A program made the position numbers and the translations under genes. Source: Aedoeadaptatus urinae (GTDB lineage: Bacteria > Bacillota > Clostridia > Tissierellales > Peptoniphilaceae). Taken from it: DNA of 64,000 nucleotides. Positions 1 to 64,000 of this stretch are shown one piece after another. The DNA lies in assembly GCF_900155585.1 (NCBI RefSeq), contig NZ_LT707418.1, positions 685,115 through 749,114 on the forward strand, read 5' to 3'. How positions within the stretch are numbered: position 1 is the stretch's first letter; every line of letters begins with the position of its first letter. The notes under the pieces were generated by a model. The model was not told the DNA's origin. It worked only from the letters and a program-made list of their open reading frames with translations, and made no database searches.

Positions 1-536
1 GCCAGGTAATCGGCGAGCTCTTCCCGGTTCATCAGCGTCATTGGCTCGCCTTCGGGATTTTTAAAGAGCAAGTGGCGGGCGATCTTTTTGCGAAGGCTTC
101 CCGCCGAGAGGATGAGCAGCTTTTGATTGAGAAAATAGGCTTTCTTCGCTAGGACCTGAAGCATATTTTCTGTTAAACGCTGAGCTGTGGCGCCGCCCGC
201 GAGATCGAAGGCTTCTTTGGGCACGAAAAGCAGGCGGCTGTCCTTCACGGCGCGGCAGGCAAAGTCGTAGGGCCTGTCTTCCAAAAACAGATACACCTCG
301 CCGAACACCGTCTCGGGCTTGTCGAATCGATTGACCATTTGCCGCTTGCCGGAATAATCGTTTTTCTCCACCTCCACTACTCCGTCGAGAAGAATAAAAA
401 GCCCCGTCGCCTCGTCCTCTTCTCGAAAGACGTACTCTCCGGCGGCCACCTTTCGTTCATAGGCGCCCAAATTCTTTAAATAAGCATCCAGGGCCCCCCC
501 GTCGACGCCGCGAAAAAGCTTGCTTCTATCGGCCAC
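1..536 (-). CDS. Crp/Fnr family transcription regulator (3' end outside the window)
   Basis: About 178 codons are visible; the C-terminus lies beyond base 1. The order is a cyclic-nucleotide-type beta barrel (residues about 15-120), a long dimer helix, and the first helix of the DNA-binding domain, ending in the typical Crp string MNREELADYL. No N-terminal cysteine cluster is present, so an FNR-type iron-sulfur sensor is unlikely; the ligand is unknown. The start is GTG at 536-534, chosen because GAGGTGA lies 5 bases upstream and no better ATG exists. The gene overlaps the end of the small basic ORF before it, so the two are probably cotranscribed. Family call is firm; target genes cannot be read from the sequence. 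Confidence 0.85.
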   Translation of the reverse strand, partial: MADRSKLFRGVDGGALDAYLKNLGAYERKVAAGEYVFREEDEATGLFILLDGVVEVEKNDYSGKRQMVNRFDKPETVFGEVYLFLEDRPYDFACRAVKDSRLLFVPKEAFDLAGGATAQRLTENMLQVLAKKAYFLNQKLLILSAGSLRKKIARHLLFKNPEGEPMTLMNREELADYL

Positions 537-858
537 GCCGTTCACCTCGTCTCAGGCCACGCAGGTGATAGCTCGTGGTGTGTACCGCGCGGGAAAGATC
601 CGCTCCCGTGAAGAAGCGCCGCCGAGAGGACAGGCGGGCCCGCTGCACCCGGCGCGCCAAATACATGGGCCGTGGGCGACGGGAAAGGGAGCGCAAAAAG
701 ACACCGGCGGCTGCGGCCGCGGCCTTTTTTCCCAAAAGAGGCAGAACCAGCTCCGACTGCCGACGTTTAAATCGACGCACGGCATCTTCCGCTTCCCGGG
801 ATTTTTTAAAGCCGCTCTTTGCTTCCAAGCGAAGACGTTCATTTACTTTTTCTCTCAT
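526..858 (-). CDS. small basic hypothetical protein (110 aa)
   Basis: An unrecognised protein very rich in Arg, Lys and Ala, with an N-terminal helix-forming half (starting MREKVNERLRLEAKSG) and an alanine run around residue 48. It was accepted because a strong AGGAGGGCC ribosome site lies just before the ATG and because it overlaps the GTG of the Crp-type gene by 11 bases, a normal operon junction. There is no signal peptide or membrane segment; the charge suggests nucleic-acid or ribosome contact, but that is only inference. Alternative frames here lack a ribosome site. The arginine-rich second half could be an artefact of a frameshift. Confidence 0.5.
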   Translation of the reverse strand: MREKVNERLRLEAKSGFKKSREAEDAVRRFKRRQSELVLPLLGKKAAAAAAGVFLRSLSRRPRPMYLARRVQRARLSSRRRFFTGADLSRAVHTTSYHLRGLRRGERRGR

Positions 859-963
859 AAGGCCCTCCTGTTATTATTCTTACTATAAAAATAACCGATA
901 ACGTTACATCTTAAACCGAAAACCGAAAATTGAGGCGTAATTTGCTTAATTTTAGCTACGCCT

Positions 964-991
964 TTCGGACTTTTCATATATATGGTATATT
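964..991 (+). promoter_or_regulatory. possible promoter of the 2-oxoacid oxidoreductase operon
   Basis: A TATATT -10 box at 986-991 lies 70 bases before the first gene. The -35 region (TTCGGA at 964-969, 16-base spacing) is poor, so an activator may be needed, or another promoter in this AT-rich gap is used. Confidence 0.3.
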
Positions 992-1061
992 GTCTTTAGC
1001 AGAAAACGTTAACCAAGGCGTCGACGTTTTTCGCTGCGATTCTTTAAGAAAGGAAGAAATT

Positions 1062-1745
1062 ATGGATTGGAAGAAGCATCACAGGATTCTCATTATTACC
1101 GGCCACTTCGGCAGCGGTAAGACGGAAATGTCCATTAACTTGGGCCTTCAGCTTCGCGAGGAAGGCGAAGAGGTGACCATTGTGGATTTAGATATTATTA
1201 ATACCTATTTCCGCATCAGAGACAAGGACGATCTCATGAATGAAAAGGGGATCCGCACCCTCTCCACCGGTGTCAAGGCTCGTGCCGTGGATATTCCCGC
1301 GCTGGATCCGGCGATCGACGCAGCCCTTTTGTATTCGAAAGGACGGGTCATCGTCGACGTCGGCGGCAATCCCTCCGGTGCTCGCGCCCTCGCCCGCTAC
1401 CGCCCCACCCTGGAGGAAACGGGATACGAGCAGATCTTTGTCATCAACTCCAATCGTCCCGAAACAAAAACCCCTGAGCAGGTCATCAAATTTATGGAGG
1501 ACACTCAGGCTACCAGCGGAACGCAAATCACCGGCTTATTTAACACCGCCCACTTTTTAAAGGACACCACGGCAGACGATGTTGTGGGGGGCCTGAAATT
1601 GGCTGAAGCGGTGAGCGATCAAACGGGCTTGCCTCTGTTGGGCACGGCATGTAAGCGGGACTTGGTCGACGAGGTCAAGGCGCGCACAAACGATCTGTAT
1701 ATTCTTCCCATCGATCTGTATTTCAGAGATCAATGGATGCTATAA
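1062..1745 (+). CDS. P-loop ATPase leading the 2-oxoacid oxidoreductase operon
   Basis: A 227-residue cytoplasmic ATPase of the ParA/MinD-like P-loop class. Walker A is GHFGSGKT near residues 13-20; an Asp-rich VDLDIINTYFR and a DVGGNPSG segment follow, resembling switch regions of SIMIBI ATPases. The start is ATG 1062 with AAAGGAAG 5 bases upstream; the frame is open further upstream but without a ribosome site. It is 12 bases from the ferredoxin gene and clearly in the same operon. The context suggests a role in maturation or regulation of the oxidoreductase, for instance cofactor insertion, but no specific function is known to me. Confidence 0.8.
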   Translation: MDWKKHHRILIITGHFGSGKTEMSINLGLQLREEGEEVTIVDLDIINTYFRIRDKDDLMNEKGIRTLSTGVKARAVDIPALDPAIDAALLYSKGRVIVDVGGNPSGARALARYRPTLEETGYEQIFVINSNRPETKTPEQVIKFMEDTQATSGTQITGLFNTAHFLKDTTADDVVGGLKLAEAVSDQTGLPLLGTACKRDLVDEVKARTNDLYILPIDLYFRDQWML

Positions 1746-1757
1746 GGAGGAAAACCA

Positions 1758-1979
1758 ATGGCAAAAGGAAAAGTCACTTTCGATCAAGAGTACTGCAAGG
1801 GTTGCGCCCTTTGCGTCTCTGTCTGTCCCAAGGACGTGTTGGCTTTAAAAACCGACGAATTAAACCCTAAGGGCTACAGACCTGCCTACGCAAAAAATCC
1901 GGATGACTGCATCGCATGTGCATCGTGCGCCATCATCTGCCCCGACTCTGTCATCAGCGTCTACCGCATCGAAGAGTGA
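1758..1979 (+). CDS. vorD: 2-oxoacid:ferredoxin oxidoreductase delta subunit (2[4Fe-4S] ferredoxin)
   Basis: A 73-residue dicluster ferredoxin. Two full CxxCxxCxxxCP motifs are visible: CKGCALCVSVCP near residues 14-25 and CIACASCAIICP near residues 51-62. It passes electrons from the thiamine-diphosphate catalytic subunit to free ferredoxin. ATG follows AAGGAGGAAAACCA. It is placed between the ATPase and the alpha subunit, the usual D-A/B-C order of Vor/Kor operons. The choice between a Vor (branched-chain) and Kor (2-oxoglutarate) label rests on the alpha subunit and is not certain. Confidence 0.9.
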   Translation: MAKGKVTFDQEYCKGCALCVSVCPKDVLALKTDELNPKGYRPAYAKNPDDCIACASCAIICPDSVISVYRIEE

Positions 1980-1991
1980 AAGGAGTCTCAC

Positions 1992-3050
1992 ATGTCTGAA
2001 AAAATTCTAATCAAAGGTAACGAAGCTGTCGGCGCCGCACTTATCGCCGCAGGTTGCAAAACCTATTTCGGATACCCCATTACGCCTCAATCCGAAGTTC
2101 CCGAATACTTAGCAAGAGAACTGCCGAAGATCGGCGGAACCTTCCTTCAAGCCGAATCGGAAGTCGCTGCGATCAACATGCTCTACGGCTCTGCCGGCAC
2201 CGGCACCCGCGTAGCAACCAGCTCCTCTTCCCCCGGCGTTTCACTTATGCAAGAAGGCATCAGCTACATCGCTGCTTGCGAGCTTCCCTGCATGATCATC
2301 AACATGATGCGTGGCGGCCCGGGCCTCGGCTCCATTCAACCGTCACAAACTGACTATTTCCAATCCACTCGCGGCGGCGGCAACGGCGACTATCGCACCC
2401 TCACCTTAGCTCCTGCATCGATCCAAGAAATGGTCGACTTAATTCACCTGGGCTTTGACCTGGCTGATGAATACCGCACCCCCGTTATTATGTGCGGCGA
2501 CGGCATGCTCGGACAAATGATGGAACCCATCGAATTCAAAGAATTTGAAACCAAAACCTTTGACAAATCCGACTGGGCAGCTACCGGTACCCAAGGCAAA
2601 CGGGAACCCCATATTATTAACTCCCTCTTCCTCTCTCCCGACGAATTGGAAGCACAAAACAAAAAGCTCATCGCTAAATACAAAGCCATTACCGAAAACG
2701 AAAAGCGCGCCGAAGTGATCGACGTGGAAGACGCCGACATCGTCTTTACCGCATTCGGAACCACCAGCCGTATCTGCCGTTCCGCAGGCGAATTATTAAA
2801 AGCCGAAGGCTACAAGGTCGGCTACGTTCGCCCGATTACCCTTTGGCCCTTCCCCGATAATGCCTACGATAAGATCAACGACAATTGTAAAGTCATTTTA
2901 GACGTGGAATTAAACCAAGGTCAAATGGTGGAAGACGTCCGTCTCGCCGTCCTCGGAAGAATCCCCGTTGAATTCTACGGACGCCAAGGCGGTATGATCC
3001 CCACGGCTGAAGAACTCAGAGACGTGGCTTTAAAGTTATTGGAGGCGTAA
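1992..3050 (+). CDS. vorB: 2-oxoacid:ferredoxin oxidoreductase alpha subunit, VorB-like
   Basis: A 352-residue protein with the pyruvate-flavodoxin oxidoreductase domain I (residues about 14-230, beginning KGNEAVGAALIAAGCKTYFG and including YPITPQSE) and domain II (about 245-335). This subunit binds the 2-oxoacid/CoA side and completes the active site with the beta subunit. The enzyme oxidatively decarboxylates a 2-oxoacid, probably a branched-chain one, to acyl-CoA, CO2 and reduced ferredoxin. Length and motifs match proteins annotated as 3-methyl-2-oxobutanoate dehydrogenase subunit VorB, although 2-oxoglutarate enzymes look similar. ATG follows AAAGGAGTCTCAC; the next gene starts one base after the stop. 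Confidence 0.88.
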   Translation: MSEKILIKGNEAVGAALIAAGCKTYFGYPITPQSEVPEYLARELPKIGGTFLQAESEVAAINMLYGSAGTGTRVATSSSSPGVSLMQEGISYIAACELPCMIINMMRGGPGLGSIQPSQTDYFQSTRGGGNGDYRTLTLAPASIQEMVDLIHLGFDLADEYRTPVIMCGDGMLGQMMEPIEFKEFETKTFDKSDWAATGTQGKREPHIINSLFLSPDELEAQNKKLIAKYKAITENEKRAEVIDVEDADIVFTAFGTTSRICRSAGELLKAEGYKVGYVRPITLWPFPDNAYDKINDNCKVILDVELNQGQMVEDVRLAVLGRIPVEFYGRQGGMIPTAEELRDVALKLLEA

Positions 3051-3051
3051 A

Positions 3052-3798
3052 ATGGAAAAACTCATCTACACGAAAAGTAAAGCATTAACCGACGTTCCTA
3101 CCCACTACTGCCCCGGCTGTACCCACGGCGTCATCCACAAGCTCGTGGCTGAATGCTTGGAAGAATTAGGCATCACCGACAACACCATCGGCGTCGCCCC
3201 CGTCGGCTGTGCCGTACTCGCATACAAATACTTTAACTGCGATATGTACGAAGCTGCCCACGGACGTGCACCGGCCGTCGCTACCGGCATCAAACGCTCC
3301 ACTCCTGAAAAATTCGTCTTCACCTATCAAGGCGACGGCGACTTGGCATCCATCGGCTCCGGCGAAATCGTTCAAGCAGCTCACCGCGGCGAAAAGATTT
3401 CCACCATCTTCGTTAACAACGCCATCTACGGCATGACCGGCGGTCAAATGGCTCCGACCACTTTGATCGGCCAAAAGACCACCACCTCGCCTTTGGGCCG
3501 TCAAGTCGACTGGTCCGGACGTCCCATCCGCATCGCCGAAATGCTCGCCACCATCGACGGCGCAAAATTCGTCGAACGGGTTGCCGTCAACACACCGGCC
3601 AACATTCGTAAAGCGAAAAAAGCTATTAAACGCTGCTTCGAAATCCAATTGGAAGGCAAAGGCTTCGGCATCGTGGAAGTCCTTTCCGCCTGCCCCACCA
3701 ACTGGGGTTACCCGCCGGCAGAAGCATTGAAATGGTTGGAAGAAAACATGATTCCCTACTATCCTTTGGGAAATTTGCGTAACGGGGAGGATCTATAA
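3052..3798 (+). CDS. vorA: 2-oxoacid:ferredoxin oxidoreductase beta subunit (thiamine diphosphate)
   Basis: A 248-residue catalytic subunit that binds thiamine diphosphate. The segment HYCPGCTHG near residues 18-26 is typical of the beta subunit, and the ThDP/Mg motif GDGDLASIG...NNAIYGMTGGQ is at about residues 94-126. It carries out decarboxylation of the 2-oxoacid and passes electrons to the delta ferredoxin. The start ATG follows GGAGGCGTAAA inside the end of the alpha gene, and its stop overlaps the gamma start as TAATG, so translation of the subunits is tightly coupled. Confidence 0.9.
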   Translation: MEKLIYTKSKALTDVPTHYCPGCTHGVIHKLVAECLEELGITDNTIGVAPVGCAVLAYKYFNCDMYEAAHGRAPAVATGIKRSTPEKFVFTYQGDGDLASIGSGEIVQAAHRGEKISTIFVNNAIYGMTGGQMAPTTLIGQKTTTSPLGRQVDWSGRPIRIAEMLATIDGAKFVERVAVNTPANIRKAKKAIKRCFEIQLEGKGFGIVEVLSACPTNWGYPPAEALKWLEENMIPYYPLGNLRNGEDL

Positions 3799-4355
3799 TG
3801 GCTACTAACAGAGTAATCGTATCCGGCTTCGGCGGCCAAGGCGTTATGGGCATCGGCCAACTGTTGACCTATGCCGGCATGTTCGACGATAAACACGTAT
3901 CCTGGTTGCCCTCCTACGGCCCCGCCATGCGCGGCGGCGCAGCAAACTGCTCCGTCATCATTTCCGACGAGCCCATCGGCGCACCGAACATCTCTACCGC
4001 CGATGCAGCCATCGTTATGAACGAACCCTCGCTGGACAAATTCGAATCCTACGTCGCACCGGGCGGCCACATTTTCATTAACAGCTCCCTGGTCAACAAA
4101 GACACGAGCAGAAAAGACATTACGTCTCACCACCTGCCCGTCAACGACCTCACCGCAGAATACGGCAACCCCAGAGTCCTGAACATGATCATGATCGGCG
4201 CATTTAACACCGTTCTGAACATGGTTAGCCAACAAGCCTTGGAAAAGGCCGTCGACAAGCTCTACGGCAAAAAAGGTGAAAAAGTGACGAAAATGAACTT
4301 AGACGCCCTGAAATTCGGCCAAGACAAAATGAAGGAGATCCTCAATGCGAAATGA
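3798..4355 (+). CDS. vorC: 2-oxoacid:ferredoxin oxidoreductase gamma subunit
   Basis: A 185-residue gamma-type (catalytic domain III) subunit. The N-terminal VSGFGGQGVMGIGQLL is a hallmark of this domain; SYGPAMRGGAANCSVI follows at about residues 35-50. It completes the four-subunit enzyme with the delta, alpha and beta subunits upstream. The start overlaps the beta stop by one base (TAATG) and a GGGGAGGATC ribosome site lies in the beta gene. Its last 11 bases overlap the next gene, so the ferritin-like protein appears translationally coupled to the oxidoreductase. Confidence 0.9.
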   Translation: MATNRVIVSGFGGQGVMGIGQLLTYAGMFDDKHVSWLPSYGPAMRGGAANCSVIISDEPIGAPNISTADAAIVMNEPSLDKFESYVAPGGHIFINSSLVNKDTSRKDITSHHLPVNDLTAEYGNPRVLNMIMIGAFNTVLNMVSQQALEKAVDKLYGKKGEKVTKMNLDALKFGQDKMKEILNAK

Positions 4356-4839
4356 AGTTGAAATCCTAAGACAAGCTATGCTCAACGAAGTGGAAGGCGC
4401 TGAATTCTACAAGCTGTCTGCAGACAAATTCGCCCCCTCCGCAACGAAAGACGCCCTCTTAGACCTGGCACGCCAAGAAGAAGACCACATCGAATATTTA
4501 AGGAGCCTTTCCGAAAAAATCATCGACGACTCCAGAAGCATTAACTTCGATCCCGAAGCCCTGAAAAAAGAAGTACCCTCCCCGGGCATCTTCAAATGGG
4601 ATAAGGTCGACGAAGACATGGTTCGCCTGGCCGTTACCGTCTTCTCCGTAGGTCTGAACATGGAAAAGGATTCCGTGAAATTCTACACCGAAGCCAAAGA
4701 TAAGGTCGAAAGCGCTGAATCCAAAAAGCTCTTCGACATCCTGGCAAAATGGGAAGAAAGCCACGTCGAAACCCTGCAAAAACAATACGACATCTACCAA
4801 CAGGAATGGTGGAACATGCAAAACTTTGAACCCTTCTAA
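4345..4839 (+). CDS. ferritin-like (rubrerythrin-family) diiron protein
   Basis: A 164-residue all-helical protein of the ferritin-like superfamily. Candidate diiron ligands are the Glu residues in NEVEGAEFY (about 14-22) and the ExxH of RQEEDHIEYL (about 44-53), with a second pair in MEKDSVKFYTEA and KWEESHVETL. There is no C-terminal rubredoxin domain (no CxxC), so it is the erythrin-only form. Such proteins usually remove peroxide or store iron. Its overlap with the gamma gene suggests protection of the oxygen-sensitive ThDP/Fe-S enzyme, which is inference. It is the last gene before a strong terminator. Confidence 0.78.
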   Translation: MRNEVEILRQAMLNEVEGAEFYKLSADKFAPSATKDALLDLARQEEDHIEYLRSLSEKIIDDSRSINFDPEALKKEVPSPGIFKWDKVDEDMVRLAVTVFSVGLNMEKDSVKFYTEAKDKVESAESKKLFDILAKWEESHVETLQKQYDIYQQEWWNMQNFEPF

Positions 4840-4854
4840 AGAGAAGAGATCGAC

Positions 4855-4883
4855 AAAAAGAGCCCGCTTCGGCGGGCTTTTTC
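4855..4883 (+). terminator. rho-independent terminator of the vor operon
   Basis: A perfect 7-bp stem AGCCCGC/GCGGGCT with TTCG loop at 4861-4878, flanked by A5 and T4. Confidence 0.9.
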
Positions 4884-4977
4884 TGTTGCTTTTTTCTTAT
4901 AACCGGCCGCTGATGAACCATTGAAGCATTTTTCCGGCCCCGGCGCGGTTTTTCAGAATACCGACTTATTTTAGTGG

Positions 4978-4983
4978 TACAAT
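4978..4983 (+). promoter_or_regulatory. possible -10 box for the MoxR-VWA pair
   Basis: TACAAT at 4978-4983, about 60 bases before the MoxR start. No good -35 box is seen at the normal distance. Confidence 0.3.
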
Positions 4984-5043
4984 ACATATAAGACCAGCCG
5001 TTCATGTATTGACGGCAAATCGAAGTGAAAAAATAAATGAGAG

Positions 5044-5928
5044 ATGAACATGAATCAAAACAACACCATCGAACAATTTATCGAATCGAATCCTGTCCCT
5101 CGGGAATACAAAGACCGCATTCCCCAACCCCGCTTCCACTACCACGGCGAGGAAATGCTGCGCGCCGCCACGGCAGCCATTTTGTCAGGAAAAAATTTGC
5201 TCCTCGTCGGCGAAAAATCCACGGGCAAAAACGTGCTGGCGGAAAATTTAGCCGCCCACTTTCAGCGCCCTCTGTGGAACGTGTCCCTTCACATGAGCAT
5301 CGACGCCCCGGCCCTGCTGGGCGACGACAGCTTAAAGGGCGGCGACGTGTTTTTCAGAGAAGGCCCCATTACCTTGGCGGCGAAGGTCGGCGGCTTCGCC
5401 GTGCTGGATGAGATCAACATGGCGAAAAACGAAGCTCTGGCCGTGCTCCACTCCGCCTTGGACTACCGGCGCATCATCGACATGCCGGGCTACGACCTGA
5501 TCAAAATCCACCCCGCCACCCGCTTTATCGCCACCATGAACTACGGCTACGAGGGCACCCGGGACTTAAACGAAGCCCTGCTGTCTCGTTTCGTCGTGCT
5601 GAAAATGCCGCCTCTCGCAGACGACGACCTGAGTCTATTGATCGCCGAAACCTATCCGGAGCTGAAGCCCGCCTTTATCCGCGACCTGTGCCGACTGGTG
5701 GCGGACATCCAACGCAAGGCCGACGCCAACGAAATCACCCACCACGCCATGGATATTCGCGGCTTCTTCGATGCCGTGGACTTGGTGAAGGAAGGCTTGG
5801 AGCTGAAAGAGTCCCTGAACTTGAGCCTCGTCAACAAAATCTTCGATCTCTACGAAGAGGAACTGGTGGCCGATTTAATCAAGGCGCGCTTCAAAGAACC
5901 GCTCCATCTGTCGGATCTGGTGAAATAG
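5044..5928 (+). CDS. MoxR-family AAA+ ATPase
   Basis: A 294-residue AAA+ ATPase of the MoxR/CbbQ type. Walker A GEKSTGKN is at residues 56-63, Walker B FAVLDEIN at about 118-125, sensor 1 in the FIATMNYGYEG segment and an arginine finger in ALLSRF. These proteins act as chaperones with a VWA-domain partner, which here is the next gene, seven bases downstream. The client is unknown. The start is ambiguous: ATG 5044 or the in-frame ATG 5050; neither has a strong ribosome site. Confidence 0.85.
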   Translation: MNMNQNNTIEQFIESNPVPREYKDRIPQPRFHYHGEEMLRAATAAILSGKNLLLVGEKSTGKNVLAENLAAHFQRPLWNVSLHMSIDAPALLGDDSLKGGDVFFREGPITLAAKVGGFAVLDEINMAKNEALAVLHSALDYRRIIDMPGYDLIKIHPATRFIATMNYGYEGTRDLNEALLSRFVVLKMPPLADDDLSLLIAETYPELKPAFIRDLCRLVADIQRKADANEITHHAMDIRGFFDAVDLVKEGLELKESLNLSLVNKIFDLYEEELVADLIKARFKEPLHLSDLVK

Positions 5929-5935
5929 GCCGCCT

Positions 5936-7603
5936 ATGAAATCCCATGGAGACAACAGGCCCGACAATCTTCAATGGGCGGGCGCGGAAAATTACGATTA
6001 TAAACCCGTTCTCTACGGCCTGGACCTTGCCGGCAATCCGGACTTCTACTTAAACCTGATCCTCGGCCTCTCGGCAAAATACTTCGGCGCCGACACCTTG
6101 GACAGCCTCTTCGACCGCTTCTCCGGCCAACTGCAGCGGGAAAAATACGACCTCTTTGCCCTCTACCTTTTGGAAGATGTCGTCTATCACCGCGAAGGGA
6201 AGGAACGCCCCGTGCTTTCGGATCTTCGGAAAGATTTCGCCCGCCGTTTCTTAGACGATCGCCACGACCTGCGCCGCCGCACCCTGGCCCTTCGTATCCC
6301 CCTCTTCTACGCCATGGAAATGAAGCGCACCCACGACATTCTTGGGTTGCCCTATAAAAAGCTCAACAAGAAAGAAATGGCACTCTACGAAAAATTCCGC
6401 CTGCCTCAAGACACGACAAAGGACGATTTAGAGGCCAATATGGTGGCCCTCTTCACTCAGTACCTCCGCTACCGGGAGCATGCCCGGCCATTGCCTCCCT
6501 GGCTTCCCGACATCCACCTCTTCTCCATTCCCGGCTACGTCTCCGTCGAGCGCGCCAATGTGCCGGGAATCTTTCATCGCGAAGGAAAAGGCGGCGATCT
6601 GCCCGTCTTCATCAATTTCTTTCGCCGCTTTAAAAAAGACCGGGAAGCCGACATCGAAAACAATTTCGGACGGAATCTTTTTTCCGAAGAAAAGAGCCTG
6701 GCCTTGAACCGCGCCATATGTACCGACGGCCACAGAAAGTCCCGCATCTTCTTTACAAGAGGCATTGATGACGCCGATAAGCGCTTGAATCAAGACCTGA
6801 ACGCCCGCACCGTGCGCCGCCACCTGCTTCAATTTCAAAAAAAACAGGCCACCTACCGCCGCGCCATCGACGAAATGACAAAGGCCTTTAAACTGAAGCT
6901 GGCCTCTGTCACCGACGTGGACGGCGAAGCGGCTAAAAGCGGCAAGCTCGTTCCCCGGCGTGCCTTTCGCTCCCGAATTTCAAATCGCGCCTCCATCTTC
7001 GAGCGCAAAAACCTCATTCCCGCCCCCGGCTTTCAAGTGGACCTGGTGCTGGATGCCTCCGCCTCCCTGTTGCCCATCGAATCGGATATCGCCATCGAGG
7101 CCTATATCCTTTCAAAATCCTTGCAAAACAACGGGATCCAAAACCGCATCCTCTCCTACCAAACCGTGGAAGACACCACCGTCGTCACCATCTTAAAGGA
7201 CTACGACGAGGCCGCCGACATGAAAAGAATTTTCCGCTACAAATCTATGGGCTGGAATCGGGACGGCCTCTTTTTCAAAGCCTACCCCACCCTGATAAAC
7301 TCCAAGGCGCCCCTGCTTAGCATCGTGCTTACCGACGCCAATCCCAACGACTTTAAGCCCTTGGCGGGCAAGGGACTGCGGTTCGGCAAAGCCTATTCCG
7401 AAACGCCGGCCCTGGAAGATACGGCCCGCTTCCTGGACGCCCTGGTGCGAAAAAATGTGAAGGTCCTCGCCCTCTTAAACAGCGATTACGTCGAAAACGC
7501 AAAGACACTCTTTCACCACCGTTTCGTGAAGATTCAAAAAATCGAACAGATCGCCCACGTGGCGGGAAAGTGGATTCAAAAAGAACTGGTGAAAATGAAT
7601 TAA
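5936..7603 (+). CDS. VWA-domain protein, partner of MoxR ATPase
   Basis: A 555-residue cytoplasmic protein with no signal peptide. The N-terminal 350 residues are mostly helical and charged with no recognised domain. The C-terminal third is a von Willebrand A domain whose MIDAS motif DASAS lies at residues 373-377, with the later Thr/Asp positions in VLTDANPND. MoxR-VWA pairs assemble or activate other complexes by metal-dependent binding. The gene is coupled to moxR (7-base gap, no own ribosome site) and ends just before a terminator. The target cannot be told from neighbours. Confidence 0.82.
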   Translation: MKSHGDNRPDNLQWAGAENYDYKPVLYGLDLAGNPDFYLNLILGLSAKYFGADTLDSLFDRFSGQLQREKYDLFALYLLEDVVYHREGKERPVLSDLRKDFARRFLDDRHDLRRRTLALRIPLFYAMEMKRTHDILGLPYKKLNKKEMALYEKFRLPQDTTKDDLEANMVALFTQYLRYREHARPLPPWLPDIHLFSIPGYVSVERANVPGIFHREGKGGDLPVFINFFRRFKKDREADIENNFGRNLFSEEKSLALNRAICTDGHRKSRIFFTRGIDDADKRLNQDLNARTVRRHLLQFQKKQATYRRAIDEMTKAFKLKLASVTDVDGEAAKSGKLVPRRAFRSRISNRASIFERKNLIPAPGFQVDLVLDASASLLPIESDIAIEAYILSKSLQNNGIQNRILSYQTVEDTTVVTILKDYDEAADMKRIFRYKSMGWNRDGLFFKAYPTLINSKAPLLSIVLTDANPNDFKPLAGKGLRFGKAYSETPALEDTARFLDALVRKNVKVLALLNSDYVENAKTLFHHRFVKIQKIEQIAHVAGKWIQKELVKMN

Positions 7604-7612
7604 TGTGCACGC

Positions 7613-7641
7613 AAAAAGACGCCGATATGGCGCCTTTTTTA
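7613..7641. terminator. bidirectional terminator between the VWA and SLH-LRR genes
   Basis: Hairpin AGACGCC/GGCGCCT (one mismatch, loop GATAT), with A5 before and T6 after it, so it can serve both converging genes. Confidence 0.75.
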
Positions 7642-7680
7642 TTGCGGTGAAACGACACGGAATCGTGCCGCGATTTCTTC

Positions 7681-9498
7681 CTAATCGATCTTCAGTTTTA
7701 CATTTAAAGCCCATTCATAGGCACCGCCAAAGACAATCATCATGTTCACATCCACGGTCTTTCCTTTGTTCGCTTCGCGGAATGCGTCAGATATAGTAAG
7801 CGTGATCTTATTCGAATTCAAATCATAGGCGGCTTCGACGCCATCGGTTTTCGATTCGATCATCGTGTACATTTGCGCACCTTGAAGCGCATCCTCGTCG
7901 CTTACCTCCTCTTCCGCCATCACCTTGGCGAGGGAGATGAAGAGTTCTTTAAAGCCCTTGTAGGGATTGTCGAATTCCACATCCGCCGACGTTACGGTAA
8001 TCGGCTCTTCCTTGGTCACCGATTGAGCCCAGAAGTTTTGACTTCCGACGCCGTTGGCTACGGCCACGTAGCGCTTGGCGATGGATTCGCCCAGTCCCAC
8101 ATAGGTTTCAATGTGGTTGCCGGAAAGGTCGATGTCCTTGATCTTGTCGAAGTTTTTAATGACGGAGACGTCCTTTAGATTGTTGGCGGAAAGATCCAGG
8201 AAATTCAGCTTCGTCAAATTTTTCAGAGACGAAATATCGGAAATTCCGCCGCTGTTGATGCGCTTACCGTCTATTATCTCTTGATGCACATTGTTGTGCA
8301 GATCCAGGCCCTCTAAATTGACCAAACCTGCCAAAGGCGTCACGTCTTCGATCCAGTTATTGTACAGCTTTAAGAAGGTCAAATTGGTAAGGTCCTTCAG
8401 TGGTGTCAAATCGACGATACGGTTTCTGGAAATTTCCAGGTATTCCAATTTCTTTAAATCCTTCAGAGGCGTAATGTCGCTGATTTCATTTTCATTTAAC
8501 TTGAGATGCGTCAGGTTCTTGGCGTATTGAATGCCTTCGATGCTCTTAATGCCGTAGCTGGTCATAAATTTATACTCCGGCGTGCCTTTGAGGCTTCTCG
8601 GCGTTCCTAAAATAGATTTTTTGGCGTCGTCCTTAATCCCCGGCTTGCCCTCGTCGTCGAGATAGTGAGAAATCATAGTGAGGCTTTCCATTTCTTCCTT
8701 CGTGACCTTTTGATCGTCGGGACGATTGGGATCCAGGTTTTTGTTAATGACCTTTAAGAACAAGGGGTCCGGAATATTGACGTACTTGTCTTCGGGATTC
8801 GGCGTCGGATTCGGTTTCGGGTTCGGTTTCGGATTCGGCGTCGGCGTTACGCTCGAAGAGTCGCCGGATTTTCCGCTATTGGGTTTCTCCTCGGCTTTCT
8901 TCTCCAGAAGCGCCAATTTGTCGCGAAGAACATTTCGGGTTTCCAGCATGGGAAGACCGTTGTAGATGAGATCAAAGATGTCTCGGCGAATGGATTGTTT
9001 GGTAAAGTCCGTAAGGGCGATGCCTTCTAACAGGCCCGTCTTCTTCGCGTAATCGATATAGGGGCTCGCCCAGTTCTTTCCTTCGACACGGTTCGTGTCC
9101 TTAAAGTCTCGGTCCAGTCTGACCGCAAAGGCGATGACTTCCTGATAGCTGATCGGCGCATCGGGTTTGAAGCGTCCGTCGGGATAGCCCGCGGCTACAC
9201 CTAAATCCTTCATCAGCTCGATGTACTTGTAAGCCCAGTGAGCCTTGGATACATCCGTAAAGCCAAGGCGGTTGTACTCTTTCTTTTCAGCCACGCCTTC
9301 CATACCGGAAGCGTGAACGAGCAGCTTCATAAATTCCGCCCGGGTCAGCGTCGCATCCAGCTTCAAATCGCCCCCGTCTCTGCCGACGACGATGTCTTTT
9401 TGCTGCAATACGCCCACCTTGTCCACTTGGGCGAAGCTCGGAGATGCAAAGCCGACCAACATCACGAAGGCCAGCAGACATCCGATGAATTTTTTCAT
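7681..9498 (-). CDS. secreted SLH-domain protein with leucine-rich repeats
   Basis: A 605-residue exported surface protein. A signal peptide (MKKFIGCLLAFVMLVGFASP, cleavage after SFA near residue 24) is followed by two to three S-layer homology modules (about 40-190) that should bind a cell-wall polymer. A flexible NPKPNPKPNPTPNP-type linker and internalin-like leucine-rich repeats (about 330-470, units like LTHLKLNENEISDITPLKDL) come next, with a C-terminal domain of about 110 residues that I do not recognise. The start is ATG 9498 with AAAGGAGGAAATA; an upstream in-frame ATG at 9531 lacks a site. A role in adhesion or binding is inference. Confidence 0.88.
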   Translation of the reverse strand: MKKFIGCLLAFVMLVGFASPSFAQVDKVGVLQQKDIVVGRDGGDLKLDATLTRAEFMKLLVHASGMEGVAEKKEYNRLGFTDVSKAHWAYKYIELMKDLGVAAGYPDGRFKPDAPISYQEVIAFAVRLDRDFKDTNRVEGKNWASPYIDYAKKTGLLEGIALTDFTKQSIRRDIFDLIYNGLPMLETRNVLRDKLALLEKKAEEKPNSGKSGDSSSVTPTPNPKPNPKPNPTPNPEDKYVNIPDPLFLKVINKNLDPNRPDDQKVTKEEMESLTMISHYLDDEGKPGIKDDAKKSILGTPRSLKGTPEYKFMTSYGIKSIEGIQYAKNLTHLKLNENEISDITPLKDLKKLEYLEISRNRIVDLTPLKDLTNLTFLKLYNNWIEDVTPLAGLVNLEGLDLHNNVHQEIIDGKRINSGGISDISSLKNLTKLNFLDLSANNLKDVSVIKNFDKIKDIDLSGNHIETYVGLGESIAKRYVAVANGVGSQNFWAQSVTKEEPITVTSADVEFDNPYKGFKELFISLAKVMAEEEVSDEDALQGAQMYTMIESKTDGVEAAYDLNSNKITLTISDAFREANKGKTVDVNMMIVFGGAYEWALNVKLKID

Positions 9499-9628
9499 TA
9501 TTTCCTCCTTTTGTTTGAATGAAAACCTCAAACAAGAAACTTTATATTTTTATTTTAACATGAATGATTGCCTCACGATTTTGTATCGAAAAAAATTATG
9601 CGCACTTCAAATTTATTTAAAATACAAA

Positions 9629-9650
9629 TAAAAAACCCGCCGAAGCGGGC
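9629..9650 (-). terminator. terminator after the small membrane-protein trio
   Basis: Read on the minus strand: CCCGC-TTCG-GCGGG followed by T6. It follows the stop of the gene at 9666. Confidence 0.85.
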
Positions 9651-9665
9651 TTGAAAATCTTATCT

Positions 9666-9944
9666 TCAATTATCACGGGTTGCTTTTTTGAAAAGATCGA
9701 CGCCGTTCAGCGCGATTGATAGAATCGTCAAGATCCACAACGCCCGGCTCAAGGTGGGCATGGTGTCCATGAGCCCGCCCCAATCTTCTTTCAGTACCCG
9801 TGCGGCGCCGTCGGCGTAAAAGGCGCAGAGGGTGAGGGCCGTGAGGGACAGGCTCGCCCAGCGAAAGGTCTCACGATGCTTGCCGGGCTTCACGAGATTT
9901 ATAAATGCGAAGGCCGCGGCGGCGATGCCGAAAACGAGCCACAT
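9666..9944 (-). CDS. small membrane protein, three predicted helices (92 aa)
   Basis: An unrecognised membrane protein. Hydrophobic segments lie at about residues 1-17, 28-48 and 66-84, with short charged loops (KPGKHRE, KEDW). It follows the YfjL-like gene by four bases and is the last of a three-gene minus-strand operon ended by a terminator. Function unknown; its partners are probably the two genes upstream. Confidence 0.65.
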   Translation of the reverse strand: MWLVFGIAAAAFAFINLVKPGKHRETFRWASLSLTALTLCAFYADGAARVLKEDWGGLMDTMPTLSRALWILTILSIALNGVDLFKKATRDN

Positions 9945-9948
9945 CTTC

Positions 9949-10689
9949 TCAGTCCTTCCCTTCCGTGGTCTGTAGCTTCACCAAGGCCTTCAGGGCATCC
10001 ACATCCCCGCGGCGCACCACATCCGCCGGCACCTCGTAGACGGAAAACATGTCCTCCCACGTTTGCACCTCGCCCTCCTCGTCCCGATCCTTTTCCGGCA
10101 CGAGATTGATGGCGTAAGCAACCACGTCCAAGTTTTCGGCATCCATGATTTTTTGGAGCGTCTGCAAAAGCTCCATGGCCTCTTCCGCCGTGGCGTCCTT
10201 TCCCACGCCGTAAATTTGCGCCTGAAGCTTAAAGGGCAAATGCTTCATGTCCACGGGCTGATCCACCGTCAAATCCTCTGCCGGATCGATCTTGTCCCAA
10301 TAAGACAGGGTTATCTGATAGGGAAAGTCGTAGGCCTTCTCCAGCCCGCGGCCGTAATCTTGAATTGCGCGGTCGAAGCGCTCCACCGTGTTGTCGATGC
10401 GCCGGTCGTAAGTGTCGCGCCTCAAGCGGCCGAAGGAATCGAAACACAATTCAAAGGCCGAATCCACGCTGTTTTTGTCCTTGAGAAACGACACGTAGTC
10501 GCCGTCTTTTAAGTTATAGATCACCTTCTCGCGGGACAAATCCAAATCGCCGTACTTCGCCGCGATTACTTTATTCGCCCCGCGCTCCGCCAAAGCCTTC
10601 GAAGCGGGATTGCCGAACATGGCGTTCAGCACAAAAAGAGCGACGGCAAAGATGATGCCGAAGGCAATCTTTTCAACACGTGATTTCAT
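9949..10689 (-). CDS. membrane-anchored protein, possibly YfjL-like (246 aa)
   Basis: A single N-terminal membrane segment (residues about 8-25, FGIIFAVALFVLNAMFG) anchors a 220-residue hydrophilic domain outside the membrane. The string YLKDG-type 'KYGDLDLSREKVIYNLKDGDY' region recalls the YfjL-like/DUF families of Firmicutes, but I would not assign it firmly. No lipobox or catalytic motif is seen. The start overlaps the stop of the preceding gene by four bases (ATGA), so the three small genes form one operon. Confidence 0.65.
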   Translation of the reverse strand: MKSRVEKIAFGIIFAVALFVLNAMFGNPASKALAERGANKVIAAKYGDLDLSREKVIYNLKDGDYVSFLKDKNSVDSAFELCFDSFGRLRRDTYDRRIDNTVERFDRAIQDYGRGLEKAYDFPYQITLSYWDKIDPAEDLTVDQPVDMKHLPFKLQAQIYGVGKDATAEEAMELLQTLQKIMDAENLDVVAYAINLVPEKDRDEEGEVQTWEDMFSVYEVPADVVRRGDVDALKALVKLQTTEGKD

Positions 10690-10991
10690 CGCAAGCCTCC
10701 CAAAAAGCTTCCCAAAAGCGCCAAGGCGCCGTAAACCGCCACGTAAATCAGGGCCGATTCATTGTAAAAAATCCAAATCGACGGCAAGAAACACAAACTC
10801 ACCGCCAAAGGATAGAGCAGGTGGAAGCCCCGCCTCCTGCCGTAGGCAAAGGAAATGACGAGGCAAAGGACGGGCATGGCGAAGAGCAAAGCCAATATCG
10901 CGCCACCCGTGTTCCTCATGCAGAGGGGCAAAAGATAAAATGCCGCGACGATTCCTGCAAGATATGGAAGCATACCTTTAAAAGCCTTCAT
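10686..10991 (-). CDS. small membrane protein (101 aa)
   Basis: A hydrophobic protein of 101 residues with three to four likely membrane helices (about 7-22, 28-46, 56-76, 82-99). The start is ATG 10991, chosen because CGGAGGTACT lies just upstream; a longer frame to 11120 runs through non-coding-looking sequence. It is the first gene of the trio and overlaps the next gene by four bases. Function unknown. Confidence 0.65.
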   Translation of the reverse strand: MKAFKGMLPYLAGIVAAFYLLPLCMRNTGGAILALLFAMPVLCLVISFAYGRRRGFHLLYPLAVSLCFLPSIWIFYNESALIYVAVYGALALLGSFLGGLR

Positions 10992-11117
10992 AGTACCTCC
11001 GAATTTTTTACAAGACGATTCTCTCTTTCCATCATTATACCCGCCGGGCGAAATCAATTGACCTCCCCGCGCCATTCTTAGACGAAATCTGCTAATTGTA
11101 AAGGAAATGTCGCCAAG

Positions 11118-11140
11118 CAAAAAGGCACCCTATAGGTGCC
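11118..11140 (-). terminator. terminator after the DUF6508 gene
   Basis: Read on the minus strand: GGCACC-TATA-GGGTGCC followed by T5. Confidence 0.75.
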
Positions 11141-11166
11141 CTTGCCTTTGATAAATTGTTCAGCGA

Positions 11167-11571
11167 CTACTCTCCTACCTGCTCATTCCCGTCGATCTCT
11201 TTCAGCCGCTTCAGCCACTTCACCACACAGCCCTCTTCAAGCAAGCGAAGCAGAAAGCCCTCGCAAAACCGGTCGCCACGCATACTCGCCACAATGAGGG
11301 CCATGACCGTCTGCCCGTCGAGGGCCTCCGGATCCGCCTCGGCCATGGCCTCCGTGCTCCTCTCGATGCCCTGATCTTCAAGAATGGCATGGTAATTCGT
11401 GAGCCTCATCTCCTCGTGCGCGTCTACAAAAGCCATGACGTCGTCGAGAAAATCTCTTACCGCCTCAGTGTAGCGCACATATGGAAAGTGAACTTCCTTT
11501 TCGTCGATAATCCACTCGCCGTAGCCGTCTTCCTTAAACACATCCAAATACTTTGTCAGACTTTCGTACAT
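11167..11571 (-). CDS. DUF6508 family protein
   Basis: A 134-residue soluble protein. The C-terminal part ALIVASMRGDRFCEGFLLRL...GCVVKWLKRLKEID matches the signature of DUF6508, a family of unknown function often scattered singly in Firmicutes. The start ATG 11571 follows a GAAAGGAGTACACC site. The gene lies 23 bases after the next upstream gene and shares its terminator, so the two are probably cotranscribed. No enzymatic motif is visible. Confidence 0.75.
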   Translation of the reverse strand: MYESLTKYLDVFKEDGYGEWIIDEKEVHFPYVRYTEAVRDFLDDVMAFVDAHEEMRLTNYHAILEDQGIERSTEAMAEADPEALDGQTVMALIVASMRGDRFCEGFLLRLLEEGCVVKWLKRLKEIDGNEQVGE

Positions 11572-11594
11572 GGTGTACTCCTTTCACGGATGGC

Positions 11595-12038
11595 TTACTT
11601 TTCCCGCACACGGTAGATAAAATCGCCGCGGTAGAAAATATCCATATATATTTCCAAATCCTCGTCGCCGCGACTCAAAAAGCCGGTGATGATGCAGTTC
11701 ATGTAGCCGTGGTAGGTGCTCATAATGTCCATGGCCTTGAATTTCGAATCGAAGGCGTCAAGAAAGGAGATGAGGGTCATTTTTTCGCCGACGAAACTTC
11801 CCACATTCCCCGTCAAGACGTTTTTGTATTCCATCATAGTGACGTAGGAATCTTCCGGGGATACGCCGGTGATGATCACATCCCCCTCCACCATGGTATC
11901 GGTCATTGTGTCCACGAAGCCGTATTGGGGCATAAGGCGAAGCTCTCCGCTGTCGTAGTCGCAATCCATGGCGACGATATGGGCATCGTGAAGACTGAAG
12001 CAATCTCCCGTCTCTCGTTCTCTCTTGTAATCGGTCAT
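11595..12038 (-). CDS. hypothetical protein (147 aa)
   Basis: An acidic, soluble protein with no signal peptide or membrane segment. The N-terminal FSLHDAHIVAMDCDYDSGEL recalls short beta-rich proteins (some are called immunity-like) that begin with a similar HDA/HDC string, but this is a weak likeness. A clear AAAGGAGGATCT site precedes ATG 12038. It probably shares a transcript with the DUF6508 gene. Function unknown. Confidence 0.6.
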   Translation of the reverse strand: MTDYKRERETGDCFSLHDAHIVAMDCDYDSGELRLMPQYGFVDTMTDTMVEGDVIITGVSPEDSYVTMMEYKNVLTGNVGSFVGEKMTLISFLDAFDSKFKAMDIMSTYHGYMNCIITGFLSRGDEDLEIYMDIFYRGDFIYRVREK

Positions 12039-12092
12039 AGATCCTCCTTTTTTCTTATTATATCAAAGGCCTGAGAGAATTTTTCCTTCCCA

Positions 12093-12124
12093 CAAAAAAA
12101 TCCGCAGGGTCATGCCCCGCGGAT
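12093..12124 (-). terminator. terminator after the 3-hydroxyacyl-CoA dehydrogenase gene
   Basis: Read on the minus strand: ATCCGCGGGG-CATGA-CCCTGCGGAT followed by T7. Confidence 0.88.
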
Positions 12125-12163
12125 CTTGCTCGTGTTTGCTTTTATTCAGTTTCGTGTTTCCTT

Positions 12164-13129
12164 TTATTCGGTATAGTCGTAGAAGCCCTTGCCGGCGGCC
12201 ACGCCCAGCTCGCCTTTTTCGATTTTTTCGCCAACCATTTTGATTAGGCGATAGGTTACGGACTCGGGGACTTTCGCGTCGGGTTTCATCTTCAATACGT
12301 TGCTTACAGTTTGAAGGCCGATGACGTCCATCATTTGGAAGGGTCCTACCGGTGCGCCTGTGCCGATGCGCCAGGCCTTGTCGATGGTTTCGGGATCGGC
12401 GATGCCTCTCGCCCAAAGGTTTTGCCCTGCATCGAGTAGAGGCACGAGTAGGGAGTTTAAGACGTAGCCTGGTTGTTCTTTGTGCACTTCAATGGGCTCC
12501 ATATTAATGTCCTTCGCGAATTGAACTACTTGTTTGTAAATGTCGGGATCGGTTCCTTCATGGCCCATACATTCTGCCGTATTGTGTGCCCAAATGGAGT
12601 TGGCGAAGTGAAGCGCCATGTATTTTTCCGGGCGACCGGTGTGTTCGGCGAAGGTGGAAGGTAGGAGTGTAGACGAATTGGTGCAGAGAATAGTTTTGTC
12701 ATCGAGGATGCCCTTAATGCTTTCGTAGAATGTAATTTTTTCCTCGGTGTTTTCTGCCATGGCCTCGATGACGATGTCCGCATCCTTCAATGCTTTTTTC
12801 GCATCCAGCTCCAGATGGAGCTTTTCGTTCATGTTCTTTTCCACTTCGGCGTGTAGGGCGTCGATTTTTTCAGCCGTCATGCTGTTCCAATCCCGAATCA
12901 GGGCCTTGGGATAGAGGTAGGCGCCCAGGGGATTGCCGATAAGGCCTTTGGATTCGTCCAGGGCCTTCAAAATTTCTTTTTTAAAGTGATCGAGCTTCGG
13001 TTGCGTACGGCCGATGGAGCCTTCGCTGCGCAGCCATATGGTGGTGTCGTGGCCGGTATAAGCGCACATTAAGGCAATTTGCGTACCGAGGACGCCGCCG
13101 CCTAATAATACAACCTTTTTAAATTCCAT
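12164..13129 (-). CDS. 3-hydroxyacyl-CoA dehydrogenase family protein
   Basis: A 321-residue NAD-dependent dehydrogenase. The Rossmann motif GGGVLGTQ is at residues 10-17, the catalytic region CTNSSTLLPS with HFANS at about 150-180, and the C-terminal helical domain contains GPFQMMDVIGLQTV. It oxidises a 3-hydroxyacyl-CoA or a similar 3-hydroxy acid. At 321 residues it is longer than clostridial Hbd (about 280) and nearer to the PaaH/carnitine-dehydrogenase-like members, so the substrate is open. It is a single gene with AGGAGGAAATC before ATG 13129 and its own terminator. The 240-base upstream gap is AT-rich; I found no certain promoter or riboswitch in it. Confidence 0.82.
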   Translation of the reverse strand: MEFKKVVLLGGGVLGTQIALMCAYTGHDTTIWLRSEGSIGRTQPKLDHFKKEILKALDESKGLIGNPLGAYLYPKALIRDWNSMTAEKIDALHAEVEKNMNEKLHLELDAKKALKDADIVIEAMAENTEEKITFYESIKGILDDKTILCTNSSTLLPSTFAEHTGRPEKYMALHFANSIWAHNTAECMGHEGTDPDIYKQVVQFAKDINMEPIEVHKEQPGYVLNSLLVPLLDAGQNLWARGIADPETIDKAWRIGTGAPVGPFQMMDVIGLQTVSNVLKMKPDAKVPESVTYRLIKMVGEKIEKGELGVAAGKGFYDYTE

Positions 13130-13365
13130 GATTTCCTCCTTTATATCTTTCTTTTCTCCATTGGAAAGTTCCTTTACCTGTTGAACCCGAGTCGGACTCT
13201 TTGGTAAGACCTTCCCGGTTTTATTTATGTACCCTCAACTGAATTGTTAAAACAATATTTATTGAATAGTTATACATTTCCCGCTGATTTTTTTATTTCC
13301 CGGCTTGTTCGAGTAAATTTTTAACACAAAAGGATTTTGTCGCTTCCCCGCGAAATTTTTCCACG

Positions 13366-13395
13366 AAAAAACAGCCGTCTCCTCGGCGGCTGTTC
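13366..13395 (-). terminator. terminator after the sortase gene
   Basis: Read on the minus strand: AACAGCCG-(loop CCGAGGAGA)-CGGCTGTT followed by T6, just after the sortase stop. Confidence 0.82.
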
Positions 13396-13404
13396 TCTTC
13401 TCTT

Positions 13405-14046
13405 TTAAAGCTCCGTGTATTTGACCAGATCGGCTTTCACCAATAGGCGCTTGTTGTTTTTGGGATAGGGATGGCAGCTCATCAAATACAGCTTGGTCTT
13501 GTCCTCTTCCCGAATGAAGCGGCTCCAGTCGTCGGGCTCCACCACTTCATCTCCCACGACGCGGTAGTAGAGGATTTCTTTCCTCGTGGTGATTTTGATT
13601 TCGTCTCCCGGCTCCAGCTTGCCGATGTGCAAAAAGTAATCCAGGCCCCTGCCCGAGCCGCGGTGCCCCGCCAGGACGGTGAGGGTGTTTCGTTTCGTGC
13701 TCGGCGCATCCGTGGTGTCCACGATGCCGACGCCTAAAAGAAGGGTCTTCTTGCTCGTGTTGTCGAAGACGGGGTACACCGCGCCGATTTTGTCGATGCG
13801 TATGACGCCCAGGGCGTTGTCGTAGGTGATGGCATCCCCCGCCTCGGGAGCCGGCGCCGGTGTATCGGCGGATTTTTTCTGCGTCCCTTGCTTCAGCATG
13901 CGCTCTTCCAGCTTCACGGCCTCTTTTTTTTGCCGCAGGTTTTTAAGATAGACCTTCACGGGAATCGCGGCTCCGATAAGGAGAAGGGAAATCCCCAAAA
14001 TTATCAGGAATTTCCCTTTCCGGTTCTTATTTTTACTTGGCTTCAT
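13405..14046 (-). CDS. sortase
   Basis: A 213-residue membrane-anchored cysteine transpeptidase. One N-terminal membrane helix (residues 13-34) is followed by a short linker and the sortase barrel. Catalytic residues are visible: His128 in LAGHRG, Cys191 in LMSCHPYP and Arg200 in NNKRLL. It cleaves LPXTG-type signals and joins proteins to the wall or to pilin lysines. It overlaps by 14 bases the end of the gene for an NLPKTG surface protein, which is its obvious substrate. Class (A-like versus pilin class C) cannot be fixed by eye. Confidence 0.9.
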   Translation of the reverse strand: MKPSKNKNRKGKFLIILGISLLLIGAAIPVKVYLKNLRQKKEAVKLEERMLKQGTQKKSADTPAPAPEAGDAITYDNALGVIRIDKIGAVYPVFDNTSKKTLLLGVGIVDTTDAPSTKRNTLTVLAGHRGSGRGLDYFLHIGKLEPGDEIKITTRKEILYYRVVGDEVVEPDDWSRFIREEDKTKLYLMSCHPYPKNNKRLLVKADLVKYTEL

Positions 14047-16216
14047 CGATTCCTTCTTTGCGTTTCTTCAGGCCGATGCCCAAAGTTACGGCGCCGATGA
14101 CGCCGATAGCCGCGGCGTATACCACCGGGCTGATGCCGTCGCCGGTCTTCGGCAGATTGGACTTCGTGCCGCCTTGGGCGGTGGTGCCGCCGGCGATGGC
14201 TGCCGCCGCTGCCTTGGTTTCAAAGATGACGGTGATCAGGCCGCCTTTGACGGTGACTGTTTCGCCCGCGGGAATGGTACCCAGGGTGATGCTGCCGTCT
14301 TTATTGACGGTGAATTCAAAATCCTTCGGTGCGGCAAAGCCCGTGGGGACCGTCTTCACGTGGAAGCGATAGGTGCCCGGTTGCAACCGGGTCAGATAGC
14401 TGAGATCCGTGCTGGTCCAGCTTTCTACCATGGTGCTGCCTTGATAAATTTCCGCGATAATGCCGGACAGCTCGCCGCCGCTTCGTTTCGTGAGGCTGAA
14501 TTCGACCCAGGTGTTTTCCGTTCCCGCCTTCTTATCGTTGGGGTTCGTTTGTCCGGGCTTTTGTTGATTGTTTTGGCCCGGTTTTTGTTCCGGTTTCTTG
14601 TTCGGATCCTGTGCGGGCACGCTTCCCGGTTCGCCGACGACGATGGCTCTGCCTTCCTTCAGCTTCACGTTTTCGCCTGCTTGAACATTGCTGAGAGAAA
14701 TGGTGCCGTCGGCTTTCACTTCAAATTCAAAGTCCGCAGCGGCTTTGTGCCCTTCGGGATTCAATTTTTCGTGGTATCTATAGACGCCCGATTCCAGATT
14801 GATCGTTTTGGCCTCGGTGCCGCTGGACCAGAAATTGATGACTTTCCCGTCCTTATAGAGCTCGACGACGGTTCCGGGGAACGCCTTGCCGGCGGCGTCG
14901 ACCTTGCTGAACGAGACGTCGTACCTTGCTTTCGTATTTGATGTGCTCTTGCTAACCAATGTCAGTACTTGACATTTGTCGACGAACATCAGACCCGATG
15001 AAGCAAATGTGATTTTTTTCTTTTCAATCGTAAAGTGAATGGGTTCTGCTTTCTCATAGCCGTAGCGTTCGTTCGTTTGCGAGAACACATAGTTGCCGTC
15101 AGGGAGTTCGGAAAAATTAATCCCTATCGGGTTTTGTCCGCTAAACAATTTTTTGTCGTAGCCATTATCGCCTGTGATTCGTAGCTCGATGCCTTCAATG
15201 CTCTTTCCGTTGCTGTCTTTCAGACTGAAAAAAAGAAAATCGCTCAGTTTATTGGCTAACAAAAACAGGGTTTGGGTGCCGTCGTCATTGTTCTTCAAAT
15301 GCGCTTTATCAGCTTCTTTTTCGAGTTTGAATTCACCTTTATCGGTGATTTCAAACTCGATGGATTCTTTTTCGAGTCTATAGCCATCGGGAACAATGGC
15401 GGTAAATTTGTATTTGCCCGCCTTCAGTTCGCTAATAGTAACTGCTTCTCCAATTTTTACTTCTTGAGGATCGTCGCCTTCTCTTGTAATTGTCAACTTG
15501 GCTCCGGTTATTTTATTGTCCTCGGAATCGAAAAGACCAAAGTAAATATTACTCTTTTCTTTTTCAGGTTCTTTTTCGACCGTCATGACCAGGACATTTT
15601 TACCGTTTTCTTGCTTTAGATCTTCGTTATTTACCTTAATTTTGCCATCAGAGGTAACTTCAAATTTAATGGGGTCAACTTTCTTATAGCCTTTGAGGGC
15701 TTCAGTCATTTCAAGCTTATATACGCCCGGTTCCAATGAAAATTCTTTCGGGTTTTTTTCGCTATCCCAAGGTTCTCCAACCTTTTCGTCGCCCTTTAAA
15801 ATTTTCAGTTTTGCGCCGGACAAATTATTGCCGTGGCCGTCTCGCACAATAAAGGAAATATCAAACTTCACCGGATCGGAATTCATAGTTTGAGCTGAAT
15901 TCCCTTCAGCCGGTGGGCTTCCTACAGGTGTTCTACCCGACTCGCCGTTACTTCCATTATTGCTCCCGGAATCCGTTTTCGCGGGTGTCGTCTTTTTTAA
16001 CGTCTTTTCCTCTTTGTCGTCCTTCGCATCTTTGACGCCGAAAAGCTTTTCGACAAATGCGGCAAATTTCGATTTTTCTTTCCTCGGCTTTTCCACGGAA
16101 ACAGCCGCGGTCTTCCCCGAGCCGGCCTTTCCCGTTTGTGCCGTAGCCGCCGCGGGTACCACAGTGGATAAAATAAAAGTCATGGCCAATAGCAGGGCCG
16201 TCCGTTTTCTGTTCAT
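14033..16216 (-). CDS. LPXTG-anchored surface protein with repeated SpaA/Cna-B-type domains
   Basis: A 727-residue cell-wall protein. It has a signal peptide (MNRKRTALLLAMTFILSTVV, cleavage after ATA near residue 26), a charged linker, then about five beta-sandwich repeats of 80-100 residues, each with the pattern F-S-x-G-x-x-L...G-x-Y-x-F/Y...(D/N)G-x-I-x-L seen in SpaA/Cna-B stalk domains. A Pro/Gln/Asn-rich hinge lies near residue 560. The C-terminus has the sorting signal NLPKTGDG, a hydrophobic helix and a KKRKEG tail. ATG 16216 follows AAGGAGTGATGAT. It is cotranscribed with its sortase and may be a pilin or adhesin stalk. Confidence 0.9.
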   Translation of the reverse strand: MNRKRTALLLAMTFILSTVVPAAATAQTGKAGSGKTAAVSVEKPRKEKSKFAAFVEKLFGVKDAKDDKEEKTLKKTTPAKTDSGSNNGSNGESGRTPVGSPPAEGNSAQTMNSDPVKFDISFIVRDGHGNNLSGAKLKILKGDEKVGEPWDSEKNPKEFSLEPGVYKLEMTEALKGYKKVDPIKFEVTSDGKIKVNNEDLKQENGKNVLVMTVEKEPEKEKSNIYFGLFDSEDNKITGAKLTITREGDDPQEVKIGEAVTISELKAGKYKFTAIVPDGYRLEKESIEFEITDKGEFKLEKEADKAHLKNNDDGTQTLFLLANKLSDFLFFSLKDSNGKSIEGIELRITGDNGYDKKLFSGQNPIGINFSELPDGNYVFSQTNERYGYEKAEPIHFTIEKKKITFASSGLMFVDKCQVLTLVSKSTSNTKARYDVSFSKVDAAGKAFPGTVVELYKDGKVINFWSSGTEAKTINLESGVYRYHEKLNPEGHKAAADFEFEVKADGTISLSNVQAGENVKLKEGRAIVVGEPGSVPAQDPNKKPEQKPGQNNQQKPGQTNPNDKKAGTENTWVEFSLTKRSGGELSGIIAEIYQGSTMVESWTSTDLSYLTRLQPGTYRFHVKTVPTGFAAPKDFEFTVNKDGSITLGTIPAGETVTVKGGLITVIFETKAAAAAIAGGTTAQGGTKSNLPKTGDGISPVVYAAAIGVIGAVTLGIGLKKRKEGIDEAK

Positions 16217-16375
16217 ATCATCACTCCTTCTACATCGTCAAGGTTCAAGAATGCCCATGGGAGCGCCCCTTTCGCTGCAAAAGCTTATGTAAAGAAACGT
16301 TCATCTCCATGGTCCACGGAAAAATCCAAGAGACTATCCTTTTCTATTCAGGTATATCCCTTACCGAAGTCTATG

Positions 16376-16391
16376 ATTATAGTTTATTATA
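16376..16391 (-). promoter_or_regulatory. -10 boxes upstream of the LPXTG-sortase operon
   Basis: Two TATAAT hexamers on the minus strand (16381-16376 and 16391-16386), about 160 bases before the start codon. -35 boxes are unclear. The leader between them and the gene shows no recognised riboswitch. Confidence 0.45.
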
Positions 16392-16460
16392 TCATGGTTT
16401 ATTGTTCCAATGTGAATAAATGCCATCTTTCTTTCACGAATCCTTCCTGTTTTCGGGCAT

Positions 16461-16486
16461 AAAAAAACGCACCCCTTCAGGTGCGT
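16461..16486 (-). terminator. terminator after tRNA-Val
   Basis: Read on the minus strand: ACGCACC-TGAAGG-GGTGCGT followed by T7. Confidence 0.88.
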
Positions 16487-16490
16487 CCCT

Positions 16491-16566
16491 TGGTGGACAG
16501 TACTGGACTTGAACCAGCGACCCCTACGATGTCAACGTAGTGCTCTACCAACTGAGCTAACTCTCC
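16491..16566 (-). tRNA. tRNA-Val (GAC)
   Basis: A 76-base cloverleaf with encoded CCA. The anticodon loop TTGACAT sits in a CTACG/CGTAG stem, giving anticodon GAC. D-arm AGCTCAGTTGGTAGAGC and T-arm GGTTCAAGTCC are normal. The acceptor stem GGAGAGT/ACTGTCC has one G-G mismatch at the fourth pair. Confidence 0.93.
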
Positions 16567-16634
16567 TTACCGTTTATAACAATAAATAGTATACCAAGGT
16601 TTTACGATTCTGGCAAGTAAATTTTATCTGTTCT

Positions 16635-16930
16635 TTACGCCATGCCCATGAGGACCGTTTTCATTTTACCCATCGCCTTTGCGGCATGGAGGCCCCCTTT
16701 GTCAAAGCAAATCACGTCGCCGGCGAATAATTTGTGCTCCGCCCCTACGTCGTCGACGGCGAGGAGGTCGCCTTTGGGGACGCGGTGGTGGCTACTGCCT
16801 CGTCGTCAAAGGCCATGAGGATCAGTCTCACGCGCTTATTGGATAGGATTTCTTTCTTCGCCACGATCGTTCCCTCGTCATCGATGAGCTCTTTTCATGT
16901 GGCGACGCCGCCGTGACATACGGATTTCAC
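16635..16930 (-). pseudogene. decayed cupin-domain protein gene
   Basis: No open frame spans this stretch, but translation in two frames gives a recognisable small cupin. The first frame starts GTG 16930 and reads KSVCHGGVAT, an in-frame TGA, then KELIDDEGTIVAKKEILSNK and RVRLILMAFDDE. After a frameshift the second frame ends LFAGDVICFDKGGLHAAK, AMGKMKTVLMGMA, stop. In intact homologues the segment between (with the metal-binding histidines) is longer, so material is also missing. The GTG overlaps the stop of the DUF488 gene, which suggests it was once translationally coupled. The gene must be inactive unless the sequence has errors. Confidence 0.75.
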
Positions 16931-17307
16931 CGTTTTTCCTCTTTCGTCAGCCCCTCTTCTATCCAAGCCTTTAAAACGCGGGCGTGATTCGTCTCTTCGC
17001 TTTTGGCGCCGTAGATGAGTGTGACGGGGCCGCGGCTCAATCGTTTCATGATTTCATCGCGCCACGCTTTTGCCGCCTTCGATGCGTTCAGCTCCTCCCG
17101 GTACCTTTCGGCAAAATCCGAAAAGCGATCCTCCCGGTGGTCGAACCATTTTCTGAGCCCGGTGGACGGGCACACCTCTTTTGCCCAAGAGTCGAGAGCC
17201 GCGTCTTCCTTTTTCACGCCGCGCGGCCAATAGCGATCCACGAGGATGCGCGCCCCGTCGTCGGGATTCGCCTTTTCATAGGCTCTTTTGATTTTTATCG
17301 CATTCAT
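16927..17307 (-). CDS. DUF488 family protein (YeaO-like)
   Basis: A 126-residue soluble protein with the DUF488 pattern: ILVDRYWPRGVKKEDAALDS near residues 22-41, FDHREDRFSDFAERYREEL in the middle, and PVTLIYGAKSEETNHARVL near the end. The family is of unknown function; a role in stress or nucleic acid handling has been guessed. The start is ATG 17307 with GGGTGAT upstream; the longer frame to 17334 has no site. Its stop overlaps the start of the broken cupin gene. Confidence 0.82.
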   Translation of the reverse strand: MNAIKIKRAYEKANPDDGARILVDRYWPRGVKKEDAALDSWAKEVCPSTGLRKWFDHREDRFSDFAERYREELNASKAAKAWRDEIMKRLSRGPVTLIYGAKSEETNHARVLKAWIEEGLTKEEKR

Positions 17308-17366
17308 TTTTATCACCCGGTTTAAGAATAGCACATTTTAAAGCCGGCGCAGTAGCATTTGTTACG

Positions 17367-18326
17367 CTAGCCCACGTAGCGATTGTTTTCCATAATAAAA
17401 GGCGGCGCCACATTGGGATCGGTGTAGTCTTTGTATTTGTTCTTCAGGTAGCGGTAGCACGCGTCTTTGTTTTGGAAGCGAATGGCCTGATAGGGCTCTT
17501 CAAATGAGATTTTTTCCACAAAAAGATAGCCGCTGCCGTCTTTCACCAGGACGCCGACGTGGCCGATAAACAGGTAGTTGCCGTCGAGATTGTCGTGGAG
17601 CACCACGGATACCATGGAAGCTTTGTCCGAGAAACTCATTTGGGACAGGAATTTTTCCATGGTTTTGCCCTGATGGACGGGATCTTTGCTCCCGTCGGTC
17701 TTTACGCGGCTGAAGAGACGGAGGAAATCCGCCGTTTCCTTTTCGTTTAAGAGGCCGACGCGGTCCAGGGCTTCTTTATCCATAAAGAGGAGCTCACCGT
17801 CTTCTTCCGAGTTTTCACTCACTTTCATATCGTCTTTTAAAAGAAGATAAGTAGTGATGCGGCAGTTGGTATTGGGATAGTGCATGGGGTTTTTCGATCG
17901 GGCGTCCGTGATTTTTCCCACGTCGTAGGCGGGAGCGCCGCTCTTCGAAAAGTCCGCCGTAAGATAGGGGGCGGCGGCGCCGTTGTAGTCGTCGACGAGG
18001 GCCATAAGCCGGTCGACGTTTTCGGCTTTTACCGAGGCTTTCAACCGCGCTTCCACGTATTTTTTATCTTCCGCCTTGGCCATATTGGAAAAGGAGGGGC
18101 CCTTCGCCTGTGACGGCTTTCGCTTCTTAGTTGCTTTTTTTATTCTCCGCCTGCACGGACGCCTTCTCAGGCGACGCTTCGCCTTTCGCCTCGCATATGT
18201 CCCCCGGCGCTGTGTCGCCACCTTGGTGCACCTCGCCTTCGCCGATTTGTTTTTCGGACAGGCGCCGCAAGATATGACGGTCATTCCCAGGGCGGCAAAC
18301 AGGATCAGGATGTGTTTTATTTTCAA
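17367..18326 (-). CDS. DUF4300 family lipoprotein, N-terminal part probably misframed
   Basis: A 319-residue exported protein. A hydrophobic leader ends in a lipobox-like VISC at about residue 20. From about residue 78 on (SFSNMAKAEDKKYVEARLKA, later NCRITTYLLL) it matches DUF4300, which is found in Gram-positive pathogens and commensals. The stretch between (about residues 22-66) is oddly Arg/Lys-rich, while another frame over 18127-18261 reads an acidic Gly/Glu/Ala linker typical of lipoproteins; see findings. The start is TTG 18326 with AGAGGAAG upstream. Function unknown. Confidence 0.75.
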   Translation of the reverse strand: MKIKHILILFAALGMTVISCGACPKNKSAKARCTKVATQRRGTYARRKAKRRLRRRPCRRRIKKATKKRKPSQAKGPSFSNMAKAEDKKYVEARLKASVKAENVDRLMALVDDYNGAAAPYLTADFSKSGAPAYDVGKITDARSKNPMHYPNTNCRITTYLLLKDDMKVSENSEEDGELLFMDKEALDRVGLLNEKETADFLRLFSRVKTDGSKDPVHQGKTMEKFLSQMSFSDKASMVSVVLHDNLDGNYLFIGHVGVLVKDGSGYLFVEKISFEEPYQAIRFQNKDACYRYLKNKYKDYTDPNVAPPFIMENNRYVG

Positions 18327-18449
18327 TTTTGCTTCCTCTTCTTCCTTTTGTTTGCGCTTATTTTATTTTCTGGTGATGAAAATAATGTGATAAAAGGGAA
18401 AATTTGCGGCAACGTAATCCCCGTCATAGCGCTTTTCAGGCATTTTAGC

Positions 18450-18455
18450 TATAAT
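18450..18455 (+). promoter_or_regulatory. -10 box of the acyltransferase gene
   Basis: A consensus TATAAT 31 bases before the ATG; no clear -35 hexamer is seen. Confidence 0.5.
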
Positions 18456-18485
18456 GAAATTATTAAATAATGAAGAAGGTGAATC

Positions 18486-19517
18486 ATGACCCCTTCCAAG
18501 CGAAATGAAACCATCGATCTGATTAAAACCTTCGCCATCCTTTCCGTGGTGGCGATTCACGTGTCCGCTCCCTATGTGGCGGGGGATGTGAGCGGCGCCT
18601 TTTGGCCCGTCGCCTGTTTTTTCAGGAGCCTGGCTTCCGGCGGCGTTCCCCTGTTTTTAATGGCAAGCGGCGCCCTTTTGTTGCGCCCGGAAAAACCCAT
18701 GTCCCTTAAAAAGCTTTACGGAAAGAATATGCTGCGCATCGTTCTGGCTCTTTTTTTCTGGGCCTTTATCTATCGCGCCGCCCCCCTTTACGGCGGCATT
18801 CATTCCCTTGCAGATCTGAGGGCGGCCCTCGGGGATTTGATTTTCTTTCGCCATAAGGACCATCTCTATTATCTTCACATCATGATCCTCGTCTACGCCT
18901 TTTTGCCCGCAAGCCGCCTCATCGCCTGCCACGCGAAGAAGAGCGAGCTGCGCTATCTCCTCTGCCTGTGGTTTGTCCTCGGGATTTTTCTTCCCACCTT
19001 CAGGACTTTTTATTCCATGGAGGGCGTCGGCGCCATTGTCCTGCAGTGGATCATGGTCCTTTCCTACAGCGCCATCGGCTACACCTTCATGGGCTATTAT
19101 CTTTCGGAGCAAAAGCCACCGAAAGGTCTCGCCGCCACGGTCGCCGCTTTCGGTTTCCTCGTGATCTTTTGCGGAGCCTTTTTCTTTTCCCGAGCCGCCG
19201 GCCTGCTTGAGGAGCGCTTTTTCGAGGGCATGTCCGTCGGCGTATGCCTTTGGGCTGTCGGCCTCTTTGCCCTCGCTCAACACCTTCGCCTTTCGGATAA
19301 GGCCAAGGCCTTCGTCGTCGCCGTTTCAAAGGGCTCCTTTGCCGTGTATCTCGTCCACATCCTCGTGCTGGATTATCTGAAATACTTTTTCCCCGGCATT
19401 GACTCGCTGAATCCCCTCATCGGGATCCCCGCCATTACCGCGGCGGTTTTTGCGATCTGCTACATTATTTACAAGCTCCTTTCGGCCGTTCCCCTCGTCA
19501 GGAGGTGGCTTATTTAG
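18486..19517 (+). CDS. acyltransferase-3 family membrane protein
   Basis: A 343-residue polytopic membrane protein of the acyltransferase-3 (OafA/WecH) family, with about ten membrane helices. The N-terminal RNETIDLIKTFAILSVVAIH contains the conserved His of this family near residue 25, and PLFLMASGALLL follows. Members O-acetylate or otherwise acylate cell-surface sugars or peptidoglycan. The start follows GAAGAAGGTGAATC. It stands alone on the plus strand between a -10 box and a terminator, so its substrate cannot be inferred from neighbours. Confidence 0.85.
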   Translation: MTPSKRNETIDLIKTFAILSVVAIHVSAPYVAGDVSGAFWPVACFFRSLASGGVPLFLMASGALLLRPEKPMSLKKLYGKNMLRIVLALFFWAFIYRAAPLYGGIHSLADLRAALGDLIFFRHKDHLYYLHIMILVYAFLPASRLIACHAKKSELRYLLCLWFVLGIFLPTFRTFYSMEGVGAIVLQWIMVLSYSAIGYTFMGYYLSEQKPPKGLAATVAAFGFLVIFCGAFFFSRAAGLLEERFFEGMSVGVCLWAVGLFALAQHLRLSDKAKAFVVAVSKGSFAVYLVHILVLDYLKYFFPGIDSLNPLIGIPAITAAVFAICYIIYKLLSAVPLVRRWLI

Positions 19518-19576
19518 AAGATCATCCCCCGATCGCATCAGAAGTAGCTTATTTAGAGAATCATCCCCCCGACCCG
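19507..19576. repeat. imperfect direct repeat at the end of the acyltransferase gene
   Basis: The motif GCTTATTTAGAAGATCATCC (from 19508) recurs as GCTTATTTAGAGAATCATCC (from 19547), each followed by a C run and GA. The first copy contains the stop codon; the second leads into the terminator. Confidence 0.7.
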
Positions 19577-19590
19577 TTCGGGGATTTTTT
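19560..19590 (+). terminator. terminator of the acyltransferase gene
   Basis: ATCCCC ... GGGGAT hairpin with inner CCGA/TTCGG pairing, followed by T6 at 19585-19590. Confidence 0.75.
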
Positions 19591-19596
19591 ATGCAA

Positions 19597-19635
19597 CAAA
19601 AAAGGAAGGGCGAATCGGTTGATTCTCCCTTCCCT
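19597..19635 (-). terminator. terminator of the bcd-etfB-etfA operon
   Basis: Read on the minus strand: AAGGGAAGGG-A-GAATC-AACC-GATTC-GCCCTTCCTT followed by T6. Confidence 0.88.
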
Positions 19636-19648
19636 TGTCTTATTCTGT

Positions 19649-20659
19649 TTAGTTGATTTCCGCTTTGGCGGCTTTGGCTTTTTTGTATTCTTCGATGAGC
19701 TTCGGTACGATTTTGTTCAAATCGCCGACGATGCCCAGGTCTGCCACTTCGAAGATAGGTGCGCCGTCGTTTTTGTTGATGGCGATAATGAGACCCGATT
19801 CTTCCATGCCTGCCAAGTGTTGGATGGCGCCGGAAATACCGATGGCGAAGTAGATGTCGGGACGAACGGTCTTACCCGTTTGACCGACTTGACGGTCTTT
19901 TTCGATCCAGCCTGCATCGACGGTAGCGCGGGAGGTGGATACTTCCCCTTCCATAACGTCAGCCAGCTGTTGCAGCAAGTCGAAGCCTTCGGGTCCGCCG
20001 ATGCCACGGCCGCCGGATACGAGGACGTTGGCTTCGGTAATGTCTAATTTCTTCTTGTCGTCTTTAGCGACTTCCAAAATTTTGACGTTCATGTCGGCAT
20101 CCGTTAAGCCGACATCTTCAACGATGACTTCGCCTTTGCGGTTGCTGTCGTTGGCGAGGGGGGTCATAACGCCGGGGCGAACGGTAGCCATTTGAGGACG
20201 GAAGTCTTCGCAGATGATGGTAGCCATCAGGTTGCCGCCGAATGCGGGACGGGTCATGCGCAGAAGCTTGGATTCTTCGTCGATTTCAAGACCTGTACAG
20301 TCTGCGGTAAGCCCGGTGTGAATCCGTGCTGCCAAGCGCGGTGCCAGGTCGCGACCGATGGACGATGCGCCGTAGAGCACGATTTCCGGATCGTATTTCT
20401 TGACGATGGTGTAAATGGACTTAGCATAGGGTTCGGTGACGTATTCTTTTAACAGGGGATGATCCACGACGATGACCTTGTCGGCACCGTGGTGAATTAA
20501 TACGTCGGCTTTGTCTTTAATGTTTTCGCCCAATAAGACGGCGTAAACTTCTTGGCCCAGGTCGTCGGCTAGTTCCCGCGCCTTGCCTAAAAGTTCCGTG
20601 GATACTTTTTGCAGTTCTCCGTCGCGCTGTTCGGCGATGACAAATACATTTTTACTCAT
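19649..20659 (-). CDS. etfA: electron transfer flavoprotein alpha subunit
   Basis: A 336-residue EtfA. An N-terminal alpha/beta domain (about 1-190) is followed by the FAD-binding domain, with VSGGRGIGGPEGFDLL, SRATVDAGW and the GISGAIQHLAGM segment near residue 280. It carries FAD and, with EtfB, moves electrons to or from the acyl-CoA dehydrogenase encoded upstream. Third gene of bcd-etfB-etfA; ATG follows AAGGAGCGTGAAATAA, 28 bases after etfB. In anaerobes this trio often bifurcates electrons to ferredoxin, but that is not shown here. Confidence 0.95.
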   Translation of the reverse strand: MSKNVFVIAEQRDGELQKVSTELLGKARELADDLGQEVYAVLLGENIKDKADVLIHHGADKVIVVDHPLLKEYVTEPYAKSIYTIVKKYDPEIVLYGASSIGRDLAPRLAARIHTGLTADCTGLEIDEESKLLRMTRPAFGGNLMATIICEDFRPQMATVRPGVMTPLANDSNRKGEVIVEDVGLTDADMNVKILEVAKDDKKKLDITEANVLVSGGRGIGGPEGFDLLQQLADVMEGEVSTSRATVDAGWIEKDRQVGQTGKTVRPDIYFAIGISGAIQHLAGMEESGLIIAINKNDGAPIFEVADLGIVGDLNKIVPKLIEEYKKAKAAKAEIN

Positions 20660-20687
20660 TTATTTCACGCTCCTTGTTTGGCCAATG

Positions 20688-21485
20688 TTAAATCAAGTAC
20701 TTTTCTTCCAACTTGGAGACGATGGCTCGTGCAGCTTCGTCGGCCGAGAGGTCTTTCAGCACGATACCGGCGCCCTTGCCTTGTTTGGCTTCGGATTTTT
20801 TAACCTTCGTCGGGGAGCCGTTGAGACCTAAGTTGGCTAAATCGACATTGTCTTTGACATCGTCTAAGTGCCAAACGGTAACGTCCTTGTCGTAAGCGTC
20901 GTATACGCCGTGTACGGTCATGTAACGGGGTGCTGCGAGCTCGGCCAAGGCGGTAATGACACAGGGTGTCTTGACTTCGATGAGGTGGTAGCGATCTTCA
21001 AATTGCCGTTTGACATGAAGCGTGTTTTCGTCGATGACTTTTAAGTCTTCGGCGTAGGAAACTTGGGGCAGGCCTAAGTGTTCTGCGATTTGGGGACCGA
21101 CTTGAGCCGTGTCGCCGTCAATAGCTTGGCGGCCGGTGAGGATTAAGTCGTAGTCGCCTACGGTCTTCAGACCGGCGGCAATGGTTTGACTGGTAGCCCA
21201 GGTGTCGGCGCCGCCGAATGCGCGGTCGGTCAACAGGATGGCTTCATCGGCACCCATAGCCAAAGCTTCGCGCAAAGCGTCTTCGGCTTGTGGCGGTCCC
21301 ATGGAAAGCACGGTAACCGTGGTGCCTTCATGCTCATCTTTAATACGCAGGGCCATTTCGATGGCGGCCTTGTCGTCGGGGTTGATGATGCTGGGCACGC
21401 CTTCTCTGATCAATGTATTCGTCTTCGGATCCAAACGGACTTCCGTCGTATCCGGTACCTGTTTTGCACAGACTATAATTTTCAT
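20688..21485 (-). CDS. etfB: electron transfer flavoprotein beta subunit
   Basis: A 265-residue EtfB. The N-terminus MKIIVCAKQVPDTTEVRLDP and the AALSMGPPQAE/ALAMGADEAILLTDRAF segments are typical, as is the family signature around VSYAEDLKVID. It binds a nucleotide or second FAD and pairs with EtfA. Located between the dehydrogenase and etfA with short gaps and a GAGGAGGCGTTACC ribosome site, so all three should be made together. Codon use is even and strongly biased, as in highly expressed genes. Confidence 0.95.
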   Translation of the reverse strand: MKIIVCAKQVPDTTEVRLDPKTNTLIREGVPSIINPDDKAAIEMALRIKDEHEGTTVTVLSMGPPQAEDALREALAMGADEAILLTDRAFGGADTWATSQTIAAGLKTVGDYDLILTGRQAIDGDTAQVGPQIAEHLGLPQVSYAEDLKVIDENTLHVKRQFEDRYHLIEVKTPCVITALAELAAPRYMTVHGVYDAYDKDVTVWHLDDVKDNVDLANLGLNGSPTKVKKSEAKQGKGAGIVLKDLSADEAARAIVSKLEEKYLI

Positions 21486-21499
21486 GGTAACGCCTCCTC

Positions 21500-22645
21500 T
21501 TAATTGACACCCATCCAGCCGGAAATAACCATACGCATTACTTCCGAAGTACCTTCGTAGATTTCGGTGATCTTCGCATCGCGCATCATCCGTTCAACGG
21601 GATAGTCTTTAATAAAGCCGTATCCGCCGAGAAGTTGAACGGCTTTGTTCGTCACTTCCGATGCCGTTTCGGCGGCGAAGAGCTTTGCCATGGCGGCGTA
21701 GTGGCCGTAGGGCAGGTGATGGCCTTTGGTGTCGGCTGCGCGGTAAACTAACAGTCTGGCCGCATCGGCCTTGGTTTGCATATTGGCCAGGGTAAATTGA
21801 GTGTTTTGGAATTGGGAAATACGACGACCGAATTGTTTTCTTTCTTTCGTGTATTTAACTGCTTCGTCGATGGCGCCTTGAGCGATACCTGCCGCTTGGG
21901 CAGCGATACCGACACGGCCGCCGTCTAAGGTCTTCATAGCCAGAGCAAAGCCCTTGCCTTCTCTTCCCAAAAGGTTTTCCTTGGGGATACGGCAATCTTC
22001 CATAATTAATTCGCAGGTGGACGATGCGCGGATACCCATTTTGTTTTCAGGTTCGCCTACGCGGAAGCCCGGTGCGTCACGATCGACGATAAAGGCGGAA
22101 ATACCGCGGGTGCCTTTGGCTTCACGATCCGTAATGGCGATAATAATAAAGACATCGGCGAAGCCCGAGTTGGTAATGAAAATCTTCGTGCCGTTTAAGA
22201 CCCATTCGTCGCCGTCTAAAACAGCTACGGTTTGTTGACCGGAAGCGTCGGTACCGGCATTGGGTTCCGTTAAACCGAAAGCGCCGATCTTCTTGCCGCT
22301 TAACAAGTCGGGTAAGTATTTTTGTTTTTGCTCTTCCGTACCGTTTTCAAAAATCGGTGCGCAGCAAAGGGATGTGTGGGCCGAGACGATAACGCCTGTA
22401 GTCGCACATTTTTTCGAGAGCTCTTCTACGAGCATAGCGTAGGCTAAGTAGTCGCCGCCTTGGCCGCCGTATTCCTTCGGAAACGGAACGCCGAAGAAGC
22501 CGGCCTTGGCCATCTTCTTGATGTTGTCCAACGGCGGATCGCCGCTTTCGTCGATTTCTGCTGCAACCGGCTCAACTTCTTTTTCGGCAAATTCCCGATA
22601 GAGTTGGCGCAACAGTAGATGTTGTTTATCCATAATAAAGTCCAT
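21500..22645 (-). CDS. bcd: acyl-CoA dehydrogenase (butyryl-CoA dehydrogenase type)
   Basis: A 381-residue flavin acyl-CoA dehydrogenase. The FAD/substrate signatures GAFGLTEPNAGTDASG and QLLGGYGFIKDYPVERMMRD are present, and the catalytic Glu lies in ITEIYEGTSE near the C-terminus. With EtfAB it reduces crotonyl-CoA-type enoyl-CoA or oxidises acyl-CoA, such as those produced from branched-chain amino acids. No crotonase, thiolase or Hbd lies beside it, so the exact substrate is open. ATG 22645 was chosen because AAGGGGGATTTGAAT precedes it; a longer frame to 22693 has no site. Confidence 0.92.
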   Translation of the reverse strand: MDFIMDKQHLLLRQLYREFAEKEVEPVAAEIDESGDPPLDNIKKMAKAGFFGVPFPKEYGGQGGDYLAYAMLVEELSKKCATTGVIVSAHTSLCCAPIFENGTEEQKQKYLPDLLSGKKIGAFGLTEPNAGTDASGQQTVAVLDGDEWVLNGTKIFITNSGFADVFIIIAITDREAKGTRGISAFIVDRDAPGFRVGEPENKMGIRASSTCELIMEDCRIPKENLLGREGKGFALAMKTLDGGRVGIAAQAAGIAQGAIDEAVKYTKERKQFGRRISQFQNTQFTLANMQTKADAARLLVYRAADTKGHHLPYGHYAAMAKLFAAETASEVTNKAVQLLGGYGFIKDYPVERMMRDAKITEIYEGTSEVMRMVISGWMGVN

Positions 22646-22747
22646 ATTCAAATCCCCCTTGTATCGACAAGATTTGTGCAAAACAGCGTACATGGCAGTG
22701 TGTATGCAACCGTTTGTAAAACGCTTCTTCGAGCACCGCTTATCTCC

Positions 22748-22775
22748 ATTATAAACTTTTTTTTAACAATGTTAA
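22748..22775 (-). promoter_or_regulatory. promoter and palindromic operator of bcd-etfBA
   Basis: On the minus strand TTAACA (22775-22770) and TATAAT (22753-22748) are 16 bases apart. The -35 box is half of a perfect palindrome TTAACATTGTTAA (22763-22775), a likely repressor site. Confidence 0.75.
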
Positions 22776-22867
22776 GCCTTTTTTGACATTTTTTTAATTT
22801 TTTTTCGTCGGCGTCCCAAAAGGGCCATTTTTCGGAAATCATTTTCATTTTGATGCCAACACCCCAA

Positions 22868-22898
22868 TAAAAAAAGACAGGTCCGAAAACCTGTCTTT
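22868..22898 (-). terminator. terminator after the TauE-like gene
   Basis: Read on the minus strand: AAGACAGGT-TTTCGG-ACCTGTCTT followed by T7 in total. Confidence 0.9.
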
Positions 22899-22908
22899 CT
22901 CATTCGCT

Positions 22909-23793
22909 TTATGCAGCAGCGCTTTGTTTGGACTTTCTGATGTAGGTAATGGCCGTGTAGATTACAACGAGGGTAATGATGATGGTCAATACGTTCATGG
23001 GAAGTCCGGTTACGAATTTAGCTGCGATGATTACACCGACGATACCGCCAAGGGTAATGGCGATACTGGATTTACGGCAGTAAGCACCGGCTTTGATAAA
23101 TTCGGCACTGGCTACGGGCATTAAGCCTGCGCAGGAAGCCATCATGATCGGGAATGCTACCAAGGGGTTCAAGCCGAGCATGTAGACGAGGGCCATACAG
23201 GGAGCGTATAAGCCGACGCCGATGGTCATCAGTGCGCCTAAGAAGAAGTTGACAACGACTGCGATAACTAAGCTGATGCCGGAAAGGCCGATGGCTTCGT
23301 TGCCGCTTCCGAGTGCATCCAATGCACCGAATTGTCTTAAAAGCATGAGGGCTGCCGTAACTAAGAGGGCGAGACCCATGTAGAATTGTACCTTGTTTTC
23401 GGGGAGCTTGGATACGGTTCTGGATCCGACGAAGGAGCCGACGACTGCTGCTGCAACCATGCTGAACAGGGTAATGGGTTCAACTTCTACGGATTGAATG
23501 AAGATAAAAGCTTCCGTCAAAACGGGAATCGTACAAGATACGTTTAAGGTACCGGGCAATAAGCGGTCGTGGTCTAATTGTTTAAAGAAGTCTAAGAGTG
23601 CAGTAGCTGGTGCGAAACTTCCGATACCTAATGTGTCGAAGAAGTTAACGAAGGCACCGATCGCACCGGATTTAGCCCAGCTGGCTTTTTCATTGGCCAT
23701 AGCTTCTTTGTTGGCTGCTACGTCTTTTACGAAGAAGAACAGGAAGTAAAGGGTGAGAACACCCAATACTCCTAAAAGTAATTTAACAATCAT
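22909..23793 (-). CDS. TauE/SafE-family membrane permease linked to prdF
   Basis: A 294-residue membrane protein with about eight helices and the TauE/SafE fold (two repeats, with GAFVNFFDTLGIGSFAPAT near residue 45 and GVGLYAPCMALVYMLGL near residue 195). Family members export sulfite, sulfonates or other organic acids. It follows prdF by 25 bases with an AGGAGTAGCTA site, and a strong terminator ends the transcript. This placement suggests movement of proline, D-proline, 5-aminovalerate or a sulfur/selenium compound, but the substrate is a guess. Confidence 0.82.
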   Translation of the reverse strand: MIVKLLLGVLGVLTLYFLFFFVKDVAANKEAMANEKASWAKSGAIGAFVNFFDTLGIGSFAPATALLDFFKQLDHDRLLPGTLNVSCTIPVLTEAFIFIQSVEVEPITLFSMVAAAVVGSFVGSRTVSKLPENKVQFYMGLALLVTAALMLLRQFGALDALGSGNEAIGLSGISLVIAVVVNFFLGALMTIGVGLYAPCMALVYMLGLNPLVAFPIMMASCAGLMPVASAEFIKAGAYCRKSSIAITLGGIVGVIIAAKFVTGLPMNVLTIIITLVVIYTAITYIRKSKQSAAA

Positions 23794-23818
23794 TAGCTAC
23801 TCCTATCTTTATTGGCGA

Positions 23819-24826
23819 TTAACCGAGGATGAATCCGTGTTTTACAGGGTCAGTTTCGTCGATAACGAAGTGGTTGAAGCCGGTAATCCATGCAGAACCG
23901 GAAACTTGCGGAATGACAGCGTCGAGGTCGCCAACCTTGGCTTCGTCGATAACTTTGCCGTAGAACAAGGTTCCTAAGATGGATTCATAAACGAATTCTT
24001 CACCCTTCTTTAATTCACCGCGAGCGTATAAGGTAGCCATTTTAGCACTGGTACCGGTTCCGCAGGGCGAGCGGTCGACTTGACCTTGACCAAAGACGAC
24101 GCAGTTTCTGAGGGTTGCGCCCGGTGTGTCGGTTTCGGACCACCATTCGATTAAGTCGACGGTATGGATATGGGGCAGTTCGGGGTGTTGAACTTTGATT
24201 TCTTTGTTGATGATGTCGCGAAGTTGCATACCAACCTTGTTAAGAACTTGAGCATTTTCCGGTTCGATGGTAACGCCGATTTGGTCGACTTTTACGATAG
24301 CAAAGAAGCTGCCGCCGAAGGAAATGTCAAATTTGATCTTGCCGTAACCGGGAAGTTCAACTTCTTGGTTTTCTTTGTATAAGAAAGCAGGAACGTTGGT
24401 GAATGTAACTTTTCTAGCGTGACCGTCTTCAACTTCGACGTCGCCGCGAATGATACCTGCCGGTGCTTCTTGAACAACGTGGGTAACGGGTTCTACTGCA
24501 GGAATGATGCCGGTTTCAACTGCTACGGACATAGCGCCGATGGTGCCGTGACCGCACATGTTTAAGTATCCGCCGCCGTCCATAAAGATAATACCGTAGT
24601 CAGCTTCGTCGTTGGTGGGTTGTGTAAGGATAGAGCCGAACATTTCGTTGTGTCCACGAGGTTCGAGCATCAGGGCCGTACGCAAATAGTCGAGGTGTTC
24701 TTCCAAATATTCTTTCTTTTCAGGCATGCTTTTTCCCGGAATATTAGGAATGCCACCGATAACGACACGTGTAGCTTCGCCTGCAGTATGAGAGTCTACG
24801 GCGTGGATACTTCTAGAGAATTTCAT
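23819..24826 (-). CDS. prdF: proline racemase
   Basis: A 335-residue cofactor-free proline racemase. Both catalytic cysteines are present: Cys91 in NMCGHGT and Cys255 in DRSPCGTGTS, which separates it from hydroxyproline epimerase relatives with other residues. It turns L-proline to D-proline, the substrate of the reductase encoded next to it. ATG follows TAAGGAGGAATAATA. It begins 76 bases after the 3' end of tRNA-Sec with no terminator in between, so it may be on the same transcript. Length is normal for the family. Confidence 0.95.
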   Translation of the reverse strand: MKFSRSIHAVDSHTAGEATRVVIGGIPNIPGKSMPEKKEYLEEHLDYLRTALMLEPRGHNEMFGSILTQPTNDEADYGIIFMDGGGYLNMCGHGTIGAMSVAVETGIIPAVEPVTHVVQEAPAGIIRGDVEVEDGHARKVTFTNVPAFLYKENQEVELPGYGKIKFDISFGGSFFAIVKVDQIGVTIEPENAQVLNKVGMQLRDIINKEIKVQHPELPHIHTVDLIEWWSETDTPGATLRNCVVFGQGQVDRSPCGTGTSAKMATLYARGELKKGEEFVYESILGTLFYGKVIDEAKVGDLDAVIPQVSGSAWITGFNHFVIDETDPVKHGFILG

Positions 24827-24902
24827 TATTATTCCTCCTTACAATTGTAAAAACATTTTCCCAACACATCCAAAGGTCCCTTCGCCATTAAAATACAATT
24901 AA

Positions 24903-25000
24903 TGGCGGGAACATGTGGGAATCGAACCCACCTAAGAAGCTTCGAACTTCTCACAACGGTTTTGAAGACCGCGAGGCACACCAGACACCTAGCTGCTCCC
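24903..25000 (-). tRNA. selC: tRNA-Sec (TCA)
   Basis: A 98-base selenocysteine tRNA with encoded CCA. The anticodon stem-loop CGGTCTTCAAAACCG gives TCA, the acceptor starts GGGAGCA and ends TGTTCCC-G-CCA, and there is a long variable arm GAGAAGTTCGAAGCTTCT. The long arm and the UCA anticodon are diagnostic. It lies inside the prd cluster, between prdD and prdF. Confidence 0.95.
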
Positions 25001-25016
25001 AAAGGATTTGGAATAA

Positions 25017-25103
25017 ATAAGGATAAAAAACCGAGGTTTTCCCCTGTAGGTATCATACCATATGTCCGACAAAGAATCTACAAAGACCTCGGCTTTCCTT
25101 ATT
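25017..25103 (-). terminator. long-loop terminator after prdD, with likely tRNA-Sec promoter in the loop
   Basis: Minus-strand arms ACCGAGG-type CCGAGGT (25092-25086) and ACCTCGG (25037-25031) are followed by T6. The outer AATAAGG/CCTTATT also pair. The 48-base loop holds GGTATGATACC and -10-like TATGGT/TATGAT hexamers, so transcription of tRNA-Sec may start inside it. Confidence 0.55.
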
Positions 25104-25112
25104 GTTAAATTT

Positions 25113-25856
25113 TTATACCAGCGCGCGAATGGCACCGTCTCGATATTCGTTCGGCGTCAGATAGACAGGCATGTTGTACATGTCGATGACCGAAAGCCCG
25201 TCGAAGCCGGATGGCTCCGAGGGGAAGATCATATTGTCGTACATGGCGCCTTGGCCGGCCACTTGTTTCAAGAGGACGACCTTCAGTCCGTCTTTGCGTT
25301 CAATATCATAGTAATCGTGTGATTCGTCGGCTTTGCCGCCGTTTAAGTCCTTCATCATCTTGCGAATTTTCGCAATATAGTCCTCGGCCACTTGGAAGGC
25401 TGCATTCGCAAGTTCGCGGCTAAAGGGTTGGCCGCCTTTGACCAGGACGTCGATGTGAATGATGAAGTCTTCTTCTCCGGGCGTTCCGCGTTTACCGAGG
25501 TAGAGCTGTTCAGCGAGATTACCTTCGCTGGATCCGAATTCCCCGATTTGGCGACCGTCTTCGTCGACACCGGTAAGTAGTACATAGCAACCGGTAAAGG
25601 TGTGCGTGACACCTTCACCGAGCCTGCCAAGTACTTTTGTAGACATAGGGATAATATCCATGATACTGTTCACTTCCACATCGTGTTCGTGTGGTTTGAG
25701 GATGGACACCGTAGATTTTACGACTAAGTCGCTTTGATTGTGGGTCTCCTGGGGTACGGTCAGTAAGCCCTGAACAAAGGACGGCTTTTCACCGAACTGA
25801 ACATCGGTTGCGTGAAATGCACGGATGACCAAACGTCGTTTTTGAATATCTTCCAT
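25113..25856 (-). CDS. prdD: proline reductase cluster protein PrdD
   Basis: A 247-residue protein homologous to the middle part of PrdA: GEFGSSEG, a KGG/PFSRELANAAFQVAEDY segment and KQVAGQGAMYDNMIFPSEP correspond to PrdA residues about 275-385. It lacks the PrdA N-terminal module and the cysteine where the pyruvoyl group forms. In known prd operons PrdD accompanies PrdA/PrdB; a role in maturation of the PrdA proprotein has been suggested, not proven. It is 19 bases after prdB with GGGGGATAGT before the ATG. Confidence 0.88.
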   Translation of the reverse strand: MEDIQKRRLVIRAFHATDVQFGEKPSFVQGLLTVPQETHNQSDLVVKSTVSILKPHEHDVEVNSIMDIIPMSTKVLGRLGEGVTHTFTGCYVLLTGVDEDGRQIGEFGSSEGNLAEQLYLGKRGTPGEEDFIIHIDVLVKGGQPFSRELANAAFQVAEDYIAKIRKMMKDLNGGKADESHDYYDIERKDGLKVVLLKQVAGQGAMYDNMIFPSEPSGFDGLSVIDMYNMPVYLTPNEYRDGAIRALV

Positions 25857-25875
25857 ACTATCCCCCTACTGGATT

Positions 25876-26601
25876 TTATACGTGAGCGATATATTCGAAG
25901 GGCAGGGGAACAATCTTACCTGCGCTAGGAATAGCTACGAGTTGTTCTAAGGTTGCCTTCAAAATGCCGTGTTGCATTTCGACGTTGTGGGGTTCACCTG
26001 CGTTGGCGCCCATCGGTACACGAGGAGCTACGGCACGCGGGGATCCGTTTTGACGGACAACCGGAGGTAATGCTGCGATCAAGATGGTAGGAATACCCGA
26101 TTCCTCTATCGCACGTTGAACAATAGTCGCGGTGCGGTGACAGGTACCTCAGCCACCGGTGAGGATAACAGCATCTACATCCTCATCTTTAAGTTTTTGA
26201 GCAATTTCCGGGCCGGTTCTGTGGGTAAAGGCGTCTTGGTCGCCGCCGCCGCCCATGAAACCGTAGTGGAAGGGTGCTACTTCTTTAATGAATCCTTCAT
26301 CGGCAAGTTCTCTCAAACGGTCGATGGGGAACATACAGTTAATGTCTTTGTTGACGTCCGAGTTGTCGTAACCACCGTGGGATACCATTAACTCATCGTC
26401 TTGTGCGTCGCCGGGGATTTCACGGTAAGTCGTGTCACCTGCCAAGTTAAAACGCTCTTGGGTTTTCAAGTGAATGCCCGCAGCACTTGCAATAGCGACT
26501 CGCATATCTTTCAATTCCTTGGTCACCGGGGTCCATACGGGATCCGGGGTAATAGGAACGAAGATTTCAGATTGCAAGCCTTTTACGGTTGTAAGCTTCA
26601 T
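25876..26601 (-). CDS. prdB: D-proline reductase selenoprotein subunit PrdB
   Basis: The selenium-containing catalytic subunit, 241 residues when the in-frame TGA at 26151-26149 is read as selenocysteine (residue 151). The context is LTGG-Sec-GTCHR, the motif of PrdB/GrdB-type reductases, and the frame continues with ALPPVVRQNGSPRAVAPRVP to a TAA at 25876. D-proline is reduced to 5-aminovalerate at the Sec and the pyruvoyl group of PrdA. ATG 26601 follows AAGGAGGAAATAGA. Standard gene callers will cut it to 150 residues. tRNA-Sec, selA and selB in this window supply the machinery. Confidence 0.95.
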
Positions 26602-26623
26602 TCTATTTCCTCCTTAAAGAAAC

Positions 26624-26887
26624 TCAGTCCAGAAGACCTCTTTCTCGTCTAAGCTCGATATTTCGTTTATATCCTTCATTAACCTCAGGGTTAATGACTT
26701 CGGGAATGGTCATCATTAAACCGACTTCCATTCCTTCTTGTAGCGGATCGTCGGAAATGATATAGCGAAGGGGTACCTTCAACTGACCCATCCGGCCTTT
26801 GAAATCGATCGTAACCGCGACGTCGGTCAAGTGAACAATAATGCCTTCTAAATACGTTTCCGTAGAAATATACCTAAGCTTTTCCAT
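26624..26887 (-). CDS. small prd-operon protein (CBO2463/CBO2479-like)
   Basis: An 87-residue protein without signal or membrane helix. A beta-rich central part (GIIVHLTDVAVTIDFKGRMG, LKVPLRYIIS) resembles the small conserved protein found between prdA and prdB in other proline-reducing Firmicutes, annotated as the CBO2463/CBO2479 domain. The C-terminus is charged (YKRNIELRRERGLLD). It sits three bases after prdA and 22 before prdB with no other gene between, so it is probably made in step with the reductase. Its role is not known. Confidence 0.8.
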   Translation of the reverse strand: MEKLRYISTETYLEGIIVHLTDVAVTIDFKGRMGQLKVPLRYIISDDPLQEGMEVGLMMTIPEVINPEVNEGYKRNIELRRERGLLD

Positions 26888-26890
26888 TGA

Positions 26891-28771
26891 TTATTTGTCT
26901 TCTCCTGCTTCGTCCTTTTCGTAGATTTCACGACGCTTCTTGCTCATCTTCAAGACGGTTTCGTTATCTAACAGTTCAAATTCACGGCCGGTTTGTTCCT
27001 TAATTAAGTCAACGTTGTTGAGCTTAACGTTCGGGTTCCATTTACGTTCGGCGGCTTTAATTTCTACGCCTGCCATTTGGTTCTTCAACATAGCCAATGC
27101 GCGGATTGCGTCTTCTTGACAGAGGGTGTTGTTTTCGAGAATTTCGTTTTCAATACCTTGTCTGGACTTGTTGTTGTCGACCATGGCTACCATGTATTGG
27201 TTACCGGTTACCAGTGCACCTTGAACGGCACAGAAGGACATACCTACGACGGGGATGCCGCGCATACCGACTTGTTCGTGGTGAGAACCGAAGTCGATGT
27301 GGTTGTTACCGAAACCTTCGGTGGTGATGATAACACCGTCGGGGTTGATGGCTTCAACGGTCATACCGAGACGTTTGGATACATAGAATTTTTCGGTGTT
27401 TGCTTGCGGCGAGCCGACGAGCAATACGCCTACGACGTCGATTTCGTCATCAGCCAATGCTTCGAGTACCAAGGGTTCTCTGAAGTAGTGTCTGGACATT
27501 TCCTTGGAAGCCGGTCCGATACAGGTCAATGCGTGAATACCGCCGTCGAGTACTTCGAGGGGAGACAGCATGATCGGAAGGTTACCTAAGTCGACGTTGG
27601 GGTGTCCGCCTAACCAACCACAGGGTTCTACGGGCAATAACAAGTTGTCGTGCATTGCGCCTTGGCCCATGATTTCCTTAATAAGGAGAACTTTTTTACG
27701 GCCTTCTTTTCTGACGTGAGAGAATTCTTCGGAGCGAACGGGAGTTGCTTCGTATTCTTTCAGGGCGTTACGGATTTCGTCGGTCATGTGGTCAGCTGCG
27801 TGGTGAGCGGCCATGGGTCCACGACGTTCCATGTTGGTCTTGGCTTGAATGGTAACTTGGCACTTAATGAAGGTTTCGCCTTTGTCCGGGCTGCCGGGAC
27901 GGTTGAACATGATGTTTCTGTCCATTTCGCCTTCGGAAGAACCGAATTCGCCGATTTGTACGCCACCTTCGTCGGTACCGGTCAGCATCAAAATAACGCC
28001 GTCGAGAACGCGAGTAACGCCGGAACCTAATTCGCCTTCTTCTTTGGTAGCAATAGGTTGTACGTCCATGATGGTTTCGGAATATTCATCGTAACGGTCG
28101 GGCGTGATGATGTCGATCGTAAAGTCTTTTACCAATTCTTGAGAATCGATAACTTCTTGTTCGATGCCTTCGCGAATGTAGAGGGTGGTTCCGTCAAACT
28201 TGGTTTCGGGACCTCTTTCTACCTTTTCGATTTTGTAATAGTCTTTTCTTAAGTGACGAATTTCGTGGGTTTCACCTTCGACAAATTCGTCAGCTGCTAA
28301 GGGTGCGCCTGCTGCTACGCCTTGAGCAACGCCTGCTGCTTGAGCGGGAGCTTGGCCTGCGCCTGCGATAACGGGGAAGCTGATTTCGATGTTTTCGCCC
28401 TTGGCGATCTTGATCGAAGCCATGCCACCGACGGACGGTGCTGCTTGTGCAACGGGTGCAGCTGCTGCTGCGGGTGCTGCTGCTTCAGCTTCTGCTTCTT
28501 CTGCTTCTTCTCCTTGAACCGGAAGATCTTCTACGAGATCCTTGGTCAAGGGAGTAAGGGAATCAACGGTTTCTTTTAATTTGCCACCGAGTACTTCGCC
28601 AATGGTCAAAGTTTCGTCGGTGATTTCCAAAAGACCGGTGTCTTCCAGGTCGGCAAAGATAGCGGGGTCTTCCAAAATGGAAGGCTCGATAACCTCACCG
28701 GCTTCGAATCGGCAACAGGTTACAGCAGGATCATTTTTGTGCTGCATTGCCGTTTCTTTGGTAATAGACAT
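26891..28771 (-). CDS. prdA: D-proline reductase proprotein PrdA
   Basis: A 626-residue proprotein. Residues 1-135 form an N-terminal module (MSITKETAMQHK...CCRFEAG...IKIAKGENIEISFPV), followed by an Ala/Pro/Glu linker. The rest is the GrdE/PrdA reductase body, with EFGSSEG near 276 and the cleavage site ALTCIGPA. Family knowledge says the chain is cut before that Cys (here Cys417), which becomes the pyruvoyl group that binds D-proline as a Schiff base. ATG 28771 was chosen for its AAAGGAGGAAGAAT site; a frame to 28816 runs through the leader hairpin. First gene of prdA-small-prdB-prdD. Confidence 0.95.
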   Translation of the reverse strand: MSITKETAMQHKNDPAVTCCRFEAGEVIEPSILEDPAIFADLEDTGLLEITDETLTIGEVLGGKLKETVDSLTPLTKDLVEDLPVQGEEAEEAEAEAAAPAAAAAPVAQAAPSVGGMASIKIAKGENIEISFPVIAGAGQAPAQAAGVAQGVAAGAPLAADEFVEGETHEIRHLRKDYYKIEKVERGPETKFDGTTLYIREGIEQEVIDSQELVKDFTIDIITPDRYDEYSETIMDVQPIATKEEGELGSGVTRVLDGVILMLTGTDEGGVQIGEFGSSEGEMDRNIMFNRPGSPDKGETFIKCQVTIQAKTNMERRGPMAAHHAADHMTDEIRNALKEYEATPVRSEEFSHVRKEGRKKVLLIKEIMGQGAMHDNLLLPVEPCGWLGGHPNVDLGNLPIMLSPLEVLDGGIHALTCIGPASKEMSRHYFREPLVLEALADDEIDVVGVLLVGSPQANTEKFYVSKRLGMTVEAINPDGVIITTEGFGNNHIDFGSHHEQVGMRGIPVVGMSFCAVQGALVTGNQYMVAMVDNNKSRQGIENEILENNTLCQEDAIRALAMLKNQMAGVEIKAAERKWNPNVKLNNVDLIKEQTGREFELLDNETVLKMSKKRREIYEKDEAGEDK

Positions 28772-28792
28772 ATTCTTCCTCCTTTGTGAACT

Positions 28793-28832
28793 GTTCGAGA
28801 TGCAAGAGTCTTGCATCTATGTCGGATCGAAC
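28793..28832 (-). promoter_or_regulatory. leader hairpin just upstream of the prdA ribosome site
   Basis: A perfect 10-1-10 inverted repeat AGATGCAAGA/TCTTGCATCT (28798-28818), enclosed by GTTCG/CGAAC, about ten bases before the Shine-Dalgarno sequence. There is no T run, so it is not a terminator. Confidence 0.6.
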
Positions 28833-28895
28833 AATTTCCATCCTAAACGTGTGTGTTTCAAAACCATATTCATGGTAACCCATCGTTCTGACACA

Positions 28896-28923
28896 ATTAT
28901 ATCACAATTCGAATGGAGGTCAA
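28896..28923 (-). promoter_or_regulatory. prdA promoter
   Basis: Minus strand TTGACC (28923-28918), 16-base spacer, TATAAT (28901-28896). On the plus strand CACAATT occurs twice, at 28892-28898 and 28903-28909, flanking the -10 box with an 11-base period. Confidence 0.82.
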
Positions 28924-28972
28924 ATTGCTGAAATCACCGTAAATCAGCCTGAAAATTGCGATTTCGACGAAT

Positions 28973-29011
28973 AAAAAAACAGGAAAGGCAGAGGGTGCTT
29001 TTTCCTGTTTT
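28973..29011 (-). terminator. terminator after the PrdA N-terminal paralogue
   Basis: Read on the minus strand: AACAGGAAA ... TTTCCTGTT followed by T5-T7. Confidence 0.8.
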
Positions 29012-29199
29012 TTCCTGATTAATTCTTTAACACGCCTGTCCATCGACTTTGTTTAAAATTTATTTTCCCAAAAAATCCTATATTCGATAGTTCTTCGGCG
29101 TTTATAGACTTCGTCAATAATGCGCCCGATTTATCTATAGCCGTTTCTATAGGTAAATAAATCAGCTCACAAATTTGATCTATTGACTCTGATTTGGAA
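29012..29199 (-). other. non-coding gap with a 60-codon open stretch, no gene called
   Basis: The 188 bases between the terminator and the stop of the PrdA N-terminal paralogue are AT-rich and have no promoter. On the minus strand one frame is open from inside the previous gene to a TAA near 29030 and reads a protein-like end (IGFFGKINFKQSRWTGVLKN), but it has no start codon or ribosome site. It may be a gene remnant. Confidence 0.35.
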
Positions 29200-29619
29200 T
29201 CAACCGTAGACCGGGAAGGAAATTTCGATGTTTTCGCCCTTGGCGATCTTTAATGTGGCGTATCCGGTAACCACGGGTTGTGCGCCTGCGGGAACCGGGG
29301 TGATTTCCATAGCTTCTTGTGCACCGTCTTCATCGACCACGACCGCTTCCTCTGCAGCGCCTGCTTCAGGCAGGTCTTCCAAGAGATCCTTGGTCAAGGG
29401 CGTAAGGGAGTCCACGGTTTCTTTTAATTTTGCGCCGAGGACTTCGCCGATGGTTAAGGTTTCGTCGGTGATTTCCAAGAGACCGGAATCTTCCAGGTCG
29501 GGGAAGATATTGGGATCCTCTAAGATAGATGCTTCGACCAGTGCACCGGCTTCGAAGCGGCAGCAGGTTACTGCCGGATCATCCTTGTGTTGCATTGCAG
29601 TTTCTTGAGTAATAGACAT
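29200..29619 (-). CDS. stand-alone copy of the PrdA N-terminal domain
   Basis: A 139-residue protein that matches PrdA residues 1-135 almost along its length: MSIT-ETAMQHK-DPAVTCC at the start, LLEITDETLTIGEVLG in the middle and LKIAKGENIEISFPV at the end, where it stops instead of running into the linker. The twin cysteines at 19-20 are kept. It has its own near-consensus promoter, an AAAGGAGGCAACT ribosome site, a leader hairpin and a terminator, so it is expressed on its own rather than being debris. Its role could be as a scaffold, inhibitor or electron-transfer partner within the D-proline reductase complex; this is inference. Confidence 0.85.
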   Translation of the reverse strand: MSITQETAMQHKDDPAVTCCRFEAGALVEASILEDPNIFPDLEDSGLLEITDETLTIGEVLGAKLKETVDSLTPLTKDLLEDLPEAGAAEEAVVVDEDGAQEAMEITPVPAGAQPVVTGYATLKIAKGENIEISFPVYG

Positions 29620-29643
29620 AGTTGCCTCCTTTAATAATTTCAT

Positions 29644-29670
29644 CGGGCCGACATGGCCCGTTCTTGAACG
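29644..29670 (-). promoter_or_regulatory. leader hairpins upstream of the PrdA N-terminal paralogue
   Basis: CGGGCC-ATGTC-GGCCCG (29644-29660), with an overlapping CGTTC-TT-GAACG (29659-29670), lie about 13 bases upstream of the ribosome site. There is no T run. Confidence 0.5.
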
Positions 29671-29709
29671 GTTCCGACCGGAAACGGAATTTTTCCCGCC
29701 GTCGGATTG

Positions 29710-29738
29710 ATTATAGCAACATTAAAATAGGAGGTCAA
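29710..29738 (-). promoter_or_regulatory. promoter of the PrdA N-terminal paralogue
   Basis: Minus strand TTGACC (29738-29733), 17-base spacer, TATAAT (29715-29710). It shares ATTTGACCTCC with the prdA promoter and TTGCTATAATCA with the prdC promoter. Confidence 0.85.
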
Positions 29739-29915
29739 ATGACGATTTGTCGAAAATATCTGCTTAAATACTTTATTCAAGCCTTATAATCTTCAGGAAA
29801 ATCAATTTTATTTTCATTGCGTTTTCCCTAAAAAGCTTTCTCCCCGTGTTGTGCTCTTCCTCTCGGTTTTTTTCTTTTCCCCTAAGCCGAAAGGCATTAT
29901 TTATAGGTGTCATTC

Positions 29916-29949
29916 CGTTATTTGAAATAACGATAAGGTACTATAAAAT
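29916..29949 (+). promoter_or_regulatory. LysR-type operator overlapping the promoter of the LysR-selA-selB operon
   Basis: A perfect 8-1-8 inverted repeat CGTTATTTGAAATAACG (29916-29932) fits the T-N11-A pattern bound by LysR proteins. TTGAAA inside it and TAAAAT (29944-29949) are 16 bases apart. The rest of the 29620-30060 gap holds nothing else I recognise. Confidence 0.6.
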
Positions 29950-30060
29950 AAAATCTGTGATAAAATAGCTTTATAGATAAATTATGAGACTTGCTGCAGT
30001 CTTCTATTCTATCATTCAAGGCCGGCTAGGGTACGGCAATAAGACGACCGGGAGGAATGT

Positions 30061-30966
30061 ATGGATTTTAAACAGATCAACGCTTTTGTCAATGTGGTGA
30101 AATATAAGAGCTTTTCGCGGGCGGCGGATGCGGCCTTTTTGACGCAACCGACGATTAGCGCCCACGTCATCAGCTTGGAAAAGGAACTGGGCGTGATTCT
30201 AATCAATCGCAATCGCGGCGAGGCCATTTTGACGGAAGAGGGCAAAAAGCTTTACAGCTACGCCGTGGACATGATTAACACGCGGGACGAGGCCCTGCGC
30301 GAATTAAAAAAGGAAGTGCGGGAGGATGTAGCCGGCGTCTTGTCCATGCAGGTCTCTTCCGTTATCGGCGAGTCTTGGCTCCCCGGTCATTTGATCGGCT
30401 TTCGCGAGGAGCATCCCTTTGTGCGCTTTTTTATCGATCAATCGGACAGCGACATCGTGGAAAACAATTTGCTGGCGGGCCAAGGAGATTTGGGCTTTTT
30501 AGGGAAAAAACCCAACGCCGCCTTGGGCTCGGAGAAGGTGCTCACGGATCCCTTGGTCTTAATCTGTCCGAAAAACGAAAAATACACGTCCATGTATAAA
30601 ATGGATAAGTCCATCAGTATTAAGGAAATCATCGGCGAAAATTTCATTTGGCGTGAAGAAGGCTCCGCCACCCGGCGCCAATTCGAAAAGGAAGTGGAAA
30701 AGCTGGGCTACTCCTCCTACCAATGGGGCATGAGTGCCCTGCTCACCCACATCGAATCCATTAAAAAGTGCGTGGAGAACGGCTTGGGCATTTCCGTCAT
30801 TTCAAAAATCTCCGCCTACGAAAATTACGAGGCGAGAAATTACTTAATTTTTAAGATTAAAGAGTTGCACATGACGCGAGATTTTTATATGGTATGGAAT
30901 AAGAACACAGCCCTGTCCCTTCCGGCACAGGAGTTCAAACAATACATCCATGAAAAGGCGGAGTAA
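30061..30966 (+). CDS. LysR-family transcription regulator, first gene of the selAB operon
   Basis: A 301-residue LysR regulator. The N-terminal winged helix-turn-helix (residues 1-60: KSFSRAADAAFLTQPTISAH) is followed by a two-lobed effector-binding domain, with SGSATRRQFE-like and GLGISVISKISA segments. ATG follows GGGAGGAATGT. It ends three bases before selA, so regulator and Sec synthesis genes share a transcript. The upstream inverted repeat suggests autoregulation. It may respond to proline, selenium or sulfur compounds and could also control the divergent prd genes, but the effector is unknown. Confidence 0.9.
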   Translation: MDFKQINAFVNVVKYKSFSRAADAAFLTQPTISAHVISLEKELGVILINRNRGEAILTEEGKKLYSYAVDMINTRDEALRELKKEVREDVAGVLSMQVSSVIGESWLPGHLIGFREEHPFVRFFIDQSDSDIVENNLLAGQGDLGFLGKKPNAALGSEKVLTDPLVLICPKNEKYTSMYKMDKSISIKEIIGENFIWREEGSATRRQFEKEVEKLGYSSYQWGMSALLTHIESIKKCVENGLGISVISKISAYENYEARNYLIFKIKELHMTRDFYMVWNKNTALSLPAQEFKQYIHEKAE

Positions 30967-30969
30967 TCC

Positions 30970-32367
30970 ATGAAATTAACCATGAAAGAAAAATCCACGT
31001 TCCTCCGGCAATTGCCTCAGGTCAACGACGTGCTTGAAAGCTTAAAGGCCTCGGAAAAAGATCCCGTGGCCTTAAAAGATGCGGTGCGGCTTGCCCTGGA
31101 GGGCATTCGCTCGGACATTAAGGCGGCAGAAGACGAGGCTGCCTGCGCCGCATTGGCGTCTATGGAAGAAATCCATCGACGGATTGACAATCAAATTGAG
31201 CGGCAAATGACGCCGAAGTTGCGCCCGGTCATTAACGCAACCGGCGTCATTTTGCATACGAACCTGGGCCGCTCCCTTTTGAGCCGCCGTGCCATCGATA
31301 ATGTGGATAAGCTCACGGCCTCCTACGCCAATTTGGAATACGACATCGACGCCGGCAAGCGGGGCAGTCGCCACAGCATTTTACAGGAGCTGGTGAAGGA
31401 CATTACCGGCGCGGAGGATGCCATGGTGGTAAACAACAACGCCTCGGCGGTGCTCCTCGCCATCAGCGCCTTAACCGACGGCGGCGGCGTGGTAGTCAGC
31501 CGAGGCGAGCTGGTGGAAATCGGCGGCTCATTCCGCGTGCCTGAAATCATCGAGCTTTCCGGCGCGCGTTTGATGGAAATCGGTACCACCAACAAGGTTC
31601 ACGCCTACGACTACGAGCGGGCGGCCGATGCGGAAGACGCTCAGGTGATCTTAAAGGTCCACCGCAGCAATTTTAAAATCGTGGGCTTTACGGAAGAGCC
31701 GAGCTTGGAAGAGCTTCGGGACATTGCCCACAAGCGGGGCCTGCCCTTTATCTACGATTTGGGCAGCGGCCTTATGCACGAATTGAATGACGTGGGCATC
31801 GACGAGCCCACGGTGGCAGACGCCTTAAAGGCCGGGGCGGATCTGGTGCTTTTCAGCGGCGACAAGCTTTTAGGCGGACCCCAGGCGGGGATCGCCATCG
31901 GCAAGAAGGAATACATCGCCCGCATGAAGCGCCATCCCCTGGCGCGGGTGGTGCGCATGGACAAAATGAGCTTTGCCGCATTGGAAGCTACCATGGAAAG
32001 CTACCGCAATCCCATGACGGCGCGAAAAGAAATTCCCGTCCTCGCCATGATTACCAAGCCCGTGAAGGCGATAAAAGCCGAAGCCGCTTCCCTGGCCGAG
32101 GAATTAAAGGCCATGGGCTATGACACGAAAGTGGATGCCGACCGCAGCCAAATCGGCGGCGGCTCCTGCCCCGGCGAATACCTGGACACCTTCGTCACCT
32201 CCCTCGCCCATCCCGAAAAGAGCGCGGCGGAAATCGAAGAGGCCCTTCGCCATTGGGAGATCCCCATTATCGCCCGCATCGCCAAAGACCGCGTGCTACT
32301 CGACCCCCGCACCTTGCAGGAGGGAGACCGGGCGCGTATCTTGGACGCCTTTTCACAGCTGAGGTGA
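30970..32367 (+). CDS. selA: L-seryl-tRNA(Sec) selenium transferase
   Basis: A 465-residue PLP enzyme that turns Ser-tRNA(Sec) into Sec-tRNA(Sec) using selenophosphate. The N-terminal helical domain (about 1-70) is followed by INATGVILHTNLGRSLLS near 83-100, the PLP fold, and FSGDKLLGGPQAG with Lys299 as the PLP-binding residue. Length is normal for the bacterial enzyme. The gene starts three bases after the LysR gene and is followed four bases later by selB. The selenophosphate synthetase gene (selD) is not in the window. Confidence 0.96.
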   Translation: MKLTMKEKSTFLRQLPQVNDVLESLKASEKDPVALKDAVRLALEGIRSDIKAAEDEAACAALASMEEIHRRIDNQIERQMTPKLRPVINATGVILHTNLGRSLLSRRAIDNVDKLTASYANLEYDIDAGKRGSRHSILQELVKDITGAEDAMVVNNNASAVLLAISALTDGGGVVVSRGELVEIGGSFRVPEIIELSGARLMEIGTTNKVHAYDYERAADAEDAQVILKVHRSNFKIVGFTEEPSLEELRDIAHKRGLPFIYDLGSGLMHELNDVGIDEPTVADALKAGADLVLFSGDKLLGGPQAGIAIGKKEYIARMKRHPLARVVRMDKMSFAALEATMESYRNPMTARKEIPVLAMITKPVKAIKAEAASLAEELKAMGYDTKVDADRSQIGGGSCPGEYLDTFVTSLAHPEKSAAEIEEALRHWEIPIIARIAKDRVLLDPRTLQEGDRARILDAFSQLR

Positions 32368-32371
32368 TTTT

Positions 32372-34264
32372 ATGAAAAACGTCATCGTCGGAACCGCCGG
32401 CCACGTGGACCACGGCAAGACCACCTTGCTCAAGGCCATGACCGGCGTGGATCTGGATACATTAAAGGAAGAACAAAAGCGTGGCATTACCATTAACCCG
32501 GGCTACAGCACCCTGAAAAACGATCGGGATCTGGACATCGGCATTATCGACGTGCCCGGCCACGAAAAATTCGTCCACAACATGCTCACCGGCATCGGCG
32601 GCGTGGACTTGGTCCTGCTTCTGGTGTCCGCCGAAGAAGGCATTATGCCCCAAACCCGGGAGCACTTTGAAATCGTCAAGGCTCTCGGCGTGGAAAAAGG
32701 CATCGTGGTCCTCACGAAAATCGACTTGGTGGACAAGGAACTGGTACCCCTCATCGAAGATGAAGTAAGGGACATGGTGAAGGGAAGCTTTTTGGAGGAT
32801 GCGCCCCTGATCTCCGTCTCCGCCTACACCGGTGAAAACATCGACTTGTTAAAGGAAACCCTTTTGGATATGGCGGAAACTTGCGAAGAGCCGGATCACG
32901 AAAAGGCCCTGGCCCGTTTGCCCATCGACCGGGTCTTTTCCGTGGCAGGCCACGGCACGGTCATTACCGGCACCTTGGTGGAAGGCTGCATCGAAAAAGG
33001 CGACCTCCTCATGCTCTACCCCGCCATGAAAGAAACCACGGTCCGCTCCATACAGGTCCACTCCAAAGACGTGGATGCCGCTTACGGCGGGCAGCGAGTG
33101 GCCTTGAATCTGACCCTGAAAAAAGACGATATCGAAATCGGCGACGTCCTGGCGCCGAAGGACTCCCTCCCCGTCACGGAGCAGGTGGATGTGGCCGTTA
33201 CCATGTTCGACTCCACGGACCGGGTCATGGAAAACTCCTCCCGCGTCCACATGAACTACGGCAGCGGCGAAGTCATCGCCCGCATCATTCTCTTCGGCAT
33301 CGACGAATTGAATCCCGGCGAAAAAGCCTACGGCCAGCTGCGCATGGAAGAGCCCATTCCCCTGCGCACCGGCGATCCCTTTGTGCTGCGCTTCTTCTCC
33401 CCGGTCATCAGCATCGCCGGGGGGCGGGTCCTGGAGATTCGGCCCAAGCGCCACAAGCGGCGTGACCCCGAGGTGGTGGAGGTGCTCAAGCAAAAAGAAG
33501 AGGCGGACGATACCACCCGCGTGGCCCTGGCCCTGGAGGAAAACCGCTACCGCTACCTTTCAGACCGGGCCCTCGCCCTGTCCTTGGGCTTTACAAAGGC
33601 CCGCTGGGATGAGGCCATGGAAAAGCTTTTGGCGGACAAGACCGCGGTGCCCCTCACCGACGAGATCTGCGCCCACAAGGACGTCATCGAAGGCGTCTTT
33701 GAAAACGCACGTGCCATCCTGTCCCGCTACCACGAGGAATTTCCCCTGGAAACGGGCATGCCCAAGCAGGCCTTTCGTCAACAGCTGACGGAGACGGAAC
33801 ACGCCAAGGACGACAAGCTTATCGAAGCCTTTATCCGCACCTTCTACGATCAAAAGCGCCTGGTGGACCACGGCATGCGCGTGGAAGAGACGGGATTTAC
33901 CGCCACCCTCACCCCGGAACAGGAAAAGCAGTGGGAATCGGCGGAAACCATCGCCAAGCGCGGCGGCTACGAAGGCGCCACAGGCGACGATCTGAAGCGC
34001 ATCGGCAAGAAATACGAACAGATTTTAAAATTTATGACGGAAACCGGCGCCCTCATCGCCCTGCCTTCCGGCTATGTCCACAAAGACTATTGGGATAAGG
34101 CCGTAGATACGGCTCTCGCCATGATCGACGAGGCCGGCGAGCTGAAGCTCGGGGATTTCCGCAACGTCCTGGACACCTCGCGGAAATACGCCGTGGAGCT
34201 CTTGGAAGAAATGGACCGGGAGCAAATCACCGTCTTTAAAGACGGCAAGCGCATCAAGGCCTAA
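32372..34264 (+). CDS. selB: selenocysteine-specific elongation factor SelB
   Basis: A 630-residue GTPase that brings Sec-tRNA(Sec) to UGA codons followed by a SECIS hairpin. The G1 motif GHVDHGKT is at residues 10-17, DVPGHEKF (G3) near 59-66 and TKID (G4) near 114-117. EF-Tu-like domains II-III follow to about residue 340, and the C-terminal 280 residues are the winged-helix repeats that bind the SECIS. The client in this window is prdB. It is the last gene of LysR-selA-selB; no terminator is visible right after it, only the promoter of the small genes. Confidence 0.96.
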   Translation: MKNVIVGTAGHVDHGKTTLLKAMTGVDLDTLKEEQKRGITINPGYSTLKNDRDLDIGIIDVPGHEKFVHNMLTGIGGVDLVLLLVSAEEGIMPQTREHFEIVKALGVEKGIVVLTKIDLVDKELVPLIEDEVRDMVKGSFLEDAPLISVSAYTGENIDLLKETLLDMAETCEEPDHEKALARLPIDRVFSVAGHGTVITGTLVEGCIEKGDLLMLYPAMKETTVRSIQVHSKDVDAAYGGQRVALNLTLKKDDIEIGDVLAPKDSLPVTEQVDVAVTMFDSTDRVMENSSRVHMNYGSGEVIARIILFGIDELNPGEKAYGQLRMEEPIPLRTGDPFVLRFFSPVISIAGGRVLEIRPKRHKRRDPEVVEVLKQKEEADDTTRVALALEENRYRYLSDRALALSLGFTKARWDEAMEKLLADKTAVPLTDEICAHKDVIEGVFENARAILSRYHEEFPLETGMPKQAFRQQLTETEHAKDDKLIEAFIRTFYDQKRLVDHGMRVEETGFTATLTPEQEKQWESAETIAKRGGYEGATGDDLKRIGKKYEQILKFMTETGALIALPSGYVHKDYWDKAVDTALAMIDEAGELKLGDFRNVLDTSRKYAVELLEEMDREQITVFKDGKRIKA

Positions 34265-34276
34265 GGGAATCTTCTA

Positions 34277-34306
34277 TTGCCACCCCCCGACAACCGGGAG
34301 TATAAT
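34277..34306 (+). promoter_or_regulatory. promoter of the twin small membrane proteins
   Basis: TTGCCA (34277-34282), 18-base spacer, TATAAT (34301-34306). Confidence 0.7.
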
Positions 34307-34362
34307 GAATGAAAGATATCATTTCTTTTACGAAAGGTCCCATTTTTTACAAGGAGGCACTA

Positions 34363-34494
34363 ATGAAGATTTTCGTTTTAATGGCGGGCTTTATCGCCCT
34401 CGCCCTCGTTCTTTGCCTCGTCATCCTCTTGATCCGCCGGCTTTCCGCCGACGAGCGGGACAGAAAAGAGCAAAGGAAAAATCATCAAGACTGA
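34363..34494 (+). CDS. tiny single-helix membrane protein, copy 1 (43 aa)
   Basis: A 43-residue protein: a hydrophobic helix (about residues 2-23, ending LCLVILLIRR) followed by a charged tail LSADERDRKEQRKNHQD. Perfect AAGGAGG is placed seven bases before ATG 34363; the frame extends to 34309 but that part has no ribosome site. It has its own promoter after selB. The tail motif RRL-ADER-RKE-R is repeated in the next gene, so the two are paralogues. Possible roles are a membrane-anchored regulator or a subunit of a larger complex, or a type I toxin-like peptide; no function is known to me. Confidence 0.7.
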   Translation: MKIFVLMAGFIALALVLCLVILLIRRLSADERDRKEQRKNHQD

Positions 34495-34537
34495 ATTTCA
34501 CAAAATAGGTAATAACTTTCATACAAGGAGGGATAGT

Positions 34538-34666
34538 ATGTTGGTTGGATTCGGTTTACTCGTTTTAATCGTTCGAGGAGCTTTCGCCGTCGCCGGTTTG
34601 GCCCTTATCATCCTCTTAATCCGCCGGCTTCTCGCCGACGAGCGGATCAGAAAAGAGCACAGATAA
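34538..34666 (+). CDS. tiny single-helix membrane protein, copy 2 (42 aa)
   Basis: A 42-residue sister of the protein just upstream. MLVGFGLLVLIVRGAFAVAG leads into LALIILLIRRLLADERIRKE and HR. It has its own CAAGGAGGGATAGT ribosome site and ends in front of a strong terminator. The two copies agree best from the second half of the helix through the charged tail, including at the DNA level around ATCCTCTT-ATCCGCCGGCTT, which points to a fairly recent duplication. Too short for most gene callers. Confidence 0.68.
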   Translation: MLVGFGLLVLIVRGAFAVAGLALIILLIRRLLADERIRKEHR

Positions 34667-34687
34667 AGCGACAAGTAAATTATCGCA

Positions 34688-34713
34688 CAAGACGCCTGCG
34701 GGCGTCTTTTTTT
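34688..34713 (+). terminator. terminator after the twin small genes
   Basis: GACGCC-TGCG-GGCGTC at 34691-34706, followed by T7. Confidence 0.9.
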
Positions 34714-34723
34714 GTTTTTCCCA

Positions 34724-34749
34724 CAAAAAAATCGGGCAGCTGCCCGATT
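34724..34749 (-). terminator. terminator after the tautomerase gene
   Basis: Read on the minus strand: ATCGGGCA-GC-TGCCCGAT followed by T7. Confidence 0.9.
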
Positions 34750-34777
34750 CTTTTCTTGCGATGCGATTCGCCTCGCC

Positions 34778-34945
34778 TTATGCTTCGTTGTAGTAATCGC
34801 TGCGCTTCATATCTTGAAAGACCACGTGAATGTGTTCCTTCGGTGCGCCGGCGTGTTTGTGGACCGATTCCACAATTTCCTTTGCGATCTTTGCCTTGGC
34901 TTCGTCCGAGCGGCCTTCGACTAATTCGACGTGAATAAAGGGCAT
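34778..34945 (-). CDS. 4-oxalocrotonate tautomerase family protein (55 aa)
   Basis: A 55-residue member of the tautomerase superfamily, reading MPFIHVELVEGRSDEAKAKI at the start and ending KRSDYYNEA. Pro2, the N-terminal catalytic proline after Met removal, is present, and size is normal for the hexameric 4-OT type. ATG 34945 follows AAAAGGAGGAATTACC and the gene has its own terminator, so it is real despite its length. It lies between the sel and prdC-prdE transcripts; a link to 2-oxoacid or enol intermediates is possible, but its substrate cannot be read from the sequence. Confidence 0.88.
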   Translation of the reverse strand: MPFIHVELVEGRSDEAKAKIAKEIVESVHKHAGAPKEHIHVVFQDMKRSDYYNEA

Positions 34946-35017
34946 GGTAATTCCTCCTTTTGCCTTAAAGTTCTTCTTTAATTATTATAATTTGTTCTTC
35001 TTTACGATTCAAGGGCA

Positions 35018-35048
35018 CAAAAAAGAACCCGACGCGCGGTCGGGCTCT
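35018..35048 (-). terminator. terminator of the prdC-prdE operon
   Basis: Read on the minus strand: AGCCCGAC-CGCGC-GTCGGGTT followed by CT6. Confidence 0.88.
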
Positions 35049-35056
35049 CATTTGAT

Positions 35057-35530
35057 TTACTTGCGACCTTCTTTTCGAATTTTTAATTTCAAGAGGGCCA
35101 CGGCTTTTCGAGCGTCCATTTCGTCGACATTGTTTTCGCCGACGACTTCCGTCTCGATGCCTTGTTCGGATTTGTTAATATCCACCAGCGTGTTCATGTA
35201 TTTGTTTTTAACGACAAACGACGCTTGTTTACCTTGGAATGTGACGCCGACAGTGGGAATGCCCCGCTTACCCAGTTCTTCCCAGGTATTGGCGAAGTCC
35301 ACGTGGGAGTTGCCCCAACCGTCTGCGGAGAGGATGACGCCGTCGGTGCGCATGCCTTCAATCCAAGAAGCGGCGCGGGTGCCGACGAAGTACTTGTCTT
35401 CGTTATCTTGGGGCGTGCCTACGATGATGACGCCTTGAAAGTCGATGTCAGTGTCTTGACCAAGAACATCCACCATCGGATCTCTGAAGTGGTGTAAACT
35501 AGTCTCTTTTGTCGAAGGACCTATACCCAT
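35057..35530 (-). CDS. prdE: proline reductase cluster protein PrdE
   Basis: A 157-residue homologue of the C-terminal part of PrdA (the region after the pyruvoyl site): FQGVIIVGTPQDNEDKYFVG corresponds to PrdA VVGVLLVGSPQANTEKFYVS, and DGVILSADGWGNSHVDFANT to DGVIITTEGFGNNHIDFGSH. Together, PrdD and PrdE resemble PrdA split in two without the N-terminal module and active Cys. ATG follows GGGAGGGGACT. It is the second gene after prdC and ends before a terminator. A complex-forming or maturation role is likely but unproven. Confidence 0.88.
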   Translation of the reverse strand: MGIGPSTKETSLHHFRDPMVDVLGQDTDIDFQGVIIVGTPQDNEDKYFVGTRAASWIEGMRTDGVILSADGWGNSHVDFANTWEELGKRGIPTVGVTFQGKQASFVVKNKYMNTLVDINKSEQGIETEVVGENNVDEMDARKAVALLKLKIRKEGRK

Positions 35531-35558
35531 AGTCCCCTCCCTTTCTTATAAAACTTAA

Positions 35559-36881
35559 TTAAAGAACGTGTTCGTCGAAGTAACGGATCAACGGACGGCC
35601 CATGGTTCTCAGGGGCGTGTCGGTTGCGTGGTGTACTTCAAGACCGGCCTTCGGTGCCGATGCCATAACCGTGTTGGTGCAGTCGGAGCAGTGACCGATG
35701 AGGACGGATTCACAGCCTTGTTTCTTAAATGCCAAAATGTGTTCCGCTTGACCCGGGCAGTTTCCGGGGTCTTTGCACTTGTAGGTGCCGTTCTTTTGTT
35801 CGACGGCATTCTTGCATACGCGGTAATCGATGGGTTCTTGGCCTAAGGATTGCGCGATTTCATACAATCTTTCCTTGCAGGGACCGCAGGCACATTGAAT
35901 GATGCCCATGGGGCCTTTTGCCTTTTCAAAGGGTTCCGTTGCGGTCACGCCGCCGTATAATTTGTAGATAGCGTTGTTTTCTTTGTTGCGACGGCCGGTG
36001 TAGGGTCCGCCGATTAAGATTTCGCCGATGGGCTCATCCAAGCCGCCGAAATCTTCGATAATGTCGTCGATCATCATGCCGTAGGGAATGTGAATAATTT
36101 CCTTGTCCCCTTTGTTCTTGAATTTCTTGAACTTGCCGGCGATGGTGACGTATTTATCGATACAGGGCTTTAAGTCGTTGACGGCGTGAGCGATAGCGCA
36201 GAGGGTTTCTACGTTAAAGACCACGGCGTTGGCTTCTGCGGGGAGTCCTCCCGGGGGAATCAAGACATTGATGGTATCGCGAACCAGCGCACGTTCTTCC
36301 CCGACGGGGTAGATGTTGCGAAGGGGTAAGATGCGAATGTCTTTAATGCCCTTTTCCTTTAAGATGCCGTTAATATGTTTAATTTCATCTTTGTGTTTTA
36401 ACTTAATACCGATAATCCCCTTGTCGGCACCGGTTGCTTCCATGGCGATACGCATACCGTCTAAGAGAGCGTCGGTTTCTTCCATGATTTGGGTCATGTT
36501 GTGTTCGAGGATCGGTTCGCATTCAGCTGCGTTACAAAGAATGAAGCCGCCCTTGTGTAAATCCGTACCTAATTTAACGTAAGCGGGGAAGCCTGCGCCG
36601 CCCATGCCTAAAATGCCAGCGCGACGAACGGTTTCGGCAGCGTCCTTGCCCGGTTCCAATTTGACGTAATCGTCGGATGTATCGGTTTGTTCGACGATGA
36701 TGTAATCTTCTTGAACGTCGACAACCTTGCCGGTGACGGATGTGTGTAGCGGTACACTTAATTTTTCCGGTTCGTAATCGGCAATTACTTGGCCGCGCTT
36801 AACTTCGTCACCTTTTTTAACGCAGGTGACGGGGGGAGCGCCGACGCCTTGTTTCAGAAAATACTTGAACTGTCTTCCCAT
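35559..36881 (-). CDS. prdC: proline reductase-associated electron transfer protein PrdC (RnfC-like)
   Basis: A 440-residue protein related to RnfC/NqrA-type electron carriers. It has a lipoyl-like N-terminal part (KKGDEVKRGQVIADYEP), the flavin/NADH-like segment ILGMGGAGFPAYVKLGTD, a SLBB region and a cysteine-rich C-terminus (CACGPCKE, CKDPGNCPGQ, GHCSDCTN). It is thought to carry electrons from NADH or ferredoxin systems to the D-proline reductase. The open frame has no in-frame TGA, so unlike some clostridial PrdC it is a Cys form. ATG 36881 follows AAGGAGTTGTAGAA; upstream in-frame ATGs have no site. Confidence 0.92.
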   Translation of the reverse strand: MGRQFKYFLKQGVGAPPVTCVKKGDEVKRGQVIADYEPEKLSVPLHTSVTGKVVDVQEDYIIVEQTDTSDDYVKLEPGKDAAETVRRAGILGMGGAGFPAYVKLGTDLHKGGFILCNAAECEPILEHNMTQIMEETDALLDGMRIAMEATGADKGIIGIKLKHKDEIKHINGILKEKGIKDIRILPLRNIYPVGEERALVRDTINVLIPPGGLPAEANAVVFNVETLCAIAHAVNDLKPCIDKYVTIAGKFKKFKNKGDKEIIHIPYGMMIDDIIEDFGGLDEPIGEILIGGPYTGRRNKENNAIYKLYGGVTATEPFEKAKGPMGIIQCACGPCKERLYEIAQSLGQEPIDYRVCKNAVEQKNGTYKCKDPGNCPGQAEHILAFKKQGCESVLIGHCSDCTNTVMASAPKAGLEVHHATDTPLRTMGRPLIRYFDEHVL

Positions 36882-36911
36882 TTCTACAACTCCTTCATAC
36901 ATACTGAGTCC

Positions 36912-36927
36912 TATCCGTAGGCGGATA
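36912..36927 (-). promoter_or_regulatory. leader hairpin upstream of the prdC ribosome site
   Basis: TATCCG-CCTA-CGGATA, a perfect 6-bp stem, about 18 bases before AAGGAG. There is no T run. Confidence 0.5.
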
Positions 36928-36979
36928 TGATCGGGGAAAAAATCGTTTTTGTCGGATGATGATTTCAACCTCAATTGTG

Positions 36980-37008
36980 ATTATAGCAATAGGAGTCGAG
37001 ACCGTCAA
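36980..37008 (-). promoter_or_regulatory. prdC promoter
   Basis: Minus strand TTGACG (37008-37003), 17-base spacer, TATAAT (36985-36980). Confidence 0.85.
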
Positions 37009-37092
37009 GAAGTCGACAACCCGGAAAAAAGGTAAACAGCGGTTTTTCGAGGGTATTGAAATTTCTTTCAGTCAAAAGCTTTCTCTATATAT

Positions 37093-37117
37093 AAAAAAGT
37101 GCACCGCTCGGTGCACT
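37093..37117 (-). terminator. terminator after the MATE gene
   Basis: Read on the minus strand: AGTGCACC-GAGC-GGTGCACT followed by T6 in total. Confidence 0.88.
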
Positions 37118-37124
37118 GAAAAGG

Positions 37125-38480
37125 CTATTCGTTTTCCGCTATGGGTTTGATTTCTTCGTCGTTGACTTTTTTCATAAAGGCGACGGCGATAAACATGGCG
37201 ATCAGCTCGGCAATGGGATAGGCAAGCCACACGTAGGTGAGGACGCCGGTTCTCGAGAAGAGATAGGCCAAGGGCACGATAAGGATCAGCTGGCGAACCA
37301 GGTTGACGATCATGCTGAGGATGCCGTTTCCCAATGATTGAAAGATGCCGGAGCTGATGATGCTTACGGCGGCGAAGATAAAGGAGATGGAAATGATCCT
37401 GAGGGCCACGACGCCGATGGACAAAAGTTCCGGCGAGGGATCGAAAAAGCCCATGAGCTGTGCAGGGAAGATTTGGAAGATGAGAAAGCCCAGGCCCATA
37501 AAGATCAGGGCCACTTTGTAGGACAGCTTGATGACTTCGTAAATCCTCTCCCGATGCCCGGCGCCGTAGTTGTAGGCGATAATGGGCACGAGGCCGTTGT
37601 TCACGCCGAAGATAGGCATAAAGATGAAGCTTTGAACTTTGTAATAGATGCCCAGAGCCACCACGGCGGCGGCGCCGAAGACGGCGAGGATGGCGTTGAT
37701 GAGAAAGATGGAGACGGAGTTGACGGATATCATAATGGCCGAGGGAATGCCCACGGCTAAAATGCCTTTGACGATGGCTCCGTTTATATGGAAGCGATCT
37801 TGCCTCAGATTGACTTCCCTGTTCCGCTTCATATTTAAATAGAGGCCGAAGAAGAAGGCGAGGATTTGTCCGGTGACCGTGGCGATGGCCGCGCCGGTGA
37901 CGCCCATTTCCGGGAAAAAGCCCCAGCCGAATATAAGGAAGGGATCCAGGATGATGTTGAGGACGGCGCCGAAGAGCTGCGTGTACATGCTGTAAAGGGC
38001 AAGGCCCGTGGACTGCAGGAGCCGCTCCATGCAGATTTGGCCGCAGATGCCGATGCTGAATAGGAAGCAGATGTTTAGGTAGCGCACCCCTGCCTTTATG
38101 ATTTCGGGATCGGCGGTTTGCATGGCGACGAGCTGCGGCGAGGCCATGGTGCCGAAAAGGGCAAAGATCAGGGCCACAATCATGCTCAGAAGCAGGCCGT
38201 GTTGGGCGCAGAGATTGGCTTCCCGAAAGTTTTTCGCTCCCAGGTGGCGGCTCAGAAGGGCGTTCATGCCGACGCCGACGCCGATGGCAAAGGCGGTAAT
38301 GAGCATTTGCAGAGGAAAGGCCACGCTCACCGCGGCCAGGGCTTTTTCGCCCACCCGCGACACCCAGATGCTGTCCACGATATTGTACAGGCCCTGGACG
38401 AGCATGGACAAGGCGATGGGCAGGGATATGCGCATTAAAAGCTGCGGTATGGGCTCATAACCCATTCTGTTTTCTTCCAT
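37125..38480 (-). CDS. MATE family efflux transporter
   Basis: A 451-residue, 12-helix exporter of the MATE (NorM/DinF-MepA) family. The N-terminus LLMRISLPIALSMLVQGLYN and VDSIWVSRVGEKALAAVSVA match the first repeat, and the second repeat begins near residue 230. It should use a sodium or proton gradient to expel cationic drugs or metabolites. ATG follows AGGAGGTGACCG. It is a single gene with its own terminator. No regulator lies beside it, so the natural substrate is open. Confidence 0.9.
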   Translation of the reverse strand: MEENRMGYEPIPQLLMRISLPIALSMLVQGLYNIVDSIWVSRVGEKALAAVSVAFPLQMLITAFAIGVGVGMNALLSRHLGAKNFREANLCAQHGLLLSMIVALIFALFGTMASPQLVAMQTADPEIIKAGVRYLNICFLFSIGICGQICMERLLQSTGLALYSMYTQLFGAVLNIILDPFLIFGWGFFPEMGVTGAAIATVTGQILAFFFGLYLNMKRNREVNLRQDRFHINGAIVKGILAVGIPSAIMISVNSVSIFLINAILAVFGAAAVVALGIYYKVQSFIFMPIFGVNNGLVPIIAYNYGAGHRERIYEVIKLSYKVALIFMGLGFLIFQIFPAQLMGFFDPSPELLSIGVVALRIISISFIFAAVSIISSGIFQSLGNGILSMIVNLVRQLILIVPLAYLFSRTGVLTYVWLAYPIAELIAMFIAVAFMKKVNDEEIKPIAENE

Positions 38481-38508
38481 CGGTCACCTCCTGTTTTTTT
38501 CAGACAAA

Positions 38509-38535
38509 TGAAAAAGGGCGCATCGGCCCTTTTTC
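38509..38535. terminator. bidirectional hairpin after the ABC permease gene
   Basis: AAAAAGGGC-GCATC-GGCCCTTTTT; T runs on both strands. Confidence 0.8.
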
Positions 38536-38574
38536 TGTCCTTCTATCCTATCACTGCAGCAGCCGCCGGTCAAA

Positions 38575-41500
38575 TTATTCCACGCTCTTCAAGGCTTCCA
38601 CCATGTCGATGACCTGAAGCTTTTTGTGGAAATAGCCCATAAGGATCACGGAAATGATCAAGGTGATGACGGCGGGCAAGAGATAGTTTAAAAGACCCAG
38701 GCTGGGGTCCAGCATGGCGAAGTCGGGCACGACCACGCGAATGACCATAAGGTGCATGCCTTTGCCCACGACGAAGCCCAAAAGAATGCCTACAGCGGTC
38801 AAGACGCCGGTCTCTCTGTAAATGTAGCGGGTTACTTCCTTCGGATAGAAGCCCAGGACCCGTATGGTGGAGATTTCCCGGCGACGCTCTTCGATATTGA
38901 TGTTCGTCAATGTGGAGATGACCACCACCGCCAAGGTGGAGGAGGCGGCCAGGATGACGAAGACAATAAAGGTAATGTTGCCGGCGATTTCATCCACCAT
39001 TTCGCGCATGTCGCCGATGCCGGTAAAGGCCACGACGGAATCGAAGTCCTTGTAGTACGACACGTCGACTCCCTTGGTTTCTACCAAATCGGCATTGGTC
39101 TTATAGGCTTTGTGGAAGATTTTTTCGTAGCTCGCCTCGTCCATATACATAGAGTGGCCGGCGTAGGCTTCGGCGATGGCGGCGACGGGTACGTCGTAAG
39201 CCTTATCGTCGGCATCCTTGACGCGGATGCTGTCTCCCACCTTCACTCCTTTAATGACGGCGAGCTTTTCCGTAATCACCGCACCCTTTAAGGGAATGTC
39301 CTTGCCGGTCTTCCGATTTCTCAGGGTAATGAGTTTTTTCAGTTCCTTTTCATTTTCGGGCACGATCATGGTGACGGGCTGATCGATATAGCCCTCGTCA
39401 TCCACGGTGACGCTTTCCACATAGGCCGATGCCTTGGCACGAATGTTTTTGTCCTTGGCGATTTTTTCCTCGTAGACCTTGTGATCCTTTTTATTCAAAA
39501 GGGGCTCGTAGAAAATAATGTGGTCGTACCGGTTCAGTACGTCGAATTGTTTTTCCACCAAGCCGTCCACGGAGGTGCGAATCCCGAAGCCCAGGACCAA
39601 GAGGGCCACGCAGCCCATGACGCCGACGATGGTCATGGCCATGCGCTTTTTGTCGCGGAAAAGATTCCTGGCCGTGACCTTTTGGAAGAAGGACATGCGG
39701 CTCCACAGGCCTTTAAAGTGTTCGAGGAAAATCCGCGTGCCCTTGGCCGGCGGCTTGGGCATGAGGAGGGCGGCGGTTTTCAGCCTCAAGCTGCGCGCCA
39801 CGCTGACATAGGCCACCAGGCCCGTGGCCACCATGCCGATGACGATGGCGACTAGAATTTGCACGGGATACAGGGAAATGGACAGCTTGTCGAAGATGCC
39901 GCTGGCCAAATAGCCGTCGGCGATGACCCGGCTCAGTACGTAATTTCCTAAAAAGGCGCCGGGAATGCCGCCGATTAGTGCGGCCAAGGTGCCGAAGCGC
40001 AAATACTTTTGTCGGGTGGCACCGTTGGAATAGCCCAGGGCCTTGTAGGTGCCGATAATCATGCGGTCGTCGTCTACCATGCGATTCATCACCGTGGAGG
40101 AGAGGAGCATGGCGATGGCAAAGAGAAAGACGGGAAAGACGGCGGAAAGCTTGTCTACCCGATTGCCGTAGTCCAAAAAGACGAAGGTGCGCATTTCTTC
40201 GTTGACGGGAGTGATTTTATACTCGGGCTTTTTCAATATCGTCAGGATTTCCTTGGCCCGGTCCACGTCCTCTTGGCCCTTGACCAAATCCTTTAGGGCG
40301 TCATCCCGCTTCTTTTCGTAGGTGGCCCTGGCCTCGTCCAAGTCCTTTCGACCGGTCATAAGCTCGTCGTAGGCGGCGTCAAGCTTCGTCTCGCCCTCGG
40401 CTTTTTTCTGAGCCAGCTCCTTGGTGCCGGCCTCGTAGCCCGCTTCCCCCTCTTTTAATTGATCCTTGGCGGCGAGAATGGCGGCCTTGCCTTGAACCAG
40501 GGTCTTTTCTTTTTCATCCAGCTCCGCTTCCTTCGACCGGAGCTCGGCCTTGTGCGCTTCGATGGCCCTCAGCCCTTCCTCGGCCTTGGCACGACCCGCT
40601 TTCGTCTCTTCCTTCTTGCTCAAAAGCAGGGCTTCTTTTTCAGCCAAATCTCTTTTTGCGGCTTGTAGGGCTTCTTTTTGTCTGCGAATGGCCTCTTGCT
40701 GCGTTCGAATCTTTTCCGCCATGGCCTCGCGGGTGGCTTGTACCTGAGCCTGGCGACGGATTTTTTTCGCTGCACGGCCGGCTGAGGCTTCCGTTTGAGC
40801 CAGATCGGACTTCGCCGCGGCCAGGGCGCCGGACGCGGCGTCCAGGGCTTTTTTCTTTTCAGCCACGGCACTTTTCGCCGCAAGATAGGCGGAATCGTTG
40901 AGCTTCGCCTGCAGGGTCGCTTTTTCGCTTTCCGCACCGCTGATTTTTGCATCCAAAGCGGCCACGTCGGCGCCGGGTTGTGTTTTTTCCTGCTTCCACG
41001 CAGCGATGGATTGGTCTAAGGCGGCGATCCGTGCGCCGATGGCATCGCCGTCGATACCCAGCCCGGCAAGGGCACTCTTGGCCGTATCATAGGCCCCTCG
41101 AGCCTCGCTCACCGCCGCGGCTTTTTCCTTCACCGCCGCCTCTTTATTCGGGCGCTCGGCTTCGGCGGCCGCTACGGCTCTTTGCGCCTCGGCGATTTCC
41201 CCGTAGGAATAGGGCAGCTCGGGCAGATCGGGGAAGCGCACCTCGGGCACGTCGCCTGCCTCAAGCTTTTGCTTCGCTTCCTCCAGAGCCGCCTGCTCTC
41301 TTAAAATCTGATCCATGGCCGTATCCGCCCGGGCGATGCCGCCTCGGGCCTCGTTTTCCTTGGCCTGAATCTCCGCCATGGCGGCGGCGATGGCGTTTTT
41401 GCCGTCTAAAAAGGCCTTTTCTCCCGCCGACAGCTGATCCTCTTGAAAGAGCACGCTCTTGCGCGCCTGGGCCAGCTTCTTTCGGGAATCGGCCAGACGG

Positions 41501-42432
41501 CCTTCTCCTTGACGAATGGCGAGATTAAAGCGGGCGCGATTGTCCCGAAGGGTGCGGGCGCCGTCGTCCAGCTTCCTTTCTCCTTCGTCGAGCTTTTCCT
41601 TTCCGCGGTCCAGCTCGTCGTAGCCCTCTTGAATGTCCTCTTCCCCTTTGCGAATATCGTCGCGCTTGTCCGCCAAAAGAGCGTCCAGCCGGGCCTCGCC
41701 CCGGTCCTTAAACAAAAGGCGCAGCTCCTTTTTGTGGGCGGCATTTAACGCCTTAAAATCGTCGCTGTAAACGGCAACGCCCTTTAAATCGTCGAAGAGA
41801 AAGTGCACTTCGGTGATGGTCGGATCCTTAAAGGCCGAGGGCAGGACGTAGCCGTAGCCGTCGATCTTGTCGCCCTTAGCCGTGGTGCCCTTGTCGCTCT
41901 TGTCTAAAAAGATCGGACTCGTGGCAAAGCCCACCACCTTATATTTGTAGCCCTCCATCATGGCGGGAGCGTCCTCGTCGAAGGGATCCTCTTCCTTATC
42001 GAAGACCACCACGTCCCCCAGCTTGTAGCTGTCTTTCAGGGTGGGGTCCAGCAAAATTTCGTCCTTCGCCCGGGGCAGGCGGCCTTCCTTTAAGACGGGC
42101 TTGCTGATCCGCTTCGGCAGGGACGACAGATAGACGGTCTTTAATTCCTTGGTGGTCAGATAGCCCGTGTGGAAATATTCCTTCTCGCGCACGCCGTCCA
42201 GATCGTTAATCAGGCGCAGATCCTCGTCCTTGAGGCCGTCGCTGACGGACAGGCGCAGGTCGTAGGCATTGGACTTCGCCAGGGTGTCGGCCACGGTGCG
42301 GCGAATGACGGGCCCCGTCACCGTAAGCCCCACGAGGACAAAGACCCCTAAAAGCACCAGGGCCACCAGGGAGAAAAAGCGCATCTTGTGCCCTGTGATC
42401 TCCCGTAAAAAATCTTTTTGTCTCGGACTCAT
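38575..42432 (-). CDS. FtsX-type ABC permease with a very long coiled-coil domain
   Basis: A 1285-residue permease of the MacB/LolC/FtsX family. One membrane helix lies at about residues 20-40; a beta-rich extracellular part follows to about 255. A coiled coil of more than 450 residues (from DKRDDIRKGEEDIQEGYDEL to about 730) ends near a conserved KPEYKITPVNEEMRTF stretch, then three helices (about 770-890) and a second FtsX unit with a periplasmic-type domain and three final helices. It works with the ATPase encoded upstream, from whose stop it is separated by one base. ATG 42432 was chosen; an in-frame TTG lies 21 bases earlier. Confidence 0.88.
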   Translation of the reverse strand: MSPRQKDFLREITGHKMRFFSLVALVLLGVFVLVGLTVTGPVIRRTVADTLAKSNAYDLRLSVSDGLKDEDLRLINDLDGVREKEYFHTGYLTTKELKTVYLSSLPKRISKPVLKEGRLPRAKDEILLDPTLKDSYKLGDVVVFDKEEDPFDEDAPAMMEGYKYKVVGFATSPIFLDKSDKGTTAKGDKIDGYGYVLPSAFKDPTITEVHFLFDDLKGVAVYSDDFKALNAAHKKELRLLFKDRGEARLDALLADKRDDIRKGEEDIQEGYDELDRGKEKLDEGERKLDDGARTLRDNRARFNLAIRQGEGRLADSRKKLAQARKSVLFQEDQLSAGEKAFLDGKNAIAAAMAEIQAKENEARGGIARADTAMDQILREQAALEEAKQKLEAGDVPEVRFPDLPELPYSYGEIAEAQRAVAAAEAERPNKEAAVKEKAAAVSEARGAYDTAKSALAGLGIDGDAIGARIAALDQSIAAWKQEKTQPGADVAALDAKISGAESEKATLQAKLNDSAYLAAKSAVAEKKKALDAASGALAAAKSDLAQTEASAGRAAKKIRRQAQVQATREAMAEKIRTQQEAIRRQKEALQAAKRDLAEKEALLLSKKEETKAGRAKAEEGLRAIEAHKAELRSKEAELDEKEKTLVQGKAAILAAKDQLKEGEAGYEAGTKELAQKKAEGETKLDAAYDELMTGRKDLDEARATYEKKRDDALKDLVKGQEDVDRAKEILTILKKPEYKITPVNEEMRTFVFLDYGNRVDKLSAVFPVFLFAIAMLLSSTVMNRMVDDDRMIIGTYKALGYSNGATRQKYLRFGTLAALIGGIPGAFLGNYVLSRVIADGYLASGIFDKLSISLYPVQILVAIVIGMVATGLVAYVSVARSLRLKTAALLMPKPPAKGTRIFLEHFKGLWSRMSFFQKVTARNLFRDKKRMAMTIVGVMGCVALLVLGFGIRTSVDGLVEKQFDVLNRYDHIIFYEPLLNKKDHKVYEEKIAKDKNIRAKASAYVESVTVDDEGYIDQPVTMIVPENEKELKKLITLRNRKTGKDIPLKGAVITEKLAVIKGVKVGDSIRVKDADDKAYDVPVAAIAEAYAGHSMYMDEASYEKIFHKAYKTNADLVETKGVDVSYYKDFDSVVAFTGIGDMREMVDEIAGNITFIVFVILAASSTLAVVVISTLTNINIEERRREISTIRVLGFYPKEVTRYIYRETGVLTAVGILLGFVVGKGMHLMVIRVVVPDFAMLDPSLGLLNYLLPAVITLIISVILMGYFHKKLQVIDMVEALKSVE

Positions 42433-42433
42433 A

Positions 42434-43135
42434 CTACCACTCGATTTCTTCAATAGGCATGGGGTGTTCGTTTAAATACATGGCCCGCACCTTGGCGTCG
42501 TTAATTTCGATGACCCTATCCGCCGCATCGGCAATGGCCCGGTTGTGGGTAATGACGATGAGGGTGTGATCGTGCTTGCGGCAGCTCTCTTCCAAGAGAA
42601 GCAGCACCTTCTTCCCCGTCTTATAATCCAAGGCCCCGGTGGGCTCGTCGCAAAGGAGCAGCTTGGGATTTTTTCCCAAGGCGCGGGCGATGGCCACCCG
42701 CTGTTGCTCTCCGCCGGATAATTGGCTCGGGAAATTGTTCAGCCGCTCGCCCAGGCCCACGCGGTCTAAAATCATCTCCGCGTCCAAGGCGTCGTCCACA
42801 ATGGCATTGGCCAGCTCCACATTTTCCAGAGCCGTTAAATTGGGAATCAAATTGTAAAATTGAAAGACAAAGCCCACGTCGTTTCTGCGGTAGGTGGTGA
42901 GCTCCTTGTCGGAAAAGGCGGCAATGTCCTTGCCGTCCACCAGCACTTGGCCCGAATCGTTGGTGTCCATACCGCCCAATATATTTAAAATCGTCGACTT
43001 GCCGGCCCCCGACGGCCCGACGATGACGACAAATTCCCCCTTTTCAATGGAAAAAGAAATCTTGTCGTTGGCCACGGTCTTGGTCGCGCCGGTACCGTAG
43101 GTCTTCGTCGACTCGATAAATTCTACATATGCCAC
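42434..43135 (-). CDS. ABC transporter ATP-binding protein (MacB/LolD type)
   Basis: A 233-residue ATPase. Walker [10 protein letters not shown] lies at residues 40-48, Q-loop [10 protein letters not shown] at 91-100, signature LSGGEQQR at 139-146, Walker [13 protein letters not shown] at about 159-170 and the switch His in VITHNR. It powers the large permease that follows. Such pairs act as mechanotransmitters, exporting or pulling on substrates outside the cell (peptides, lipids, wall hydrolase partners). ATG follows GGAGGGGATTGTGTGGC. Confidence 0.93.
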
Positions 43136-43239
43136 ACAATCCCCTCCTTCTATTACAGTCTATATTACCACGTTTGAGCCCTTTAAACACCTTGCCAAGG
43201 GCCATTTCCTTCAGTACAATACATTCATAAGGAGGCACT

Positions 43240-43722
43240 ATGAAAGAAACATTTACCGTCACCGAGGAAGATTATCTAACCTATCAGTGGCATCTGTTTA
43301 AACAAAATCCCACGGCGAAACGAACCATGCGCATACAAATGATTACGCCCATCGCCGTTTACTTGGCCATCGGCATCTTTTACTTCGCGACGAAGCGGCC
43401 GATTATAGGACTCTTGCCCTTGGCTGTGGCTTTGGTGCTGTGGCCCTTTATCTACCAATTTTTCTTTAATCGCAGCATGAAGAGAAGACTGAAGCAGCTG
43501 ATCAAAAAAATGGAAAAGGATCTGCCCATCGGCAAACACATCGTCCATATAGAAGAGGACGGCCTGAAGGACAAGGATCTGTTCATCGCCTACGACGACA
43601 TTCGCTACGCCGAGGAACACGAAAGCTTCGTCTACATCTTCTACAACGACTCGCCTCGGGCCTATCTCCTTCCGAAGGAGCTGGCCAACGACGCCATTAA
43701 AAGCCACATCGCCGAAAAATAA
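43240..43722 (+). CDS. YcxB-like membrane protein
   Basis: A 160-residue protein with two adjacent membrane helices (about 34-50 and 56-73) and a C-terminal cytoplasmic domain with the YcxB pattern (HIVHIEEDGLKDKDLFIAYD, then YIFYNDSPRAYLLPKEL). The family has no known function. ATG follows AAGGAGGCACT, and a TACAAT -10 box lies about 30 bases upstream. It is divergent from the ABC ATPase gene and alone on its transcript. Confidence 0.78.
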   Translation: MKETFTVTEEDYLTYQWHLFKQNPTAKRTMRIQMITPIAVYLAIGIFYFATKRPIIGLLPLAVALVLWPFIYQFFFNRSMKRRLKQLIKKMEKDLPIGKHIVHIEEDGLKDKDLFIAYDDIRYAEEHESFVYIFYNDSPRAYLLPKELANDAIKSHIAEK

Positions 43723-43743
43723 ACAGTCTGAGCTTCATAAGTA

Positions 43744-43785
43744 CAAAAAAAATCGACGCCACGTCATCGTGACGTCGATTTTTAT
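43744..43785. terminator. bidirectional terminator between the YcxB-like and SLH genes
   Basis: AAAATCGACG-C-CACG-TCAT-CGTG-A-CGTCGATTTTT; T runs on both strands. Confidence 0.9.
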
Positions 43786-44478
43786 TTACCGGTACCCCGC
43801 TGCAGATAAGATGTCGTCGTAAGCCCAGTGGTCCTCCGAAACATCGGAGAAGGAAATTTTCCCATCGGTGGCTTTTTTAATCTTAAAGGTGCGGTTTAGC
43901 ATGGCCACCGCTTCGGCTCGAGACACGTCGCATGTGGGGCGGAAGGTGTTGTCTTCATAGCCTTTAATAATACCTTGAGCATAAACCATATCCACGGCTT
44001 CCTTTGCCCAGCTGCCTTCCATATCCTTAAAGGGACTCGGTGCCGCTTTTCCGCTTAAAAAGCCACTGAGGACCTTGGCAAATTCCCCGCGCATAATAGG
44101 CTCGTTGGGCTCAAAGGCGCCGTTGGGATAGCCCTTCATATAGCCGCTCTTCACGACGGCGTTAATGTAGGCATTGTACCAGCCGTCCACATAGGATGAA
44201 GTGTCGGCTCTCTTGTCCGTCAAGGGCAGGTGCTGCAGCTTGGCTATAAGAGCAGCCGCTTCGGCCCGGGTCAAGAGCTTGTCGGGACGAAAGGTTCCGT
44301 CAGGGTAGCCGTCGATGTAACCGCCGCCACAGGATATAGTCTGTTCAACGACAGCTGTTTCATTCGGCTCTTTGGTCTTGTCTTTACTCGGGCTCGCCTC
44401 GGCAAAAACCGGAGTCATAGACAGTGTACTGAACAGCAATGCGGAGGCCAGTACCTTGGTCAGTAATCGCTTCTTCAT
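43786..44478 (-). CDS. secreted protein made of three SLH domains
   Basis: A 230-residue exported protein. The signal peptide (MKKRLLTKVLASALLFSTLS, cleavage after VFA near residue 26) is followed by a short acidic linker and three S-layer homology modules (about 50-105, 106-165 and 166-228), each with the GYPDGTFRP-type or GYEDNTFRP motif and ITRAE-like string. There is no other domain, so it may be a minimal wall-binding protein or cap. It has a long structured leader and ends at a shared terminator. Confidence 0.9.
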   Translation of the reverse strand: MKKRLLTKVLASALLFSTLSMTPVFAEASPSKDKTKEPNETAVVEQTISCGGGYIDGYPDGTFRPDKLLTRAEAAALIAKLQHLPLTDKRADTSSYVDGWYNAYINAVVKSGYMKGYPNGAFEPNEPIMRGEFAKVLSGFLSGKAAPSPFKDMEGSWAKEAVDMVYAQGIIKGYEDNTFRPTCDVSRAEAVAMLNRTFKIKKATDGKISFSDVSEDHWAYDDILSAAGYR

Positions 44479-44489
44479 AATACACGCTC

Positions 44490-44649
44490 CTGTTCTTTGA
44501 GCCGCCGGGTGATATAAACGGCGACCGGCTCGTCGTCGCTCGTTTATTTGCTATCCGTTGAGAGGTTTTTCCCTTGCGCAACAGGTGAATGCTCATTCTG
44601 TTTCAGCGACCTCTTTAGCTAATTATATCACCTGTTTTTTTTGAAGAAA
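44490..44649 (-). promoter_or_regulatory. promoter and structured 5' leader of the SLH gene
   Basis: Minus strand TTTCTT (44649-44644), 16-base spacer, TATAAT (44627-44622). The transcript would begin with a leader of about 130 bases. AGAGGT (44614-44609) pairs with ACCTCT (44566-44561) around a nested AACAG/CTGTT hairpin, and a second strong hairpin AAACG-A-GCGAC/GTCGC-CGTTT spans 44516-44545. No known riboswitch consensus was recognised. Confidence 0.5.
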
Positions 44650-44712
44650 ATTTTATATCTTTTTCAGCTGATACCGATGTTTTTTTCGACGGCGGGACTT
44701 GGAAATTTCACC

Positions 44713-44741
44713 AAAAGAAAAAAGACCCTCGCGGGCCTTTT
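44713..44741 (-). terminator. terminator after the YdjY-like lipoprotein gene
   Basis: Read on the minus strand: AAGGCCC-GCGA-GGGTCTT followed by T6 in total (one G-T pair). Confidence 0.8.
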
Positions 44742-44753
44742 CCTTCTGCTCGA

Positions 44754-45485
44754 TTATTTTGCAGTATAGGTTATAACCACAGGGGTCTTGTCGGCGGGGA
44801 CATTATCTTTGTTCAACATTAAGGTGAACTTATCTTTTTCATCGTCGCCGATCATATGGGTGTGGTTGGAGGTGATGCCTGCAGGGCAGGACAGGAGGCA
44901 CGTAATGCAGCCGGTGTTCAATTTTTCTTGGGTGTCGTGATTGCCGCCGAAGCGAATGTCGATGGGTTGCTTGGAGGAATCGTCGACGACTTCGTCGATC
45001 TTGAATTCCTTGTCGTTGCCGTCGAATTTAAAGGTGACGTCCAGGGCGTCGCCTTCCACTTGGGCTTTACCCGCATTGTCCATGGTCATGTTGTCGCCGG
45101 CCTTCAGTCCCAAGGAGTTCAGCGCGTCATAGAAATCCAAGGACTTGGCGTCGGATTTAAACATGGCGTGATCGGCTTCTTTGCCGGATTTGGAAACGAC
45201 CATATGCATGGTGGATTCGTTTTTGTACTTTTCATTGACTTCGGCATAGACTTTGACCGTTTTGTTTTCCTTGTCTACGACAATGGGGTTTTCAGCAGTG
45301 GGCTCGCCGGCTTCGGCGGTGGCGTCGGCTTCACCTGCGTTTTTGTTTTCTTCATTGGCTGCCTGGGTGTTTTCCGTCTTGTTTTCTTCCTTAGCATTGC
45401 CTTCGTCGGCTGCCTTCGGCGAGCAGGCCGAAAGAGCTAACAGACCACAGAGGGCTAATGCCAGAACGTAAAATTTGTTTTTCAT
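44754..45485 (-). CDS. lipoprotein, YdjY-like, with a cysteine-rich segment
   Basis: A 243-residue lipoprotein. The leader ends in the lipobox LSAC (Cys21), followed by an Asn/Glu/Ala-rich linker to about residue 68. The folded part contains VNEKYKNESTMHMVVSKSGK and SLDFYDALNSLGLKAGDNM, which resemble YdjY-type domains. Near the end is an unusual GCITCLLSCPAGITSNHTHM segment whose three cysteines and two histidines could bind metal or a cluster. Metal or redox function is inference. It is a single gene with its own terminator. Confidence 0.75.
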   Translation of the reverse strand: MKNKFYVLALALCGLLALSACSPKAADEGNAKEENKTENTQAANEENKNAGEADATAEAGEPTAENPIVVDKENKTVKVYAEVNEKYKNESTMHMVVSKSGKEADHAMFKSDAKSLDFYDALNSLGLKAGDNMTMDNAGKAQVEGDALDVTFKFDGNDKEFKIDEVVDDSSKQPIDIRFGGNHDTQEKLNTGCITCLLSCPAGITSNHTHMIGDDEKDKFTLMLNKDNVPADKTPVVITYTAK

Positions 45486-45596
45486 TGGTATCCCTTCTTT
45501 CTTATATGTTTTTATCCCATTGACGGCCCATTAAACATCGAATATTTCGTTTTAAATTGCACCTTATAGGCTTTTTCTATACCTCAGGTGATGCAC

Positions 45597-45622
45597 AAAA
45601 AAAGACGCCCGAAGGCGTCTTC
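45597..45622 (-). terminator. terminator after the G5/3D gene
   Basis: Read on the minus strand: AAGACGCC-TTCG-GGCGTCTT followed by T7 in total. It begins directly at the stop codon. Confidence 0.9.
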
Positions 45623-46588
45623 TTAATCTTCTAAAACATAGACGGTGACATTTCGTCTTCCGAAATTGCAGGCTTCGCGGCGGCTGTTATAGAACAAGTC
45701 GATGCGCTTGCCTTTAATGGCACCGCCGGTGTCTTCCGCCACGGCAAAGCCGTAGCTGGGGAAGCCGTCGGTGCTTTCGATGTAAAGCTTCGTTCCCAGG
45801 GGCACGACGCGGGGATCCACGGCCACGGCGCCCACGCGGGCGCGTGTGCCGGAGGCGGTCCACTTGCCGGCGCTGGGATCGTAGGCGGTCCCGCTCATGA
45901 CGATTTTCTTTTTATATTTCTTGCCGTGAATCATATTTTCCACGGGCTTCGTGCCCACTTCCACGATTTGCGTCTTGCCGTCTTTCACGACGCGGGAGGA
46001 GAGGACGAGGCGGGCGGTTTCTTCGCCGTTGACGGTGCTGATGCGTACCGTCTCTTCCACTCGGGCGGCTTGGCCTTGTTGCACGACGCGTTCGGTTCCC
46101 GCATCCATGGCGGGATTGTTTCTGCGTTCCACGGTGACGGGTACGTCCCGGCTCACGGTTTCGGTGCGCTCCTTGTAGCGATTGATGCGAAGGACTTCCC
46201 CTTCCTTCACCGTGCCCTTAATGGGCGGGGTCACCGTGTCTTTTACGCCGAGCTTAATGTTCAGCTCCTTTAAAATGTCCGCCACCTTGTTGGAGGTGGT
46301 GGAGCGGGTGTAGCTTTGCTTGCCGTCTTTGACTGTGACGGTATAGCCTTTTTTAATGCTTAAGGTGCCGCCTTCCTTCAGGGCTTCCGACGCGCTGGGG
46401 AAGGGAACGGTTCCCTTTTCAAGCTGAATATCTTTTTCCAAGAGAAATTCGCCGACGGTGGCGGCATCGGTTTCGTAGGACGCGGGAGCGGCTCCCTCAC
46501 GCTCTACGGTAACGGTTTTTGCTTCCGCCGTGGCGGGCAAGATCAAGCTCACGGCCAATGCCGAGAGAAGGACGGTCTTTTTTATCAC
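45623..46588 (-). CDS. secreted cell-wall protein with DUF348, G5 and 3D domains (YabE-like)
   Basis: A 321-residue exported protein. Signal peptide to about residue 23 (ILPATAEA), two ubiquitin-like DUF348 modules (about 24-80 and 81-135), a G5 domain (about 140-215) and a C-terminal 3D domain (about 235-320) with the three aspartates in GTAYDPS, AVAVDPRVVPLGT and GKRIDLFY. The 3D domain resembles lytic transglycosylase MltA, and relatives (YabE, Rpf-like proteins) remodel peptidoglycan during growth. The start is GTG 46588 with AAAGGAG nine bases upstream. Confidence 0.9.
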   Translation of the reverse strand: MIKKTVLLSALAVSLILPATAEAKTVTVEREGAAPASYETDAATVGEFLLEKDIQLEKGTVPFPSASEALKEGGTLSIKKGYTVTVKDGKQSYTRSTTSNKVADILKELNIKLGVKDTVTPPIKGTVKEGEVLRINRYKERTETVSRDVPVTVERRNNPAMDAGTERVVQQGQAARVEETVRISTVNGEETARLVLSSRVVKDGKTQIVEVGTKPVENMIHGKKYKKKIVMSGTAYDPSAGKWTASGTRARVGAVAVDPRVVPLGTKLYIESTDGFPSYGFAVAEDTGGAIKGKRIDLFYNSRREACNFGRRNVTVYVLED

Positions 46589-46715
46589 GATGAAAACTCC
46601 TTTGTTTCAGTGTCGATGCTCTGATTTATTACAATCTGTAACTTTTGCGGAACTAATTGTATCAATTCAGAAAACTCATCGCAAGGCGTTTTCGTCGATG
46701 TCATCTTTTTGTAAT

Positions 46716-47345
46716 TTATTCTCCCACCTTTAAGCGTTGCGCCACGCCGTACATGATTTTTGCCGTCATGCCCCAGACGATTTGCTCCTCCTTTTCGGCG
46801 CCCCTGTAAAAGAAAATGCGGTCCCTGTAATTGCTGAACCGCGCCGTCGTGTCCGGGGGCACCAGCTCGTAGGGAAAGCTGTCGTCATCGATTTTTTCAA
46901 ATTCCAAGGCGTGTACCTCGGGCTCCGTTTCGAGAAAAAATGAAAGGGGCACGGTGAAGATGTAAGCCACTTCTCCGGGCTCGGGGCAAATGTCCTCCGG
47001 CCTGATGCCGTGAAGGATGCCGACAAAGCAATGGACGGCTTGGTTTTGGCGAGTAAGCAGGTAGTCGCTTTCGCCTAAAATTTCCAAGGCGGAGGGCGAG
47101 ATCCTCAGCTCTTCCGCCGTCTCGCGAATGGCGGCCTCTTCCGGCGTCTCGCCTTTTTCGATGCGGCCGCCGGGGAGGGACACTTCCCCGGTGTGGCTGC
47201 GCAGGTGGATGGAGCGCTTTTCAAAAATCACGTGCCAGCTGCCATCCACCTCCACGAGAGGGCAGAGGACGGCGTAGCGATGCTCCATGCCCAAGGGCTC
47301 GGGACGGCGACTGTTTAAAAGGTCCGCGATATCTTTTTTATCCAA
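46716..47345 (-). CDS. Nudix hydrolase, CoA pyrophosphatase type
   Basis: A 209-residue Nudix protein. The Nudix box runs from Gly60 (GRIEKGE with Glu66, then REXXEE at 74-79). The upstream LRSHTGEVSLPGG matches the CoA-pyrophosphatase group (NudL/YeaB, NUDT7), which cleaves CoA to 4'-phosphopantetheine and adenosine 3',5'-bisphosphate. Its first eight bases overlap the end of the patatin gene. The gene completes the mscL-patatin-Nudix operon. Confidence 0.85.
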   Translation of the reverse strand: MDKKDIADLLNSRRPEPLGMEHRYAVLCPLVEVDGSWHVIFEKRSIHLRSHTGEVSLPGGRIEKGETPEEAAIRETAEELRISPSALEILGESDYLLTRQNQAVHCFVGILHGIRPEDICPEPGEVAYIFTVPLSFFLETEPEVHALEFEKIDDDSFPYELVPPDTTARFSNYRDRIFFYRGAEKEEQIVWGMTAKIMYGVAQRLKVGE

Positions 47346-48456
47346 TGGCCAACCTCTTTCCGCAAAATAACAAATAGAGCACGCGGTCCAGTTTGCTCAC
47401 CACCCGGGGATGGACGTCGCTCTTCTCGTCCAGGGCCTTTAAAAAGCCGTCCACGGTGTAGAATGGATCCTTCGGAAGCTTGAGCAGCTCGCCCCGCGCC
47501 TCCAAGAGGCCGATGAAGAGGGCCTTGTAGCTGTAGTCTTCGGGAAGCTCCAGGGCCTGTGCCAATTCCGGCCACAGATTTTCCACAATGCCCCGCTCGC
47601 CGCTGCCCTTGGCCGCAGCCAGGTAGCGAAAGTCTTCCGTGCGGGCGAAAAATAATTCGCTGAGGCGGCGAAAGGCTTCTTTTTCCGATAGGGGATAGAA
47701 GGTGTAGTCCAGGCCGTCGCAACCGGAAAGGATGCGCCTGCCGTGGAGATAGCCCTGTTGCATCCGTAAAGGCGCCAGGGCGGCGTCGAAGTGCATGGTC
47801 TCGGCGATGGGCCTCGTGGGCCCCAGGACCGTGGCGTCTTTCGGAAGCACCTCCCCTTCCTTCGGCGGATTGGTCCTGAGGATGATGGGCTCGAGGCCTT
47901 TTGCCAGCACCATTTCGTAGGGCAGATTATCCCCCACGCCGCCGTCCACATAGAGCTTGCCGTCGATTTTCACCGGCGGAAAGACGGGATAGGCGCAGCT
48001 GGCCAAAATGTATTGATTCAATTTGCCCTTGGGAATGTCGTCGATGTAAAGATATTTCGTCCTGCCCTCGCTCATGCTGTAGACCACCAGGCCGTAGTCC
48101 ACCTCGGAGGCGCGGATCTTCTCCTCGTCCACGTGGCGATGGATCAGCTCCTTTAAAGGCGCCATGTCCAAGTTTAAGGCGGCGCGGGCGGTTTTTGCCA
48201 CCTGAATAATGTCCGGCGCCTTCTTCATCCGGTCCAAAGAAAGCATCAGCTCCCTGCCCCCTTCGAGAGAGAACTTTTGCCATATGTCCGCCAAGACGTC
48301 GGTGTTTTCCTGAACGATAAAGGCGCCCGTCAGGGCGCCCATGGACGTGCCTACGACGAGGCGAATGTCCGGTTTTGTTTCCTGAAGGGCGCGGTAAAGA
48401 CCCAGCTGATAGCTGCCCTTGGCGCCGCCCCCTTCCAGTACTAAGCCTTTAGCCAC
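47338..48456 (-). CDS. patatin-like phospholipase
   Basis: A 372-residue lipid acyl hydrolase. The oxyanion motif GGGAKG is at residues 9-14, the nucleophile Ser38 in GTSMG, and the dyad Asp171 in DGGVGDN. No signal peptide or membrane segment is seen, so it probably acts on the inner face of the membrane. The extra C-terminal 150 residues are helical with no recognised domain. Start overlaps the end of mscL by one base. Confidence 0.88.
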   Translation of the reverse strand: MAKGLVLEGGGAKGSYQLGLYRALQETKPDIRLVVGTSMGALTGAFIVQENTDVLADIWQKFSLEGGRELMLSLDRMKKAPDIIQVAKTARAALNLDMAPLKELIHRHVDEEKIRASEVDYGLVVYSMSEGRTKYLYIDDIPKGKLNQYILASCAYPVFPPVKIDGKLYVDGGVGDNLPYEMVLAKGLEPIILRTNPPKEGEVLPKDATVLGPTRPIAETMHFDAALAPLRMQQGYLHGRRILSGCDGLDYTFYPLSEKEAFRRLSELFFARTEDFRYLAAAKGSGERGIVENLWPELAQALELPEDYSYKALFIGLLEARGELLKLPKDPFYTVDGFLKALDEKSDVHPRVVSKLDRVLYLLFCGKRLAIG

Positions 48457-48911
48457 TATTCATCCTCCAAGACGGCGGTGCAGTGGGGGCAACGTGTCGC
48501 TTCGATATGCACCGTTTCCTTACAGAAGGGGCAGACCTTCGTCGTCGGCGCTTCCTCTTCCTTGTGAATGAAGCGGTCTTTCATTTTGCCGATTTGTTTA
48601 ATGACCATGAAGATCACGAAGGCGATGATTAAAAAGTCGATGACGTTTTGCAGGAAATTGCCGTAAGCCAAAATGGGTGCGCCGCTTTCCGCCGCCTCCA
48701 CGGGATTGGGATAGGTCTTTCCGTCCAATGCCACGTACATTTTCGTGAGGTCGATGCCGCCGAGCAAAAGGCCGATCAAGGGCATGAGGATGTCGTTGAC
48801 CAGTGAGGTGACGATTTTTCCGAAGGCGCCGCCGACGATGACGCCGACGGCCATGTCGATGACATTGCCTTTGGCGATAAAATCTTTAAATTCGTTTAAT
48901 GTCTGTTTCAT
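48456..48911 (-). CDS. mscL: large-conductance mechanosensitive channel with a C-terminal zinc ribbon
   Basis: A 151-residue channel. The first part is standard MscL: KGNVIDMAVGVIVGGAFGKI (TM1) near 14-33 and NVIDFLIIAFVIFMVIK (TM2) near 88-105. It opens under membrane stretch to release solutes. Beyond the usual length (about 130 residues) it carries a C-terminal zinc-ribbon-like tail, with CPFC near residues 126-129 and CPHC near 142-145. First gene of its operon; ATG follows AAGAAAGATTTAT. Confidence 0.93.
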   Translation of the reverse strand: MKQTLNEFKDFIAKGNVIDMAVGVIVGGAFGKIVTSLVNDILMPLIGLLLGGIDLTKMYVALDGKTYPNPVEAAESGAPILAYGNFLQNVIDFLIIAFVIFMVIKQIGKMKDRFIHKEEEAPTTKVCPFCKETVHIEATRCPHCTAVLEDE

Positions 48912-48980
48912 ATAAATCTTTCTTTGACTCCTTCCGCCTCTCTTCCTCCTCGTGCTATACTAAACGAAAGGAGGCTTACT

Positions 48981-49403
48981 TTGAGAAAATCTTGGGACAC
49001 CTATTTTATGCAAATCACGGAAATCGTGGCCAGCCGCTCCACCTGCGACCGGGCCTTTGTGGGCTGCGTCCTGGTCAATAAAGACCATCGCATCGTCTCC
49101 ACAGGCTATAACGGCTCCGTGGCAGGCAATCCCCACTGCGACGACGTGGGCCACACCATGCGGGACGGCCACTGCATCGCCACCATTCACGCGGAAATGA
49201 ACGCGCTTCTGTACTGTGCCAAGGAGGGCATTCCCACCAAGGACACTATTTGTTATGTTACCCATTTTCCCTGCCTAAACTGCACAAAGGCATTGATTCA
49301 GGCGGGAATTCGGGAGGTGGTTTACAAAAACGCCTATCGCGTCGACGACTATGCCGTCAGTCTCTTTGAAAAAAACAATATTACCCTTCGGCAAGGGGAG
49401 TAA
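48981..49403 (+). CDS. dCMP deaminase family protein
   Basis: A 140-residue zinc deaminase (ComEB/dCMP deaminase type), which supplies dUMP for thymidylate synthesis. The zinc ligands are His70 and catalytic Glu72 in TIHAEMN, and Cys98 and Cys101 in PCLNC. A TTG start at 48981 is chosen because AAAGGAGG lies six bases before it; the upstream in-frame ATG at 48924 has no site and adds non-homologous residues. The 3' end overlaps the converging RNase H gene by 23 bases. Confidence 0.9.
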   Translation: MRKSWDTYFMQITEIVASRSTCDRAFVGCVLVNKDHRIVSTGYNGSVAGNPHCDDVGHTMRDGHCIATIHAEMNALLYCAKEGIPTKDTICYVTHFPCLNCTKALIQAGIREVVYKNAYRVDDYAVSLFEKNNITLRQGE

Positions 49404-49980
49404 AGTCCGCTTCCTTGGCAAGGGCATCTGCCCGCTCGTTGCCTTCCACGCCGCTGTGGGCTTCGATTTTGACGAAGGTAACGTCCAAACGATCTTTTAC
49501 GGAATCGTAGAATGCTTTGTATTCTGCGGTTCCTTTTTTATTGCACTGCCACTCGCCCTTGGCCCAGTGCTCGATGCCGGCGTAGTCGTAGCAGAGCTTC
49601 AAATTGGAAAAGCCCATGGCCAGGGCCTTCTTCATGGCCACGGTGGCCCCTAAGATTTCTCCCGCCACATTGCGCATGGCGGCTTCATCGCCTCTAAAGC
49701 GGCAGCTGTCTTCCCAGCTGCCTCCTTCCCAGGCCATGGACACGCCGTAGCTGTAGGACCTGTCCTCGTGGCGATAGGAGCCGTCTACATAGGCCACAGC
49801 ATCGTAGGAGGCGTCGTCTTTTTCCTCGGCGATCTCACCCATAAAGACGCGGGCCTCCTCCTCCGTCTTAAAGGATTTGTAAATGGCCCCTTTAAAGCCG
49901 TGGACCTGGGCCTTGCAGCTGTCCCAGTCCCGGTAGATTCCCGGCATCTTGCCCGCCTTCACGGCGTAATACTTCATCAT
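49381..49980 (-). CDS. ribonuclease H with N-terminal viroplasmin domain
   Basis: A 199-residue protein. The N-terminal caulimovirus VI-type (RNase HI hybrid-binding) domain, KYYAVKAGKMPGIYRDWDSC, is at residues 2-45. The RNase H fold follows, with active-site residues in AYVDGSYR (Asp near 66), GEILGATVA (Glu), KLCYDYAG (Asp) and HSGVEGNERAD. It cuts RNA in RNA-DNA hybrids. The start ATG 49980 overlaps the larC stop (ATGA) and has GGGAGCTGAG before it. Confidence 0.9.
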   Translation of the reverse strand: MMKYYAVKAGKMPGIYRDWDSCKAQVHGFKGAIYKSFKTEEEARVFMGEIAEEKDDASYDAVAYVDGSYRHEDRSYSYGVSMAWEGGSWEDSCRFRGDEAAMRNVAGEILGATVAMKKALAMGFSNLKLCYDYAGIEHWAKGEWQCNKKGTAEYKAFYDSVKDRLDVTFVKIEAHSGVEGNERADALAKEADFTPLAEG

Positions 49981-51173
49981 GATCTCAGCTCCCACGCCCG
50001 GCGCACGGCGTCCAATGTGGTGCCCCGCTCTAAGGCCAGGGCCCTCAGGTCCTCGTATTCGGGAGATGCCTTTTCTACATCCTTATAGCGGGCGAATTTC
50101 GTCACGACGGACCCCGCCTCCGTGGATACTCGGCGAAGGCTGCGGGACAGTTCGATTTTTTCCAGAGGGAATTTTTTTACGCCCAAGGTGGTGGTGTGGG
50201 TGAAGAGGGCGTCCAAGACACTTGCCTCTTTCTCCCCGTCGGTTAAAATGTCCAGGCGATAGCCCGGGCGATTCTTCTTCATAAAAATCGGCGTAAAGCT
50301 TACGTCCCGCGCCCCGGCGTCGAAGAGCCGCTCCATGCAAAAGCCCATAGCCTCGCCGGTCATGTCGTCTAAATTGCAGCTGAAGAAAATCGGCGCACGG
50401 GCCTCTTCCGTCTCCAGGAAAAAGAGGCGGAGCACATTGGCCAGGGCGTTGTCCCTCGTGCCTGCGCCGTAGGCCACCTTCAGCACCCGACCCTCGGGCC
50501 GGGGTCGGTAGCTCGCCTTGATGCCCTTTAAAATGGCGGCGCCGGTGGGGGTGGTGAGCTCTTCTTCCACGAGCTCGCCTCCCAAGGGCACGTCCAGAGC
50601 CGAAAGAATATGGGCGGTGGCGGGAGCGGGCACGGGATAGTTGCCGTGGGCACAGCTCACCATGCCGGCGCCGGTGTTGATCTTCCCCACGTAAACGGCC
50701 TCCACGCCGCTTAAGAGAGTGTAGTAGGCCGCGCCTAAGACGTCCACGGCGGCGTCCAGCTCCCCGACCTCGTGGAAGTGCACCTCGCGAAGCTTCTTGC
50801 CGTGAACCGACGCCTCGGCCTCGGCGAGGGGCAGGAAGATGTCCTTGGCCAGATCTTTCACTTCCCGATCGAAGCCGCTCTTTTCGATGATGTCCAACAT
50901 ATCGTCCAAGCCCCGATGGTGGTGATGGTGGTGGTCGTGATGGTCGTGATCGTCTTGATGGTCGTGGTGGTGATCCTCTTCGCTTTTTAAATTAAAGTAG
51001 GTGGCGAGGATGCCGCTCTTTTCCCGCTTTTCGAAGATCACATCGTCGTCTTCAATGCCCAAAGGCGCCAGGCCTTCGATAAAGCCCTTGGGCGAAAAGC
51101 CGCCGTCCACCATGGCGCCGATAAACATGTTGCCGCTGATCCCGCTAAAGGGATCGATGTAAAGAACCCGCAT
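49977..51173 (-). CDS. larC: nickel-pincer cofactor biosynthesis protein LarC
   Basis: A 398-residue LarC, which inserts nickel into the pincer cofactor by CTP-dependent chemistry. MRVLYIDPFSGISGNMFIGA at the start and GELVEEELTTPTGAAILKGI are typical. A His/Asp-rich segment (about residues 67-88) should bind nickel. In some lactobacilli larC is split by a frameshift (larC1/C2); here it is one frame. It begins one base inside the end of larE. larB and larA are not in the window. Confidence 0.93.
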   Translation of the reverse strand: MRVLYIDPFSGISGNMFIGAMVDGGFSPKGFIEGLAPLGIEDDDVIFEKREKSGILATYFNLKSEEDHHHDHQDDHDHHDHHHHHHRGLDDMLDIIEKSGFDREVKDLAKDIFLPLAEAEASVHGKKLREVHFHEVGELDAAVDVLGAAYYTLLSGVEAVYVGKINTGAGMVSCAHGNYPVPAPATAHILSALDVPLGGELVEEELTTPTGAAILKGIKASYRPRPEGRVLKVAYGAGTRDNALANVLRLFFLETEEARAPIFFSCNLDDMTGEAMGFCMERLFDAGARDVSFTPIFMKKNRPGYRLDILTDGEKEASVLDALFTHTTTLGVKKFPLEKIELSRSLRRVSTEAGSVVTKFARYKDVEKASPEYEDLRALALERGTTLDAVRRAWELRS

Positions 51174-51976
51174 TACTGATCCAACCCTTCGTTGCCGGAG
51201 CCGGAGCGAAAGCCCACCACGTCCAGCGCCGTGTAGGTGATGCCCAGCTCCTTAAAATAGGCTGCCACATCTTCCCTGTGATTGAGCATGAACTTTTGAA
51301 AATCCGCCACGGGAATTTCCACCCGGGCCACGTTTCCGTGGAGGCGCAGGCGGCAGGTTAAATAGCCCAGCTCGTGGAGATAGCCCTCCCCTTCTTCCAC
51401 CAGGCGAAGGGCTTCCTTCGTCAAGGGCGTGTCGTAAGGAATACGCGTGGCCAAACAGGAATTGGAGGGCTTGTTCCACGTGGGAAGATCATATTGCTTC
51501 TTCGACAGCCGGCGCACCAAATCCTTGGTGAGCCCGACCTCCTTTAGGGGACTCTTTACCCCCAGCTCCTTCAAGGCCTTAAAGCCCGGGCGGTGATCGG
51601 AAAGATCGTCCACATTGGTGCCGTCCAAGAGCACATCATAGCCCTCTTCCTCGGCACAGGCCTTGGCGGCGGCAAAGGTCTTGCGCTTACAGAAGTAGCA
51701 GCGGTTCACGTCGTTGGCGACGACATCATCGTCTTCCATAAGAGCCACATCCGCCACCTTCACTTGCCAGCCCATCATCTCCGCCAATACGTAGGCGTCG
51801 AAGCGATCCCGGCGGGGGTTGAGTTCATTTTCCACGTAAATCCCCAGCACATTCTCCACGCCCAGTACCTCTACGGCCACGGCCATCAGAAAGGACGAAT
51901 CCACGCCGCCGGAATAGGCCACCGCCACCTTGTCGTAGGCGGCTAAATTTTCTTTTAATCGATTAAAGGCATCCAT
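51173..51976 (-). CDS. larE: ATP-dependent sacrificial sulfur transferase LarE
   Basis: A 267-residue PP-loop enzyme. The SGGVDSS motif is at residues 22-28. Cys174 in KPSNSCLATR aligns with the sacrificial cysteine of lactobacillus LarE, and CYFC lies at 93-96. It converts the two carboxylates of pyridinium biscarboxylate mononucleotide to thiocarboxylates before LarC adds nickel. First gene of larE-larC-RNase H. The cofactor's user (a LarA-type racemase or epimerase) must be elsewhere. Confidence 0.92.
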   Translation of the reverse strand: MDAFNRLKENLAAYDKVAVAYSGGVDSSFLMAVAVEVLGVENVLGIYVENELNPRRDRFDAYVLAEMMGWQVKVADVALMEDDDVVANDVNRCYFCKRKTFAAAKACAEEEGYDVLLDGTNVDDLSDHRPGFKALKELGVKSPLKEVGLTKDLVRRLSKKQYDLPTWNKPSNSCLATRIPYDTPLTKEALRLVEEGEGYLHELGYLTCRLRLHGNVARVEIPVADFQKFMLNHREDVAAYFKELGITYTALDVVGFRSGSGNEGLDQ

Positions 51977-51996
51977 ATCCTCACCTAATCCTCATA

Positions 51997-52019
51997 GAAA
52001 AAAAGGCCCTTGCGGGCCG
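51997..52019 (-). terminator. terminator after pta
   Basis: Read on the minus strand: CGGCCC-GCAA-GGGCC followed by T7. Confidence 0.88.
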
Positions 52020-52033
52020 ATTTTTTCCTTGCA

Positions 52034-53011
52034 TTATTTTCCGAGACAAGCTTGCACGGCGGTGATGACAGCCAGTTGATAAACTTCTTCCTTGCTGCAG
52101 CCGCGGCTCAGGTCGTTAACCGGCATATTCAAGCCTTGAAGCACCGGTCCGATGGCGGTAAAGCCGCCGAGGTATTGGGCGATCTTGTAGCCGATGTTTC
52201 CGCATTCCAAGTCCGGGAAGATAAAGACATTGGCTTGGCCGGCAACCTTGGAGCCCGGCGCCTTTTTCTTTGCTACGGTCGGATCGATGGCGGCGTCGAA
52301 TTGAAGCTCGCCGTCCACATTAATTTCCGGATGGGCTTCATTAACCAGATAGGTAGCCACTTCTACCTTCTTAACCGTGTCGCTCTTAGCGGAACCCTTG
52401 GTAGAGAAGGAAAGCATGGCGATCTTGGGATCGAAACCGAATTGCTTGGCGGTTTCGTTGGTGGTTGCTGCTACTTCCGCTAAGGTCGGCGCATCCATAA
52501 CCGTGTTAATGGCGCAGTCGGCCATGAGATAATTTTCTTCGCCCTTGCAGAGAATAAACAGACCGGATACGCGGCTGACGCCCTTCTTCGTCTTAATGAT
52601 TTGCAGAGCGGGAAGAACCGTTTGGCCCGTGGTGTGAACGGCACCGGAAACCATGCCGTCGCCGTAGCCGGCATAAACCATCATGGTTCCCAAATAGTTC
52701 GGATCGTGAAGCTGTGCGCGGGCACGGGTTTCATCGATTTTGCCCTTGCGGCGTTCGACAAATTTTTCCACGAGCTCGTCGGTGTGTTCGTATTTGCCCA
52801 ATTCGACGATTTCCAGCTCGGAAATATCCAGGCCTTCTTTTTCGGCGGTCTCTTCGATTTCATTTCTGAAACCGATGACGAGGGGATGGATTAAGCCCTC
52901 CTTTTGATGCTTAACCGCTGCCCAAAGAACTCTGGGATCTTCGCCTTCGGGGAAGACGATCCGCATGTCTTTGCAGCTTAAACGTCTGCTTAAATCTTTA
53001 ATAAAATCCAT
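52034..53011 (-). CDS. pta: phosphate acetyltransferase
   Basis: A 325-residue phosphotransacetylase (acetyl-CoA + phosphate to acetyl phosphate + CoA). Typical segments are VFPEGEDPRVLWAA near residue 20, GMVSGAVHTTGQTVLPALQI near 130, and GSKVAGQANVFIFPDLECGN near 265. With an acetate kinase (not here) it makes ATP from acetyl-CoA produced by amino-acid fermentation; the same enzyme may act on propionyl or branched acyl groups. ATG 53011 follows GAAAGGAAAGTGCA; the frame to 53029 lacks a site. Confidence 0.94.
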   Translation of the reverse strand: MDFIKDLSRRLSCKDMRIVFPEGEDPRVLWAAVKHQKEGLIHPLVIGFRNEIEETAEKEGLDISELEIVELGKYEHTDELVEKFVERRKGKIDETRARAQLHDPNYLGTMMVYAGYGDGMVSGAVHTTGQTVLPALQIIKTKKGVSRVSGLFILCKGEENYLMADCAINTVMDAPTLAEVAATTNETAKQFGFDPKIAMLSFSTKGSAKSDTVKKVEVATYLVNEAHPEINVDGELQFDAAIDPTVAKKKAPGSKVAGQANVFIFPDLECGNIGYKIAQYLGGFTAIGPVLQGLNMPVNDLSRGCSKEEVYQLAVITAVQACLGK

Positions 53012-53088
53012 TGCACTTTCCTTTCTCATGCATTACCACATTTTTTCTGTACATGCCCGGGCCGCCGTAGACGACCTCAGTCATAATA

Positions 53089-53117
53089 AATATACCACAG
53101 AGAGCGTCCGGTGACAA
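53089..53117 (-). promoter_or_regulatory. pta promoter
   Basis: Minus strand TTGTCA (53117-53112), 17-base spacer, TATATT (53094-53089). Confidence 0.75.
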
Positions 53118-53143
53118 AATCGCCAGATTCTTGTCAAACCCCG

Positions 53144-53171
53144 TAAAAAAAAGATTCGCCGAAGCGAATCT
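53144..53171 (-). terminator. terminator after the tRNA-Pro pair
   Basis: Read on the minus strand: AGATTCGC-TTCG-GCGAATCT followed by T7. Confidence 0.9.
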
Positions 53172-53176
53172 CGTCT

Positions 53177-53253
53177 TGGTCGGAGTGAAAGGATTTGAAC
53201 CTTCGACCTCATGCTCCCGAAGCATGCGCGCTACCAAACTGCGCTACACCCCG
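53177..53253 (-). tRNA. tRNA-Pro (CGG)
   Basis: 77 bases with encoded CCA. Anticodon loop TTCGGGA in a CATGC/GCATG stem gives CGG. Acceptor CGGGGTG/CACTCCG with one G-T pair. Confidence 0.95.
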
Positions 53254-53271
53254 CTGTGAAATTGAATAGAG

Positions 53272-53348
53272 TGGTCGGGGTGAAAGGATTTGAACCTTCG
53301 ACCCCATGGTCCCAAACCATGTGCGCTACCAAACTGCGCCACACCCCG
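53272..53348 (-). tRNA. tRNA-Pro (TGG)
   Basis: 77 bases with encoded CCA. Anticodon loop TTTGGGA in a CATGG/CCATG stem gives TGG. It is nearly identical to the neighbouring CGG gene outside the anticodon arm, which indicates duplication. Confidence 0.95.
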
Positions 53349-53408
53349 TGACAACTTACTTCATCATTATACAGGTGTTGCGCCTTTTTTACAAGTCTTT
53401 TCTAATGC

Positions 53409-53455
53409 ATAAAAAAGAGGCCGAATCGCCCGCAGGCCATTCGACCACTCTCAAT
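53409..53455 (-). terminator. terminator after tRNA-Arg
   Basis: Read on the minus strand: GGTCGAAT-GGCC-TGC-GGGC-G-ATTCGGCC followed by CT6; a long imperfect stem. Confidence 0.7.
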
Positions 53456-53456
53456 T

Positions 53457-53533
53457 TGGCGGACCCGATTGGATTCGAACCAACGATCTCTGCCTTCGGA
53501 GGGCAACATTCTATCCAGCTGAACTACGGGTCC
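53457..53533 (-). tRNA. tRNA-Arg (CCG)
   Basis: 77 bases with encoded CCA. Anticodon loop CTCCGAA in a TTGCC/GGCAG stem gives CCG. Acceptor GGACCCG/CGGGTCC is perfect. Confidence 0.95.
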
Positions 53534-53568
53534 ATACCCGAATATTGTATCAAGGGGGTATTTCCCTG

Positions 53569-54879
53569 TCAAGCGGCCTTTTCCATGGCGCGGAAGACGT
53601 CGGCCATGAGGTCGCGGTAGCTCAAAATGGGATTGGGCTTCTTAATGTCTTCTTTGACGAAGACGCGGGCCCGGGCGATTTCCTTTCCCCCGGCGTAATA
53701 GACGACGTCACCTACGGCGTCATTTCTCGAATGGGGCGGCGTCACGGGCGCGAATTGAAGCTCGCTGGTGATCTCTTCGCCTTCTTTTACATTGCGCACC
53801 AGATTTTTTTCCACATAGACGGAGCTCTTCCGCGGGCTGGCGTTTTTCAGCGCCAAGAAGCCCAGGTCCTCCGACTTGTCGGCGAGGACGGTATTGCGAT
53901 GGGTCATGGCTTCTTTCGACAGGCGCAAAGAGGCGGCGTAGCGATCCATGTCGTTTTCCGCACCCATGTAGACGCCGATAAAGCGGGTGGCCAGATACTT
54001 GCCTTCTGCCGGGCTCTGTCCCGTGGCGATAAAGCAGCGGCCGGCGGCGCCGGTATAGCCTGTCTTTAGGCCGTCGATGCCGGGGAGGATGCCTAATAGG
54101 GGATTGGTGGAGTAGCTGATGTATTGTCTCTCAGGCTCTTCGATTTTCGGCCGACGGGCGGCGTCGAGAACCATGGGATATTTTTTCAAGAGGCTGCGGG
54201 ACAGCTCAAACATTTCCCGCGCCGTGGCCTTGTTGTAGTCGTTGGCGGTGTAGTCCGTGAGGCCGTGGACGTTGATGAAGTGCATATGGGTAAAGCCCAT
54301 TTCCTGTGCCTTTTGATTCATCCGCGCCACAAAGGCCGCCTCGCTTCCTGCGATGCGATCGGCCAAAGCGATCATGGCGTCGTTGCCAGAGACGATCATG
54401 CCGGCGTGGATCAGCTCTTCCACGGTGTAGACTTCCCCTTCCTTGGTCTTGTAGACGCTGCCGTGCATGGCCGCCGCCGCGTGGTCGATGGTCACGGAAT
54501 CCTTCATACCGATCTCCCCTTTGTCCACGGCGTCCATAACGCAGTAAATGGTCATGAGCTTGGTGGTGGAGGCGAGGCCCACGGGCACGTCGGCATTGTA
54601 TTCTCTGTAGACGGCGCCGGTTTCGTAATCGCCGATAAGATAGCTCTTCAATAAAGCCATGTCGGGCTTAGCCATGGCCGTGTCAAAATCCTTTTTCTCC
54701 GTGGCGGTCATGGGCTGTACGCCCTGTGCCGTGCGGATTTTTTCCTGTTGATCCCGGGGCTCCTGCACCTTTGTCGGCGGCTGCGGCTCCGCATTCGGAG
54801 TCGGTGCCGGCGCCGGTGCCGCCCCCGTTAAGAGGGCGAGGGCCAGGAGCAGGCACATCATTCGTTTTAATTTTTTCAT
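53569..54879 (-). CDS. D-alanyl-D-alanine carboxypeptidase (DacF/penicillin-binding protein 5 family)
   Basis: A 436-residue secreted serine peptidase. A signal peptide (to about residue 22) and a Pro-rich linker precede the catalytic domain, with SxxK at Ser104-Lys107 (STTK), SGN at 164-166 and KTG at 272-274. A C-terminal beta-rich domain (about 330-410) and an amphipathic end that may hold it at the membrane follow. It trims the terminal D-Ala from peptidoglycan stem peptides. The start ATG 54879 overlaps the wecB stop (ATGA); an ATG two codons earlier is also possible. Last gene of the long operon. Confidence 0.92.
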
Positions 54880-56000
54880 CGGCATTTCCCGCCTTCTCTG
54901 TCTCCTAAAATAATATCCACGATGCGTTCCGCCGCCTTGCCGTCGCCGTAGGGATTCAATGCCTTGGCCATGGCGTCATAGGCGTCCTTATCGTCAAGAA
55001 GCAGGCGGATGCTTTCGTACACCGCCTCTTCCTCCGTGCCCACGAGCTTGGCCGTGCCGGCGACGATGCCTTCGGCCCGCTCCGTTTCTTCCCGCACAAC
55101 GAGGACGGGAATGCCGAAGTGAGGCGCCTCTTCCTGAATGCCGCCGCTGTCGGTGACGACTAAGTAGCTTCTCGCCATAATATTGGAAAAGGGCAGGTAG
55201 TCCATGGGCTCGACGCGGTGAATGTTTTTCGCCCCGCCCAGCTCTTCTTCCGCCACTTTCCGCACCTTGGGATTTAAGTGCACGGGGAAGATCACCTCCA
55301 CATCGTCGTACTCGTCGGCGATGCGGCGAATGGCGGAGAAGATCCGCTTCATGGGCGCGCCGATGTTTTCCCGTCGGTGACAGGTGAGGAGAATGGTCTT
55401 TTTCTTTTTAAAGTCGATATCGTTGAGCGCGTCCTCGTCGAAGACGAAATCCTCCCGCTCTGTGTAGGCCAGAGCGTCGATGACGGTGTTGCCCGTAATG
55501 TAAATGGTCTTGTCGTCGTAGCCTTCCTTTAATAGGTTTTGGCGATTGGACTCCGTGGGAGCGAAGTGGTAGTTGGCAAGGACGCCGGTGAGCTTTCGAT
55601 TGGCCTCCTCGGGATAGGGGGAATAGAGATTGTGGCTCCTGAGTCCCGCTTCCACATGTCCGATCTTGACGCCGTGGTAGAAGGCGGACAACGCCGCCGC
55701 AAAGACCGTAGAGGTGTCGCCCTGTACCAAAAGAAGGTCGGGCTTGATTTCCTCGAAGACGGCCTCCAGGCCGCGAAGGGAACGCACGGCAATGTCCGTT
55801 AAGCTTTGACCGGGAGTGAAAATGTCCAGGTCGTAGTCCGGAACGATGCCGAAAATGTCCAACACTTGATCCAGCATTTCCCGGTGTTGGCCGGTAACTG
55901 CGACCACACTTTCCACATCGTCTCTGGCTTTCAATGCCAAGACGACGGGGGCCATTTTAATGGCCTCGGGCCTTGTGCCGAAGACGGACAGTACTTTCAA
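54876..56000 (-). CDS. wecB: UDP-N-acetylglucosamine 2-epimerase (non-hydrolysing)
   Basis: A 374-residue epimerase that interconverts UDP-GlcNAc and UDP-ManNAc for teichoic acid or capsule linkage units. The N-terminal VFGTRPEAIKMAPVV and VQGDTSTVFAAALSAFYHG are diagnostic, as are GHVEAGLRSHNLYSPYPEE and TDSGGIQEEAPHFGIPVLVV. It overlaps the TagO-like gene by four bases and the next gene by four bases. Together with TagO it points to synthesis of a wall polymer, possibly the one bound by the SLH proteins. Confidence 0.95.
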   Translation of the reverse strand: MKVLSVFGTRPEAIKMAPVVLALKARDDVESVVAVTGQHREMLDQVLDIFGIVPDYDLDIFTPGQSLTDIAVRSLRGLEAVFEEIKPDLLLVQGDTSTVFAAALSAFYHGVKIGHVEAGLRSHNLYSPYPEEANRKLTGVLANYHFAPTESNRQNLLKEGYDDKTIYITGNTVIDALAYTEREDFVFDEDALNDIDFKKKKTILLTCHRRENIGAPMKRIFSAIRRIADEYDDVEVIFPVHLNPKVRKVAEEELGGAKNIHRVEPMDYLPFSNIMARSYLVVTDSGGIQEEAPHFGIPVLVVREETERAEGIVAGTAKLVGTEEEAVYESIRLLLDDKDAYDAMAKALNPYGDGKAAERIVDIILGDREGGKCR

Positions 56001-57031
56001 TTCTCTTCCTCTCTTTCATTTAACAAGCCTAAAAATAATGCCAACACGCCGACGACGGCGATGATGATAATCGCCGTAATCAATCCGTTTTTCTCGTGCA
56101 TGGTGCTGACGATATTGCCGATGACGCCGAAGACCATGCTCACGCCGTAAAGGGCGAGGACGGTCTGCCTTTGATTAAAGCCGTGGCGCAGGAGGCGGTG
56201 ATGCAAATGCCCTTTGTCCGCCTCGGCGATGCTTTTTCCCGAAAGCTTGCGGCGAATCATAGCAAAGGTGGTGTCGAAGACGGGCACGCCAAGAATCAGG
56301 ACGGGGATAAAGATGGTAATCATGGCGATGGATTTCATGACGCCTTCGATGGCGAGAAAGCTCAATGTAAAGCCGAGAAACAGCGCCCCCGTGTCTCCCA
56401 TAAAAATTGATGCGGGATTAAAGTTAAAGGGCAAAAAGCCCAGGCAGCCGCCGGCCAATATGGCGGCGAGGATGGCCATCTCATCGTGCTGCAGCCGATG
56501 GGCCACAAACATGAGGCTGACGGATGCAATGGCGCTGATGCCGCAGGCCAGTCCGTCTAAGCCGTCGATGAGGTTAATGGTGTTGGTAATGCCCACCACC
56601 CAAAAAATCGTAATGGGAAGGGCGAGCAAATTTAAATTGATGAGCAGATTATTGCCGTAAAAGGGATTGGTAAAAAAAGTAATCTTTATGCCGCCGGCGA
56701 TTAAAATCGCCGCAGCCACGATCTCCATGGCAAACTTCGCCTTGGCGCTCATGGCGAATTTATCGTCGTAGAGGCCGGTAAAGACGATGACCGCACTGCC
56801 GATAAGGTAGGCGATCTTTTCTCTCTCCAAGGGCAGGAAGAGAAGGACGGCGACGACGACGGCGAGAAAAATGGCCAAGCCCCCGCTGAGGGGGATCGCC
56901 TTTTTATGCACTCTCCGCTCGTCCTTGGGAATGTCCATCAAACCGAAGCGCCTGGCACCCTTTCGCACGACGGGCGTCGCGAGAAAGCTGATCAGGGCCG
57001 CGACGAGAAAGGGCCATAACAAAATCTTCAT
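55997..57031 (-). CDS. undecaprenyl-phosphate GlcNAc-1-phosphate transferase (TagO/WecA family)
   Basis: A 344-residue membrane enzyme with about ten helices. The N-terminal RKGARRFGLMDIPKDERRVHK...PLSGGLAIF, the NLIDGLDGLACG motif near residue 155 and GDTGALFLGF near 218 are family marks. It starts wall teichoic acid or other glycopolymer synthesis by moving GlcNAc-1-phosphate to undecaprenyl phosphate. Ten bases after upp and overlapping wecB, so the two sugar-polymer steps are made together. Confidence 0.93.
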   Translation of the reverse strand: MKILLWPFLVAALISFLATPVVRKGARRFGLMDIPKDERRVHKKAIPLSGGLAIFLAVVVAVLLFLPLEREKIAYLIGSAVIVFTGLYDDKFAMSAKAKFAMEIVAAAILIAGGIKITFFTNPFYGNNLLINLNLLALPITIFWVVGITNTINLIDGLDGLACGISAIASVSLMFVAHRLQHDEMAILAAILAGGCLGFLPFNFNPASIFMGDTGALFLGFTLSFLAIEGVMKSIAMITIFIPVLILGVPVFDTTFAMIRRKLSGKSIAEADKGHLHHRLLRHGFNQRQTVLALYGVSMVFGVIGNIVSTMHEKNGLITAIIIIAVVGVLALFLGLLNEREEEN

Positions 57032-57041
57032 GCTTCACCTG

Positions 57042-57671
57042 CTACTTCGTTCCGAAAATTCGATCTCCCGCATCGCCGAGACCCGGCACAATGTAAGCGT
57101 GCTCGTCTAATTTTTCGTCGATACACGACACGTACAGATCCACGTCGGGATGGGCCTTTTGAAAAGCCTCAAGCCCTTCCGGTGCCGCCAAAAGGCACAG
57201 GGCGCGAATTTTGGTGGCTCCCCGCTGTTTAATAAAGTCCACGGCGGCGGCCAAGGACCCGCCGGTGGCGAGCATGGGATCGACGACGATGACCTCACGG
57301 TCTTTGACATCCTTCGGGAGCTTGCAGTAGTATTCCACGGGCTCCAGGGTTTCCGGATCCCGATAGAGGCCGATGTGGCCCACGCGGGCGCCGGGAATCA
57401 GATTCAAGAGGCCGTCCACCATGCCGAGACCCGCCCGCAGCACGGGCACGATGCAGGGCTTTTTGCCCGCCATTTCCTTGCCCGTGGTACGGCCCATGGG
57501 CGTTTCGATGAGCTTGTCCTGAATGGGCAGATTCCGCGTCAGCTCGTAGCCCATAAGCATGGTGATTTCCGTGAGAAGCTCTCTGAAGTCCTTGCTGGAT
57601 GTGGACGCTTCTCTTAAAAGCGTCAGCTTATGTTGAATTAAGGGGTGTTCGGTTACCGTTACTTTTCCCAT
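57042..57671 (-). CDS. upp: uracil phosphoribosyltransferase
   Basis: A 209-residue Upp, which salvages uracil to UMP with PRPP. The PRPP-binding loop is [13 protein letters not shown] near residues 131-143, and [20 protein letters not shown] at the start and [15 protein letters not shown] at the end are typical. Its start lies 13 bases inside the end of rpiB. The rpiB-upp order resembles the ywlF-upp area of Bacillus. Confidence 0.96.
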
Positions 57672-58102
57672 GTTTCCTCCTCGATCATTTCGACTCGACG
57701 GGCGTGGCGTCCGCCCTCGAATTCCGTTTCCAAAAATGCGTCGGCGATTTCTTTCATCATGTCGCCGCCGATGGTTCTCGCCCCCATGGAAATCATGTTG
57801 GCGTCGTTGTGCCGGCGGGCAAGCTTCGCCGAGTAGGGCTCGGAGACCATGGCGCAGCGAATGCCCTTCACCTTATTGGCGGCCATGCCGATGCCCAGCC
57901 CCGAGCCGCAAATTAAGATGCCCCGCTCGCAGCTTCCCTCGGCGACTTTTCTTGCCGCCGCCTTGCCGTAGACGGGATAGTCCACGGATTCCGCAGAGTC
58001 CGTGCCCACGTCCAAGACAGTGTGGCCCTTTTCCTCTAAGTAAGCCTTCAGCATTTCTTTTCTTTCGTATCCGCCGTGATCGGCGCCCATGGCAATCCTC
58101 AC
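57659..58102 (-). CDS. rpiB: ribose-5-phosphate isomerase B
   Basis: A 147-residue RpiB/LacAB-type isomerase. [11 protein letters not shown] near residues 6-16, the catalytic Cys in [20 protein letters not shown] near 66-85, and [15 protein letters not shown] are present. It converts ribulose-5-phosphate and ribose-5-phosphate, supplying PRPP for upp next to it. Start overlaps the end of the phosphatase gene by four bases. Confidence 0.95.
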
Positions 58103-58527
58103 GCCTTCTCCCCCTTTAATTTATTTTCTATTTCTTCCTTGAGGCGGTCTCTGGTGATCCGATAGATTTCCAGGGAGCCGCCGAAGGGATCGATGACATC
58201 TTTTTCGGCAAAATCTTCGATCTTGTCCTTGTATTCCGGCCAGCCCCGCTTTAAATTGGCGGCCAAGGTGTGGGTCATGGCATAGATTTTATCAGCCCAG
58301 ATCATATCCGCTTCCGTCACGGTCTTGGCCTTGTGGTAGGTGGCGTTGACGCCCTCCTCCGCCATGACCTTCACGGCGCCGACGCTCATGGGCTCGCCGT
58401 CGTGGGCGGCCATACCTCGGGAGCGCACCGTCACATCCAGGGCCTTTCTGTCCGCCTCAAGCTCCGTCAGCAGCTTCGCCATAGGGCTTCTGCAGGTGTT
58501 GCCCGTGCAAATGTAAAGAATTTTCAT
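58099..58527 (-). CDS. ywlE: low-molecular-weight phosphatase, probable protein-arginine phosphatase
   Basis: A 142-residue phosphatase. The P-loop CTGNTCRSP at residues 7-15 has Cys7 as nucleophile and Arg13; Thr11 in the loop marks the YwlE arginine-phosphatase group rather than tyrosine phosphatases. The general acid lies in DVIDPFGG near 110-117. YwlE removes phosphate placed by McsB on proteins destined for ClpCP; mcsB is not in the window. The sua5-ywlE-rpiB-upp order matches Bacillus. Confidence 0.88.
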   Translation of the reverse strand: MKILYICTGNTCRSPMAKLLTELEADRKALDVTVRSRGMAAHDGEPMSVGAVKVMAEEGVNATYHKAKTVTEADMIWADKIYAMTHTLAANLKRGWPEYKDKIEDFAEKDVIDPFGGSLEIYRITRDRLKEEIENKLKGEKA

Positions 58528-59573
58528 AGTCCCAATACCACCTTTCCGCCGCAGGCCTTTAAGAGCCGGTTCATTATGCCGACGCCTAAGCCTCTAAAGT
58601 CGAAGCCTTCCACGAAGAGAAGGTCGATGTTCTCTTCGTCGCAGCGCCGCAGGCTTTCGAATAAATTATGTGCCACAGCTTCCAGCTGATTCCGACTGCC
58701 CATGTCCACCAACAGGTCCATGCCCTCGTAAAGGTCCTTGGTCTCCGTGGTGCAGAGCACCGCCGTCCTCTTGCCGGGCTCCGCTTCCTTCACCCGCCGA
58801 TTGATTTCCTTGGCGATGTTTTTTAAATCCCCGGCAAATAGCGTGGCGTCCCCTTTCGGGGCGTAGTGGCGATACTTCTGACCCGGGCTCTTGGGCACAG
58901 CGTCGTTGTCCGCGTCGATGGTGGTCTCGTCTACGGCCACCTCGCCGATAATGGCCTCCAGATCTTCCTTCGTCACGCCGCCGGGCCGATAGATCATGGG
59001 GGGATCTACGGTGACATCCAGTACCGTGGACTCGATGCCTACATTGGCGTCGCCGGAATCCACGATCATGGGCACCTTGCCGTCCATGTCCTCCAGGACA
59101 TGGGCGAGGCGGGTGGGGGACGGCCGGCCCGAGGTGTTGGCGCTGGGCGCCGCCACGGGAATTCCCGCCGCCTTTAATATGGCGTGGGCGATGGGATGAG
59201 AGGGCATGCGAATGGCCACCGTGTCCGCCCCGGCGGTGACGCTGTCGGACACCTTTTTCGAGCGCTCAAAGATCAAGGTCAAGGGCCCGGGCCAAAAGAC
59301 GTCCATGCAGTCCTTGCCCTTGGGCGGAATGACCTTCACCAAATCCAGCACCTGTTCCGGATCCGCCACGTGGAGGATCAGGGGATTGTCCTTGGGGCGG
59401 CCCTTGGCGCGGAAAATTTTATCCACTGCCCCTTCGTCCAAGCCGTTGCCTCCCAAGCCGTAGACGGTCTCCGTGGGAAAGATCACCAGCTCCCCTTCCC
59501 GCAAAAGCCGCGCGGCCTCTTGGATTTGTGCCTCGTCCTTTTCGTCATTTATGTGTAAAACTTTGGTCTCCAT
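58524..59573 (-). CDS. ywlC: L-threonylcarbamoyladenylate synthase (Sua5/YwlC)
   Basis: A 349-residue enzyme of tRNA t6A synthesis: it makes threonylcarbamoyl-AMP from Thr, bicarbonate and ATP. The YrdC domain (about 12-200) shows FPTETVYGLGGNG, KGRPKDNPLI and SANTSGRPSPT. The C-terminal Sua5 domain (about 235-345, beginning after SPGQKYRHYAPKG) marks the long form. ATG follows AGGAGGAATCC, and the end overlaps ywlE by four bases. Confidence 0.93.
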   Translation of the reverse strand: METKVLHINDEKDEAQIQEAARLLREGELVIFPTETVYGLGGNGLDEGAVDKIFRAKGRPKDNPLILHVADPEQVLDLVKVIPPKGKDCMDVFWPGPLTLIFERSKKVSDSVTAGADTVAIRMPSHPIAHAILKAAGIPVAAPSANTSGRPSPTRLAHVLEDMDGKVPMIVDSGDANVGIESTVLDVTVDPPMIYRPGGVTKEDLEAIIGEVAVDETTIDADNDAVPKSPGQKYRHYAPKGDATLFAGDLKNIAKEINRRVKEAEPGKRTAVLCTTETKDLYEGMDLLVDMGSRNQLEAVAHNLFESLRRCDEENIDLLFVEGFDFRGLGVGIMNRLLKACGGKVVLGL

Positions 59574-59616
59574 GGATTCCTCCTCAACAGATTATTATAC
59601 CATAGAGGAAACGCCC

Positions 59617-60303
59617 TTACATTCGTCCGAGAAAATCCAAGGTCATGGCCATCATATTGGTAGTGACCACGTGGGAGGTACCTTCTACGATTTCAAAAAC
59701 AAGGGGTGCGCCTTCGTGGGCGTCTTTTATTTTTTCGTAGTAGCTTTTTTGATAGAGAGGGTTCACCACATCGTCCAGCTCGCCGTTGAGCATGCAGATG
59801 GCCTTGTTTACGTGGGCGTCGATGTGATTCATCGGGTCGTAGGCCTCCGCCGCCTCCTTGTAGGGCGCGCGGCAAATGGCATGCCAGTCCCCCATGCCGT
59901 TTAAGGCGATGGCTCCCGCCACTTCCTTTCGCGCCAGAAGGCCCATGGCGGTCATGGCCCCCATGGAGTGGCCGCAGACGACGATTTTTTTATCGGCGTA
60001 GCGGGCGCGGACACAGGCGAGGATATCGTCGAATTCCCTCATGTTTTGGATAATGACGGCGGGGAGCTTGTCCATGTCCTCGTAATCCCAACTGCCCCGC
60101 ACCCCGTGAAGCGCTTGTTCCACGACGAGGACCGGGTAGTCCGCCGCCGCCCAGATGCTCGCCCGAAAGCGGGAGCTTTCCACATCGGAGCCCCAGCCGT
60201 GGTAGTAGATAAGTACAATGTCTTTCGCCTCGGCCTCCGGCAGGATCCAGAGAACGGGAATGTCTTTCGCAAGGGCCGCTTCTTCTTTTACATGCAGATA
60301 CAT
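59617..60303 (-). CDS. alpha/beta hydrolase
   Basis: A 228-residue serine hydrolase. The oxyanion region is YYHGWGSD near residues 33-40, the nucleophile Ser lies in GHSMGA near 112-117, the acid is likely Asp in NGELDDVVNP, and the base His is in EGTSHVVT. Family relatives (YitV-like) are esterases or peptidases with unknown substrates. It has no signal peptide, so it is cytoplasmic. It follows ung by one base and is separated from ywlC by 43 bases with no terminator. Confidence 0.82.
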   Translation of the reverse strand: MYLHVKEEAALAKDIPVLWILPEAEAKDIVLIYYHGWGSDVESSRFRASIWAAADYPVLVVEQALHGVRGSWDYEDMDKLPAVIIQNMREFDDILACVRARYADKKIVVCGHSMGAMTAMGLLARKEVAGAIALNGMGDWHAICRAPYKEAAEAYDPMNHIDAHVNKAICMLNGELDDVVNPLYQKSYYEKIKDAHEGAPLVFEIVEGTSHVVTTNMMAMTLDFLGRM

Positions 60304-60304
60304 A

Positions 60305-60961
60305 TTACCTCCAGTCCACGGGCGTATCGCCCATGGCGATTAAATACTCGTTGGTTTTCGAAAAGCATTTGGAACCGAAAAAGCCCCGGTAGGCGGACAG
60401 GGGCGAGGGGTGGGGCGATTCGATGATGCGGTGGGCAGGATTTTTCACCAACCGCTTTTTGCTTCGGGCGTGGGCGCCCCACAAAATAAAGACCATGGGC
60501 TTCTCCCGCTCGCCTAAAAGCTCAACCACCTTGTCCGTAAAAATTTCCCAGCCGATTTTTCCGTGGCTCATGGGCTGAGAATGCCTAACGGTCAAGGTGG
60601 TGTTAAGTAAAAGCACGCCCTCCTTCGCCCAGGGAGTTAAGTCGCCGCTTATGCGGGTAATGCCCAGGTCGTCCTTCAGCTCCTTGTAAATATTCACGAG
60701 AGACGGCGGCAGGGGAAAATCCTCCGGCACGGAAAAGCTCATGCCCTGTGCCTGACCGGGCCCGTGATAGGGATCCTGCCCTAAAAGGAGCACCTTGGTG
60801 TCGTTGAACGACGTCAAGCGCATGGCGCGAAAGACGGCGTCGGCCTCGGGATAAATGGTTTGGGTTTTGTACTCTTCGATTAAGAGGCGACGCAGGTCCT
60901 TGTAATAGGGCTTTTCCATTTCCTCTTTTAATAAATCGTCCCAATCGTTTGAAAAAGTCAC
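60305..60961 (-). CDS. ung: uracil-DNA glycosylase
   Basis: A 218-residue family 1 glycosylase that removes uracil from DNA. The catalytic motif GQDPYHGPGQ has Asp63, and the DNA-intercalation loop with catalytic His is HPSPLSAYRG near residues 186-195. Length is normal. ATG 60961 lies 17 bases after the TrkA stop. With dCMP deaminase elsewhere in the window it touches uracil-nucleotide metabolism, but they are not in one operon. Confidence 0.96.
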   Translation of the reverse strand: MTFSNDWDDLLKEEMEKPYYKDLRRLLIEEYKTQTIYPEADAVFRAMRLTSFNDTKVLLLGQDPYHGPGQAQGMSFSVPEDFPLPPSLVNIYKELKDDLGITRISGDLTPWAKEGVLLLNTTLTVRHSQPMSHGKIGWEIFTDKVVELLGEREKPMVFILWGAHARSKKRLVKNPAHRIIESPHPSPLSAYRGFFGSKCFSKTNEYLIAMGDTPVDWR

Positions 60962-60978
60962 GTGTCCCTCTTTCTAAG

Positions 60979-62316
60979 CTACATGGAAATCAGTTCCGTT
61001 AAAAAGCGCTTGGCTTTTCGGCGAATAAACTTCTGTAAATCCCCGGCACATTCGGGCAAGAGGAAGAGGATCAGCCGGTCCCCCTCCTGTAGCACGGTTT
61101 GCCCCTTGGCCAGGACGCTCTTGCCCTCCCGCTCGATGCCGCCGATTAAAAAGCCCTCGGCGAGCTCCAGGGATTCGATAGTCTTGCCGGCGGCATAGAC
61201 ATCCTCGCTCAGGACGATCTCGTAAATTTCCAGGGAGCCCGGGAACAGGTGCAGGGAAATTTCCGGCGGACCGAAGAGATTGTTTTTTATCTGCTGCGAG
61301 ACCAAGAGCTCTCCGGAGAAAATGCCCCCGGTGTGCGCTACGTCCACGACGCGCATATAGCTTTCGTCCTTCAGACACAGGGCCACGTGGATCAGCCCCG
61401 CGTCTCTCGCCGCCGTGGCCACGAGGAAATTGTCCGCGTCGTCGTCGGAGGCGGCGATAAAGCCGTCGTAGGAGGCCAGGTTGATGTCGTCCATGACCTC
61501 GGTGACGGGCCGGTCCATAACGTAATTAATGCCGCCGGGAAGCCTCCGCTCCCGAGACAGCAGCATGGTGTCCGCATCCTGAGCCAGCAGCCCTTCGATG
61601 CTTTCAGCCGCCTTGCCGTCGCCGAAAATTAAAAAGCGACGGGACCGCTCCAGCCCCTCGAAGGGATCCGCCTTGCCGTAGCGCCGCCGGAAGCGGCGAA
61701 TGGCATCGACGCTGCCCACCATGCGCAGCACGTCGTCAGTTTCGATGACGGTGTTGCCCTTGGGCACGATGATTTTTCCGCCGCGGCGAATGGTCACGAG
61801 CACCAGCTCCTCGAAGGCGCCGATGTTTTTGACCCGACGGCCCACAAAGGCGGGATCCACATTCACGTCGATTTTAATCATGGCCGAATCGAAATTGTCG
61901 AAAATTTCCGTCTGCATCCCCTCTTCCTCATAAAAGAAGCGGTGAATGCGCCCGGCCAAAATGGCGCCGTAGTCGTAGACATAGTCGATGCCGAAGGTCT
62001 CCTTCGTCTTTTCCAAGAGCCGGCCTAAGGCGCCGTCGTAGCTGATAAAGTGAATGGGAATGTGCCTCTTGGCGAGAAGGCTCGCCAGCACCAAGGCCCG
62101 ATTGGAATCGTCGCAAAAGACGAAGGCATCGGTCTTGGAAAAATCCATGGCCAAGACCTCTTCCTCAGATTCGTAAAAATGGGCGTGAAAATCCCTCAGC
62201 GCCTTCTTCGGTTTCTTTCCCCGATGAATGAGAAAGTCCACCTCGTGATGCTCCCGGTCCAGAGCCTTCGCCAAAAGGCGGGCGCCTGCGCCGGTTCCGA
62301 TGATGGTAATGTGCAT
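60979..62316 (-). CDS. trkA: Trk potassium uptake protein TrkA (two RCK units)
   Basis: A 445-residue peripheral protein with two tandem NAD-binding RCK-N and RCK-C units: MHITIIGTGAGARLLAKALD starts the first, and RRFLIFGDGKAAESIEGLLA near residue 226 the second; the RCK-C parts contain RRGGKIIVPKGNTVIETDDV and LAKGQTVLQEGDRLILFLLP. The first glycine motif GTGAGARL is less canonical than GxGxxG. It gates the TrkH pore in response to nucleotides. It follows trkH by nine bases. Confidence 0.88.
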   Translation of the reverse strand: MHITIIGTGAGARLLAKALDREHHEVDFLIHRGKKPKKALRDFHAHFYESEEEVLAMDFSKTDAFVFCDDSNRALVLASLLAKRHIPIHFISYDGALGRLLEKTKETFGIDYVYDYGAILAGRIHRFFYEEEGMQTEIFDNFDSAMIKIDVNVDPAFVGRRVKNIGAFEELVLVTIRRGGKIIVPKGNTVIETDDVLRMVGSVDAIRRFRRRYGKADPFEGLERSRRFLIFGDGKAAESIEGLLAQDADTMLLSRERRLPGGINYVMDRPVTEVMDDINLASYDGFIAASDDDADNFLVATAARDAGLIHVALCLKDESYMRVVDVAHTGGIFSGELLVSQQIKNNLFGPPEISLHLFPGSLEIYEIVLSEDVYAAGKTIESLELAEGFLIGGIEREGKSVLAKGQTVLQEGDRLILFLLPECAGDLQKFIRRKAKRFLTELISM

Positions 62317-62325
62317 AGTTCACTC

Positions 62326-63821
62326 CTAATTTAACAGACGATTGCCCCGCTGCGGGGTAAGAAGGGCGAGAATGGTGAAAAATTCCAAACGACCCATAAG
62401 CATCAGGGCGGAGAAGAGCAGCTTGTAGCCGGCGGCAAAGTCGGCGAAGGAATTGGTGGGGCCCACGCCGGAAAAGCCCGGCCCCACATTGGACAGACAG
62501 GTCAAGCAGCCGGTGAAGGCCGTGAGAAAGTCCACGCCGGAAAGGGCGGTGATGGCCGTGGAGACGCCGAGAATAAGAATGTAGACGCAGACAAAGGCGA
62601 CGATCCCTAGAATCACCCGGTCTTCCACGATTTTCCCGTTGATGCGAATGGGCATGACGGCGTTGTGGTGGATGCTCTTGAAAATTTCCCGCTTCACGAT
62701 TTTCCACAGAACCAAGATCCGAATCATCTTCATGCCCCCGGCGGTGGAGCCGGCGCAGGAACCGAAAAAGTACAGGGAGAGCAAAATACATTTGCTGAAG
62801 CCCGGCCACTGATCGTAGTCCGAGGAAGCGAAGCCCGATGTGGAAATAATACTGGTGACTTGAAAGAGGGACTCTCTCAAGCCCAAGCCCAAGCTCATGC
62901 GCCCCGATAAGATTAAATTGGCGGCGATTAAAGTGACGGCCCCCGCCACGATTTTTAAATAGAGGCGGTACTCTTCGTCTAAAAACACACGATTTTAAAA
63001 TAGAGGCGGTACTCTTCGTCTAAAAACATATCCCGCCAATGGCCGCCAAGGGCGCGGGAATAGAGGCTGAAGTTCGTGCCGCAGATCACCATAAAGATCG
63101 ACATGATGATTAATATGGCGGAGTTGTTAATATAATGAGCGCAGGAATCGGCGTGGGAGGAAAAGCCCCCGGTGCCCACGACGCCCAAGGTATGAACCAC
63201 CGAATCGAACACGTTCATGCCGGCGAAAACCAGAAGCACGAAGAGGACGATGGTGATGAATAAGTAAATTTTGTAAAGGGCCGTGGCCGTGTCCTTCATT
63301 CGCGGCTCCACCTTGCCCGCCACCGGTCCCGGGGTCTCCGCTCTGAAAATGCGAAAGCCGTTGTTCCCCGCACGGGGCAAGAGGGCCAGGGTAAAGACCA
63401 GAATCCCCATGCCGCCGATCCAGTGGGTAATGCTTCGCCACAGCACCAGGCTCTTGTCGATGACCTCCACATTACGAATCACCGACGCCCCGGTGGTGGT
63501 AAAGCCCGATACGATTTCAAAAAAGGCGTCCACATAGGTGGGGGTGCCGCCGCCTAAATACAAGGGCACGGCGCCCACGAGGGAAGAGAGGACCCAACCC
63601 ACGGCGACGATGAAGAGGCCGTCGCGACCGCGAATATGCTCTTCTTTTCTGGGCACGGAATACAACAGGCCGCCGAGAACCAGGGCCAGGGCCAGGGCGA
63701 TGATAAAGGCCTTAAGGCTGCCTTCTCCGTGGACGGCGGCATAAACGGAAGGCGGCACAAGGAAGGCCCCCTCCACCATTAAGAGGGCGCCGAGGACATT
63801 AAATGCCGCTCCGAAGTTCAT
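62326..63821 (-). pseudogene. trkH: TrkH potassium channel subunit, frame broken by a 41-bp tandem duplication
   Basis: A TrkH pore protein of about 480 residues with the usual eight to ten helices and repeated selectivity loops (such as GFTTTGASVI, GTGGFSSHAD, TSGFASSDYD and CLSNVGPGFS). Reading from ATG 63821, the frame ends after 280 residues at DEEYRLYFKIVCF, inside the second copy of a tandem repeat; the remaining 220 residues continue from 62988 in another frame starting with the same DEEYRLYLKIVAG. Removing one 41-base copy restores the full chain exactly. The start has AGGAGG eight bases before ATG and overlaps the upstream trkA. Either inactive, phase-variable or a sequence error. 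Confidence 0.85.
62947..63028. repeat. 41-bp tandem duplication in trkH
   Basis: Copy 1 is 62947-62987 and copy 2 is 62988-63028; they differ only at 62956 (T) versus 62997 (A). 41 is not a multiple of three, so the duplication shifts the frame. Confidence 0.95.
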
Positions 63822-64000
63822 TGAACAGGCCTCCTCTTTCTTGGTAGTAAAAATAGCTCTTCATCATGTGGACATTATTGTGCTTGCAGAAGACGATGAT
63901 TCGGTCGCCTCGATGCAATCGCGACCTGCCGTTGGGGATGAGCACATCCTGTCCCCGGACGATGGCGGCGATAAGTATGCCCTTGGGAAGACCCAGGTCC
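63799..64000 (-). CDS. TrkA-type protein, C-terminal end (5' part outside the window)
   Basis: The last 66 residues of an RCK-C domain protein: GLPKGILIAAIVRGQDVLIP and HRGDRIIVFCKHNNVHMMKS are the typical TrkA-C fold, followed by a tail ending LRSGI. The stop at 63801-63799 lies 21 bases inside the start of trkH, so this gene and trkH are translationally coupled. The operon therefore has a TrkA-type gene on each side of trkH. Confidence 0.85.
   Translation of the reverse strand, partial: DLGLPKGILIAAIVRGQDVLIPNGRSRLHRGDRIIVFCKHNNVHMMKSYFYYQERGGLFNELRSGI

Follow-up and report, generated by a model that had tools for sequence, protein, structure and literature searches.

A free-standing copy of the PrdA N-terminal arm recurs beside prdA and may act in trans on D-proline reductase

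D-Proline reductase is a main electron sink of amino-acid-fermenting clostridia, gut species included. In the window—that is, the whole stretch of 64,000 nucleotides of Aedoeadaptatus urinae DNA that was analysed—the gene for its PrdA component has a short neighbor encoding a likeness of the PrdA N-terminal region, here called the arm, and nothing else of the enzyme, which raises the question of why a piece of a known enzyme should also be kept as a protein of its own. The association with D-proline reductase is a genomic one, the free gene lying next to prdA. The reading preferred here, to which we give a probability of roughly 0.6 on comparative sequence evidence, is that the free arm would be a non-covalent SAF-arm subunit of the reductase, docked through its C-terminal hairpin and working in trans. 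No published description of a free PrdA N-terminal part was found by a full-text literature search covering few subscription papers, in agreement with a first-pass annotation of this DNA, which had known of no function for such an isolated module. The free arm is a recurring accessory part of a known enzyme, without a description in the literature searched. The features of the locus are collected in Table 1.

Table 1. Position and basis of the features of the free-arm gene and the prd cluster (numbering of the window)
Feature	Position	Strand	Basis
Free-standing PrdA-arm gene, 139 aa, ATG start	29200..29619	-	ORF; TIGR04480 positions 1-132; orthologues
Likely SAF-type domain, residues 1-84 (high model confidence up to residue ~80)	29368..29619	-	AlphaFold model; Foldseek and VIA-align matches
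Vicinal Cys19-Cys20, then Arg21	29560..29565	-	invariant in 22/22 arm rows and 65/65 PrdA-type rows; kept in 21/24 free copies
Variable acidic linker, about residues 85-116	29272..29367	-	pLDDT <50 at residues 86-106; variable in alignment
C-terminal beta-hairpin ATLKIAKGENIEISFPV, proposed docking element	29206..29271	-	predicted strands 117-125 and 131-138, low confidence
Ribosome-binding site AAAGGAGG of free gene, clear	29625..29632	-	sequence
Promoter TTGACC-17-TATAAT, extended -10	29710..29738	-	core kept in 4/4 species
Intrinsic terminator of free gene, hairpin + T7	28973..29012	-	-16.6 kcal/mol; hairpins at the corresponding place in 3 relatives
prdA, 626 aa, pyruvoyl-forming Cys417	26891..28771	-	TIGR04480 941.9 bits; model
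prdA promoter, same type as that of the free gene (TTGACC-16-TATAAT)	28896..28923	-	
CBO2463-domain gene, between prdA and prdB	26624..26887	-	NF041553
prdB, in-frame UGA (selenocysteine)	25876..26601	-	translation
prdD, free paralogue of PrdA middle part	25113..25856	-	TIGR04482 329.1 bits; alignment
Presumed prdF-type proline racemase gene	23819..24826	-	ORF with homologues in prd loci
PrdE-like, free paralogue of PrdA C-terminal part	35057..35530	-	TIGR04480 positions 415-564; alignment
prdC, electron-transfer protein	35559..36896	-	TIGR04481 511.3 bits

The resemblance of the product to the PrdA N-terminus, which the first-pass annotation had reported, was confirmed by several comparisons. 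Local alignment with residues 1–134 of the neighboring PrdA gave a score of 476 (BLOSUM62), with 75% identity across query residues 1–138 and 73 of 84 positions identical in the folded part (residues 1–84). The NCBIfam PrdA profile TIGR04480, 587 positions long, matched the free protein with an E-value of 3.4e-39, indicative of a likeness beyond chance; the score of 135 bits does not reach the curated cut-off of 700 bits. All marks of the PrdA N-terminal domain—the CCR, EDP, and V-[LI]-G motifs, T76, and the C-terminal hairpin—were found to be present, and 18 columns are invariant in an alignment of 22 arm sequences. The SAF domain, linker, and hairpin are thus those of the PrdA N-terminal region, but unlike PrdA the free protein has its own gene, stops at the hairpin before the PrdA core, and lacks the pyruvoyl-forming Cys. 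The genome to which the window belongs (1.82 Mb, four contigs) contains two copies of the arm in total, namely the free gene and prdA.

The expression signals that had been listed for the gene were upheld, with the exception of the leader hairpin. The promoter-like element shows 11 of 12 consensus matches and TG ahead of the −10; TTTGACC...TTGnTATAAT was found 5′ of the free gene in all four Aedoeadaptatus species having it, and TTTGACC...TGnTATAAT 5′ of prdA in 5/5 species of the genus. Hairpins at the position of the terminator were calculated at −16.6, −12.2, and −12.8 kcal/mol in three other species; a simple terminator scanner listed no terminator for the free gene on the minus strand, probably because of the long loop. 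The leader hairpin is not above chance, with a z-score of −1.33 and 19 of 200 shuffles folding equally well, nor is it a conserved element, the relatives giving z-scores of +0.18, −1.67, and −2.18 and the leader not being alignable across the genus.

A free copy was detected in four of the eight Aedoeadaptatus genomes; A. ivorii (G007) has prdA without a free copy, and the remaining three gave no match. One of the three other species with the gene is recorded as Peptoniphilus nemausensis, and the nearest relative found is A. pacaensis, in which the free protein is 96% identical. The dN/dS ratios between the free orthologues of the four species are 0.03–0.17, some dS values being near saturation, and 0.02–0.10 over the SAF part, similar to the ratios for PrdA in five species (0.105–0.151). 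Judged from these substitution rates and from the orthologues in three sister species, the free gene is under purifying selection, neither strain-specific nor decaying, and together with its own signals this bears out the earlier statement that it is a maintained gene. The four Aedoeadaptatus free copies group in a single clade (90/93 in the first tree), suggesting a duplication older than these species, unless the grouping is an effect of conversion.

Stand-alone copies do recur beside prdA well outside the genus. In all, 24 different free copies belonging to five families were read, and 21 of them are followed immediately by prdA. This does not hold for G587, in which prdC stands between; for G198, with no core beside the free copy; or for a Mogibacterium MAG (L090), in which the copy is at a contig end and no prd gene was found in the DNA examined. 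A search of the order matched 53 of 249 genomes, of which seven have a single arm in free form (G000, G001, G003, G005, G080, G084, G095) and G198 additionally has a free tandem arm (L128), which was counted as free though a tandem of two SAF domains. A sample of the class (21 of 391 genomes matching) yielded four new free cases (G411, G450, G536, G587). In the family of G450, 35 of 194 genomes matched and six were verified as free (G450, G697, G733, G622, G720, G676); in that of G536, 47 of 71 matched and eight were verified (G536, G801, G803, G799, G827, G833, G834, G411). Named loci besides the Mogibacterium MAG include those of Clostridioides difficile CD10-165 (L119), Asaccharospora irregularis (L122), Peptostreptococcus anaerobius (L069), and P. 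russellii (L102), all four of which repeat genomes of the family search. Dropped from the count were L112 (prdA split by a run of N), L114 (at the edge of a contig), L129/G237 (frameshifts in prdA), and repeats of one gene under several locus ids. Two further genomes were left uncounted: G744, in which a 229-aa frame lies at a contig edge, and G717, which has one frame of 156 aa and one of 157 aa.

In G198 (L128:7519-8169), the free protein consists of two tandem SAF domains and the hairpin and follows prdC; no PrdA core adjoins it, and an ordinary prdA is located elsewhere in the genome.

The history of these copies was followed in a cleaned SAF tree of 113 rows and 87 columns, in which many forks are unresolved and from which L114, L129, and the second SAF domains that had stood under the free label in the first tree were left out, as were L067, L081, L136, L141, and L142, which had long end branches there. 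The free label requires 15 changes on this tree, and supported branches force a minimum of 10, each a gain, loss, or conversion of the free state, indicating that the arrangement arises repeatedly or stays PrdA-like by conversion. Most free copies are placed close to PrdA arms from the same lineage, as in G676, which groups with its own PrdA at 100/95. Many prd genomes have no free copy—A. ivorii, for instance, and five of the eight genomes of genus g266, the other three having the gene—and the free arm is therefore not generally required. Genus g266 is taken as Clostridioides because the free gene of its member G801 is also that of the C. difficile record L119.

What travels in these copies appears to be a defined unit. 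SAF domain, linker, and hairpin are kept in all 24, one of which (G198) has two SAF domains, and in all 24 the chain ends within 14 residues of the hairpin core. The hairpin motif is likewise present in every copy, in one (G450) with a relaxed last position; in the first motif set, the pattern had matched 15 of 16, with G450 added after this relaxation. A truncated duplicate could end anywhere, and the shared end after the hairpin was therefore counted in favor of the trans-acting arm subunit. Some lineages have instead two SAF domains within one PrdA of ~660–724 aa (N1-N2-hairpin-core): two matches in one frame of this length were found in 13 of the 53 matching genomes of the order search, and the second SAF has no cysteines in every case read. 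These tandem PrdAs have one recognisable hairpin, placed after the second SAF, the pattern having found none in L176 and L177, and a tandem PrdA occurs together with a free arm in G622, G720, G733, and G676. That each chain carries one hairpin, however many SAF domains it contains, suggests a role of the hairpin in docking each arm chain to the complex; it counts against this that the confidence of the hairpin prediction is low (pLDDT ~48–60). As an addition to the first-pass annotation, the portable unit would thus take in the C-terminal hairpin, with SAF duplication inside PrdA as an apparently common alternative.

The fold of the arm, a further addition, was approached by structure prediction. 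An AlphaFold model of the free protein built on the 22-sequence alignment (overall pLDDT 68.9, pTM 0.50) is confident for residues 1–80, in blocks of pLDDT 81–87, and of low confidence beyond. The first five Foldseek matches include type III antifreeze protein, FlgA, and the antifreeze-like domain of human N-acetylneuraminic acid phosphate synthase, with E-values of 0.04–0.08 and probabilities of 0.94–1.00, none having an E-value of 0.001 or better; for 4ur6_B, the E-value is 0.043, the probability 1.00, and the TM score 0.74 by target length. The VIA Z-scores were 7.6 for 4ur6_B (rmsd 2.3 over 59), 7.3 for FlgA 3tee, and 6.7 for 3g8r, and such values, being below 8, may reflect merely a common arrangement. 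The Pfam SAF profile PF08666 gave no match to the free protein of the window at an E-value of 10 or better; it matched 9 of 22 relatives at E-values up to 10 (best 5.8e-4), and its cut-off of 21 bits was passed by two PrdA frames (22.3 and 21.9 bits) in a scan of 60 genomes. A weak match in the expected register was returned by hhalign for the arm against the SAF alignment (probability 4.8, E 0.0084), and the SAF profile scored the arms weakly above shuffled sequences, with overlapping distributions (medians of 3.1 and −1.3 bits, top scores of 10.4 and 6.9). Based on the model, arm residues 1–84 are likely to adopt a SAF fold.

The known SAF/antifreeze-like (beta-clip) domains, such as those of the NeuB/PseI C-terminus, FlgA, CpaB/RcpC, and type III antifreeze protein (PF08666), would share this fold with arm residues 13–85; the arm differs from them in having a longer insert after the first half and in being attached to a pyruvoyl reductase. 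In NeuB, the SAF domain serves as a substrate lid. The swinging lipoyl and biotinyl arms of 2-oxoacid dehydrogenases and carboxylases, in which a small domain is carried by a flexible and often Ala/Pro-rich linker, sometimes in tandem and sometimes as a separate protein, are an analogy only, the PrdA arm differing in that it appears to be SAF-type, without a known cofactor or lysine. Biotin_lipoyl matched none of the 22 members, and the lipoyl/biotinyl fold was absent among the fold matches shown, an absence that does not by itself decide against such a fold.

A model of full-length PrdA from a 65-sequence alignment has the SAF domain at residues 1–84, with blocks of ten reaching 94, the hairpin at 117–133 (~60), and the core, mostly above 80, from residue ~167. 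The stretches 87–116 and 135–162, on either side of the hairpin, are predicted at pLDDT below 50, and this separation of a confident SAF domain from the core points to a module that would be able to work as a separate chain. No relative of PrdA was found in the PDB by sequence at E-values up to 1, and no named Pfam domain in its first 173 residues. A viral fold library gave no meaningful match. A Foldseek search of the PDB with full-length PrdA returned weak, mixed matches (best E 0.01) and was set aside.

The Cys-Cys-Arg triplet sets the arms apart from one another in a telling manner. It is present in 139 of 140 PrdA frames of a redundant set, with G450 as the exception, and in all frames of a later set except G450 and G697. 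In these two genomes, PrdA retains solely a Cys-less SAF domain, and the only CCR-type SAF of the operon is the free protein; in G450, the cleavage-site Cys of PrdA and prdB with its UGA are intact. Judging from the sequences, PrdA of these two species probably relies on a separate arm. Both also encode a second PrdA-like protein of 597–599 aa, and since the members of this family that were read carry CCR, a CCR-type SAF is probably not absent from the cells; with this caveat, the two species provide the strongest hint of a free arm acting in trans on PrdA. The converse occurs in genus g24, in which three fast-evolving free arms (L125–L127) lack both cysteines and their own PrdA keeps them. 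Retention of the cysteines in PrdA arms, together with their loss from the g24 free copies and from second SAF domains, makes it seem that one CCR arm per enzyme is required and that an extra arm can do without them. A thiol role is therefore not general for the extra arm.

Under the preferred reading, that of a trans-acting arm subunit, the free protein would join the PrdA/PrdB complex non-covalently, with the hairpin as docking element, and would supply an extra CCR-type SAF module—the sole one in G450 and G697—in parallel to the second tandem SAF inside PrdA of other lineages. At the active site, it is a candidate for relaying thiol electrons from PrdC to the selenocysteine of PrdB, for acting as a substrate lid, or for assembly. 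The cysteines being invariant in the PrdA arm yet dispensable in the extra arm, a thiol role for the arm is given somewhat less than even odds. The reading of the free arm as a diffusible thiol carrier, whose Cys-Cys pair would take electrons from PrdC and pass them to the selenocysteine of PrdB and of which PrdA would be the tethered version, overlaps partly with that of a trans-acting subunit. It could draw on the invariance of the triplet, on the free CCR-type SAF of G450 and G697, on the low predicted order of the linkers, and on the dithiol/selenol exchange between PrdC and PrdB proposed for C. sticklandii in the accessible text of PMC3091704. However, extra arms appear to work without cysteines in second SAF domains and in genus g24, and the carrier reading is considered rather unlikely. 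To our knowledge, vicinal cysteines seldom form a disulfide, which also counts against it. That the PrdA arm would be a new type of protein-borne thiol carrier, built tethered, tandem, or free, with the free form having taken over in species such as G450 and G697, is a speculative extension and unlikely.

The first-pass annotation had proposed a scaffold, a decoy regulating complex assembly, or a separate redox subunit, and of these the scaffold and redox proposals still stand and the pure decoy is disfavored. A decoy or dosage regulator would tune activity by competing for PrdC or PrdB with the PrdA arm; the separate transcription unit in Aedoeadaptatus, with its prdA-like promoter, would suit it, but the free copy of G450 and G697 is itself the CCR-type arm and not a competitor of one. 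Joint control is suggested, moreover, by two Clostridioides loci. For 'CD3244/prdA' of C. difficile 630, a sigma-54 promoter has been published (accessible text of PMC7438776), as has a CcpA site at −293 of CD3244 (accessible text of PMC3510511). The promoter (exact) and the CcpA site (one mismatch) were located just 5′ of the free gene in these two loci, within L138:6978-7285 and L119:4244-4547, and in L138 the distance from the end of the CcpA site to the start codon of the free gene is 292 nt, against the published −293. Thus, either strain 630 has no free gene or CD3244 begins at it, and, the free gene of both loci lying directly 3′ of the published prdA promoter, operon descriptions may have missed it or used strains without it. 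A decoy is accordingly regarded as improbable. Another possibility is that the free arm, PrdD, and PrdE form a three-piece, pyruvoyl-less pseudo-PrdA stabilising the complex, a reading that overlaps with the others. PrdD ends by alignment where the PrdA cleavage site starts and the PrdE-like protein begins at that site, with Met-Gly in place of PrdA Thr416-Cys417, so that the three free proteins together span most of PrdA; a protein-stabilising role has also been suggested for PrdD and PrdE in the accessible text of PMC3091704. A PrdE match outside the prdA frame was found in 12 of 12 genomes checked, in three g24 genomes solely within longer frames of 418–422 aa; PrdD/PrdE does not discriminate as an explanation of the free-arm distribution. 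Many prd loci, including that of A. ivorii, have PrdD and PrdE without a free arm, and free arms mostly resemble the PrdA of their own lineage rather than forming a separate old one; a pseudo-PrdA is unlikely. Finally, free copies mostly adjoin prdA and resemble it most, as functionless by-products of frequent tandem duplication of the prdA 5′ end would, but purifying selection, similar end points, and retention of the hairpin and start signals largely refute this account, which is scarcely credible.

PrdD and PrdE are, according to the accessible text of PMC3091704, likewise separately encoded pieces of PrdA in the prd cluster. The free arm extends this older observation to the N-terminal part, the piece that PrdD and PrdE lack, and differs from them in its scattered occurrence, gain, loss, or conversion having taken place repeatedly. 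With it, the PrdA N-terminal region acquires a likely fold and a boundary, and also a genetic experiment provided by nature, the arm of two species (G450 and G697) apparently working in trans as a natural case of trans-complementation. The role of the arm could thereby be tested with a 15-kDa protein rather than the whole complex, a PrdA without a CCR arm serving as the negative control.

The cluster around the free gene comprises prdA, the CBO2463-domain gene, prdB, prdD, and prdF, with the PrdE-like gene and prdC at greater distance (Table 1); it is adjoined by selA- and selB-like genes. A selenocysteine tRNA is encoded at 24907-25000 on the minus strand, between prdD and prdF, and was the sole Rfam match over 24800-31000. 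In three loci of other genomes (L130, L131, and L132, from G005, G007, and G003), a second PrdA-like operon lies ~9–12 kb from prdA. It contains a PrdA-like frame of 589–610 aa with a CCR SAF and a PrdB-like frame that has no UGA; a third frame, of 418–432 aa and with a partial PrdE match, is perhaps a PrdD–PrdE fusion. With the free arm as query, no second PrdA-like copy was found in the genome of the window. The prdA leader (28772-28895, minus strand) matched no Rfam family; here and in L048, L049, and L050 it contains the invariant block GGATGGAAATTGTTCGATCCGA, with leader z-scores of −2.0 to −2.5, and a hairpin ahead of the ribosome site whose sequence covaries across species.
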